DNA from: Acidimicrobiia bacterium
GTDB taxonomy: Bacteria; Actinomycetota; Acidimicrobiia; Spongiisociales; JAHEDJ01
Direction of reading: 5' to 3'
Assembly (NCBI GenBank): GCA_035471805.1
Contig: DATIPS010000065.1
Location: 1-44,177, forward strand
DNA length: 44,177 bases
Below, piece by piece: positions 1 to 44,177 of the stretch. How positions within the stretch are numbered: position 1 is the first letter of the stretch; every line of letters starts with the position of its first letter. A program made the translations under genes and the position numbers. A model generated the notes under the pieces. The model did not search any database, was not told where the DNA came from, and saw nothing but the letters and a program-made list of their open reading frames with translations.

Positions 1-40
1 GAGCCACCTCACGAACGGCCAACACCAATACTCCCTGTGG

Positions 41-466
41 TCAGAGTGAGGTCAACCGGCCCAGCAGCCGCTGAACCGGTCTCGGCAGCAGGCCGGCTGC
101 GAAACCCGTTATCTGGCCTACGAGTTCCAGGACATCCTGACTTCCGTCCCAATACTCGAGGACGATTTCCGTTCCGGCCACTTCGATGATGTGGCGGACC
201 GCGTAGGCAAGGAGGAGCACGTCGTCGGCCTGGCCGACCACCGGGATGAAGTCGGGGACGACGTCGATCGGCACTAGCAGGTATCCCAGGATCGCACCCA
301 GGACGGCCTTGCTCTTCAAGGGAATCCGTTTGTCCCGCATCAACCGGTAGACCAGCTTGACCAGGTTCGGCAACGCCAGCGCCGCTTCCTTCATCCACAT
401 GCCGCGCAACGCCACCGGATGCCCGGAAGGGTCGAAGACGGCGTCGGGTCGGAGCGGTTCAGTCAT
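41..466 (-). CDS. DUF1232 (YkvA-like) membrane-associated protein
   Basis: A protein of 141 residues. The central part (about residues 45-90) carries the DUF1232 pattern: a short basic stretch (KRIPLKSKAVLGAI), then a hydrophobic segment with the hallmark PIDVVPDFIPVVGQADD. Families with this domain are small membrane-associated proteins of unknown biochemical role. The C-terminus has a second hydrophobic patch (VGQITGFAAGLLPRPVQRL). It starts at ATG and overlaps the end of the ROK kinase gene by 8 nt, so it is the last gene of a four-gene leftward operon (SRPBCC, ArsA, ROK, DUF1232). The family call rests on the conserved motif and is firm. Function is unknown. Confidence 0.85.
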   Translation of the reverse strand: MTEPLRPDAVFDPSGHPVALRGMWMKEAALALPNLVKLVYRLMRDKRIPLKSKAVLGAILGYLLVPIDVVPDFIPVVGQADDVLLLAYAVRHIIEVAGTEIVLEYWDGSQDVLELVGQITGFAAGLLPRPVQRLLGRLTSL

Positions 467-1379
467 CGATGCTCTCCAGAGCTTGAAGTCCTGCGCCTAT
501 TACAGCCGCATTCTGCTCGAAACGCGCAGGAACGATTTGTGTCGCCGGTCTGATCCGGCCGGCGTGCCGCTCCCGGGCGAACACTTCCCTCGCCGGATCG
601 AGCAAAAGGTCTCCTGCCCGTGCCGGGCCTCCGCCGACGACGACGACCTCGGGATCGAGTACGGCAACCAGTTGTGCGATACCTCGGCCCAGCCACTCGC
701 CGGCCCGCAGCCATACGGCGAGCGCATCTGCATCGCCCCCAATCGCAGCCCGCATGAGCAACTCACCCGCCGGTGCGGCATCGACCGCATCTCCGGTAGG
801 CCCGACCCCGAAGATCCGGATCGCCTCCTGATCGAGAACCGAACCCGACACGAAGTTCTCCCAGCATCCGCGCCGTCCACAGGCACAGGGCGGACCGTCC
901 GGATCGACGACCAGGTGTCCCAGTTCGCCGGCAAAGCCTCTCCCCCGGTAGACCGAACCGTCGATGATCAGACCACCGCCGATTCCGGTCCCGAGCATGA
1001 TCACGAGGGCGTCGGCGTAACCGGCCGCAGCACCGATGCGGCTCTCGGCGAAGGCTGCCGCGTTGGCGTCGTTGTCGATAACCGCCGATCTGCCGGTCGT
1101 TCCGACGACCGCGGCGACGATCGGCGCGGGCCCGGCAACGTGGGGACCCCACACGTGCACTCCCGACACCCGGTCCACGTATCCGGCAGATCCAATGCCG
1201 ACTGCTGCCACGTCGTCCGCCATCAGGTCTGCCGCTAGATATCCGCAGAGATCGGCGATCGTCGCAGCACCGTCGGGCGTCGGGATCTGCACCAGGCCCT
1301 CGATCCTGCCTTGTCGGTCGACGCGGGCCGCCTTGATAGTCGATCCACCGACGTCGATTCCGACCGCCCGGGAAGCCAT
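459..1379 (-). CDS. ROK-family sugar kinase (glucokinase-like)
   Basis: A protein of 306 residues, the usual ROK length. The N-terminal ATP-binding motif is GIDVGGSTIKAARVD. The middle has the GTGIGGGLIIDG segment, and ELGHLVVDPDGPPCACGRRG contains the catalytic-site EXGH and the start of the CxCGxxGCxE zinc motif, which ends GCWE. These identify a ROK kinase. Glucokinase or polyphosphate glucokinase is most likely, since many actinobacterial members of this length phosphorylate glucose, but specificity cannot be read from sequence alone. The start ATG overlaps the ArsA stop by 1 nt (TGATG), indicating translational coupling within the operon. Cytosolic enzyme; it would feed glucose into glycolysis. 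Confidence 0.9.
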   Translation of the reverse strand: MASRAVGIDVGGSTIKAARVDRQGRIEGLVQIPTPDGAATIADLCGYLAADLMADDVAAVGIGSAGYVDRVSGVHVWGPHVAGPAPIVAAVVGTTGRSAVIDNDANAAAFAESRIGAAAGYADALVIMLGTGIGGGLIIDGSVYRGRGFAGELGHLVVDPDGPPCACGRRGCWENFVSGSVLDQEAIRIFGVGPTGDAVDAAPAGELLMRAAIGGDADALAVWLRAGEWLGRGIAQLVAVLDPEVVVVGGGPARAGDLLLDPAREVFARERHAGRIRPATQIVPARFEQNAAVIGAGLQALESIDD

Positions 1380-2542
1380 CAGCCGGTGAAGGTGACCCGC
1401 AATACACCATCGGCCAGCTTGGCTCCGGCGATGCGGCGGCGCAGCAGAGAATCCGGGAGGACGAACGAACGGCGATACGGGCCGACCGTGATGTACAGTT
1501 CGCCGCCACGGCGAAGGACGTCGAGTTCCTCCTCGTCGGCGAAGGGCACGGCGAGTTCGATGACTACCTCCTCCCCGTCCTCGGACAGCTTGAACGGCGA
1601 GACGCCCTCGTAACCGGTGACAGGATCGGTGTCGCCGTACAACTCGGCGGCCAGTTCGCGAAGCCGGTCGACGCCCACCATCTCCTCGCCGAAGAGCCGC
1701 AACGGCAGGATGGAGACCTCGCGAAACGACTCCTCGATTTCTTCGAGGTGCCTCGCCTGGACTTCACGCCAGGCGTCGAAGTAGCTGTCGGTCACGGTCT
1801 CCGGGAGCACCCTGTTCACAACGACGGCATCCACTCCGTACCCGAACAGGCCGAGGTATGTATAGGTCCGTCTGGCCTCGCTCACGACCATCTTCTCGGG
1901 ATTGACGACCAGCCGGGCAGACGTGACCTCGGGATCGGACAGAAGCGACTTGACCCCTTCCACGGCCAGGAACACACCCTCGGCGGCATCAAAGACATCC
2001 TCGCCGGGAACCGGCAGATTGGTCATCCTGGTCAAGACCGGACGGGCCGCTTTCATCAGACGTCGCTCGGTGGGCAACACCCGGTCGAAATACCAGGACA
2101 GGACCTCCGGCAGGCTCAGCAGACGAAGAGTCTCGGCAGTCGGCGCACAGTCGACGATGATCGTGTCGTAGCTCCCCGAATCGGCGTGGTCCTTCACCTG
2201 CAATAGCGAGAACAGCTCGTCCATGCCCGGAAACACGAGGAACTCCTCAGCTTCTATGCCCTTCACGCCTCCCCAGTCGAAGACCCGCTTGAGCTGCTGG
2301 TGAAGCTCACCCCAATGTTTCGACAACTGCAGCTGCGCGTCGATCTGCTGCACATCGAGTCCATCGAAGAGCGTGCTCGGCACATCGCCCAGCGGCACGC
2401 CGAACGCGTCGGCGAGGCTGTGGGCGGGGTCGGTCGATGTGACCAGCGTGCGATGGCCGAGCTCGGCTGCACGTAAACCAGTTGCGGCGGCGACCGTGGT
2501 CTTTCCGACTCCCCCCTTGCCGGTCACCAGGACGACGCGCAT
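1379..2542 (-). CDS. ArsA/GET3-family ATPase with C-terminal Hsp20-like domain
   Basis: A protein of 387 residues. It opens directly with the deviant Walker A motif MRVVLVTGKGGVGKTT, followed by switch I (STDPAHSLADAF) and switch II (IVDCAPTAETLRLL), as in ArsA/Get3 ATPases. About the last 70 residues form a beta-rich segment (VVIELAVPF...LYITVGPYRRSFVLP) matching the ArsA-associated Hsp20 domain. The open frame continues 237 nt upstream, but that part is arginine-rich, lies over the SRPBCC gene and has no family features. I therefore place the start at the ATG sharing one base with the SRPBCC stop (TGATG). The neighbourhood gives no arsenic genes, so arsenite export is unlikely. Handling of a client protein or lipid together with the SRPBCC partner is inference. 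Confidence 0.9.
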   Translation of the reverse strand: MRVVLVTGKGGVGKTTVAAATGLRAAELGHRTLVTSTDPAHSLADAFGVPLGDVPSTLFDGLDVQQIDAQLQLSKHWGELHQQLKRVFDWGGVKGIEAEEFLVFPGMDELFSLLQVKDHADSGSYDTIIVDCAPTAETLRLLSLPEVLSWYFDRVLPTERRLMKAARPVLTRMTNLPVPGEDVFDAAEGVFLAVEGVKSLLSDPEVTSARLVVNPEKMVVSEARRTYTYLGLFGYGVDAVVVNRVLPETVTDSYFDAWREVQARHLEEIEESFREVSILPLRLFGEEMVGVDRLRELAAELYGDTDPVTGYEGVSPFKLSEDGEEVVIELAVPFADEEELDVLRRGGELYITVGPYRRSFVLPDSLLRRRIAGAKLADGVLRVTFTG

Positions 2543-2988
2543 CAGCCCGTTTGGACTTCCTCGACGCGTTTCTTGAGTCCGCGCAGGGCGTTGCCGACCA
2601 GCTGCTTCTCTGCTTGACGGCGGAGGAAGCCGGGAAGCGGGAAGGAGTAGTCGACTTTGAGCGCATAGACCACTTCGGTGCAGCCGTCCTCGGAATCCTT
2701 CAAATCGTAAGAGCCTTCCATCTCCGTGATGTCGTCTCCGGGAACTGCCCTCCACGCCATCCTGTGCGGGGCGTCGCATTCGTAGTTGAGTTCGTACGAA
2801 ATCACTTTGACCATCGCGTCGACCTCGAACCTGGCGGTGGCCGGAAGTCCATCATCGGTTTCTTCCATCACCACTACAGACCGCATTGCACTGATCCACT
2901 CGGGATAGGCAGGAAGATCGGCGAGTACTGCGAACACGGTTTCCGGGGAAGCCGATATCTCAATGCTTTGAACTGTTCCTTCTGCCAT
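2542..2988 (-). CDS. SRPBCC-family (polyketide cyclase/START-like) protein
   Basis: A protein of 148 residues with the SRPBCC layout. An N-terminal strand and helix (SIEISASPETVFAVLADLP) leads into a YPEWISAMRSV segment, then alternating strands, and a long C-terminal helix (FLRRQAEKQLVGNALRGLKK). Such domains bind hydrophobic ligands in a deep cavity, and the ligand here is unknown. It is the first gene of the operon. A good ribosome site (GAAGGA) lies 6 nt before the ATG, and a possible -10 (TACCCT) sits about 25 nt upstream, so this transcript has a normal leader. SRPBCC next to ArsA suggests a joint role, which is inference. Confidence 0.85.
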   Translation of the reverse strand: MAEGTVQSIEISASPETVFAVLADLPAYPEWISAMRSVVVMEETDDGLPATARFEVDAMVKVISYELNYECDAPHRMAWRAVPGDDITEMEGSYDLKDSEDGCTEVVYALKVDYSFPLPGFLRRQAEKQLVGNALRGLKKRVEEVQTG

Positions 2989-3035
2989 GACCGTTCCTTC
3001 TCGAATTGCACACAGGGTAGCGGCACAAGCCGGAG

Positions 3036-3812
3036 CTAATCGATAACAGTACCGGTCACTGCTTCGAACTCGAGTCCCATCTCAACGAGCTCGTCCGAGC
3101 GCGGATGTTCCGCCCGGAACCGGGAAAGACCTTGCTCGAGTTCATCGTCGTCGATCAACTGGAGGGTGCTGACGAACCGCGCCCGAAACGCTTCCTCCCA
3201 TTCGCCGACCGTCCGCTCGACCGTCTCGACCGAGACTCGACTCCAGAGATCCTCGACGCCGAGCGACTCCAGGTGGGCTTTGACCTCGCCTACATCGGGG
3301 AATCGTTCGAGATCATGAGAATGCACGGAGGGAAACCAACGGCCGGCAAACGACGTAGCGAGATATTCCCTCGAGAAGGTCCATACCCACACCCGACCAC
3401 CCGGCCGCACCACCCGGACCGCCTCCGACAATGCCGCCTCCCAGTCACCGTAGTGAAGAGAGAGATGGAAGTAGGCCATGCCGAACGAGGCGTCCGCGAA
3501 CGGCAGAGCCTGCGAGAGACCGCCGACCACGGTCAAACCGCTCACGCGAGCTTTGGTACGCTGCGCGGGCGATGGGTCGACGAGCACCGGCAGGTGGCCT
3601 TCGCGTTGCATGACCGCAGCGTGTGCACCCGTCCCCCCGCCTATGTCGAGCACGCGCGTGCCGGTGTCGAGTCCGGCCAGTGCCAGACGGACGCGCTCTT
3701 CTCCCGCCGGGCGCATGGGCCGAAACCTATAGGTATCGGAGAGGTGGTCGAGGTCGATGTCAGCCGTGGCGAACCGCCCTTTTCGTTGCACGGAAGTAAC
3801 CGACGTTGACAC
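3036..3812 (-). CDS. class I SAM-dependent methyltransferase
   Basis: A protein of 258 residues. Motif I is VLDIGGGTGAHAAVM, followed by the acidic strand end VLVDPS. Motif II/III covers LPFADASFGMAYFHLSLHY and VVRPGGRVWVWTF. This is the UbiE/BioC-like class I fold. The substrate is not evident. The reported start is GTG at 3812, which overlaps the metallophosphoesterase gene by 53 nt; a second in-frame GTG lies 21 nt downstream and would shorten the overlap. The gene is last in a leftward run (zinc-ribbon membrane protein, small membrane protein, phosphoesterase, methyltransferase). Domain call sure, start uncertain. Confidence 0.85.
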   Translation of the reverse strand: MSTSVTSVQRKGRFATADIDLDHLSDTYRFRPMRPAGEERVRLALAGLDTGTRVLDIGGGTGAHAAVMQREGHLPVLVDPSPAQRTKARVSGLTVVGGLSQALPFADASFGMAYFHLSLHYGDWEAALSEAVRVVRPGGRVWVWTFSREYLATSFAGRWFPSVHSHDLERFPDVGEVKAHLESLGVEDLWSRVSVETVERTVGEWEEAFRARFVSTLQLIDDDELEQGLSRFRAEHPRSDELVEMGLEFEAVTGTVID

Positions 3813-4518
3813 AGACAGTCCGGCCGACCCGCCACCGGGTCGCCTGAGGCTGGTGGATGTCGCCGAAGTAGTGGACGGCCGGTTGATGACGCTGCAAGTA
3901 ACCGGTCACGGCATCCGAACCACCCTCGAGACGGCCGGTGACGACATCTCTCCGCAGAGCATTGATCGATGGTGGGACGTGCGTGCCTAGCACATCCACC
4001 GGACCCATATCTTCGAGGATGGCGGCCATCTCTTCTTCGCCTATCTCTCCGGCCGCATTGAGACCCGTCTTCGCCCCTCCCCCGACCATCCCCAACCGGA
4101 CTCCGTCGATCTCCACCACCTCCCCGTTGAGATACCGGAAACCGTCGGGGAGATGGGATCGGAGCAAAGCGGGCACATCGACGTTGCCGTGAGTTACAAA
4201 CCCGGTCCCGCCGCTCAGCGCCTCCTGCATCCGTGCATACTGACTCTGGATCTCCCGGCCGACACGAGCCCGTACCTCGTCCTCCCGCCCCGCCGAATAC
4301 TCTCGCCACATCTTGCGTGAACCGGCGAAATCACCGAGTCGCCTGAACTGCATGGCGGCTTGGGCGAATTCTGCGCCGAACACCTCGGTGGCGATTCCGG
4401 CGCCGGTCCGGTAGTCGACGAAGTTGAGCAGATCTCCAAGGATTACAACCGGTTCCCCCATCCCGACTACCCGGGCAAGATCATCGAACGCCGCATGGAC
4501 GTCGGCTATCACCAGCAT
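3760..4518 (-). CDS. calcineurin-like metallophosphoesterase
   Basis: A protein of 252 residues. Metal-binding motifs appear in order: DVH near the N-terminus (LVIADVHAAFDD), GDLLN, a GNVD tetrad (VTHGNVDVPALL), GTHVPP and FGDIHQP with the final histidines. The family hydrolyses phosphodiesters or phosphomonoesters with two metal ions. Substrate unknown. It starts at an ATG lying immediately after the stop of the preceding 98-residue membrane protein gene, so it is translated from the same message. A near miss from the canonical GNHD/E motif (here GNVD) is worth noting, as the usual histidine is replaced by valine. Confidence 0.85.
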   Translation of the reverse strand: MLVIADVHAAFDDLARVVGMGEPVVILGDLLNFVDYRTGAGIATEVFGAEFAQAAMQFRRLGDFAGSRKMWREYSAGREDEVRARVGREIQSQYARMQEALSGGTGFVTHGNVDVPALLRSHLPDGFRYLNGEVVEIDGVRLGMVGGGAKTGLNAAGEIGEEEMAAILEDMGPVDVLGTHVPPSINALRRDVVTGRLEGGSDAVTGYLQRHQPAVHYFGDIHQPQATRWRVGRTVCVNVGYFRATKRAVRHG

Positions 4519-4815
4519 TCAGCTGGTTTCCGGCTCGTCGCCGGGGTTGAATCGATAGGCATAGGTGCCGAATACCGCGGCCGCGATGATCGCAGCCGCA
4601 ACGGAGGCAGCCATCGGCCATCCGCCGTAGGAAGCAGACAGGCCGCCGATCCCGAAGGCTGTCAGACCGGCGACTATTGCCCGCCCTCTCGCACCGAACC
4701 GCTCGTCCGGGTGAACGGGTCGACCGCCGTTCGCGTCGGAGAAGCCGCCCACCAGAATCCAGGCGACCAAACCGACGATACCGATCACGAGACTTATGCC
4801 GAAGGCTCCGTTCAT
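4519..4815 (-). CDS. small two-to-three-TM membrane protein
   Basis: A protein of 98 residues starting at ATG 4815, which overlaps the stop of the zinc-ribbon gene as ATGA. Hydrophobic segments lie at about residues 4-24 (FGISLVIGIVGLVAWILVGG), 45-60 and 66-85 (MAASVAAAIIAAAVFGTYAY), separated by a short polar loop rich in Asp and Arg. No named family is recognised. The frame stays open upstream, but that region is arginine-rich and is the shadow of the zinc-ribbon gene. Coupling to the zinc-ribbon membrane protein suggests that the two act together at the membrane (inference). Confidence 0.75.
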   Translation of the reverse strand: MNGAFGISLVIGIVGLVAWILVGGFSDANGGRPVHPDERFGARGRAIVAGLTAFGIGGLSASYGGWPMAASVAAAIIAAAVFGTYAYRFNPGDEPETS

Positions 4816-5555
4816 GGAATCGGTTCCTCTCCCGTGATAGAAACTGCGGCGACGATGACGACGGCAAACACCATACCCATCACCACGGTGATGACTCGCG
4901 GGCGCAGCAGAACCGCATCGTCGTTGTCGGCCGCGAAACGGGTCGCATCGTAGATCGAGATCGCCCAGGCAACCACCCCGACCAACAGCAGGACCAGCCC
5001 GAGTGGGCGCCTGTTTCCGCTCATCATGAGCATGCCGAACGCCAGGGCACTCAGTGTCAACCCGGCCACGGCCAGACCGAGTCCCGCCTCCTTCATCTTG
5101 AAATGACCGCCGCCGGGCAGTAGACCCCACAAGGCTGCGGTCTTCGGTTCGACGGAAGGGCGCACCTCATCCTCCGCTCCGAACGTGCGGTAGATGGAGG
5201 TGTCACATGAGCGGCAAATGTCGGACGTCACTGCATTCTCGGTTCCGCAGGAAGCGCACGTCCAACCTCCGGCGACGGTGGCGGCGACCGGTTCCGAGGT
5301 CGGCGACGGGGAGGCCGGTGCCTGCCGCTCCGGTCTGCCGGGCGGAACGGGTGGTCGGGTCGGTCCCTTCGGTGCCGAAGGCGGAGCGACCGGTCCGGCG
5401 GCGGCCGGTTGCGGGCCGGCCGGCTGCTCGAACTGGTCCTCGGTAGGCCGGGCCGGGGAAGATGCCGACCCGAACCCATGGAAACACTGGCCGCACCACT
5501 CAGCGCCCCCCGGATTGGCAGCCCCGCAGGAGGGACACGTCACCCTGTCTGTCAT
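4812..5555 (-). CDS. double zinc-ribbon, proline-rich membrane protein
   Basis: A protein of 247 residues. An N-terminal zinc ribbon (CPSCGAANPGGAEWCGQC) is followed by a long Pro/Ala-rich linker (about residues 30-90), then a second zinc ribbon (CASCGTENAVTSDICRSC). Three predicted membrane segments come after residue 140 (ALWGLLPGGGHFKMKEAGLG, then two hydrophobic helices, the last near VVMGMVFAVVIVAAV). Such zinc-ribbon/TM proteins are common in actinobacteria, with no defined role. A TAGCCT hexamer lies 9 nt before the ATG, so the leader may be only a few bases long. It heads a run of four overlapping genes. Confidence 0.8.
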   Translation of the reverse strand: MTDRVTCPSCGAANPGGAEWCGQCFHGFGSASSPARPTEDQFEQPAGPQPAAAGPVAPPSAPKGPTRPPVPPGRPERQAPASPSPTSEPVAATVAGGWTCASCGTENAVTSDICRSCDTSIYRTFGAEDEVRPSVEPKTAALWGLLPGGGHFKMKEAGLGLAVAGLTLSALAFGMLMMSGNRRPLGLVLLLVGVVAWAISIYDATRFAADNDDAVLLRPRVITVVMGMVFAVVIVAAVSITGEEPIP

Positions 5556-5564
5556 ATCGCCGTC

Positions 5565-5570
5565 AGGCTA
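5565..5570 (-). promoter_or_regulatory. candidate -10 (TAGCCT) for the zinc-ribbon gene
   Basis: TAGCCT on the minus strand, 9 nt before the ATG. It fits TANNNT and recurs before other genes in the window. There is no clear -35. Supported by recurrence only. Confidence 0.4.
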
Positions 5571-5596
5571 ACGCGCCCGGTCCGATCTCCCGACGA

Positions 5597-7264
5597 TCAT
5601 GCCGTTACTGCACCACCTTCGGCAGAGCCCACCAAACGGGCATATTTCGCGAGAGCACCGGTCGCATATCTCGGCTCCGGCGGTTTCCAACCTGCTCTTC
5701 GCGTGGCCAGCGTCGCCTCGTCGACCAGCAGATCGAGTCTCCGGGCGGGAAGGTCCACCCGGATGCGGTCCCCTTCTTCGACGAGAGCCAGCGCGCCGCC
5801 GCCGGCGGCTTCGGGGGCCACGTGACCGATGCACAGGCCCGTCGTCCCTCCCGAGAATCGTCCATCGGTGATGAGCAGGACGTCCTTGCCGAGACCGGCA
5901 CCCTTGATGGCAGCCGTGATCTGCAGCATCTCTCGCATACCGGGCCCACCTTTCGGCCCCTCATAGCGGATGACGACCACGTCTCCGGGGTGCAGACCAT
6001 GACTGAAGAGCGCTTCGAGTGCGCCCTGTTCATCGTCGAATACCCTTGCCGCACCCTCGAAAGTGTCCAGTTCGACACCGGCGATCTTGACGATCGCGCC
6101 CTCCTCGGCGAGCGAGCCCCGCAACACGGCAATCCCTCCTTCGACGGCCAGCGGTCGTCCGGTGGGTCTGATGACGTCCTGGCCCGTCGGGAACGAGACG
6201 CCGGCCAGGTTCTCGGCAACCGTCCGGCCCGTCACCGTCGGAAGATCGCCGTGCAGGAGGCCTTCGTCGAGCAGAGCTCGCATCACGACCGGTACCCCGC
6301 CGATGTGATCGAGATCCACCATGTGATAGGCACCGAACGGCTTGAGGTCTCCGATGTGCGGAGTGCGGCGACTGATCGTGTCGAAATCCTCCAGGGTCAG
6401 GTCGACTCCGGCTTCGAAGGCCATTGCCAGAAGGTGAAGAACCGCGTTGGTGGAGCCGCCGAGAGCCATCACGGTGGTGATCGCGTTCTCGAATGCCGGC
6501 CGGGTCATGATCTGCCGCGGACGCAGATTGTCGTTCAGGAGCCGCATGACGGCCTCACCCGATTGCACGGCAAAGGCCTCGAGCCGTGGGTCGGGGGCCG
6601 GAACGGTGGCGCTTCCGGGCAGCGACATGCCGATCGCCTCGCCGACGCTCGCCATCGTGTTGGCGGTGAACATCCCTGCGCACGATCCTTCTCCTGGGCA
6701 AGCAGATTGCTCGATGCCCAGCAACTCCTCTTTCGTGATGGTTCCTTCGTTGAAAGCACCGATCCCTTCGAAGACGTCGACAATCGAGATGTCTCTCCCG
6801 CGCCAGCGCCCGGGCAGGCTCGATCCTCCGTACAAGAAGACGCTCGGGAGATTGGTTCGGGCCGCCGCCATCAGCATCCCGGGAAGTGACTTGTCGCAAC
6901 CGGCGATCGTCACCATCGCGTCGAATCTCTCGGCATGCATCACGAGCTCCACGGAGTCGGCGATCACCTCCCTGCTGACCAGAGATGCCCGCATCCCCTC
7001 GTGACCCATCGAGATGCCGTCTGAGACGGCGATGGTGGCAAACGTCAGCCCGACTCCGCCTGAGGAGCGCACGCCCTCTTTTGCCTTCGCCGCCAGGCGC
7101 GGGCCGGAGAGATTGCACGGGGTTACCTCGTTGCCCGCCGAGACGAGGCCGACCTGAGGTTTCCGGAAATCGTCTTCTTCGAGGCCGACGGCTCTGAGCA
7201 TCGCCCGTGCCCCTGCTTTGGCCGGCCCGTCGGTCACATCCTGGGAGTGGATCTTGCGCGTCAT
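5597..7264 (-). CDS. ilvD: dihydroxy-acid dehydratase
   Basis: A protein of 555 residues, the family length. It dehydrates 2,3-dihydroxy-isovalerate and its isoleucine analogue to the 2-keto acids, using an Fe-S cluster and Mg. Cluster cysteines sit in [22 protein letters not shown] and [11 protein letters not shown]; the C-terminal [20 protein letters not shown] is also typical. The frame is open upstream for 381 nt, but that part overlaps queG and lacks family features. I start at the ATG ([16 protein letters not shown]), 6 nt after a TACCAT hexamer, which suggests a leaderless message. It sits alone on the minus strand, away from ilvBNC-leuAB at 11.5-17.5 kb, so the two units need separate control. 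Confidence 0.97.
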
Positions 7265-7270
7265 GGGGGC

Positions 7271-7276
7271 ATGGTA
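7271..7276 (-). promoter_or_regulatory. candidate -10 (TACCAT) for leaderless ilvD
   Basis: TACCAT on the minus strand, exactly 6 nt before the ilvD ATG. A TTGCTC 16 nt further upstream could be a weak -35. No ribosome site lies between, as expected for a leaderless message. Confidence 0.5.
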
Positions 7277-7340
7277 CGCGTCTTGCCGTGACGAGCAACG
7301 CCGTCGGGGTCCGTAACGGCAGGCAGGGCGGATCCAGGTC

Positions 7341-8444
7341 CTAGGTTCTCTCGCCGCCGGTGACGGCCGCGAGAGCCGCATCGATCTCCTCGATGACCGC
7401 CGGATCGTGTTCCACGACCCTGCGCTCCGCCAGGAGAATCCGCCCTGCCTCACCCATCTCACCCAGCGCCCAGGCGGCATGGGACCGCAAGGTGGCCCGT
7501 CGATGATGCAGATAGCGCTCCAGCAACGGAAGATGTGCCGCCCTGCGCGAATTGCCGACCGCGATGAGGGCGTTGCGGCGGATGTAGTCGGGGTCGCGTT
7601 TGGGGATGAACCAATGCCCGGCCCTTTCCAGGAGTGCTTCATCATCCGCCGTCAAGACCGCGTTGAGATCCAGGCGGCCGTCCGGCTTCGTCTCTCCCAG
7701 AACCGCATGACCGGGCGGGCAGGCATCCAGACAATCGTCGCAACCGTAGATGCGGTCTCCCCACGGCCTGCGAAGCGCCCGCGGAACCACACCGGGAGTC
7801 TGCGCCCAGTACGCAATGCAGCGTGTGGCGTCCAGAACCCCGGGTTCTATCAATGCTCCCGTCGGACAGGCGGGAATACAGGCGACGCACTTCCCGCAGT
7901 CGCGTCGCATCGGGTCGGTCGGAGGAAGGATCGCATCGGTGACCACAGAACCGAGCAACAACCACGGCCCATGTTTGGGCGAAATGACCATCGTGCTCTT
8001 GCCCCACCAGCCGACTCCCGCCCGCACCGCAGCAGCACGGTCGATGAGGCGACTGTCGTCACTGAGGACCGCAGCCTGAAACCCTGCATCGAGCAGGACC
8101 CCTGCGATCGCCGAGAGCCCGGCCCGCAACGGGACGTAGTGATCATCGTTGGCGAACCGCGCCACCCGGCCGGTCGAACCGTCCGGCGGGCCGGGCGACC
8201 CTGCCTCAGGCACGTACGACTTCGCCGCAACGACCAGGGAGTTCGCCCAGGGGAAAGACCGTCGAACGTTCGACGAGATCTGCGGATCCCGGTAGGTGAA
8301 TCCGAGCCGGCCCGAAAGGCCTGCGGCTTTTCGGTCGGTCAACGTGCGGGCTGCCGCCTCGAACGGGTCGGCGCCGGCCACACCAAATCCATCGAGACCC
8401 GCTTCCTCTGCTCGCGCCTTCAGACGCTCAACTAATCGCTCCAC
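7341..8444 (-). CDS. queG: epoxyqueuosine reductase
   Basis: A protein of 367 residues. QueG reduces epoxyqueuosine to queuosine in tRNA, using cobalamin and two 4Fe-4S clusters. Two ferredoxin-type clusters are seen: [16 protein letters not shown] and, with an upstream cysteine (ATRCIAYW), [12 protein letters not shown]. The N-terminal half matches the B12-binding reductase domain ([31 protein letters not shown]). The C-terminal part has the short HEAT-like helices common in this family ([12 protein letters not shown]). The start is GTG, 6 nt after TAGCCT, with a purine run directly against the codon. No other queuosine gene is in the window. Confidence 0.95.
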
Positions 8445-8450
8445 CTCCCC

Positions 8451-8456
8451 AGGCTA
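8451..8456 (-). promoter_or_regulatory. candidate -10 (TAGCCT) for leaderless queG
   Basis: TAGCCT on the minus strand, exactly 6 nt before the GTG of queG. The intervening GGGGAG touches the start codon and is too close to serve as a ribosome site, which favours a leaderless start. Confidence 0.5.
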
Positions 8457-8467
8457 CGGCCTCGTCC

Positions 8468-8668
8468 CTACCCGCTCGCCGCGGAAGGCTCCTCTTTTCG
8501 TGGAATGAGCCGGAGCCGGGGAACTAACCCCACCTCGGCCAGGTTGCCCAGCGCTTCGGTCTCCGCGTCGTTGAGTTCCACCGGCCCGGCGGCGAGCAGG
8601 AAGGTGACGACGCAGTCCGTGCAGGCATCTGTGTTCCGCATCGCACAGACGTCACAATCGATTCGCAT
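8468..8668 (-). CDS. small four-cysteine protein, function unknown
   Basis: A protein of 66 residues. Four cysteines lie in the first 20 residues (CDVCAMRNTDACTDC), a compact metal-binding knuckle, followed by a short hydrophobic strand (VVTFLLAAGPVELN) and an acidic helix. I do not know a named family; similar short proteins are common in actinobacteria. A strong ribosome site (AGGAGG, 7 nt before ATG) and a TACCTT hexamer about 35 nt upstream support a real gene. It precedes queG by 23 nt and may share its transcript. Confidence 0.7.
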   Translation of the reverse strand: MRIDCDVCAMRNTDACTDCVVTFLLAAGPVELNDAETEALGNLAEVGLVPRLRLIPRKEEPSAASG

Positions 8669-8730
8669 GTCCTGGCCTCCTGTTCGGTCATTCCTTCTTC
8701 AAGGTACAAGGAGGGTGTGACAGAAAACGT

Positions 8731-8779
8731 CGCGAGTCGCGAGTCGCGAGTCGCGAGTCGCGAGTCGCGAGTCGCGAGT
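8731..8779. repeat. 7 perfect tandem copies of a 7-bp unit (CGCGAGT)
   Basis: Seven uninterrupted copies of CGCGAGT (49 bp). Each unit junction forms the palindrome TCGCGA. It lies in the 120-nt gap between the 3' end of hisN and the promoter of the small four-cysteine gene, outside any coding frame. The perfect repetition suggests recent slippage and variable copy number. Confidence 0.95.
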
Positions 8780-8788
8780 CGACGGGTT

Positions 8789-9598
8789 CTACGTTTTGGG
8801 TTTTGGCCTTTGGCGCCCGGCTGATTTCACGCCGCGGCCGTGCAGCAGCCCGAGCGTTTCCTCATGCAACAGACCGTTGCTCGTGACGACGTTGCCTCCC
8901 TCGAAGGTGGCCTCGCCCGAGAAATCGGTGAAGCGGCCGCCTGCTTCTTCCACGATCACCTGCAGAGCGGCCAGATCCCAGGCAGCCACGATGGGTTCGG
9001 CGGCAATGTCGACGGCTCCCTCCGCCACCAGCATGTGGGACCAGAAGTCGCCGAAGCCCCTGGTTCGCCAGCATCTCTCCGACAGGGCGAGGCCTCCTTC
9101 CCAGAAGCCGTGATCGGAGAAGTCGAGCAGGCTGTTCACCGACAGCTGCGCGTCCTCCAACCTGGTAACTCCGGACACGGTGATCGGGTCGCCGTTGAGG
9201 AAGGCGCCGTGGCCCCTGGCCGCCCACCAACGCCGGCCCAGGGCGGGCGCGGTGACTACCCCGACCTCGGTCCGCCCGAACCTGGTGAGGGCTATCAGGG
9301 TGGCGAAGACCGGGATTCCGCGCACGTAGTTCATGGTTGCGTCGATCGGATCGATTACCCAGAGCCACTCCCCCGCTCCGGAGACTCCAAACTCCTCACC
9401 CAGAATCTCGTGGTCGGGTCGCTCGGCCGAGATCCGCTTGCGCAACAACTCCTCGACCTGCCGATCCGCCTCCGAGACCGGGGTCAGGTCGGGCTTCGTG
9501 TCCACGACCAGATCCCGCGCCTTGAAACCGGCGAGCGTCACCCGATCGGCCGCATCGGCCAGCTTCTGGGCAAACTCGAGTTCCGCGAGGAGGTTCAA
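8789..9598 (-). CDS. hisN: histidinol-phosphatase, inositol monophosphatase family
   Basis: A protein of 269 residues from the proposed TTG start. It resembles actinobacterial HisN, which removes phosphate from histidinol phosphate in histidine synthesis: DTKPDLTPVSEADR, GEEFG, WWAARGHGAF, and DIAAEPIVAAWDLAAL with the last metal ligand. The usual DPIDGTxNF core is changed to DPIDATMNYVRG (residues 83-94). A TTG start right after the upstream stop has GGAG at 8 nt spacing; a GTG at 9652 would add 18 non-family residues and overlap the NYN gene. The lysine/proline-rich tail (GRQRPKPKT) is unusual. Alternative: another inositol-phosphatase-type enzyme. Confidence 0.85.
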   Translation of the reverse strand: MNLLAELEFAQKLADAADRVTLAGFKARDLVVDTKPDLTPVSEADRQVEELLRKRISAERPDHEILGEEFGVSGAGEWLWVIDPIDATMNYVRGIPVFATLIALTRFGRTEVGVVTAPALGRRWWAARGHGAFLNGDPITVSGVTRLEDAQLSVNSLLDFSDHGFWEGGLALSERCWRTRGFGDFWSHMLVAEGAVDIAAEPIVAAWDLAALQVIVEEAGGRFTDFSGEATFEGGNVVTSNGLLHEETLGLLHGRGVKSAGRQRPKPKT

Positions 9599-9599
9599 G

Positions 9600-10820
9600 T
9601 CAGCGACTCCGCATCCATCCGACCAGCGCGTCGCTCCACAGCGCGATCGCACCGTTCATCTCGGCCCGTTCGCGAACCTGTCTGTCCGTCGAGATGACGA
9701 TCACGTCACCCGGCAGACCTGCGGACAAGCGAACGATCTCGTCGTCTGCACTGCGTACGAAACGGGTCTCGACCGGCCCCGGGATGTTCGCCTCCTCCTC
9801 GACAGAGTCGAAGACGAGGACCGTGGGAAGCGGACCCTTGGCCAGGCGTCGCAACCGGACCAGTCCATCTCTCACCTGCTCACGCAACTCGGGCGTCGAG
9901 AACCTGCTCTCGTCCAGCTGAAACGAAACGTTGTATCCGTCGACGACCAGGGTTACCGGTCGTTCCTGTTGCAACATCCAGCGGATCGCATCGGCCTGGT
10001 CCGGCCGTATGCCGTCCGGCACCTCGAGAGCGGCCGCCGCCTCCGCGACATATCCGGCCTCGATGGAGCTGGGTCGCATGGCCAGCATGACGTCGTCGAG
10101 CAGCTTGGCCATTTCCAACGGGTCGCCGGTACGCCACACGCGGGGGCCGGGATCGTCGGCACCTCCTCGTTCCATTCGCCGCGCCTTCAACAACATGGAC
10201 TTCAGCGAGTCGATTCTGCCGTCCGCCTCCACGAGGTCGCTCCTGAGCCGGGCGATCTCCGCGGCGGAACTCTGCAGATCACGCTCGAGGTCGGCCGAAG
10301 GTCCTACCGCGGCAGCCCGGGCCGCCCCGGCCGCCGATCTAGCCTCCTTCACCCTCTTCTCGGTCTCGGTGCGCATTTCGGAGAGAGCAGCACGCGCCTT
10401 GCGCTCCTTCTCCTTGGCAGCGTCGAGGGCCGACTTCATTCGCTCGATGGTCTGTTCGAGGGCGGCGACCTCGGTCCCCATCTCCTTTTCCTCATGTTTG
10501 GCCAGCAAGGCGGCAAGCCGTTCCTCCCAGTTCTCCGGCCGGTGCAGAAAGAACCCGGCGGCAGCCAGGCGAACATCCTCGGAGTCCGGATCGGCCGCCA
10601 CCAGCACATCGGTCACCTTGTCCCGAAACCAGTCGTTTTCGTCGAGTTCGGCGTAGAGGCTCCGGGCGTACGGCGGTGGCAGGCGCCTACCCGAGTCTCT
10701 GGCGACCTTGCGCACGGCGGCGGGAACCTCGTCGGGTTCGAGGTCGCGAAGGACGCGTCTGGCCGCCTCGAGGGTGGATTCGAGGAGGTTGAGGAGAGCC
10801 TTGGAAGCCTTCACGCCCAT
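9600..10820 (-). CDS. NYN (YacP-like) domain protein with coiled coil
   Basis: A protein of 406 residues. Residues 1-100 are helical and hold an LPPPYARSLY segment. About residues 115-230 form a long, charged coiled coil (KEKERKARAALSEMRTETEK and on). The C-terminal third is an NYN/PIN-like nuclease domain: VTLVVDGYNVSF, then TVLVFDS, SADDEIVRL and VIVISTDRQVRERA, giving the acidic cluster of this RNase-like fold. Proteins of this layout are found in actinobacteria, and a role in RNA turnover is inference. The ATG at 10820 lies 1 nt after a TACTCT hexamer; the third codon is GTG, 7 nt after it, and could be a leaderless start. Confidence 0.85.
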   Translation of the reverse strand: MGVKASKALLNLLESTLEAARRVLRDLEPDEVPAAVRKVARDSGRRLPPPYARSLYAELDENDWFRDKVTDVLVAADPDSEDVRLAAAGFFLHRPENWEERLAALLAKHEEKEMGTEVAALEQTIERMKSALDAAKEKERKARAALSEMRTETEKRVKEARSAAGAARAAAVGPSADLERDLQSSAAEIARLRSDLVEADGRIDSLKSMLLKARRMERGGADDPGPRVWRTGDPLEMAKLLDDVMLAMRPSSIEAGYVAEAAAALEVPDGIRPDQADAIRWMLQQERPVTLVVDGYNVSFQLDESRFSTPELREQVRDGLVRLRRLAKGPLPTVLVFDSVEEEANIPGPVETRFVRSADDEIVRLSAGLPGDVIVISTDRQVRERAEMNGAIALWSDALVGWMRSR

Positions 10821-10886
10821 CAGAGTACTCAGCGAGTTTCACAGGCAGTGCTCCGGACGGCCCGCAGCACACGGAACCCGGAAAGC

Positions 10887-11246
10887 TCAGGGCCGGCGGC
10901 CCGCGCTGCAGTGAACACAAACCGAGGTCGCCGGGATTGCTTCGAGTCGCTCGACCGGAATCGCCCCACCGCATCCGTCACACTCGCCGTAGGTCCCCTC
11001 GGCGAGTTTCTCCAAGGCGCGATCGATGTCTGCGATCGACCGGGCGATGGACCGGGCAGTGGCCGTGGTGCTGATCCGCTCGACGGCCTCAGCGGTTCCG
11101 TCCCCTACGCGCTTCCCGAAGGAAACATTCGTCCCGGCTTCGGGAGGAGCCGTCAACGCGGCGAGCTCGCCGGCCAGCTCGGACCGTCGTAAACGCAACC
11201 GCTCGGCCGTCGATGATGGTTTCTCAGCAATACTGTGATTCCCCAC
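10887..11246 (-). CDS. DksA/TraR-family zinc-finger regulator
   Basis: About 119 residues. The C-terminus has a single DksA/TraR C4 zinc finger (CDGC, 17 residues, CVHC) preceded by RSIADIDRALEKLAEGTYGE. These proteins bind the RNA polymerase secondary channel. The frame is open upstream to 11438, but that part looks non-coding. I choose the GTG at 11246, which lies inside the loop of palindromic repeat copy A; a TTG at 11198 or an ATG near 11313 are alternatives. Repeat-derived sequence would then encode the first residues (GNHSIAEK). Start uncertain; family sure. Confidence 0.75.
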   Translation of the reverse strand: MGNHSIAEKPSSTAERLRLRRSELAGELAALTAPPEAGTNVSFGKRVGDGTAEAVERISTTATARSIARSIADIDRALEKLAEGTYGECDGCGGAIPVERLEAIPATSVCVHCSAGRRP

Positions 11247-11269
11247 GCGCACCAGTATTGCTGAGAAAC
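11219..11269. repeat. palindromic element, copy A
   Basis: Perfect 17-nt inverted arms (GTTTCTCAGCAATACTG and its complement) around a 17-nt loop TGATTCCCCACGCGCAC. Same family as copies at 17474-17522, 17535-17583 and 33177-33225. It overlaps the likely 5' end of the DksA-like gene. Confidence 0.9.
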
Positions 11270-11360
11270 CCCATATCGACGTCAAAGGCCGCCGCGGCAG
11301 CGACTGCCGCGCCATGATCCGGTCGATGACGCCCGGCCCAGACCACCACTCAGAATGAGG

Positions 11361-11389
11361 TTGACATCGGCTTCTCATTGCCGCATACT
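11361..11389 (+). promoter_or_regulatory. ilvBNC-leuAB promoter
   Basis: TTGACA (11361-11366), 17-nt spacer, CATACT (11384-11389). The -35 is perfect and the -10 matches 4 of 6. Expected start of transcription is near 11396, a few bases before the leader peptide ATG. Confidence 0.75.
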
Positions 11390-11399
11390 GCCGCCCCAC

Positions 11400-11432
11400 A
11401 TGTTCGCCACCGAGATTCTCGTACTTCAATAG
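11400..11432 (+). CDS. ilv leader peptide MFATEILVLQ
   Basis: A 10-residue open frame, ATG at 11400 and TAG at 11430-11432, 10 nt after the -10. The run Ile-Leu-Val-Leu (ATT CTC GTA CTT) matches the three end products of the pathway. This is the design of ribosome-mediated attenuation leaders before ilv operons. It is followed by a stem (11432-11463) and a terminator-like hairpin (11472-11496). Starved ribosomes would stall on the ILVL codons and change RNA folding. The message would be nearly leaderless. Seen: peptide and structures. Inferred: control. Confidence 0.8.
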   Translation: MFATEILVLQ

Positions 11433-11463
11433 GCACATACGTCACAACCACGACGTGTGTGCC
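11432..11463 (+). promoter_or_regulatory. leader stem between peptide stop and terminator
   Basis: GGCACATACGTC (11432-11443) pairs with GACGTGTGTGCC (11452-11463), 12 bp with one G-U pair and an 8-nt loop. It begins at the last base of the leader stop codon. It is likely the pause or protector hairpin of the attenuator. TGCCCTCC occurs twice (11460 and 11470), so GGAGGG can pair with either copy. Confidence 0.6.
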
Positions 11464-11471
11464 CTCCGATG

Positions 11472-11496
11472 CCCTCCCAGCCGGAGGGTTTTTTAT
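11472..11496 (+). terminator. attenuator terminator before ilvB
   Basis: CCCTCC (11472-11477), 5-nt loop, GGAGGG (11483-11488), then TTTTTTAT. A classic intrinsic terminator 20 nt before the ilvB start codon, placed to stop transcription inside the leader. Confidence 0.8.
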
Positions 11497-11516
11497 ATCC
11501 CGATCGAAGGACCACG

Positions 11517-13220
11517 ATGAGCACTATCAGCGGAGCCCAGGCAGTCATCAAGGCACTGGAACGTGAGGGCGTAGACATCGTGTTCGGCGTGCCGGGCGGG
11601 GCGATCCTTCCCGCCTACGACCCACTATTCGACAGTCCGATCCGGCACGTGCTCGCCCGTCATGAGCAAGGGGCAGGGCACATGGCCGAGGGTTACGCCT
11701 GGGCCACCGGGAAGATCGGCGTCTGCATCGCCACCTCTGGCCCTGCGGCGACCAACCTCGTCACGCCGCTGGCGAATGCGCTGATGGACTCGATCCCGAT
11801 CGTCGCCATCACCGGCCAGGTGCCCACCTCCTCAGTCGGCAACGACGCCTTCCAGGAGGCCTACACCACCGGCATCACCATGAACGCAACGAAGCACAAC
11901 TACTTCGTGACCAGCCCGGACGACATCCCGGACGTCATCCACGAGGCCTTCCATATCGCTGCGACCGGGCGGCCCGGACCCGTGTTGGTCGACCTCCCCA
12001 AGGACATCCTCACCGCCCACATGCAGTGGCACAAGCCGCCCAAGCTCGACCTACCCGGCTACAAGCCGACCGTTGAAGGGCACCCGCGGCGGATCAAAGA
12101 AGCCATAGACCTCATCGCAAAAGCGAAGCGCCCGGTCGTCTACGCGGGCGGAGGGATCATCAAAGCCGGCGCATCGGAAAAACTGCGGAAGTTCGCCGAA
12201 CTGACGAACTCGCCGGTCGTGACGACTTTGATGGGCCTCGGAGGATTCCCGGGCAACCATGAGCTGTTCCTGGGCATGCCAGGAATGCACGGCACCTATG
12301 CCGCCACGACTGCAATCCAGAAGTCGGACCTTCTGATTGCCCTGGGAGTTCGCTTCGACGACCGGGTTACCGGCAATCCCGACTTCTTCGCTCCCCATGC
12401 CAGCGTCATTCACGTCGATGTCGACCCGGCCGAGATCGGAAAAGTCCGCGAGGCTGAGATTCCGATCGTGGGCGACGTCGGACGAGTTCTGGAACAGATG
12501 CTCGAGGCGTGGGGCGACACGAAGACGGCCGATCATGCGGAGTGGCTCGAGAAGGTCACCCGTTGGCGCAGCGACAACCCGGTTCGTTACGACCAGCAGT
12601 CGGACGGTCCGCTGAAACCCCAATACGTCATCGAAGAGCTGTACAAGCGCACGGGCGGCGATGCCATCGTCGTTTCCGGTGTCGGACAGCACCAGATGTG
12701 GACGGCACTGCACTGGAAGTTCGCCCGTCCGCGCGAATGGATCAACTCCGGCGGCCTGGGGACCATGGGTTTCGGAGTTCCCGCCGCCATCGGTGCAAAG
12801 GCCGGCATGCCGGACCGCACGGTTTACCTGATCGACGGCGACGGATCTTTCCAGATGACCCATCAGGAACTCGCAACGGCGTCCGAAGAGGGTTTCCCGA
12901 TCAAGATCGCTCTCCTCAACAACGGTGTGCACGGAATGGTCCGCCAATGGCAAACGCTCTTCTACGGGAAGCGCTACTCCGGCAGCGTCCTCGGTCGCGA
13001 TTCCGTGAACTTCCCGATGCTCGCCGAGGCCATGGGCTGCGTCGGCATCCGTGTTGAAACGCCGGAAGAGGTCGGCCCGGCCATCGAGAAATCGCTCTCG
13101 ATCAACGATCGGCCGGTCCTGATCGAGTTCGTCGTCGACCCTGAGGAGATGGTGTTTCCGATGGTTCCGGCAGGCGGATCGAACGATCAGGTTCTGCTCA
13201 GCCTGGAGGATCTGACGTGA
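11517..13220 (+). CDS. ilvB: acetolactate synthase large subunit
   Basis: A protein of 567 residues. It joins pyruvate with pyruvate or 2-ketobutyrate in the first common step of valine, leucine and isoleucine synthesis, using TPP and FAD. VFGVPGGAILPAYD and the catalytic-glutamate segment RHEQGAGHMAEGYA lie near the N-terminus. The TPP motif begins GDGSFQMTHQEL and ends LLNN. The start is the ATG at 11517 (MSTISGAQAV) with GAAGGA 5 nt upstream; the frame extends 20 codons further, but that part lies in the attenuator. It ends with a 4-nt overlap with ilvN. Functions as a complex with IlvN. Confidence 0.97.
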   Translation: MSTISGAQAVIKALEREGVDIVFGVPGGAILPAYDPLFDSPIRHVLARHEQGAGHMAEGYAWATGKIGVCIATSGPAATNLVTPLANALMDSIPIVAITGQVPTSSVGNDAFQEAYTTGITMNATKHNYFVTSPDDIPDVIHEAFHIAATGRPGPVLVDLPKDILTAHMQWHKPPKLDLPGYKPTVEGHPRRIKEAIDLIAKAKRPVVYAGGGIIKAGASEKLRKFAELTNSPVVTTLMGLGGFPGNHELFLGMPGMHGTYAATTAIQKSDLLIALGVRFDDRVTGNPDFFAPHASVIHVDVDPAEIGKVREAEIPIVGDVGRVLEQMLEAWGDTKTADHAEWLEKVTRWRSDNPVRYDQQSDGPLKPQYVIEELYKRTGGDAIVVSGVGQHQMWTALHWKFARPREWINSGGLGTMGFGVPAAIGAKAGMPDRTVYLIDGDGSFQMTHQELATASEEGFPIKIALLNNGVHGMVRQWQTLFYGKRYSGSVLGRDSVNFPMLAEAMGCVGIRVETPEEVGPAIEKSLSINDRPVLIEFVVDPEEMVFPMVPAGGSNDQVLLSLEDLT

Positions 13221-13714
13221 CCAAGCACACGCTGTCGGTCCTCGTCGAGAACAAGGCAGGTGTCCTGGCTCGGGTCTCATCGCTGCTGGCCAGGCGAGGA
13301 TTCAACATCCACTCACTAGCGGTCGGGCCGACTGCCGATGAATCCATCTCGCGGATGACGATCGTGGTCGATGCTCCCGAGCTCGAACAGGTCAAGAAGC
13401 AACTCCACAAGCTCATCAACGTGGTGAAGATCACCGAACTGGACCCGAAGACGGCCGTCGAAAGAGAGATCGCTCTGATTCGAGTATCCACCGACGGCCA
13501 GAAACGGAGCGACGTACTCGAGGTGGCGACACTGTTCGATGCCATCGCGGTCGACGTCGGCGTTTCCACGATCATGTTTCTGGTCGCCGGGGCGCCGGAC
13601 AAGGTGAACGATTTCGTCGAGTTGGTGCGTCCCTACGGCATCGCCGATCTCGTCAAGTCGGGTCGTGTCGCTTTGGCGCGCGACCAGAAGAGCCGTAAGT
13701 TGCGGGCGAGCTAG
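13217..13714 (+). CDS. ilvN: acetolactate synthase small (regulatory) subunit
   Basis: A protein of 165 residues, the typical IlvN length. An N-terminal ACT domain (TLSVLVENKAGVLARVSSLL, GFNIHSLAVGPT) binds valine for feedback control. The C-terminal half (ALIRVSTDGQKRSDVLEVAT...) is the second regulatory domain. It starts with GTG that overlaps the ilvB stop as GTGA, so the subunits are translationally coupled and made in a fixed ratio. Followed by ilvC after 12 nt. Confidence 0.97.
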   Translation: MTKHTLSVLVENKAGVLARVSSLLARRGFNIHSLAVGPTADESISRMTIVVDAPELEQVKKQLHKLINVVKITELDPKTAVEREIALIRVSTDGQKRSDVLEVATLFDAIAVDVGVSTIMFLVAGAPDKVNDFVELVRPYGIADLVKSGRVALARDQKSRKLRAS

Positions 13715-13726
13715 GAGCGAGGACCA

Positions 13727-14737
13727 ATGGCCACCATCTACTACAACGAGAATGCCGACCCGTCGATCATCAAAGGCCGCAAGGTCGCGATCATCGGATA
13801 CGGAAGCCAGGGACACGCACACGCGTTGAACCTGCAGGAGTCCGGTGTCGATGTCGTCGTCGGGCTGCGGGAACGTTCGGCGCGCCGGGCCACGGCGGAA
13901 GCCGCAGGGCTGAAGGTGGCGACGCCGGCGGAGGCCACCGCAAGCGCCGACCTGATAATGATGCTGACACCCGATCAGACGATGGCAGATCTCTACGAGA
14001 ACGAGGTCGCGCCCTACCTCGAGCCCGGCGATGCCCTCTTCTTCGCTCACGGCTTCAACATCCACTTCGGAGCGATCGTTCCACCCGAACACGTGGACGT
14101 GGCGATGGTCGCACCCAAGGGTCCCGGTCACCTCGTGCGTCGCACCTACACCGAGGGTTCGGGCGTTCCTTGTCTGCTGGCGGTGCACCAGGATTACACG
14201 GGGTCGGTGCACGACCTCGGCCTCTCGTATGCCTGGGGAATCGGCGGCGGGCGGGCCGGCGTGCTCGAGACCACTTTCAAAGAGGAAACGGAGACGGACC
14301 TGTTCGGTGAGCAGGTCATACTGTGCGGCGGCGTGTCCTCGCTCATCAAAGCGTCTTTCGAGACTCTGGTCGAGGCGGGTTACCAACCAGAGTCGGCTTA
14401 CTTCGAGACCTTGCACGAACTGAAACTCATCGTCGACCTCCTCTATGAGGGCGGCCTCTCGTACATGCGTTTCTCGGTTTCCGACACTGCCGAATACGGG
14501 GATTACACCCGCGGTTCTCGTATCGTGACCGACGACACCAAAGCGGCCATGAAAGAGATACTCACCGAGATTCAGTCGGGCGCGTTCGCCCACGAGTGGC
14601 TGGCCCAGGCAAAAGAGGGCGCACCGTTCCTCCTGGAGCAACGCTCGAAGGGGCGGACCCATCAAATCGAAGAGGTCGGGAAGGATCTGCGCAGCATGAT
14701 GCCTTTCCTCGACCCGAAGACTGCGGACGACGCATGA
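13727..14737 (+). CDS. ilvC: ketol-acid reductoisomerase, class I
   Basis: A protein of 336 residues, the short class I form. It isomerises and reduces acetolactate or acetohydroxybutyrate with NAD(P)H and Mg. The Rossmann motif is [13 protein letters not shown], with a cofactor loop GLRERSARR that suggests NADPH use. [10 protein letters not shown] and the C-terminal knotted domain with [10 protein letters not shown] (metal-binding acidic residues) and [12 protein letters not shown] are complete. The ribosome site is GAGG just before the ATG. The stop overlaps a 19-codon open frame as ATGA. Confidence 0.97.
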
Positions 14738-14793
14738 TCTGCCCGGACTGCTGTGGATGGTGGCTGGCGCTTCAACGGCCGGGCGACCGCTAG
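14734..14793 (+). CDS. possible 19-residue uORF between ilvC and leuA
   Basis: An ATG overlapping the ilvC stop (ATGA) opens [19 protein letters not shown], stop TAG at 14791-14793. Tandem Cys and Trp codons are followed by two Leu codons. Its stop sits in the loop of a strong hairpin (14777-14805). It may carry ribosomes into the leader of leuA, or it may be chance. No family. Confidence 0.35.
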
Positions 14794-14805
14794 GTCGGCC
14801 CGGCC
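14777..14805 (+). other. GC-rich hairpin in the ilvC-leuA gap
   Basis: GGCCGGGCGACC (14777-14788), loop GCTA, GGTCGGCCCGGCC (14793-14805): 12 bp with a single bulged G. No T tract follows, so it is not a canonical terminator. It could act in mRNA processing or in leuA control. The remaining 70 nt to leuA hold only a weak AAAGG ribosome site. Confidence 0.6.
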
Positions 14806-14875
14806 CTCGACAGCGCACGTAGTCACGGATTGCGAACCCCGCCATCCGTTGTTCACCTCGAAAGGCCCCACCCGA

Positions 14876-16410
<1,535 letters not shown>

Positions 16411-16414
<4 letters not shown>

Positions 16415-17469
16415 ACAGCTATCGCCTGGCCGCGATTCCGGGCGATGGTGTTGGGACAGAGGTCACGGCGGAGGCGATAAAGGCGGTCCGGGCTGCCGGT
16501 GCCCGATTCGACTTCTCGGTCGATGTCACCTCCTACGACCTGGGCGGTGAACGCTACCTGCGCACCGGCGAAGTGCTGCCGGACGAGGTTGAAGCTGAAC
16601 TGGCCGGATTCGACGCCATCCTGCTGGGAGCAGTCGGGACACCCGACGTGCCGCCCGGAGTCCTCGAACGAGGGCTGCTGCTCCGGCTTCGATTCGAGTT
16701 CGATCAGTACGTGAACATTCGCCCCGTCAAGCTCTACGAAGGTGCTCCGACTCCGATAGCCGGCCTCACACCGGATCGGTGTGACATGGTGATCTTTCGG
16801 GAAAACACCGAAGGACCGTACGTGGGTGCGGGCGGGTTCTCCCGCAGGGGGACTCCCCACGAGATCGCCAACCAGGAATCCGTGAACACCCGCTACGGGG
16901 TCGAGCGGATCGTGCGCCGTGCTTTCGATCGGGCCAGGCGTTCTCGACGGCACGTCACGCTCGCCCACAAGACCAACGTCCTCAACTATGCGGGCGATCT
17001 CTGGCAACGGACGTTCGATGAGGTCGCCGGGGACTACCCGGACGTGGCGACCGATTACGTCCACGTCGACGCCATGTGCCTCTATATGGTCACGCAACCG
17101 GAGCGCTTCGACGTGGTGGTAACGGACAACCTGTTCGGAGATATCGTGACCGACCTCGGCGCGGCGATTCAGGGGGGAATGGGCCTGGCCGCCAGCGGAA
17201 ACGTCAACCCGGAAAAGGACTACCCATCCATGTTCGAGCCCGTTCACGGCTCCGCACCGGACATAGCAGGCCGGGGTTGGGCCAACCCGGTGGCCGCCGT
17301 CCTGTCGGCGGCCTTGTGCCTTGACCACCTCGGCGAGAGTGAGGCTGCCACAGCCGTCGAACGTGCCGCCGCCTCAGTGTTGCCGGGATTGAGGACCATG
17401 GGTGGCCCCGACATGGGGGCGACGACGGCCGAGATCGGCGATCGGATAAGGGCGACGATCGAGTCCTAG
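16411..17469 (+). CDS. leuB: 3-isopropylmalate dehydrogenase
   Basis: A protein of 352 residues. It oxidises and decarboxylates 3-isopropylmalate with NAD+. Motifs: [11 protein letters not shown], the substrate loop [13 protein letters not shown], and the metal site [17 protein letters not shown] with [12 protein letters not shown] and ANPVAA. It starts at ATG overlapping the leuA stop (ATGA). It is the last gene of the ilv-leu operon, followed by two palindromic elements in the gap to the convergent ATPase gene. leuCD, needed between LeuA and LeuB, are not in the window. Confidence 0.95.
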
Positions 17470-17473
17470 AAGT

Positions 17474-17522
17474 TTTCTCGGCAATACTGATGCGCGTGCA
17501 CAACAACAGCATTGCTGAGAAA
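17474..17522. repeat. palindromic element, copy B
   Basis: TTTCTCGGCAATACTG (17474-17489), 17-nt loop ATGCGCGTGCACAACAA, CAGCATTGCTGAGAAA (17507-17522); two mismatches between arms. The loop is in the opposite orientation to copies A and C. Lies between convergent leuB and the ATPase gene. Confidence 0.9.
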
Positions 17523-17534
17523 TGGTCCCTCTGT

Positions 17535-17583
17535 TTTCTCGGCAATACTGTGGCGCCCCACGCGCATCAGTATTGCTGAGAAA
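17535..17583. repeat. palindromic element, copy C
   Basis: TTTCTCGGCAATACTG (17535-17550), loop TGGCGCCCCACGCGCAT, CAGTATTGCTGAGAAA (17568-17583); one mismatch between arms. Stands 12 nt after copy B, in inverted loop orientation. The 117-nt gap is almost filled by copies B and C. Confidence 0.9.
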
Positions 17584-17586
17584 GCC

Positions 17587-20163
<2,577 letters not shown>

Positions 20164-20169
20164 GCTGTG

Positions 20170-20175
20170 AGGCTA
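20170..20175 (-). promoter_or_regulatory. candidate -10 (TAGCCT) for leaderless ATPase gene
   Basis: TAGCCT on the minus strand exactly 6 nt before the ATG. No -35 or ribosome site seen. Confidence 0.5.
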
Positions 20176-20176
20176 C

Positions 20177-20209
20177 CCCGCCGGCACCCCCATTCCTGCC
20201 ACCGGCGGG
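20177..20209 (-). terminator. weak hairpin after the tricorn-type protease gene
   Basis: CCCGCCGG (20177-20184) pairs with CCGGCGGG (20202-20209) over a 17-nt loop; a 12-bp palindrome GCCGCCGGCGGC follows at 20213-20224. Position after the stop of the protease gene fits a terminator, but no T tract is present. Confidence 0.3.
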
Positions 20210-20251
20210 ATGGCCGCCGGCGGCGCGGGGTTACGCCCGAAACGGTCGGGG

Positions 20252-23200
20252 TCACTTGGGTAGGCGGGGTGGAGCCTTCTTGGGCCGTTCTCCGAAGTCG
20301 GGAACGGCCGGCTGCTGATCCTCGATGATCTTCAGGAGTTCGGCGACACCGCGCTCGAGTTGGGGGTCCCGCCCGGTTGCGTAGTCCTTCGGTGTGATCA
20401 CGACCTCGATGTCGGGATCGGTCCCGTAGTTCTCCATATTCCATCCAACGTCCGCGAACCAGTTCGAGAACTCCGGCTGCGTGGTGATGGTTCCGTCGAC
20501 AAGGGACTGCTGCGGCCAGATACCGATGACGCCTCCCCAGGTGCGGGTGCCGATCAGTGGCCCCAGGCCGTGCATCTTGAACGCATGCGAGAAGATGTCA
20601 CCGTCCGAGCCGGCGTACTCGTTGGTGAGAGCCACCATCGGTCCGGCCGGTGCATCGTTGGGAATCGGGTACGGCTCGGTCCACCTGGTCACGCGGTAGC
20701 CGATCCGTCGCCGCAGAAGCTTCTCCAGGAGCAAATGCGACACATTGCCGCCTCGGTTGAACCGGACGTCGATCACGAGTCCGTCGTGATCGACTTCGGA
20801 TGTCCAGGATCGGTGGAACTCGGCGAACCCGTTGGCGCCCATATCGGGCAGATGGATGTAGCCGGCACGGCCGCCGGATGCTTCGAGAACGCTCTGCCGG
20901 TTCGCCTCGACCCAATCGCGGTAGCGGAGCGCCGTCTCGGATTCGAGGGCGCGTACCGTCACCTGCCTGGGCTTGCTTCGACCGCGCCGCACGACCAGGC
21001 GAACCGGCCGGCCGGCCCGGTCGACGAGTGCCTCCGACGGAGTCAGTTCCTTGCCAAGTTCCTTTCCCTCTATCGAGACGATCCGATCACCCGCCGCTAT
21101 GCCGATACCCGGCGCGCCGAGGGGCGACGAAGCCCGCTCTTCCCAGGAATCTCCCCGCGGAATGGCCGCGACTCGCCATATACCGGTGGTCGTCCGCTCG
21201 AGGTCTGCGCCGAGGTGACCGAGCGAGTATTGCGGTTCCGGTCGGTAGTCGCCGCCGAGCTCGTAGGCGTGCGACGTCCCCAGCTCGCCCTGCATCTCCC
21301 ACATGAGATCCGAGAACTCGGCCCGGCTCGCCACACGCTCGACCAGAGGCAGGTATCGCTCGTAGATTTCCTCCCAATCGACGGCCGACATGTCCGGCGT
21401 CCAGAAGTGCTCGCGCTGGAGGCGCCACGCCTCGCGAAACATCTGGGCCCATTCGCGGCCGGGATCGACTTCCAGACGGACCCTGTCCAGTTCGAGCCAT
21501 CCGGATTCGCGCCCCGGTTTGTCGTTCTTGGAGCTCTCCTCCTTGAACGCCACCGGCACCACCCGAATCCGTTTGCCGGCTCGAACCCCCAGAACCTTGC
21601 CGTCCATCGAAACGCCGACTGCGGTCACACCCTCGGAAACGGCCTCCACCTTGTTCTGTTGGAAGTCGTAGGACTCCAATCGCCCGACCACAACCGCCTC
21701 CGCCATCGGCTGCTGGCCGAGACTGCCGGTGATCTGAGTCGACAGGAAGAAGGCGCGGCCCTGCGCGCCGACGATGCGCGAGTATGAGCCTTCGGGAACC
21801 GGATAAGCGACGACCCGATCTTCGATACCTTCGAAGTCGATCTCGACGGGATCGGGACCGTCGCTCTCGTCGCCGTTACCCCCGCCGGGCCGTGAGGCGG
21901 TTCCACCCGGGGGGCGGGGTGTGCGGGTTGCGGCGCTGAACGGCGAAACCGTTTCACCGGCGAGCGGGATCAAGTAGGGGCGGGTTCCTTTCGGGAACCC
22001 GTAGTCGTGGAAGTGCGTGTCCGGGACCGGATCGAACACACGCCGCCCGATGAAGTGCAGGTAGCGGCCTTCGGGGTCGAATGAAGGGCCGACATCCACG
22101 AAGTCGGGACGCGTGATCCGGTGCGTCCGGCGCGTCTGCGTGTCGTATAGGTGGAGGGCGATCGTCCGCCGGGAAACGGCAGCCGAGAAGGCGATCCAGC
22201 GACCGTCCGGCGACCAGTCGGTCCCCTGGATCCAGAAGTGCGGACTGCGGTGGATGACGGTGGACCGACCCGAGCCCAGGTCAACCAGGATGACCTCGAA
22301 ACGATGGTTGGTCAGGACGACGCGATCTGCTCCTGCCGGTGCCGGATCGAGGGTCCGGGGTCTTCCGATGTCACCGCCGATCGTCCGCAAGACGTTGCCG
22401 CCGGCGGCATCGAAGATCGTTAGTCCTTCCTCGCCGGATGCGTCAGAGACGGCAACGATTCGCTCACCGTCCGGAAGCCACGCCGCCAGGCGGGAACGAG
22501 CCGATGACACCTCTCCGTGGCGAAGCGGCGCACCCTCCCACAGATCCATCGAGATCGCTCCCCCGCGTGCGACCAGCGCAACGGCCTGGCCCTTCGGGTG
22601 GAGATCGAAGGACTCGATGAACCGCCCGGGAGAAATGAACCGCCGGTTTCGCTGGGGCCGGCTGCTCGGCACTCGTACGTCCAGTTTGGCCGATGCCGAA
22701 CCGTCGAACAGGTACAAGTCGGCGCCGGCGTGGTAGACGATGTTCTTGCCGTCCGTGGCCGGGAACCTGGCGTAGAAGTCCTCGTGGTGCGTGTGGCGCT
22801 CGAGGTTGCGCCCGGTCGGCGTGCACGAGTAGATGTTGCCGGTTCCTTCATGGTCGGACAGGAAGTAGATGCGGCGGCCGATCCACATCGGGTCGGCCGT
22901 GTTCCCGTCGAGGTCGATGAGAGGTGCGTAGTCACCGGATCCCTTCCGGTCGATCCAGAGCGTTCCCGTCCGGCCACCCCGGTAACGCTTCCAGCGGGCC
23001 GGATCGAACGAGTTCCTGCCGATAACGACTCCCGGACCGCCCGGCTGATGAGATATCGCTCTGGCGGGACCGACCTTGATCGCGACCGGTGGCCCGCCGT
23101 CCAGGGGAACCTCGTACAGGGACTGTCTCTGGGCGAACGGTTGGTGCCAGTCGGTGGCCACGATCACGCTGGTTCCGTCGGGTTTCCATCCCACCACGTG

Positions 23201-23467
23201 GGTGAGGGCCCCGAAGTAGGTCAGACGACGGGCGGGACCACCGGCGGAGGACATGATGTGAGCCTCGAGATGACCCTCGTCCCGGCTGGAGAACGCGATC
23301 GTTGATCCATCCGGCGAGAAACGCGGGTAGGCGACCAGGCCGGGGTTGGCGGTCAGACGATGGGCCCGGCCTCCGTCGACTCCGACCGACCAGAGGTCGT
23401 CCTCCGCCACGAAGACGATCGTGTCGCCGCTGATCGACGGATGCAGGTAGTAGCCGAGTTCGCCCAA
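20252..23467 (-). CDS. tricorn-type S41 serine protease
   Basis: A protein of 1071 residues. Two N-terminal beta-propellers (about 1-330 and 330-620; repeated strands such as YPRFSPDGSTIAFSS and TDWSPDGRWIAFSA) feed peptides to a C-terminal S41 core. That core has a helical segment with GTSHAYE (catalytic histidine), a PDZ-like domain (GIGIAAGDRIVSIEGKEL), and the protease fold with NEYAGSDGD (nucleophile Ser954) and MENYGTDPD (Glu1012), as in archaeal tricorn. Start TTG at 23467 with AAGGGG 5 nt away. Cytosolic turnover of peptides is the known role of the family. A glycine/proline-rich linker separates propeller and protease. Confidence 0.93.
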   Translation of the reverse strand: MGELGYYLHPSISGDTIVFVAEDDLWSVGVDGGRAHRLTANPGLVAYPRFSPDGSTIAFSSRDEGHLEAHIMSSAGGPARRLTYFGALTHVVGWKPDGTSVIVATDWHQPFAQRQSLYEVPLDGGPPVAIKVGPARAISHQPGGPGVVIGRNSFDPARWKRYRGGRTGTLWIDRKGSGDYAPLIDLDGNTADPMWIGRRIYFLSDHEGTGNIYSCTPTGRNLERHTHHEDFYARFPATDGKNIVYHAGADLYLFDGSASAKLDVRVPSSRPQRNRRFISPGRFIESFDLHPKGQAVALVARGGAISMDLWEGAPLRHGEVSSARSRLAAWLPDGERIVAVSDASGEEGLTIFDAAGGNVLRTIGGDIGRPRTLDPAPAGADRVVLTNHRFEVILVDLGSGRSTVIHRSPHFWIQGTDWSPDGRWIAFSAAVSRRTIALHLYDTQTRRTHRITRPDFVDVGPSFDPEGRYLHFIGRRVFDPVPDTHFHDYGFPKGTRPYLIPLAGETVSPFSAATRTPRPPGGTASRPGGGNGDESDGPDPVEIDFEGIEDRVVAYPVPEGSYSRIVGAQGRAFFLSTQITGSLGQQPMAEAVVVGRLESYDFQQNKVEAVSEGVTAVGVSMDGKVLGVRAGKRIRVVPVAFKEESSKNDKPGRESGWLELDRVRLEVDPGREWAQMFREAWRLQREHFWTPDMSAVDWEEIYERYLPLVERVASRAEFSDLMWEMQGELGTSHAYELGGDYRPEPQYSLGHLGADLERTTTGIWRVAAIPRGDSWEERASSPLGAPGIGIAAGDRIVSIEGKELGKELTPSEALVDRAGRPVRLVVRRGRSKPRQVTVRALESETALRYRDWVEANRQSVLEASGGRAGYIHLPDMGANGFAEFHRSWTSEVDHDGLVIDVRFNRGGNVSHLLLEKLLRRRIGYRVTRWTEPYPIPNDAPAGPMVALTNEYAGSDGDIFSHAFKMHGLGPLIGTRTWGGVIGIWPQQSLVDGTITTQPEFSNWFADVGWNMENYGTDPDIEVVITPKDYATGRDPQLERGVAELLKIIEDQQPAVPDFGERPKKAPPRLPK

Positions 23468-23546
23468 CGGGACCCCTTCTTTGGAGAACGACCATCGTAG
23501 CGACGCGACGGTGCCCGGACCGAAGCCCGGGCACCATTCCAGGTCT

Positions 23547-23596
23547 GTTTTCGCGCGACATTCGGTACCTATAGGTTCGGAATGTCGCGCGAAAAC
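23547..23596. repeat. palindromic element of a different type
   Basis: Perfect 17-nt arms (GTTTTCGCGCGACATTC / complement) around a 16-nt loop GGTACCTATAGGTTCG, which holds its own palindrome ACCTATAGGT. The arm sequence differs from the TTTCTCAGCAATACTG family but arm and loop lengths are the same and both begin GTTT and end AAAC. It lies in the gap between the protease start and the osmoprotectant operon end. One copy in the window. Confidence 0.85.
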
Positions 23597-23602
23597 GGGT
23601 TC

Positions 23603-24529
23603 TTAGGCGTCTATGAAGCCGTTCTCGACCAGGAAGTCACGTGCGATATCCGCCGCGTCCAGCTGTTCGATGTCGAACTGCCGGTTCATTTCTGTCAGGT
23701 CGGCCGTTGAGATCGCTGCGCTGATCCTGTCGACCAGGTCCCTGAGATCCGAGCCGTAGGCGTCGGCAATCTCGTCACTCAGAACCGGAACCACGTTGTC
23801 GGCCGCCAGCATGCTCCGGTCGTCTTCGAGCAGCACCCACCCCTTGTCGGCAATGATGCCCGACGTCGAGAAGAGCAGAGCAACGTCGATCTCGTCGGCT
23901 TCGAACGCCTGCACGGTGATGGCGCCCGCATCGAGTGGCGTGAAGTTTCCGCTCAGATCCAACCCGTAAGCGCTTTGCAGGCCGGGAATGCAGAACGGAT
24001 TGGTCTCACAGTCCGGTGGGCCGCCCAGAACGAGATCGGCACCTTTCGAGGCGAGGTCGCTCAGCGTCGTGATCCCGAGGGATTCGCTGGTCTCTGGTTT
24101 GATCACGAAAGCGTTCGTGTCGATGGCCGGAGAAGGATCAAACGCCTGAAGGCCTCGCTCGGACAAGTACTCCCGCAGCTTCTCCGTCGTGGCTTCAGCG
24201 TCGCCGGTCGCCTCACCGGCGAAACCGTTCAGAAACTCGAGCATTGAAGCCGCGTATTCGGGCGTGAAGTTGATGTCTTCGCTTTCAAATGAGGCCAAGA
24301 CGATGTCTCGATATCCACCGAGTGGCTGAACCGCAACATCGTATCCCTCTGCCTCGAGGGCCTGTGCATACAGCGAAGCAAGGATGGCGGACTCTCCGAA
24401 ATCCTGCGCTCCTACCTTGATCTGCGGGCCGTCGATCGGCCCTCCGTCGTTGCCGTCACCCGATCCGCACGCACTCAGAATCAGCGCTAGCGCGATCGCC
24501 CCGACGGCAACCCTGCGGACGTTCCGCAT
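23603..24529 (-). CDS. osmoprotectant ABC transporter, substrate-binding lipoprotein
   Basis: A protein of 308 residues with a signal peptide ending in lipobox LSAC (Cys21), so anchored outside the membrane. The mature part has the ProX/OpuCC-type fold (IKVGAQDFGESAILASLYAQ, NFTPEYAASMLEFL, GPPDCETNPFC). It captures glycine betaine, choline or similar compounds. A separate ribosome site (AAGGGAG, 5-6 nt before ATG) and a TAGGGT hexamer (24574-24579) suggest that it may also have its own transcript, giving excess binding protein. The binding-site aromatic cage cannot be judged. Confidence 0.9.
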   Translation of the reverse strand: MRNVRRVAVGAIALALILSACGSGDGNDGGPIDGPQIKVGAQDFGESAILASLYAQALEAEGYDVAVQPLGGYRDIVLASFESEDINFTPEYAASMLEFLNGFAGEATGDAEATTEKLREYLSERGLQAFDPSPAIDTNAFVIKPETSESLGITTLSDLASKGADLVLGGPPDCETNPFCIPGLQSAYGLDLSGNFTPLDAGAITVQAFEADEIDVALLFSTSGIIADKGWVLLEDDRSMLAADNVVPVLSDEIADAYGSDLRDLVDRISAAISTADLTEMNRQFDIEQLDAADIARDFLVENGFIDA

Positions 24530-24604
24530 GGGTTTCTCCCTTCATCATGGACCCGCCGAACAGCGGTCCTCATACCCTAGGGGGATGCTGCGATTACTCC
24601 TATA

Positions 24605-25318
24605 TCACCCGTGCGCACCGAGCTCGACACCGGAGAGGTCCCGTGCGGAAACACCTCGCGGCAGAACCCAGCGCTCCGCCGCGGCGAAGGCCTGATCCGT
24701 GAAGAGTGACAAGGCGGCAACGAGCAGCGCCCCGGCAAACACCGACACGTCATCACCCTGCGCGAAGCCGTCGATCACATACCGACCGAGACCGCCCCAG
24801 CCGACCACCGCTCCCAGTGTGGCGGTGGCGACCACCTGGACGGCCGAAACCCGGATAGCAGTCCAGATGACCGGCATGCCCAGCGGGAGCTCCGTTTGAG
24901 TCAATACCTCGAGATCGGTCATCCCCATGCCGACGGAAGCCTCTACGGCCGCCGGCGACACCTCCCGCACAGCCGTGTAGCCGTTGGTGAAGATAGGAGG
25001 AATCGCCAGGGCGACCAATGCGACGAACGTCGGCCATGAGCTGATCCCCAGGCCGAGCCGCAGAGCGATCGGGAATGCGAGCGCGACGATCCCGAAAGAA
25101 GGAACCGCCCGCCCGATGTTGGCCAGCGAGATGGCCAGGTACGCTCCGCGCCCGTGATGGCCGAGCCACACGGCGACCGGAAGCGCCAGGATCACCGCCA
25201 CGGCGACTGCAAAAGCCGAAATCCGTATGTGGTCGAAGGTTCTGACCAGGATGCCGTCCTGCCCCGACCAGGAATCCACGGATGTGAAGAAACCGATCAG
25301 GTCATTGAAGAAGCTCAC
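24605..25318 (-). CDS. osmoprotectant ABC transporter permease
   Basis: 237 residues from the chosen GTG. Six hydrophobic segments and the EAA-type loop (EASVGMGMTDLEVLTQTELPLGMP) are typical of OpuCB/OpuCD permeases. A GTG at 25342 lies 8 codons upstream, but the GTG at 25318 overlaps the previous stop as GTGA, the junction used elsewhere in the operon. Forms the membrane channel with the other permease. Confidence 0.88.
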   Translation of the reverse strand: MSFFNDLIGFFTSVDSWSGQDGILVRTFDHIRISAFAVAVAVILALPVAVWLGHHGRGAYLAISLANIGRAVPSFGIVALAFPIALRLGLGISSWPTFVALVALAIPPIFTNGYTAVREVSPAAVEASVGMGMTDLEVLTQTELPLGMPVIWTAIRVSAVQVVATATLGAVVGWGGLGRYVIDGFAQGDDVSVFAGALLVAALSLFTDQAFAAAERWVLPRGVSARDLSGVELGAHG

Positions 25319-25974
25319 GACGTCGCCTGTTTCCGTGTCCACGGCGCCGACCTGCGCTCCAGGCGAACCAGCAAGTAGTCGAGCAGCATCGCAAGGAGAA
25401 TCGATAGGACCGTCCCCACCAGGATCTCCGTCGCGAAGTTGCGACCAAGTCCCCGCTTGATGAAGACCCCGTATCCTCCCTGTCCGATCAGGCTGGTGAC
25501 CGTGACGAGTCCGACCGTCGTCACCGAGGCGATCCGGAGGCCGGCGACGATAACCGGAACGGCCAGCGGCACTTGGATCTCCCAGAGGATCCGCCTGTCC
25601 GTGTATCCCATCCCGAGCGCCGCTTCACGAACGGAGGCGGGTGTGCCGTCGATTCCGGCGACGATGTTCCTGATCAGGATGAGCAGCGTGTAGGAGACGA
25701 GGCCGATCTCTGCGGTGAGGATCGAAAGTCCGGTGAACGGCACCAGGAAGGCGAAGAGCGCAATGGAGGGAATGGTGTAGAACACTCCGGCTACCCACGT
25801 GATCGGAGTGAGTGAAGCCCGGTAGCGGAGCGCCACCACCGAAAGCAACAGCGAAAGGCCGAAGCCCGCCACGAGGGCGACACCGGTGAGCGTCAAATGC
25901 TCGAGCGTCCGCTGCCATATCTCGTCCAGATGGCTCCAAACCCAGGACCAGCGAACGAAGGGCTGATCGGTCAC
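25315..25974 (-). CDS. osmoprotectant ABC transporter permease
   Basis: A protein of 219 residues, six predicted helices, with the permease loop REAALGMGYTDRRILWEIQVPLAVP that docks to the ATPase. N-terminal part is short and begins with a tryptophan-rich stretch (WSWVWSHLDEIWQ). Overlaps the ATPase gene by 4 nt. The second permease follows directly. Paired permeases of this kind are the OpuC type. Confidence 0.9.
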   Translation of the reverse strand: MTDQPFVRWSWVWSHLDEIWQRTLEHLTLTGVALVAGFGLSLLLSVVALRYRASLTPITWVAGVFYTIPSIALFAFLVPFTGLSILTAEIGLVSYTLLILIRNIVAGIDGTPASVREAALGMGYTDRRILWEIQVPLAVPVIVAGLRIASVTTVGLVTVTSLIGQGGYGVFIKRGLGRNFATEILVGTVLSILLAMLLDYLLVRLERRSAPWTRKQATS

Positions 25975-27074
25975 CGGCGAATCTCACGGTTGATCTGATC
26001 TGCCGTGATCATCCCCATGTACGCATCACCGTCGAACACCGCCGCAACCTGGGTCCTCGTCGTCACGATCGCGTTGAGGGCTTCCTTCAGCGTTCCAGAG
26101 AGATCGATCCTGGTTCGGAACGGTCGCAGCGGTCCGTCATCGACCAGAACGCGACCGGCGAGGTCGGCTTCCGAAACCCAGCCATCGATCCGGCTCCCCT
26201 CGCCTACGGCCACCCAGTCGATCCCGTATTCGGACAGAACGGTTCGGGCCGCGTCCACCGCAGTTCGCGGCAATACGACCGGTCCTCGATCCAGCTCGAC
26301 ATCGGCGATCTGAATCAGGGAGAGGCGCTTGATGCCGCGGTCGCTGCCGAGGAACTGGGCTACGAACTCGCCGGCCGGGTCCCGCAGAAGCTCGTCCGGC
26401 GGCCCGTACTGCTCGAGCACCCCGCCGACGTTGAGGATCGCCACCCGATCACCCAGGCGGATAGCCTCATCTATGTCGTGGGTCACGAAGACGATCGTCT
26501 TCTTGACCCGGTCCTGCAGCCGGAGCAACTCTTCTTGCAGTCTCGTGCGGACAATTGGGTCGACCGCGCCGAACGGTTCGTCCATCAACAACACGGGCGG
26601 GTCGGCGGCGAGCGCCCGGGCAACTCCGACACGCTGCTGCTGACCACCGGACAACTCGGCGGGGTAACGGTCGGCCATCTCTACCTCCAGGCCGACCAAC
26701 CCGATGAGCTCTGCAACGCGGTCTTCGATGCGAGCCTTGTCCCATCCGAGGAGTTTGGGAACGGTCGCGATGTTCTGACCGATCGTGCGATGCGGAAAGA
26801 GCCCGGTCTGCTGGATGACATAGCCGATCTGGCGCCGGAGGATGTGAGGTTCGGTTCCCGCTGCGTCCATGCCGGCCACCCGGATCGACCCGGAGGTTGG
26901 TTCGATTATCCGGTTGATCATCTTGAGCGTCGTGGTCTTGCCGCACCCCGACGGGCCGACGAGAACAACGATCTCACCTTCCGGGATTTCGAGAGATAGG
27001 CCGGCAACCGCGGGGACTTCCGAACCGGGGAAGAACTTGGACACGTTCTCGAGGCGGATCATCGGTTCGGACAT
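25971..27074 (-). CDS. osmoprotectant ABC transporter, ATP-binding protein with CBS domains
   Basis: A protein of 367 residues. Walker A GPSGCGKTT, signature LSGGQQQR, Walker B LLMDEPFGA and switch His THD are complete. The C-terminal 120 residues carry a pair of CBS domains (TAVDAARTVLSEYGIDWVAV and TLKEALNAIVTTRTQVAAVF), which in OpuA-type pumps sense ionic strength or nucleotides. The first gene of the operon; ATG 8 nt after TATCCT (27083-27088) suggests a very short leader. Drives uptake of osmoprotectants. Confidence 0.93.
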   Translation of the reverse strand: MSEPMIRLENVSKFFPGSEVPAVAGLSLEIPEGEIVVLVGPSGCGKTTTLKMINRIIEPTSGSIRVAGMDAAGTEPHILRRQIGYVIQQTGLFPHRTIGQNIATVPKLLGWDKARIEDRVAELIGLVGLEVEMADRYPAELSGGQQQRVGVARALAADPPVLLMDEPFGAVDPIVRTRLQEELLRLQDRVKKTIVFVTHDIDEAIRLGDRVAILNVGGVLEQYGPPDELLRDPAGEFVAQFLGSDRGIKRLSLIQIADVELDRGPVVLPRTAVDAARTVLSEYGIDWVAVGEGSRIDGWVSEADLAGRVLVDDGPLRPFRTRIDLSGTLKEALNAIVTTRTQVAAVFDGDAYMGMITADQINREIRR

Positions 27075-27125
27075 GATTCACGAGGATAGGGGTTCGTCGG
27101 GAGCCGGGGGCTCAACGCCCAGCGC

Positions 27126-27827
27126 TCACGACCCCCCGCTCCACACTTCCAGAACGTCCGGCACCTCCGCCAGCGACCGCACCTCTGCATCCGGCACGAT
27201 CCCGGTCGTATTCGGGGCACCGGAACGATTGAGCCATATCGAATGCATTCCCGCTCTCCGGGCGCCGGCGATGTCGTCGCGCAGAGAGTCCCCGACGTAT
27301 GCGGAATCTTCGGCAGGGACACCGGTGCGGTCCAGGAGAACCCGGAAGATGCCGGGGTCGGGTTTGGCCACGCCCTCGGTTGCGGAATAGAGGATCGAGT
27401 CGAAGTAACGATCCAATCCAAGCTGGGCCGGATCCGTGTTGCCGTTCGAGAGCAGGGCGATCCGATACCGGCCGTACACGGCGTCGAGGGCCGGCACCAC
27501 GTCCTCGAATGCCCGCAATCGCTGCGCCTTGATCGCGAAGAACATCGCGTTGAGGCGGGCCGCCAGCGCGGCATCCGTGATGCCGATCTCTTCCAGCGTG
27601 CGCTCGAAGGCGGCATAGCGAACAACCGCCAGGTCGGCGACCCGGCCCTCCAGTTCGGCTGCGACCCGATCGCGGATTGCAATCATCCTCTCCACCGTGA
27701 GGGCGGCGGTCGACGGTCCCGGATGGTTGGTCCACAGATCTTCGAGCGTGCTCCGCAGAGCCGAACGCATCGCCGCGTCGAAGTCCCAGAGGGTGTTGTC
27801 GCCGTCGAATGCCACGAGTCGGATCAT
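27126..27827 (-). CDS. HAD-family hydrolase
   Basis: 233 residues from ATG 27827 (MIRLVAFDGDNTLWDFD), choosing the methionine that begins the first HAD motif over one 26 codons upstream that lies over the next gene. Motif I FDGDNTL, motif II LLSNGNTD, motif III KPDPGIF with the lysine, motif IV YVGDSLRDDIAGA. The cap is helical. These phosphatases or dehalogenases are promiscuous and the substrate is unknown. CAGAAT 7 nt before the ATG may be a -10. It follows the ATP-grasp gene by 29 nt. Confidence 0.85.
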   Translation of the reverse strand: MIRLVAFDGDNTLWDFDAAMRSALRSTLEDLWTNHPGPSTAALTVERMIAIRDRVAAELEGRVADLAVVRYAAFERTLEEIGITDAALAARLNAMFFAIKAQRLRAFEDVVPALDAVYGRYRIALLSNGNTDPAQLGLDRYFDSILYSATEGVAKPDPGIFRVLLDRTGVPAEDSAYVGDSLRDDIAGARRAGMHSIWLNRSGAPNTTGIVPDAEVRSLAEVPDVLEVWSGGS

Positions 27828-27856
27828 GGCGTCGATTCTGCCCGGCGAAGGGGACC

Positions 27857-29242
27857 TCAGCGAACCGAGGGAGCGGCCGATAGGTCGCCGAGCCCGACGT
27901 CCCATAGCCGATCGGCCAGTCTGAACGCTGCAACCACCAGGGGCGCGGCGGAGGGTCCCGCCGGAGTCTTCTCAGGATCCGGCGTGAACCGCACCAGGCC
28001 GCCCTGCTCACCGGGGCCCAGGTGAAGTGAGGCGACCGTTTCGTCCTCCTCACCTGAAACCTCGAACCGGCCGTCCCCGGTCCCTGCAAGCAGAACGGTC
28101 TCGGTGCTCGAAGCCTTCTTCTCGACGCCGGTCCAGCCGCCGCCGCCGCGTTTCCCGTCTGCGGATTCGAGGACGAGTCTCTCGAACTCGTCCGCCCGAT
28201 AGTCCAGTTGCTCACCCTCGATCAGTGCCCGGTTGATCGATCCCATACCCAGTTGGGGCAGACCGGTCAGCAGGGTCCCGATACCCGCCCCGGCGCGCGT
28301 GTTGAGCTCGGTGGGAAGGAAACCGGATTCGGTCATTACACCGTCCACCGTGAAAGCTCCTCGATAGCCGACCCTGGCGCGGAGATGTTCCCCGACCCTT
28401 CGTGCCACGGACCGCATGGCTTCTCGATCACGGTCTTCCGGGTCCCAGAAGGAGGCAACGCCGCAGTACTTCAGCTTCTTGGGGAACCGGCGGAGGGTCA
28501 TGATTTCGCATGGGCGCAGCGCAGCCACCCCTTCCGGGAACACGATCCCGTGAATGCTGCACGGGATCCCTTCCAGGAACGGCATTATGCGCACCCGATC
28601 GCAGTGACGACCGAAGAACCGGAGCGGCTCGGACAGGTCGCCGTCGCGCTCGATCCACCTCGTGTACTCTGCTCCACCGTTGAATCCGTCCCTGGCGTCG
28701 CCGGCCAGGACAACCCCTGCGCCTCGGTCGAACCCGGGCGTCGCTCGCTCTATCGCCAGGCGGTCAACCGGAATGATCGAGGACGGCGCTCTTTCGACCC
28801 CGGCGGCGTCCCAGATTTCGTCGGCGACGAGCTTGTCTTCGAGCGCCAGCCATTCCGGGCGACGCCAGCCGTAGACGAAACGGCCCGCGATCGAATCCTG
28901 GTAGAAGAAAGGCCCGGCCAGCATCACAGCTTCACGTTGCGGATCCCACTCGTCGAGCGCCCGAACGATCTCGGGCGGAGGATGATGCAGGAGATTCTCC
29001 GTGAGACGAAACGAGCCGATTATCGAGTCGGACTCGGTATTCATGATGAACCATCGGGCGTCCTCGGCGGAGGGCAGAGCACCGGAGCCCAATCCGGAGG
29101 CCAGGATGAAGAGCTCCTGGGCGCCGAGATCCCTGAAAGTCTTGACGGCCGGCGTGAAGGCGGCGAGCGGAGCCCCGGCGAGGATCAGTTTGCGCCCTTC
29201 GAACTGATAACGGGTCAGTTCCCGGAAGTACTCGACGTCCAT
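27857..29242 (-). CDS. ATP-grasp-like protein, function unknown
   Basis: A protein of 461 residues. I see an N-terminal Rossmann-like part (RKLILAGAPLAAFTP...ELFILASGLGSG), a middle with GVVLAGDARDGFNGG, and a C-terminal catalytic region GYRGAFTVDGVMTESGFLP followed by TELNTRAGAG, the acidic/asparagine metal-binding pattern of ATP-grasp enzymes. It would ligate a carboxylate to an amine or thiol at ATP expense, but neither substrate is clear. No carrier peptide or amino acid gene adjoins it. ATG follows TAGCCT by 6 nt. ATP-grasp assignment is a pattern match, not proven. Confidence 0.6.
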   Translation of the reverse strand: MDVEYFRELTRYQFEGRKLILAGAPLAAFTPAVKTFRDLGAQELFILASGLGSGALPSAEDARWFIMNTESDSIIGSFRLTENLLHHPPPEIVRALDEWDPQREAVMLAGPFFYQDSIAGRFVYGWRRPEWLALEDKLVADEIWDAAGVERAPSSIIPVDRLAIERATPGFDRGAGVVLAGDARDGFNGGAEYTRWIERDGDLSEPLRFFGRHCDRVRIMPFLEGIPCSIHGIVFPEGVAALRPCEIMTLRRFPKKLKYCGVASFWDPEDRDREAMRSVARRVGEHLRARVGYRGAFTVDGVMTESGFLPTELNTRAGAGIGTLLTGLPQLGMGSINRALIEGEQLDYRADEFERLVLESADGKRGGGGWTGVEKKASSTETVLLAGTGDGRFEVSGEEDETVASLHLGPGEQGGLVRFTPDPEKTPAGPSAAPLVVAAFRLADRLWDVGLGDLSAAPSVR

Positions 29243-29248
29243 GGCGAA

Positions 29249-29254
29249 AGGCTA
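29249..29254 (-). promoter_or_regulatory. candidate -10 (TAGCCT) for leaderless ATP-grasp gene
   Basis: TAGCCT on the minus strand exactly 6 nt before the ATG; no ribosome site. Confidence 0.5.
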
Positions 29255-29300
29255 GATCCCCCACCCTGCCGCTTGTGGCGGTTTCGCGGCATCCACCCGC

Positions 29301-30209
29301 TCAGGGTCCGACCACACCGACCAGGAACCCGTCGTCGTCGATGACCGGGACGGGAGCCCCTCCGAGCACCTCGCCGACCTCGCCGATCTCGTCGACCGGC
29401 GTATCGACCTTGACGGCCACCGGATCTTCCATGATGGATCCCACCTGAATCCCATGCCCAACGAGCAGCAGGGCCGATCGTCGGACCATACCCACCAGCT
29501 TGCCGTTGTCGGCGACTGGTAGAACGGAATACTCGAGCAGTCGGAGTGCATCGCCGGATCCAAGCATCGGACTCAGGTAGGCATCGGGTTCACGCAGCAG
29601 GTGAAATGCACGCTGTGGAGCCGAGCGGACGACCACCGTCCCTGCCGGGGCACGGGTCTGTAGTTTGCGCCCCGGACCGAAGAACTGCCTTTGCAGCCAC
29701 GACCCTCCCGGCGCGCCCGCAATGAGGAGCGTTCCCTTGTCGAGTTCGTCCACGAGGTCGGCCGGCTGTTCGGTCTGAACCAGCCTGCTGAGCATGCCGT
29801 CGGCGAGTGCACTCAGGGCATCGAGGCTCGATTGGGCGGCGGCCCGATCGTCATCCGGCCCGTAGGCGGAGAGCAGCTCTGCCGGAACGTCGAGTCTTTC
29901 ACCGAGCTGGCGGGCCACCGCCGCGGCCAGGTCGGAGTGAGGTCCGCCGGCGACTGCCGCGACGATCGAAGTGGTGGCTTCGAGGTTCAGCTCGTTGGGG
30001 ACCGCAACCGAGACGAGATCGAACGAAGTCATCTTCTTGGTTACCAGCAGGTCGGACCGCTCCGCCCGGCAGATGTCCTCGAGTTTGCCCTCGACTCGCA
30101 TACTGTCCGGATCCAGGGCCGCCGCGAGTTCTCCACATCCCTTGCCGCGCGTCCAAATCACGGACTGCAATGCGAACCGGTGTGGCGACTGCTCGGGTAG
30201 GGCGACCAT
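29301..30209 (-). CDS. USP-like and CBS-pair protein
   Basis: 302 residues from the ATG at 30209; the frame opens 68 codons further but that part overlaps pntAA on the other strand. An N-terminal block (about 1-80) of unknown kind; a universal-stress-like alpha/beta segment (TTSIVAAVAGGPHSDLAAAV ... GTLLIAGAPGGS ... APAGTVVVRSAP); then two CBS domains (about 190-300: AYLSPMLGSGDALRLLEYSV, SIMEDPVAVKVDTPVDEIGE). The CBS pair likely binds an adenine nucleotide. It is transcribed away from pnt, which handles NAD(P)H; a link is inference. Confidence 0.65.
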   Translation of the reverse strand: MVALPEQSPHRFALQSVIWTRGKGCGELAAALDPDSMRVEGKLEDICRAERSDLLVTKKMTSFDLVSVAVPNELNLEATTSIVAAVAGGPHSDLAAAVARQLGERLDVPAELLSAYGPDDDRAAAQSSLDALSALADGMLSRLVQTEQPADLVDELDKGTLLIAGAPGGSWLQRQFFGPGRKLQTRAPAGTVVVRSAPQRAFHLLREPDAYLSPMLGSGDALRLLEYSVLPVADNGKLVGMVRRSALLLVGHGIQVGSIMEDPVAVKVDTPVDEIGEVGEVLGGAPVPVIDDDGFLVGVVGP

Positions 30210-30280
30210 GCGGGAGCCAGTTTGGGGGTGAAGTGGCGGAAACGCAAGCCCGCCTTCGCAAGTCCGAAAACGCGGCAAAC

Positions 30281-30309
30281 TTGGGAATCGCGTCCAGATT
30301 CCGTACATT
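30281..30309 (+). promoter_or_regulatory. pnt operon promoter
   Basis: TTGGGA (30281-30286), 17-nt spacer, TACATT (30304-30309). Predicted transcription start near 30316, only about 5 nt before the ATG at 30321, with no ribosome site, so leaderless or nearly so. Confidence 0.5.
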
Positions 30310-30320
30310 CTCTTCTCGCA

Positions 30321-31457
30321 ATGATTATTGGCATACCCAAGACCACAGGGGCCGGTGAGCATCGGGTTTCTATGACACCCGATGTGGTCGCCCGCCTCAC
30401 GAAAGAAAACCACGAGGTAGTTGTGGAATCCGGAGCCGGTACGGCTGCCGGATTCGTCGACGATTCCTACGTGGCCGTAGGAGCATCGATCGGTGACGCC
30501 GCCCGGGCCTGGTCGGCGGACGTCGTGTGTTGCGTGGAGTATCCGTCAGATCAAGGGCTGGCAAACCTGAGGTCGGGTGCGGTGCTGCTCGGAATGCTCC
30601 AACCCCTCGACGCACCGACCCGTCTGACCGCCCTCGCCGAAACGGGGGTTACCTCGATGGCGTTCGAAATCGTGCCCCGCACGACGAGAGCGCAATCGAT
30701 GGACGTTCTGTCCTCGCAGGCGACGGTTGCCGGCTACCAGGCGGTCCTCCTGGCTGCGGAGAAACTGGACAAGTTCTTCCCGATGCTGACCACCGCAGCC
30801 GGAACCATCGCTCCTGCGAAGGTGCTCATCCTGGGTGCAGGGGTGGCAGGGCTCATGTCCATTGCCACCGCACGGAGACTCGGAGCCGTCGTCTCGGCAT
30901 TCGATGTCAGAGCAGAGGCGGCCGAGCAGGTCGAGTCCCTCGGCGCCAGGTTCGTCAGCATCGACATGGAACAGCAGGACTCTTCTGCCACCGGCGGCTA
31001 CGCCAAGGAGGTCGCCGAAGACACTCAGGCGAAGATCCTCGCCGGACTGGCCAAGCCGGTTGCTGAAGCCGATGTCGTGATCTCGACCGCGCAGATTCCC
31101 GGACGACCGGCGCCTCTGCTGATTACCCGGCAGATGGTCGAGGCAATGCGCCCCGGCGCAATCGTCGTCGATCTGGCTGCACCGACGGGAGGCAACTGCG
31201 AGTTGACTCAAGCCGGCACCACGGTCGTCCATTCGAACGTCTCGATCATCGGACCGACGAACCTGCCGAGCATGGCCGCCGGCGATGCTTCGAGGATGTA
31301 CGGGCGCAACGCCCTGGCGCTCATGAAACTGTTCCTGAGCGAAGACGGAGTGGACGTCAATTTCGAAGATGACATCATCGAAGGATCGGTCGTAACACAT
31401 GGTGGGGCGGTGGTGCACCCCCGTGTGAAAGCTCTACTGGACGGAGGAGGTAACTGA
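30321..31457 (+). CDS. pntAA: NAD(P) transhydrogenase, alpha subunit 1 (NAD-binding)
   Basis: A protein of 378 residues starting at MIIGIPKTTGAGEHRVS. It binds NAD(H) and exchanges hydride with NADP(H) bound to PntB. Rossmann motif ILGAGVAGLMSIATARRLGA, also seen in alanine dehydrogenases, plus a typical VISTAQIPGRPAPLLITRQM. The membrane part is on a separate gene (pntAB). It starts in a region without ribosome site. Divergent from the USP/CBS gene with 111 nt between starts. Confidence 0.93.
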   Translation: MIIGIPKTTGAGEHRVSMTPDVVARLTKENHEVVVESGAGTAAGFVDDSYVAVGASIGDAARAWSADVVCCVEYPSDQGLANLRSGAVLLGMLQPLDAPTRLTALAETGVTSMAFEIVPRTTRAQSMDVLSSQATVAGYQAVLLAAEKLDKFFPMLTTAAGTIAPAKVLILGAGVAGLMSIATARRLGAVVSAFDVRAEAAEQVESLGARFVSIDMEQQDSSATGGYAKEVAEDTQAKILAGLAKPVAEADVVISTAQIPGRPAPLLITRQMVEAMRPGAIVVDLAAPTGGNCELTQAGTTVVHSNVSIIGPTNLPSMAAGDASRMYGRNALALMKLFLSEDGVDVNFEDDIIEGSVVTHGGAVVHPRVKALLDGGGN

Positions 31458-31738
31458 TGGAACTAGTGATCTCTATCACCGTGTTCGTCCTCGCCGCCTT
31501 CGTCGGCTTCGAGGTCATCACGAAGGTGCCGCCGACGCTGCACACCCCGCTGATGTCGGGGTCGAATGCGATCTCCGGCGTCACGATCATCGGCGCATTG
31601 ATCGTCGCCGGAGAGGCCGAGAGCAACCTGGGTGAGGTACTCGCGTTTCTGGCGGTGACTATGGCCATGATCAACGTGATCGGCGGCTTCATGGTCACCG
31701 ATCGCATGCTCGAGATGTTCAAGAAGAAGGAGCGCTGA
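31457..31738 (+). CDS. pntAB: NAD(P) transhydrogenase, alpha subunit 2 (membrane)
   Basis: A protein of 93 residues with three hydrophobic helices (ISITVFVLAAFVGFEVI, ISGVTIIGALIVAG, VLAFLAVTMAMINVIGGFMV) and the LHTPLMSGSNAISGV signature. Corresponds to the C-terminal membrane half of PntA in E. coli. Start ATG overlaps the pntAA stop (TGATG), with a GGAGGAGG ribosome site. Confidence 0.95.
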   Translation: MELVISITVFVLAAFVGFEVITKVPPTLHTPLMSGSNAISGVTIIGALIVAGEAESNLGEVLAFLAVTMAMINVIGGFMVTDRMLEMFKKKER

Positions 31739-33111
31739 TGAGCCGGGAGATTTCAGCACTCATCTACCTCCTGGCGGCTGCGCTGTTCATATACGGTTTG
31801 AAGCGCTTGTCCTCGCCCAAGACGGCCCGGTCGGGCAACCAGCTGGCGGCGTCGGGTATGGCGGTTGCCATCGTGGTGACCTTGACCAACAGCGGGATCA
31901 GCGCATGGACGATCATCGCCGGCATCGTCGTCGGAAGCGGTATCGGGGCCTATCTGGCCAGGTCGGTCGAGATGACCGGCATGCCCGAACTCGTGGCCGC
32001 ATTCAACGGCTTCGGTGGCGGCGCCTCGGTGATGGTGGCTTCGGCCGAGTTCTTCCAGAACCCGGATCCCGCAGTCCAGACGGTCGTCACCATCGCTTTG
32101 TCGGTCGTCATAGGTGCAATAACCTTCTCCGGCAGCTTCATTGCGTGGGGCAAGCTGAACGGCAAGCTCCCCGGGCAACCGTTCGGTTATCCGGCCCAGA
32201 AACTTATCGACCCCCTGATCATTGCGGTCATCGTCGTGTTGAGCGTCCTCCTGGTGCTCGATAGCGGCGGTTCGATCGTGCTGTGGGTCTTGCTGGGCCT
32301 GGGACTGGTGCTGGGTGTCACCCGCGTCATCCCGATCGGCGGAGCAGACATGCCGGTGGTCATCTCCCTGTTGAACGCCTTCTCAGGTGTGGCCGCCTCC
32401 ATGGCCGGGTTCGTGATCAACGAGAACGCGCTGATCATCTCCGGTGCCCTGGTGGGGGCTTCGGGTCTGATCCTCACCAACATCATGGTGAAGGCGATGA
32501 ACCGGTCGCTCGCCCATGTGCTCTTCGCAGCCTTCGGCGGGGCGGACTCGACGGGACAAGGCGGCACGACCAGTGACAAGCCGGTCAAGTCGGCTTCGGC
32601 CGAGGATGTCGCGATCACGATGGGCTACGCACAATCGGTCATAGTCGTGCCCGGCTACGGTCTCGCTGTGGCGCAGGCTCAGCATGTGCTGCGCGAACTC
32701 GCCGATCTTCTCGAGGCGAAGGGTGTGGACGTCCGGTATGCGATCCACCCCGTGGCCGGCCGCATGCCCGGCCACATGAACGTGCTGCTGGCAGAGGCGG
32801 ATGTGTCCTACGACAAGCTGTTCGCTCTCGAGGACATCAACGGCGATTTCCCACGGACGGACGTAGCCCTGATTGTGGGGGCCAACGACGTCGTCAACCC
32901 GGCCGCCCGTGAGGATGCGACCTCACCGATCTACGGCATGCCGATACTCGACGTGGACTTCGCCACCACTTCGGTGGTTATCAAGCGGAGCCTCTCCCCC
33001 GGCTTCGCCGGTATAGACAATCCGCTGTTCTACAACGAGAACAACCTGATGCTCTTCGGCGACGCCAAGGGCGCCATCCAGGAGTTGATCGCAGCAGTCA
33101 AGGAAATGTAG
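31738..33111 (+). CDS. pntB: NAD(P) transhydrogenase, beta subunit
   Basis: A protein of 457 residues. About eight N-terminal helices build the proton path, and the C-terminal 180 residues (from about 285: VIVVPGYGLAVAQAQHVLRE ... VALIVGANDVVNPAARE) bind NADP(H). Works with PntAA and PntAB to drive NADPH formation by the proton gradient. Start overlaps the pntAB stop (TGATG). Followed by a hairpin and palindromic copy D. Confidence 0.95.
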   Translation: MSREISALIYLLAAALFIYGLKRLSSPKTARSGNQLAASGMAVAIVVTLTNSGISAWTIIAGIVVGSGIGAYLARSVEMTGMPELVAAFNGFGGGASVMVASAEFFQNPDPAVQTVVTIALSVVIGAITFSGSFIAWGKLNGKLPGQPFGYPAQKLIDPLIIAVIVVLSVLLVLDSGGSIVLWVLLGLGLVLGVTRVIPIGGADMPVVISLLNAFSGVAASMAGFVINENALIISGALVGASGLILTNIMVKAMNRSLAHVLFAAFGGADSTGQGGTTSDKPVKSASAEDVAITMGYAQSVIVVPGYGLAVAQAQHVLRELADLLEAKGVDVRYAIHPVAGRMPGHMNVLLAEADVSYDKLFALEDINGDFPRTDVALIVGANDVVNPAAREDATSPIYGMPILDVDFATTSVVIKRSLSPGFAGIDNPLFYNENNLMLFGDAKGAIQELIAAVKEM

Positions 33112-33132
33112 GACCGTCGACGGTCGATTGGT

Positions 33133-33161
33133 AAGAGGCGGGCCTGTCGGGCCCGCCTCTT
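33133..33161 (+). terminator. hairpin terminator after pntB
   Basis: AAGAGGCGGGC (33133-33143) and GCCCGCCTCTT (33151-33161): 11 perfect bp (12 with an extra C-G) over a 5-7-nt loop. No long T tract follows (only TTCT). The 20 nt before it hold a 12-bp palindrome ACCGTCGACGGT (33113-33124). Confidence 0.7.
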
Positions 33162-33176
33162 CTATCCAGTAGGAAT

Positions 33177-33225
33177 TTTCTCAGCAATACTGATGCGCGT
33201 GGAGAACCACAGTATTGCTGAGAAA
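33177..33225. repeat. palindromic element, copy D
   Basis: TTTCTCAGCAATACTG (33177-33192), loop ATGCGCGTGGAGAACCA, CAGTATTGCTGAGAAA (33210-33225): perfect 16-nt arms; a C at 33226 extends the AAAC end. Loop runs opposite to copies A and C. Ends 11 nt before the nitroreductase ATG. Confidence 0.9.
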
Positions 33226-33236
33226 CCTGGGTGATT

Positions 33237-33842
33237 ATGGAATTCAACGAGATCCTCAAGAAACGTCGGATGGTCCGCAACTACACCGACGAGCCGGTCG
33301 AAACGGCCGCAATCGAGCGGATCATCCAGGCCGGACGGCGGGCTCCCAGTGCCGGGTTCACCCAGGGACAGTCGTTCGTAGTCGTGACCGATGGCGAGAT
33401 CCGGGAAAAGATCGCCGGGTTGGCCGGCGAGACCTCCTATGTGGAGGCCGGGTTCGACCCTTGGATCTCGAAAGCGCCAGTCCATGTGATCGTCTGCGTC
33501 AACGAGCACGACTATCACCGCCGCTATCGCGAAGCCGACAAGGCGCCGGCCGGCGACATGGTCTGGCCGGTCCCCTACTGGTGGGTCGACGCCGGCGCCT
33601 CGATGATGCTGGTTCTCCTGGCGGCCATCGAAGAAGGCCTGGCGGCAGGGTTCCTGGGCGTGCATTCGATCCCGGACCTGAAGGAGCTGCTCTCCATCCC
33701 CGACGAGGTTGAACCTATCGGCGTGATCACCATCGGTCACCCTGCACCGGACCGCAAGTCGGGTTCCCTCACGCGGGGTTGGAGATCAGACGCCGACATC
33801 AAACACTGGCAGCGCTGGAACTCAGCCGGCGAAGGCGAGTAG
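33237..33842 (+). CDS. nitroreductase-family FMN oxidoreductase
   Basis: 201 residues from ATG 33237 (GTG at 33231 is an alternative). KKRRMVRNYTDEPVE and RRAPSAGFTQGQSFVVVTD are the FMN-phosphate-binding signature; VHVIVCVNEHDYH, GASMMLVLLAAIEEGLAAGFLG and PIGVITIGHPAP complete the fold. Acts on nitro or quinone compounds with NAD(P)H; substrate unknown. It is not BluB, lacking its long N-terminal part. The start is adjacent to repeat copy D, which may shape its leader. Confidence 0.88.
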   Translation: MEFNEILKKRRMVRNYTDEPVETAAIERIIQAGRRAPSAGFTQGQSFVVVTDGEIREKIAGLAGETSYVEAGFDPWISKAPVHVIVCVNEHDYHRRYREADKAPAGDMVWPVPYWWVDAGASMMLVLLAAIEEGLAAGFLGVHSIPDLKELLSIPDEVEPIGVITIGHPAPDRKSGSLTRGWRSDADIKHWQRWNSAGEGE

Positions 33843-34649
33843 AACTAGGCCGCCCGCTATCAACGCGGCGGCCCGCAGGCGGCGGGCGCCGAGCGGTTCC
33901 TTGAGAATCAGCCAGCCGCCGAGCGCGCCGAACACCACCGAGGTCTCGCGTACCGCAGCGACCAGACCGAGCGGTGCCGAGCGCGCCGCGATCAGGACCA
34001 GGCCGTAGGCGCCGGCCGATGCAATCCCTGCGAACACGTACCTCCACCGCTCGGTTCGGACCGCCGCGCCGAGCCGCTGCCAACCGCGCCTCCCCACGAC
34101 TATCGGGGTGAACAGGATTGCCCCCATCACGAACACGGTGACCGTGTAGGCGAAGCTCTCGTCCAGCGATCGGACCGCAGCACCGTCGATGCTCGTATAT
34201 GTTGCGATGAAAACGGCCGTCAGCAGTGCCCACCAGGAGCCGCGCCCAACCTTGCGCAGGCCGACCATCAGCACCCCCGCCGTAAGCAACAGGATGGCTC
34301 CCAGGCCGACCGTGCCCGGCCGGTCGTCGAGGAACAGGAAGGCCACCAGCGTGATGACCAGCGGCGCCGCCCCCCTGGCCACCGGGTAGACGACCGACAG
34401 GTCGGCCCGTTCGTATGCCGCCACCAGCGCCAGGCTGTAGGCGACGTGGACGATTCCGGAAACGGCGAAATACGGCCAGGCGCTCCAGGGGATTCCGACC
34501 GTCAGCAGGAACGGGAGGAAGACCAGCGCACCGAAGAACACTTGAGCCCATCCGGCCACCAGACGATCGCTGCTCGCCTTGACCAGCAGATTCCAGGAGG
34601 CGTGCAACAGCGCCGCGCCGAGCACGAGTGAGAATGCGGTCCAGCCGAT
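33822..34649 (-). CDS. DMT-superfamily (EamA) transporter
   Basis: 275 residues from the proposed start. Ten hydrophobic helices and two EamA repeats (AALLHASWNLLVKASSDRL near the start; GAYGLVLIAARSAPLGLVAAV and SVVFGALGGWLILKEPLGARR near the end). Exports or imports a small metabolite. Start: AAGGAG, 5 nt, then ATC (34649-34647) gives MGWTAFSLVLGAALLH, a good first helix. In-frame GTG codons lie upstream (near 34712) or inside helix 1, without ribosome sites. If real, ATC is a rare start codon. The 3' end overlaps the nitroreductase stop by 21 nt, tail to tail. Confidence 0.85.
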   Translation of the reverse strand: MGWTAFSLVLGAALLHASWNLLVKASSDRLVAGWAQVFFGALVFLPFLLTVGIPWSAWPYFAVSGIVHVAYSLALVAAYERADLSVVYPVARGAAPLVITLVAFLFLDDRPGTVGLGAILLLTAGVLMVGLRKVGRGSWWALLTAVFIATYTSIDGAAVRSLDESFAYTVTVFVMGAILFTPIVVGRRGWQRLGAAVRTERWRYVFAGIASAGAYGLVLIAARSAPLGLVAAVRETSVVFGALGGWLILKEPLGARRLRAAALIAGGLVLLAFAG

Positions 34650-34720
34650 GGTCGCTCCTTTCCTTGCGGATTGTACGACCGCGCACCAGCCTGATCGCCC
34701 TGCCGCAGGCACGTCGGAGC

Positions 34721-34726
34721 TAGCCT
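34721..34726 (+). promoter_or_regulatory. candidate -10 (TAGCCT) for the B12-binding protein gene
   Basis: TAGCCT 24 nt before ATG 34751. A GGAGAG ribosome site lies between, so here the same hexamer gives a short normal leader. Confidence 0.4.
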
Positions 34727-34750
34727 GGCACCTGCTCGAAGAGGAGAGCG

Positions 34751-35722
34751 ATGAGTTCTGACCCATCCCAGATTGCGTCGATTCGTCTAGCGGTGACCAC
34801 CTCGCTCATCGAAGGAGACGCAGGCGGCGCCTTTCACCTGGTCCGCGACCTCCTCGCCCAAGGTGTTCCTTTCGACGTCGTTCTGTTCGATGTCGTCGCG
34901 GCCGCCCACGCCGACTTCGGGAGGAGATGGCAAGACGGCGACTACCGGATAGCCGACGAGCACGCGGCAACCGGGACGGTCGAGACCGTGGTCGCACTGC
35001 TGGCCGGATCGTTTGACCTGCCCGACGACGGCGACCCCATCGTCGTCGCCGCCGCAGAGGGCGACCACCACTCGCTGCCGGCCAGACTCGCCTCCGCCCA
35101 TTTGCTGGCCCTCGGGTATCGGGTCCGCTACCTGGGGTCCAACATGGATGCCGCCGATCTCGCCGCCTTTCTCGGGGATGATCCACCGGCGGCTCTGATC
35201 CTTTCCTGCGCGATGTCGACACTCCTTCCCGGCGCCCGGGCGAGTGTTCGCGCCGCGCACCGCGCCGGTGTCCCGGTGCTGAGCGGCGGGCCCGGTTTCG
35301 GCCCCAACGGTGTCTGGGCCTATTCCGTCGGCGCCGACGCCTGGGTTGCCTCGCCCCGTGAGATCGACGACGTGCTGCGATCCTGGGAGCCCGACATAGA
35401 GGTTGCCGAGCAGCTGGTGCAGCCGGAACATCCGGAGTCGGCGTCGATCGACAAACACCGCGAGGACATACTGGCGGCCGCCGTCGGCACCCTGGACTGG
35501 CCCGGCCGGAGGATCCGCAGCGAACTCGCCCTGCTGCTGCAGGCCGTCGAAGCGGCACTGCTGGTCGACGATCCGTCTCTCGTGTCGGGCTTCACGGCGT
35601 GGCAGTCGTCTCTGCTGTCGTCCCACGGATATGCCGCACAGGTCCCGGCAGATCTGCGGCGCGCACTGGCCGCCGGATTGGCCGCGGTGGCTCCGGGTGC
35701 CGCCGGTCTGCTCGACGGCTAG
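34751..35722 (+). CDS. stand-alone cobalamin-binding protein (CarH-like sensor domain)
   Basis: A protein of 323 residues. Helical N-terminal part (1-90) includes W60-x9-E70H71, the Wx9EH motif of AdoCbl light sensors such as CarH. Next is a B12-binding Rossmann domain (about 96-215): the D105-x-H107 of the usual DxHxxG, with H107 as likely lower ligand (final G is P110), and a LSGGPGFG loop. The last 100 residues are helical. No DNA-binding domain is fused, unlike CarH/LitR. Starts at ATG with GGAGAG. Could act as light or cobalamin sensor, or as part of methyl transfer. Function unproven. Confidence 0.85.
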   Translation: MSSDPSQIASIRLAVTTSLIEGDAGGAFHLVRDLLAQGVPFDVVLFDVVAAAHADFGRRWQDGDYRIADEHAATGTVETVVALLAGSFDLPDDGDPIVVAAAEGDHHSLPARLASAHLLALGYRVRYLGSNMDAADLAAFLGDDPPAALILSCAMSTLLPGARASVRAAHRAGVPVLSGGPGFGPNGVWAYSVGADAWVASPREIDDVLRSWEPDIEVAEQLVQPEHPESASIDKHREDILAAAVGTLDWPGRRIRSELALLLQAVEAALLVDDPSLVSGFTAWQSSLLSSHGYAAQVPADLRRALAAGLAAVAPGAAGLLDG

Positions 35723-35750
35723 GCGGGGGACGGGGCAATCACCACCCATC

Positions 35751-35756
35751 TACGAT
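35751..35756 (+). promoter_or_regulatory. candidate -10 (TACGAT) for leaderless thioesterase gene
   Basis: TACGAT, 7 nt before GTG 35764. A second ATG (35755) overlaps the hexamer itself and so would not be in the transcript. Confidence 0.45.
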
Positions 35757-35763
35757 GCTCGCG

Positions 35764-36537
35764 GTGAGCGACGCTGTCTACGTACGAGACGGGGAGTGGT
35801 TCGTTCCCACTCGCTTGGCGGGGGGACCGTGGTCCGCCGATGCACAGCACGGTGGTCCGCCCAGCGCTCTGCTGGCCGGAGCCATCGAACGCGTCGAACC
35901 GGCGGGGATGTTCGTATCTCGAGTCACCGTCGAACTTCTCAGACCGGTGCAAATGGTCCCGCACCGAATCGAGGTCGAGGTGCTGCGACAGGGCAAGCGG
36001 GTCCAACTGATCGGCGCCCGCCTCTCGTCTGCGGACGGTGAGGTCGCCAGAGCGACGGCGCTGCGTATCCGCACCGACGACGCCATCGACCCCGGCCCGT
36101 CGATTCACTCAACCGGTCCGCCCGCCCCGCCGTCGACCGGCATCGAACGCCCGTTCTTCGAGGGATTCCGGCACTTCTTCGCCGATGCCATCGAGGTCCG
36201 CTATCTGGCCGGCGGTGCGGATCTCCCCGGACCGGCAACGGCCTGGATCCGGCTGTCCGCTCCTCTCGTCGAGGGAGAGGAACCGAGCCCTTTGCAGCGG
36301 GTGGTCGTGGCCGCCGACACGGGCAACGGGATCAGCTCCGAACTGGGCTTCCAGGAGCACGTCTTCATCAACCCGGACCTCACGGTGTACCTGCATCGTG
36401 AACTGGTCGGCGAATGGGTTCTCCTGGATGCCGTTACGGACATCTCGGCCGGTACCGGCCTTGCCCAGTCCGCCCTCTCCGACGAACAGGGGTCGATCGG
36501 CCGCTCGCTGCAGGCGCTGTACGTCGACCGCCGCTGA
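35764..36537 (+). CDS. TesB-like acyl-CoA thioesterase family protein
   Basis: 257 residues from GTG 35764. Hot-dog fold pattern: WSADAQHGGPPSALLAGAIER near the N-terminus, FVSRVTVELLRPVQMVPHRI, VQLIGARLSSADGEVARATA, a proline-rich linker, and a second hot-dog half (VVVAADTGNGISSEL, FINPDLTVYLHRELVGEWVL). The double fold resembles TesB-type thioesterases with variable activity. Possibly linked to menC 47 nt downstream (DHNA-CoA hydrolysis is only an idea). ATG 35755 is an alternative start. Confidence 0.8.
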   Translation: MSDAVYVRDGEWFVPTRLAGGPWSADAQHGGPPSALLAGAIERVEPAGMFVSRVTVELLRPVQMVPHRIEVEVLRQGKRVQLIGARLSSADGEVARATALRIRTDDAIDPGPSIHSTGPPAPPSTGIERPFFEGFRHFFADAIEVRYLAGGADLPGPATAWIRLSAPLVEGEEPSPLQRVVVAADTGNGISSELGFQEHVFINPDLTVYLHRELVGEWVLLDAVTDISAGTGLAQSALSDEQGSIGRSLQALYVDRR

Positions 36538-36572
36538 CCTCCTTCGAGCAACCGTCGGCTGATCGGGCCGCG

Positions 36573-36578
36573 TAAGCT
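36573..36578 (+). promoter_or_regulatory. candidate -10 (TAAGCT) for leaderless menC
   Basis: TAAGCT exactly 6 nt before the GTG at 36585; no ribosome site. Confidence 0.5.
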
Positions 36579-36584
36579 GCCTCT

Positions 36585-37682
36585 GTGCACATTTCCGCAG
36601 TCGAGCTTCGCCTTCTCACCGCCGAACTCGTGGACCCTTTCAATACTTCGTACGGTTCGATCCTCTCGCGCAATCCGATCATCGTGCGGGTCTTCGGCGA
36701 CGGTCACGAAGGATGGTCGGAATGTCCGGCCGACGTCGCTCCTTCGGCAGACCGCAATCCTGTCGGGGTTGCATGGAGTGCTCTCGAATACCGGATCGCC
36801 GGACAGGTGATCGGCCTCGACATCGATCACCCGCTCTCACTCAGCCTGGACCCGTCGGTTCCCCGGCCGGTCCGCGCTGCGATGGAGATGGCCGTGTGGG
36901 ACCTGCACGCTCGCTCTCTCGGGCTCCCGCTGTGGCATGTGCTCGGTGGCGAAGACCGTCCGATTCCTTCCGGCGTGGTGGTCGGGATCCCCGAAACGGT
37001 CCCGGCACTGCTGGCTACCGTCGCCGATCGGGTCGAACAGGGCTATCAGCGGGTGAAGTTGAAGATCAAACCGGGCTGGGACGCCGTTCCGATAGAGGCG
37101 GTCCGTTCCCGGTGGCCGGGTCTGGCTGTTTCGGCCGACGCCAACGGCGCATACACGCCGGCGGATGAAGAGTCGTTGAGGGAGATGGACACGCTCGAAC
37201 TCCAGTACCTGGAACAGCCTTTCGCGGCTCCGGACATCGAGGAGAGTGCGCGTTTCGCAGGGACGGTCACCACTCCCATCTGCCTCGATGAGTCCCTCCC
37301 CGATCGAGCGAGCGTTCACCGGGCCCTGACGCGTCACCCGGACTTCGTCATCAATGCCAAGCCGTCCCGCCTGGGCGGCCACGGCGAGACTGTTGCCGTC
37401 CACCGACTGGCGCGCGATGTTGGTGCCGATCTCTGGTGCGGCGGCTATCTGGAAACCGGGATCGGCCGTGCGCACCTGGTGGCCGTGGCGACGCTTCCGG
37501 GGTTCACCCTCCCGGCAGATATCTCTGCATCGGCGAGGTACTGGAAGCGTGACCTGGTCCGACCGGAGTGGACACTCAGGGACGGTTCCCTGATTCCCAC
37601 CGGGGCGCCGGGAATCGGCGTCGAGGTCGACACCGAGTACCTGGACCACCTCACCACTCGCAGGATTCTGCTGGAGGTGTAA
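36585..37682 (+). CDS. menC: o-succinylbenzoate synthase (enolase superfamily)
   Basis: A protein of 365 residues of the OSBS/NAAAR family, making o-succinylbenzoate in menaquinone synthesis. Catalytic barrel motifs: VKLKIKPGWD, SADANGAY (first metal Asp), LEQPFAA, CLDESL, INAKPSRLGGHGE, and GGYLETGIGRAHLVAVATLP typical of MenC. Start GTG 6 nt after TAAGCT. A related N-acylamino-acid racemase cannot be excluded, as this family has dual activity. No other men gene is seen. Confidence 0.85.
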   Translation: MHISAVELRLLTAELVDPFNTSYGSILSRNPIIVRVFGDGHEGWSECPADVAPSADRNPVGVAWSALEYRIAGQVIGLDIDHPLSLSLDPSVPRPVRAAMEMAVWDLHARSLGLPLWHVLGGEDRPIPSGVVVGIPETVPALLATVADRVEQGYQRVKLKIKPGWDAVPIEAVRSRWPGLAVSADANGAYTPADEESLREMDTLELQYLEQPFAAPDIEESARFAGTVTTPICLDESLPDRASVHRALTRHPDFVINAKPSRLGGHGETVAVHRLARDVGADLWCGGYLETGIGRAHLVAVATLPGFTLPADISASARYWKRDLVRPEWTLRDGSLIPTGAPGIGVEVDTEYLDHLTTRRILLEV

Positions 37683-37728
37683 CGAATCCTCGCCTCCTGA
37701 GACTTAGATACGGGAGGCTAGGAAAACA

Positions 37729-38454
37729 ATGGACCCGTACAACCATCTCCGCTCATATGGAGAAGCGCTCATCGACAGTGTCGATCCGGCGCGTGCCGAG
37801 GCCGTGGCCGTTCGTGCCCTTGCGGCCCCCTCGGCGGGTCTTTCTTTGCGCAGGCGTCTGGTCGCCGTCGCGGCCGCCGGTGCCACGTTCATCACCGGCA
37901 ACCTCGGTGTGGCATTTGCCGCCGATTCCGCGGTTCCCGGCGACCTGCTCTACGGCCTGGACCGGGCTTACGAACAGCTCTCCGAGCTCATCGGATTGTC
38001 CGGCGATCATTCGGAGGAACGTCTGGAAGAAGCGCTCCTGCTTGCCGCGGCCGGCAACACGGCAGGTGCGTTGGACGCGGTGATCGAGTCGATGGCAGAG
38101 CTGCGTGACCGTGGGAACCTCGAGGCTCCCGGCCTGGAGACGGCACTGGACGCCGTCGCGGAGGCGCGTGATCGCAAGAACGCCGAAGTGGACGCAGAGA
38201 CCGCCAGCGCTCACGCCGAGAAGGTGGTCTCCATCGCCCATCAGATTGCCGCGGCGGCTCACAGCGAGAACTACAACCTGAACGAAACCCGGGAAAGCAT
38301 CAGTGCCCTCATCGAGGAACTGAAGCTTGCAGCCTGGGAAAGAGGCCGGGGCAACGCATTCGGACGTGACAAGGACAAAGGTCAAGGGCAGCCGCCCGTC
38401 GACCTTGGCAACGGCGGGGATCGAGGGAACTCAGGGGAGGCACCCAAGCCTTGA
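37729..38454 (+). CDS. DUF5667-type membrane protein
   Basis: A protein of 241 residues. N-terminal 40 residues are basic, then a membrane helix (about 44-65, LVAVAAAGATFITGNLGVAF), then the extracytoplasmic DUF5667 motif AVPGDLLYGLDRAYEQL with helical repeats rich in Ala/Glu. The C-terminal 40 residues are charged and glycine-rich (low complexity). These proteins usually sit by a sigma factor in actinobacteria and may act as anti-sigma or envelope factor. Here it precedes the sigma gene by 75 nt. Ribosome site GGGAGG before ATG. Confidence 0.8.
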   Translation: MDPYNHLRSYGEALIDSVDPARAEAVAVRALAAPSAGLSLRRRLVAVAAAGATFITGNLGVAFAADSAVPGDLLYGLDRAYEQLSELIGLSGDHSEERLEEALLLAAAGNTAGALDAVIESMAELRDRGNLEAPGLETALDAVAEARDRKNAEVDAETASAHAEKVVSIAHQIAAAAHSENYNLNETRESISALIEELKLAAWERGRGNAFGRDKDKGQGQPPVDLGNGGDRGNSGEAPKP

Positions 38455-38529
38455 TCCGAGTCGGGCGGGTCGCAGCGCCCGACTCACCTTGGGGAAGAGT
38501 ACGATCCCTGCCCGTTGCCGAAACGTCGG

Positions 38530-39135
38530 ATGCAACTTCACAGATCTGGCAGCATAAGCCCGGTGACTCAGGGTCCTCCCAAGAATCCATGGCCGCCCGA
38601 CTCCGACACGATCGAACGCTGCCGGGCTGGCGAGCGTGATTCCATCGCATTGGTGATTCGTACCGGGTTCCCCCGGTTGATCGCTTTTTTCATCGGTGCG
38701 GGCGTTCCTCCGGGCGATGCAGATGATCTGGCCGCCGACACGTGCGAGGGACTGGTCAAGAACATCTCGAAGCTGCGTGAGGTCGGAGCGTTTGAGGCAT
38801 GGTTCTGGGCCATTGCCAGAGCAAAGCTGCGAACGTGGATCCGGAAGCGCCGGCGGCCGGGCAGGTTCGAACCGGTCAACGCCCCGGGCAACACTCCGGC
38901 CGAGCGCATCGTGGAAATCGAGGAGCATGCCGGAATCCGGCTGGCTCTGGGACTCCTTGCTGCCAAGGACCGCGAGCTGCTGTGGCTCAGGGAGGTCGAG
39001 GGCCTGTCCTATGAAGAGATCGGGGGCCGCCTCCGCACTGCGGCCGGCACCGTTCGGGTCGCCTGCCATCGTGCCAGGAAGCGCCTGGAGGTTGCCTACG
39101 AACAGATCGCCGGCGACCTCGAAGAGCCCGGCTAA
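38530..39135 (+). CDS. ECF-type RNA polymerase sigma factor
   Basis: 201 residues from ATG 38530; a TTG at 38515 is an alternative, 9 nt after TACGAT (38500-38505). Region 2: RDSIALVIRTGFPRLIAFFIGAG ... FEAWFWAIARAKLRTWIRKRRR. Region 4: LAAKDRELLWLREVEGLSYEEIGGRL, a helix-turn-helix. Partners with the upstream DUF5667 protein, which may tether or control it. A short gap region (38455-38529) is GC-rich without clear sites. Confidence 0.9.
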   Translation: MQLHRSGSISPVTQGPPKNPWPPDSDTIERCRAGERDSIALVIRTGFPRLIAFFIGAGVPPGDADDLAADTCEGLVKNISKLREVGAFEAWFWAIARAKLRTWIRKRRRPGRFEPVNAPGNTPAERIVEIEEHAGIRLALGLLAAKDRELLWLREVEGLSYEEIGGRLRTAAGTVRVACHRARKRLEVAYEQIAGDLEEPG

Positions 39136-39138
39136 CGT
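39133..39138 (+). promoter_or_regulatory. candidate -10 (TAACGT) for leaderless rRNA/tRNA methyltransferase gene
   Basis: TAACGT overlaps the sigma factor stop TAA and is 6 nt before GTG 39145. Confidence 0.45.
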
Positions 39139-39144
39139 CGCATC

Positions 39145-39945
39145 GTGGCCGAACCGATCTCATCTCTGCAGAACCCGCGGATCAAGGGGCTCGTGCGTTT
39201 GAGAAATCGCCGGGAGCGTGATCAGACCGGCCGGTTCCTGATCGAGGGATACCGGGAACTGCGCCGGGCCGCCGATCGACGGGTTGCCCTGGAAACACTG
39301 TTCGTTTGTGACGATCTCTTCCTGGGCGGCAACGAGCCTCGCCTCATCGATGATGCTCGTGCTCTGGGTACGGAAGTCGTCGAGGTCGGCTCCGAAGCCT
39401 TCGCCAAGGTCAGCTACCGCGACCGCCCGGAGGGCCTGATCGCAGTGGCGAAGCAGTTCGAAACCGGCCTGGCGGCGCTCGCACCCGCCGACGATCCGCT
39501 GTATCTGGTCGTCGAGTCGATCGAGAAACCGGGCAACCTCGGGACGATGCTGCGCACCGCCGATGCCGCCGGAGTGGCAGCCGTTGTCGTCACCGACGCC
39601 ACGACCGACCCTTTCAATCCCAACGTGGTCCGTGCCTCTCTCGGTTGTCTCTTCACCGTCCCGCTGGCGATCTCCTCCACCGCAGAGGCCTTGGCCTGGC
39701 TGGCGGAGTCCGGGGTCCGCACGGTGGCGACCACACCCGACACGCAGACTCTTCTCTGGAACGCCGACCTGACCGGACCCGTGGCCATCGTGGTCGGCAG
39801 CGAACAGTACGGGCTGAGTTCGGAGTGGCTGGACGGCGCCGATGAACGAGTGCGGATCCCCATGAGCGGTGCCGCCGACAGCCTCAACGCGGCGATGGCC
39901 GCCGGGGTGGCGCTCTTCGAAGCGGTCCGCCAGCGAAGCCGCTGA
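39145..39945 (+). CDS. SpoU/TrmH-family RNA 2'-O-methyltransferase
   Basis: A protein of 266 residues. N-terminal substrate-binding domain (SSLQNPRIKGLVRLRNRRER ... GRFLIEGYRELRRA) and C-terminal SPOUT knot with motif 1 VVESIEKPGNLGTMLRTADA, motif 2 VVVTDATTDPFNPNVVRASLG and motif 3 (ADSLNAAMAAGVALFEAVR, with SLNA). Methylates ribose in rRNA or tRNA with SAM. The exact nucleotide is unknown. Starts at GTG 10 nt after the sigma stop, without a ribosome site. Confidence 0.92.
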   Translation: MAEPISSLQNPRIKGLVRLRNRRERDQTGRFLIEGYRELRRAADRRVALETLFVCDDLFLGGNEPRLIDDARALGTEVVEVGSEAFAKVSYRDRPEGLIAVAKQFETGLAALAPADDPLYLVVESIEKPGNLGTMLRTADAAGVAAVVVTDATTDPFNPNVVRASLGCLFTVPLAISSTAEALAWLAESGVRTVATTPDTQTLLWNADLTGPVAIVVGSEQYGLSSEWLDGADERVRIPMSGAADSLNAAMAAGVALFEAVRQRSR

Positions 39946-39998
39946 CACCCCCGCACAACGGGCAAAGCACCGATCCCCAAGAGCAGATTCATCCAACG

Positions 39999-40240
39999 CA
40001 ACCGAATTCTCCCCCCACACAGTGGAGGGAGCGCCGAGTCCTCCAGGCAAGACAACCAACCGAATTCTCCCCCCACGCAGTGGGGGGAGTGCCGAGTCTT
40101 CGAGGCGAGGGGGGCAACCCGGCCCCACACAGTGGAGGGAGCACCGAGTCTTCGAGGCGAGGGGGGCAACCCGGCCCCACACAGTGGCGGGAGCACCGAG
40201 TCTTCGAGGCGAGGGGGACAACCAGGCCCACCCGCAGTCA
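39999..40240. repeat. degenerate 52-58-bp tandem repeats with internal hairpins
   Basis: Four good copies and a partial fifth, spaced 58, 52, 52 and 53 nt by the CAGTGG anchor (40020, 40078, 40130, 40182, about 40235). Copies 1 and 2 share AACCGAATTCTCCCCCCAC; copies 3 and 4 share GGCCCCACACAGTGG. Copy 2 holds CTCCCCCCAC / GTGGGGGGAG with a 3-nt loop (40067-40089). The 338-nt gap between the methyltransferase and the CxxC gene holds little else. Long open frames crossing it are repeat shadows. Confidence 0.9.
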
Positions 40241-40283
40241 CCATTGCCCCGCAGGTGACGGCCACGCGGATGAGGATCGCTTC

Positions 40284-40493
40284 CTACTCGTCCAGTTCCT
40301 CGATGGCGTCGGATCGGTCGCACCAGCGGCAGATCACTTTGATGACTTTCCTCTCGAGGATCTCCTCGTCTTCCACGTTCAGGTCTCCACCGAGTGAGTA
40401 GTGGTGGAAACGGCGCCGGGTGACGGTGTCTGTGACGTCGAAGCGCGTCTTGTTGCCGCACCCCCAGCACCGGTATCGAGCGATCTCAGTCAT
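40284..40493 (-). CDS. small zinc-ribbon protein (CxxC x2)
   Basis: A protein of 69 residues: CWGCGNK near the N-terminus and CRWCDR near the C-terminus form a four-cysteine zinc ribbon, with a long acidic middle. Similar short proteins occur in actinobacteria; role unknown. ATG 7 nt after TACACT (40501-40506), so a leaderless start is likely. Convergent with the methyltransferase gene, with the repeats between. Confidence 0.7.
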   Translation of the reverse strand: MTEIARYRCWGCGNKTRFDVTDTVTRRRFHHYSLGGDLNVEDEEILERKVIKVICRWCDRSDAIEELDE

Positions 40494-40500
40494 CAGCAGG

Positions 40501-40506
40501 AGTGTA
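40501..40506 (-). promoter_or_regulatory. candidate -10 (TACACT) for the CxxC gene
   Basis: TACACT on the minus strand, 7 nt before the ATG, without ribosome site. About 33 nt from the divergent SOS promoter. Confidence 0.45.
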
Positions 40507-40538
40507 GGGACGCGAGGACCTCCTCTGTCTCGCCATCC

Positions 40539-40568
40539 TTGACATCGAACACCTGTTCGATGTAGTTT
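40539..40568 (+). promoter_or_regulatory. SOS-box promoter of the DnaQ/GIY-YIG gene
   Basis: TTGACA (40539-40544) and TAGTTT (40563-40568) flank a perfect actinobacterial LexA box TCGAACACCTGTTCGA (40545-40560). A repressor bound here would cover the promoter spacer. Confidence 0.85.
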
Positions 40569-40597
40569 CAGGTGTCCGGCAGAGGGTGAGGACGGCG

Positions 40598-42214
40598 ATG
40601 ACGCTGGCGGTACAACGGACGTTCGACGAACTCGGTGCTCCGCTGTTCAACGTGCCGTTCTGTGTGCTCGATCTGGAGACCACCGGCGGTTCACCCGCCG
40701 ACTGCGAGATCACCGAGATCGGAGCCGTGATGTATCGGGGCGGCGATCTGGTCGGCACATTCCAGACTCTCGTCAATCCCGGCAGTGAGATCCCTCCGTT
40801 CATAACGATCCTGACCGGGATCACGCAAGCGATGGTTGTCGAGGCGCCCCGGATCGAGGAGGCGCTCCCCACCTTCCTCGAGTTCATCGGCGATGCGGTG
40901 ATCGTGGGCCACAACGTCCGGTTCGACCTGAGTTTCCTGAATGCTGCGTCCCTCCGCCTGGGCTACGGCAAACTGCCGAATCGTTCGGTGGACACGGCGG
41001 CGCTGGCCAGGCGCCTGATACGCAACGAGGTTCGCAATCTCAAGCTGCAGACGCTCGCCGCTTATTTCCGCTCCCCCACCACCCCGAATCACCGTGCTTT
41101 GGAAGACGCCCGTGCCACGGCTCATGTGCTCCATTCACTTCTGGAACGGGCGGCCGGTCTGGGCGTCACGGCACTCGAGGATCTGCTGCAGTTGCCGACG
41201 GCGCGCGGCTCGACCCATTACGAGAAGATCCGCCTGGCCGATGATCTACCCCGCCGCCCCGGTGTGTACTTCTTCAAGGACCGCCGGGATGCCGTCTTCT
41301 ACGTCGGCAAGGCCAAGAACCTCCGCACCCGGGTTCGCTCGTATTTCTACGGTGACACCCGCCGCACGATCGCCAACATGCTGAGGGAACTCGAGGAGGT
41401 CGACTATCTGGTGTGCGAGACCGAACTCGAAGCCGAGGTCACCGAGTTGCGACTCATTCACGCCCACCGCCCCCGCTACAACCGGCGTTCCAAGCCGCCC
41501 AAGTCGTCACACTGGGTGAAGCTGACCGACGAGCGATTTCCCCGCCTCTCGATCGTGCGGACGGTGAAGGAGAACGGCCTCCTCTATCTGGGCCCGTTCC
41601 GGAGCCGCCGGGGGGCGGAGATCGTCGTCAACGCGTTGTGGGACGCCACCAGCATCCGCCGCTGTTCGGGTCGGCCCGGCAGCAGGCAGGGAGCCTGTGC
41701 CCCGGCCCAGCTCGGCGTGGCGCTGTGCCCGTGCAACGGAACCCTCGATGAAGGTCTTTACGCCGAGGTCGTCGAACTCCTCCGCAACGGCGTCGACCGG
41801 AACCCGGCGCTGCTGCTGGAGCCTCTCGAGGCGCGGATGAACGAGCACTCCGCCGCCCAGCGGTTCGAAGAGGCCGGCTGGCTGCGCGACCGGCACCGCT
41901 CCCTGGCCAGAGCCATAAACCGGCGGCATGCATGGCGGGCCCTGGCCGGGGCCGGGGTGATGATGCTGGAGGACGACAACGGTGACGGGGCGATGATCGA
42001 ACAAGGCCGTCTGGTCTCCGCCTGGTCTGCCGTTCAGCGGCCGCTGGTGCCTGCACCTGCAGAGCCGGCCGCTCCGCCGCCCGAGGTGCCTCCCTCCGTG
42101 GCGGATGCCGAGGAGGCCCACCTCGTCTGGCAGTGGCTGCAGCGGCCGGGCATGCGGCTCATCGACGCGTCGGGCAGCCTGGCTCTGCCCGCCCGTCCCG
42201 TTGTCGAGTTGTAG
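40598..42214 (+). CDS. DEDDh exonuclease / GIY-YIG endonuclease fusion
   Basis: 538 residues from ATG 40598 (GTG 40586 is an alternative; GAGG at 6-nt spacing supports the ATG). N-terminal exonuclease (1-170) like DnaQ epsilon: VLDLETTGG (Asp25, Glu27), GHNVRFDLSFL, HRALEDARAT. Next a GIY-YIG domain as in UvrC (about 205-300: RPGVYFFKD ... FYVGKAKNLRTRVRSYF) and a UvrC-like middle with GPFRSRRGAE. No UvrC C-terminal endonuclease or helix-hairpin-helix follows. Known in actinobacteria as DEDD-exonuclease UvrC-like protein; a role in DNA repair is supported by the SOS box. Ends 6 nt from the next gene's stop. Confidence 0.92.
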   Translation: MTLAVQRTFDELGAPLFNVPFCVLDLETTGGSPADCEITEIGAVMYRGGDLVGTFQTLVNPGSEIPPFITILTGITQAMVVEAPRIEEALPTFLEFIGDAVIVGHNVRFDLSFLNAASLRLGYGKLPNRSVDTAALARRLIRNEVRNLKLQTLAAYFRSPTTPNHRALEDARATAHVLHSLLERAAGLGVTALEDLLQLPTARGSTHYEKIRLADDLPRRPGVYFFKDRRDAVFYVGKAKNLRTRVRSYFYGDTRRTIANMLRELEEVDYLVCETELEAEVTELRLIHAHRPRYNRRSKPPKSSHWVKLTDERFPRLSIVRTVKENGLLYLGPFRSRRGAEIVVNALWDATSIRRCSGRPGSRQGACAPAQLGVALCPCNGTLDEGLYAEVVELLRNGVDRNPALLLEPLEARMNEHSAAQRFEEAGWLRDRHRSLARAINRRHAWRALAGAGVMMLEDDNGDGAMIEQGRLVSAWSAVQRPLVPAPAEPAAPPPEVPPSVADAEEAHLVWQWLQRPGMRLIDASGSLALPARPVVEL

Positions 42215-42220
42215 TGGGGC

Positions 42221-44158
42221 TTACTTGCTCGAGCACGCCCCGCTCGGGAAGTTGCCCAGGTCGCCCGCCAGATGGATGAACTGCTTGCGGACCGAATCGT
42301 TGCCCTTCATCGCTCCGATCTCGGATGGGGTGTACTTCTGGAACAAAGCCGTTGCCTCAGTGAAAGCACTCTGCACGCCGGCCGGAGCAGTCGCTCCGTT
42401 GGCCATGTTCAGCTTCGTAGCGATGTACTGCCTGGCGAGGATGTAGTAGGCGTTGCCTCCCTTGGAGTTGGTTCCAATGACGGTGGCATATGACTGGCCG
42501 CTCAGGAAGAATGTCGTGTTGGTTCCGACCGTTGTCCAGGCCGCCTCGTCGAGATGGTTCTTCCAGAAACCGTGTCCGTAGGTGCAGCCACGATTGTCGA
42601 CGACCGGGGGTTTCTGATCACAGGCGATTCTGACGGAGATCCGGTGGGAGTCCTGAACGGTGGCTCCGGTGTCCTCTCCGACTAGGCGGACGGTGTTCAC
42701 GTACACGTAGTCACCGCAACGATCGCCGTAGAAGATCCGCGCAGTGTGGGTGAACGAACGCGATGTCCCAGCCGCGAACCTGCCCAGGAACACATCATCG
42801 GTCGAGATGCCCGGCGTGCCGTTGTCGTCGTAGACGTTCACGTAGTCGTCGAGGTCCTGCGACCCGACCCCGGTGAAGTCGACGGCGGCCGTACCCGTGA
42901 ACCTGGTGCCGATCCTGTCGAGGATTGCGGTGGCGGTGTTGGTGCGCGCGTCGCCGTTCGGCAGCGAGGCGTGGTAGGTGCAGGTCTTCGATCCCTTGGC
43001 AGGAACGGTCACGTCGAGACCATCACCATCACAGTTGACGGTGGCGGCCACGTCGGACACGCCCGACCGGCTGAGCACGTCGGTTACGTCGACGACCGCC
43101 GCCATCGGCGCCGGGTTGGTAATGGTGATCACACCGTCGACGAACCATCCGTCGATCGTGCGGCGGGTGTTGTTGACCGTGATCGTGAAGCCGACGTCTT
43201 TGCGCTCGCCCTTGTCGAGCTCGAGGCTGGTGACGGTCGAGGTCTTGTCGATGGTCCAGACGTGCCGATCACCGATACTCTCGACGGCCGTCTTCTTGAC
43301 CCCCAGCTTGTAGCAATCGATGTCGACGGTCTCGGTGGCTGAAGTTCCGGTCTGGACGATCGTGGCCGTGTTGGTGATGGTGCGGCTGCCTTCCAGCCCG
43401 TCCCAGCGGACCCCGGCGCAACTCTCGGTCTCCGAGTAGGGGAACGTTCTCGGCGACTCGGCGACCGTGGCAGTTCCGAGACGACCGGCGTGGTTCGTGT
43501 CCGAAACGGAGATCGTCTCGTTGACTTCGTCAGGCGTTCCGAAGACCGCCCCGTCGACCGTCTCCACCGTCGACGCATCGCCGAGCGTCACGGTGACGGT
43601 ATTGCGCCGGGTCGTGGCGTCGGGAGCGGGAGTCGTGTAATCGCAACCAAGGACTCGGCCGGCCGGAATAGCGATCGGAAGCGCCCGTTCGCAGTTAAAG
43701 GCCACAGATCCGACTCCCGCGACATCGACGGCAACCGCCGAGACTGTGACGGCCCCCGCCCCGTTGTTGGTGATGGCTATGTCGCCTTTGATCTCGTAGA
43801 CGTTCCTCTCGCCGGTGTTGGTAACGACGATCTCGTAACTGACGACACCGGTGGCACCGTCGAATAGGTCGAGATGATCAGGCGTGGCCGTCTTGGCGAT
43901 TCGCCACAAGTAGGTCTTCGTGGCGTCTGCAGTGATCGTGTTGACGACACCAACGTCGGCGGACTGAAGCTCCACCTGCTGCAACACGACCGGCCCGGGT
44001 GTGGCCGGGCGGGCGGCCTGCTGTGCAGGGAGATCCGCGGCCGGTGCGACACCGGCCAGCAGGCCGAAGACGATCACCACCCCCACGAACACCGTCAGAC
44101 GCCGGACCGACCCTCGCCTGCGTAGAGCTGATGATATGAACCGTCGCGAAATCGCCAT
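42221..44158 (-). CDS. large secreted protein with DUF11-like repeats and WKNH domain
   Basis: A protein of 645 residues. Signal peptide about 1-40 (basic RR.., then VFVGVVIVFGLLAGVAPAA). The body has several beta-sandwich repeats, with Thr/Val-rich strands and phrases like VVSYEIVVTNTGERNVYEIKG and ITVNNTRRTIDGWFVDGVIT, similar to DUF11-type cell-surface domains. The C-terminal part has GCTYGHGFWKNHLDEAAW, a motif seen near the ends of secreted proteins. No LPXTG or membrane anchor at the end. Role in surface or matrix is inference. Starts near the window end; ribosome site GGGGG before ATG. Confidence 0.8.
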   Translation of the reverse strand: MAISRRFISSALRRRGSVRRLTVFVGVVIVFGLLAGVAPAADLPAQQAARPATPGPVVLQQVELQSADVGVVNTITADATKTYLWRIAKTATPDHLDLFDGATGVVSYEIVVTNTGERNVYEIKGDIAITNNGAGAVTVSAVAVDVAGVGSVAFNCERALPIAIPAGRVLGCDYTTPAPDATTRRNTVTVTLGDASTVETVDGAVFGTPDEVNETISVSDTNHAGRLGTATVAESPRTFPYSETESCAGVRWDGLEGSRTITNTATIVQTGTSATETVDIDCYKLGVKKTAVESIGDRHVWTIDKTSTVTSLELDKGERKDVGFTITVNNTRRTIDGWFVDGVITITNPAPMAAVVDVTDVLSRSGVSDVAATVNCDGDGLDVTVPAKGSKTCTYHASLPNGDARTNTATAILDRIGTRFTGTAAVDFTGVGSQDLDDYVNVYDDNGTPGISTDDVFLGRFAAGTSRSFTHTARIFYGDRCGDYVYVNTVRLVGEDTGATVQDSHRISVRIACDQKPPVVDNRGCTYGHGFWKNHLDEAAWTTVGTNTTFFLSGQSYATVIGTNSKGGNAYYILARQYIATKLNMANGATAPAGVQSAFTEATALFQKYTPSEIGAMKGNDSVRKQFIHLAGDLGNFPSGACSSK

Positions 44159-44177
44159 GATGCCCCCAGGTCTTCTC

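Follow-up and report, generated by a model that had tools for sequence, protein, structure and literature searches.

A dispersed, position-stable 49-bp palindrome behind genes in Acidimicrobiia, a candidate recognition site for a lineage-specific DNA-binding protein

The usual explanation for dispersed palindromes in bacterial genomes is RAYT-driven mobility. Other chromosomes carry tens of dispersed short palindromic sites that are kept by selection, as for matS/MatP, NBS/Noc, and SBS/SlmA, while inverted DNA uptake sequences (DUS/USS) form inverted pairs behind genes in Neisseria and Haemophilus and occur in lineage dialects. Background on REP elements is given in PMC12306157, and GTAG/RAYT REPs and CGTC repeats are defined in PMC3733652. 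In the CGTC repeats, stems of 8-9 bp enclose loops of 4-5 nt, the CGTC tag is unpaired, a CCA tail is present, and most copies form head-to-head dimers (PMC3733652). Here we describe a palindrome family without a RAYT that appears immobile on the observable time scale, with arms but not loop under strong selection. Literature searches did not find a described family of such repeats in Acidimicrobiia.

The window, meaning the whole 44,177-nucleotide stretch of DNA that was analyzed, belongs to a 2.85-Mb Acidimicrobiia-like MAG (G000; 2,849,484 bases in 70 contigs, 97% complete). The initial annotation described four palindromes there, and offered a MITE- or REP-like mobile element or a protein binding site as readings; our results favor the latter and weaken the former. 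Exact 49-bp units were found at all four places, with eight arm matches compared to 0.19 expected from shuffles. The first copy had been placed correctly but drawn as 11219-11269, which takes in an extra G/C pair beyond the true unit at 11220-11268. The loop was 17 nt in all four copies, and CACGCGCA reads forward in units A and C and in reverse in units B and D, in agreement with the opposite orientations assigned to these pairs. All copies are intergenic, as described, with A between divergent, B and C between convergent, and D between tandem genes. The features are as follows:

10887-11198, minus strand: gene for a DksA/TraR-type zinc-finger protein (PF01258), adjoining unit A
11220-11268, minus strand (the strand reading GCGCGTGG in the loop): 49-bp unit A, between the divergent zinc-finger gene (minus) and ilvB (plus)
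16411-17469, plus strand: leuB, isopropylmalate dehydrogenase (Pfam Iso_dh), whose stop precedes the doublet
17474-17522, plus strand: 49-bp unit B, which opens a direct doublet and lies 4 nt past the leuB stop
17474-17489, plus strand: left half-site of unit B, TTTCTC-R-GCAAT-R-CTG
17523-17534, no strand: 12-nt spacer between B and C, giving a period of 61 (59-61 genome-wide)
17535-17583, minus strand: 49-bp unit C, which completes the doublet
17568-17583, minus strand: right half-site of unit C, the reverse-complement arm
17587-20163, minus strand: P-type ATPase gene (Pfam E1-E2_ATPase), convergent with leuB
33133-33161, plus strand: ordinary GC-rich stem-loop, terminator-like, that follows the pntB stop and precedes unit D
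33177-33225, plus strand: 49-bp unit D, between the terminator-like hairpin behind pntB and the start of a nitroreductase gene

The P-type ATPase gene, which converges on leuB, has its stop 3 nt beyond the end of unit C, and the B/C pair fills the 117-nt gap between the two genes (4 + 49 + 12 + 49 + 3). The hairpin at 33133-33161 is a separate terminator-like element outside the palindrome family. In the ilvB leader (11400-11494), a short frame, MFATEILVLQ (Ile-Leu-Val-Leu), is followed by a GC hairpin and a T-run; this leader resembles a classical branched-chain amino-acid attenuator, and its hairpin and T-run show that the organism does have ordinary intrinsic terminators. A branched-chain theme, suggested by ilvB and leuB in the window, was rejected, since it is absent at other places.

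Genome-wide, arm matches with at most two mismatches numbered 91 forward and 93 reverse, compared to 1 and 1 for a reversed control. The genome holds 91 units in 64 places, so the family is not limited to the four copies in the window. Single units occupy 37 places and direct doublets 27, with a period of 60 bp in 21 doublets, 59 in 5, and 61 in 1; triples were never seen. Each unit consists of two inverted half-sites, TTTCTC-R-GCAAT-R-CTG, with 17 bp between them and R at unit positions 7 and 13, in the same arrangement in both arms of every unit. Half-site positions 2-3 and 8-12 were invariant in 178/178 half-sites, and positions 7 and 13 were nearly always purines (A or G). The loop, which had been described as constant in length and sequence, is fixed in length only: orthologous loops are 71-76% identical, and by column counts the loop retains chiefly G19, C22, and a one-sided preferred TTGCGCGTGG. 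Even the length has exceptions, as 89 of the 91 units are 49 bp long and the other two reach 50 bp, with an 18-nt loop and an AT-rich center that differs from the rest.

The 50-bp subclass, with an 18-nt AT-rich loop of the GTTTT/GAAAAC type, is seen at L067 2090-2139 (G000:C14) and again in the relatives G001 (L065 5293-5342, G001:C40) and G002 (L066 3336-3385, G002:C59), where it sits between divergent rplM and ilvA. At L092 ~1455-1550 (G000:C54:100877), one unit is nested in a wider inverted repeat, GTCACAAC...GTTGTGAC.

The two half-sites of a unit were statistically independent at position 7 (p = 0.6), and at position 13 matching was, if anything, avoided (p = 0.07). Position 13 depends on loop direction: in G000, G was present in 39/75 on the GCGC side of the loop compared to 17/75 on the other side (p = 0.0003), and the unit is thus polar. 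G001 and G002 usually have ACTG in one half and GCAA in the other at positions 13-16, so that pair 15/35 is mismatched, as A.A or T.T, in 18/21 units. Within doublets, loops agreed at 13.6 of 17 positions in direct orientation compared to 8.9 for random pairs, and in 10 of the 27 G000 doublets (e.g., L004 1501-1609) they differed at no more than one of the 17 positions; loop orientation was the same in 17 doublets, opposite in 2, and ambiguous in 8. This match in direct orientation suggests that doublets stem from local 60-bp duplication or local homogenization.

Placement relative to genes was scored with a simple codon-usage gene caller, and is therefore approximate, on the stretches around sites, with background gaps taken from 441 kb of contiguous sequence. 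The 64 places comprise 21 convergent, 37 tandem, and 5 divergent gaps, with 1 unassigned; compared to intergenic gaps of ≥60 nt in the 441 kb, convergent places were enriched (p = 0.0009) and divergent places depleted (p = 0.005). Units start mostly 1-14 nt past stop codons. The nearest stop codon lay a median of 6 nt from the unit and no more than 20 nt away in 49/59 places, and 16/21 convergent gaps had ≤20 nt on either side of the element, which thus takes up essentially the whole gap. Closeness to stop codons was also seen in G003 and in G001/G002. The orientation of the loop relative to the gene was random (21:18).

Two simple explanations of this placement were rejected. A regulon is at odds with the flanking genes, which are unrelated (thiolase, acyl-CoA dehydrogenase, ABC transporter, FKBP, and others, as well as DNA alkylation repair, leuB, and pntB). 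A general terminator of the organism would not be confined to 3/20 of the convergent gaps of ≥60 nt in the 441 kb, and ordinary hairpins coexist with the element in some gaps, with a GC-rich one downstream of the unit in 12/58 convergent and tandem gaps.

A hairpin so close behind stop codons could nevertheless act in RNA, as a 3' UTR structure that protects or trims the upstream mRNA 3' end, stalls ribosomes, or aids termination, and a palindrome would let it work in both directions. We consider this unlikely, even though the start of most units just past stops is what it would predict. The units fold strongly (-18.6 to -47.6 kcal/mol, z -2.5 to -12.9), and at clusters 6, 33, and 40 the unit is preceded by the stop and followed by an ordinary terminator-like hairpin, which places it inside the transcript. 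E. coli REPs have also been reported to stall ribosomes near stop codons (PMC12306157). However, in a generic stem the pairing would be preserved as the sequence diverged, and the opposite was observed. Covariation within the genus was not above shuffles (0.091 compared to a shuffled mean of 0.103), A.C was tolerated about as well as G.U on the gene strand (29 G.U to 19 A.C, a bias that was not significant; p = 0.19), and G001/G002 conserve the A.A/T.T mismatch. As for termination, units end in GAGAAA and have no T-tract, their T and A ends stand in the opposite order to those of an intrinsic terminator, and an intrinsic terminator scan of 17400-17700 found none; Rfam 15 gave no matches above the gathering score in the window. 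The random orientation to genes and the five places between divergent genes also count against an RNA hairpin. Symmetric arm changes between lineages do exist, and fit a DNA dyad equally well as RNA pairing. Because the sequence is kept, pairing is not favored, and orientation is random, a sequence-specific DNA dyad explains these data best.

Comparison with relatives indicated that the units stay in place. In G003 (~89% nucleotide identity), they were kept at 23/23 testable orthologous places, with single or doublet state differing from the window genome at 5 of the 23, and 7 of the 23 lay in contiguous G003 stretches fetched regardless of the element, where 7/7 were occupied. In the more distant G001/G002 (~75% identity), the element was kept in 7/9 comparisons, an upper estimate because these loci were fetched as element-bearing; cluster 17 was empty in both. 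The initial annotation had listed identical positions in distant relatives, without mobility or loop conservation, as a refuting outcome. This outcome is what was seen, and it speaks against mobility while leaving the family itself unaffected.

The same alignments separate the arms from everything around them. In the unselected G003 stretches, arm cores were 97.1% identical, purine positions 82.5%, and loops 71.2% (p = 1e-15 for arm core compared to loop). A larger set, biased since relatives' loci were partly fetched by exact arm match, gave 97.7% for arm cores, 72.3% for purine positions, 76.1% for loops, 71% for doublet spacers, and 88.5% for the surrounding, mostly coding DNA; the unselected contiguous repeat of the arm estimate thus gave the same result as the biased set. 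Arm cores at ~97% beside loops at 71-76% show that selection acts in place on the sequence of the arms. Gene conversion between units was rejected as the cause, since it would also have leveled loops and purine positions, and both vary.

If the family had spread as a mobile element, a driver and traces of insertion might be expected. The initial annotation had proposed looking for a RAYT gene with matching ends, and there was none: Y1/RAYT transposases (PF01797) were absent from all seven carrier genomes (G000-G004, G007, and G014), with control genomes positive, which rejects such an enzyme as the driver. The borders of the 64 places showed no excess of 2-9 bp direct repeats that would mark target-site duplication, nor of outward extension of the palindrome. 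Column counts revealed no GTAG/CGTC-type end tag, as arms end in TTT/AAA with variable flanking bases. Unpaired arms were practically absent, with 182 of 184 arm matches lying in units of this 97% complete genome, and thus no autonomous parent with matching terminal repeats was found. Two IMG/VR hits proved to be one chance match inside a long gene, and a viral origin was rejected.

The units may instead be settled remnants of a REP- or MITE-like repeat that spread before the genus split, with insertions retained in the least harmful spots and the spreading enzyme since lost or unrecognized. Dispersed copies would fit such a history, as would the likeness of doublet loops in direct orientation, differences in presence between species such as cluster 17, and the polarity and conserved stem mismatches, which recall single-strand-processed hairpins. 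This origin nonetheless seems doubtful to us. Besides the missing transposase, target-site duplications, and viral copies, there was no turnover at ~89% identity, and dead repeats would not hold 97% arm identity beside 71% in loops. These alignments speak for selection in place and not for current mobility.

A scan for the genus pattern across 395 class genomes found units in 5/5 genomes of the genus and in 0/390 others. A scan of genome contigs gave MAGs labeled Acidimicrobiia, Actinomycetes, or 'bacterium'. A covariance model extended the family to G014 and G007, from another family (f4) of the same order, and a dialect pattern scan added G027 to the sister-family carriers; pattern, covariance, and dialect scans detected no units elsewhere in the class beyond the genus and this one sister family. 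The sister dialect, TTTCTC-GTCAATGCTGG, has the 49-bp length of the genus units and 60-bp doublets too, and in G014/G007 the arms, TTTCTCGTCAATGCTGG...CCAGCATTGACGAGAAA, are often tight against stop codons. GCAAT is replaced by TCAAT in both arms of the f4 dialect, and in G001/G002 R7 has become C7/G43, again symmetrically. From lineage to lineage, both arms thus change in the same way, with length, spacing, and placement kept. One sister-dialect unit, at L072 1501-1640 in G014, is a perfect palindrome except for a 3-nt center and lies between a gene end and the apparent 3' end of a tRNA gene.

Lineage dialects, placement behind genes, and a sequence conserved beyond need would also be expected if the arm were a DNA-uptake word, kept in inverted repeats by uptake drive. 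We regard this as very improbable: almost no single arms exist (182/184 are in units), and known uptake words reach far higher copy numbers than this element.

Our preferred reading, to which we assign a probability of about 0.45, is that a putative lineage-specific protein recognizes the element as double-stranded DNA. Two subunits of this protein would sit on the facing half-sites, whose centers are 33 bp apart, or roughly three helical turns, with a middle stretch of 17 bp that is fixed in length and free in sequence, and tandem sites would form a larger complex. Selection holds roughly 64 of these places in a genome directly behind genes, many of them with two units at a 60-bp period. Sequence comparison documents the constraint on the arms, their spacing, the stable positions, the placement at gene 3' ends, and the joint change of half-sites between lineages. 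The arms carry ~60 bits of information, far more than a regulator would need for 64 sites in 2.85 Mb, and because of this excess, shared descent or homogenization may contribute. Polarity, seen at position 13 in G000 and at positions 13-16 in G001/G002, is not explained by a plain homodimer; together with the G001/G002 mismatch, it would also suit a heterodimer or a single-strand hairpin with a processing enzyme.

From their placement, the complexes may form boundaries between transcription units or organize the chromosome. A boundary, whether roadblock or insulator, would serve best where genes converge, whereas chromosome-organizing sites in these positions would leave promoters undisturbed. 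At least 8 tandem places lie ≤30 nt before the next start, and a strong transcription block therefore cannot be the rule. More tentatively than the recognition site itself, we propose that these polar 49-bp dyads, often in pairs with a 60-bp period, are where a putative lineage-specific protein binds DNA and so marks the 3' ends of ~60 transcription units in each genome. Such a system would use protein to bound transcription or would organize the chromosome, and its protein and half-sites would change dialect together.

The family points to a putative binding protein in a class of actinobacteria for which genetics hardly exists, and the change of dialect between families offers a natural specificity swap by which a candidate protein might be identified. 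It would also provide a clean test case for whether intergenic palindromes behind genes serve as protein-bound boundaries.

Among known systems, REP/REPIN/BIME elements with a RAYT (TnpA-REP) and a GTAG tag are alike in being dispersed intergenic imperfect palindromes that number from tens to hundreds, have polar stems, and frequently occur in pairs and near stop codons. REPs are, however, short palindromes (20-40 bp) in head-to-head or tail-to-tail (HH/TT) dimers, whereas the units described here are 49 bp long, with 16-bp arms and a 17-nt loop, form direct 60-bp doublets, and have kept their positions over long times, with neither a GTAG tag nor a Y1 transposase in any carrier genome examined. 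CGTC repeats are likewise palindromic without a dedicated transposase, but their tag, stem, loop, tail, and dimer features are all absent here; the general look is shared with both GTAG/RAYT REPs and CGTC repeats, and every tested defining feature fails. Intrinsic (Rho-independent) terminators are also hairpin-forming palindromes directly behind genes that suit convergent pairs, but the present element lacks a T-tract and has a long A/T-tipped stem, a 17-nt loop, and one sequence everywhere. Inverted DUS/USS differ in that abundant single copies accompany them, compared to practically no single arms here. matS, NBS, and SBS sites are much shorter than this 49-bp, 3'-intergenic element doubled at 60 bp. 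The features tested for a dyad site were all found, namely sequence-specific constraint, fixed half-site spacing, and independent halves. By analogy, then, the element may work like a conserved dispersed protein site, set among the dispersed intergenic palindromes.
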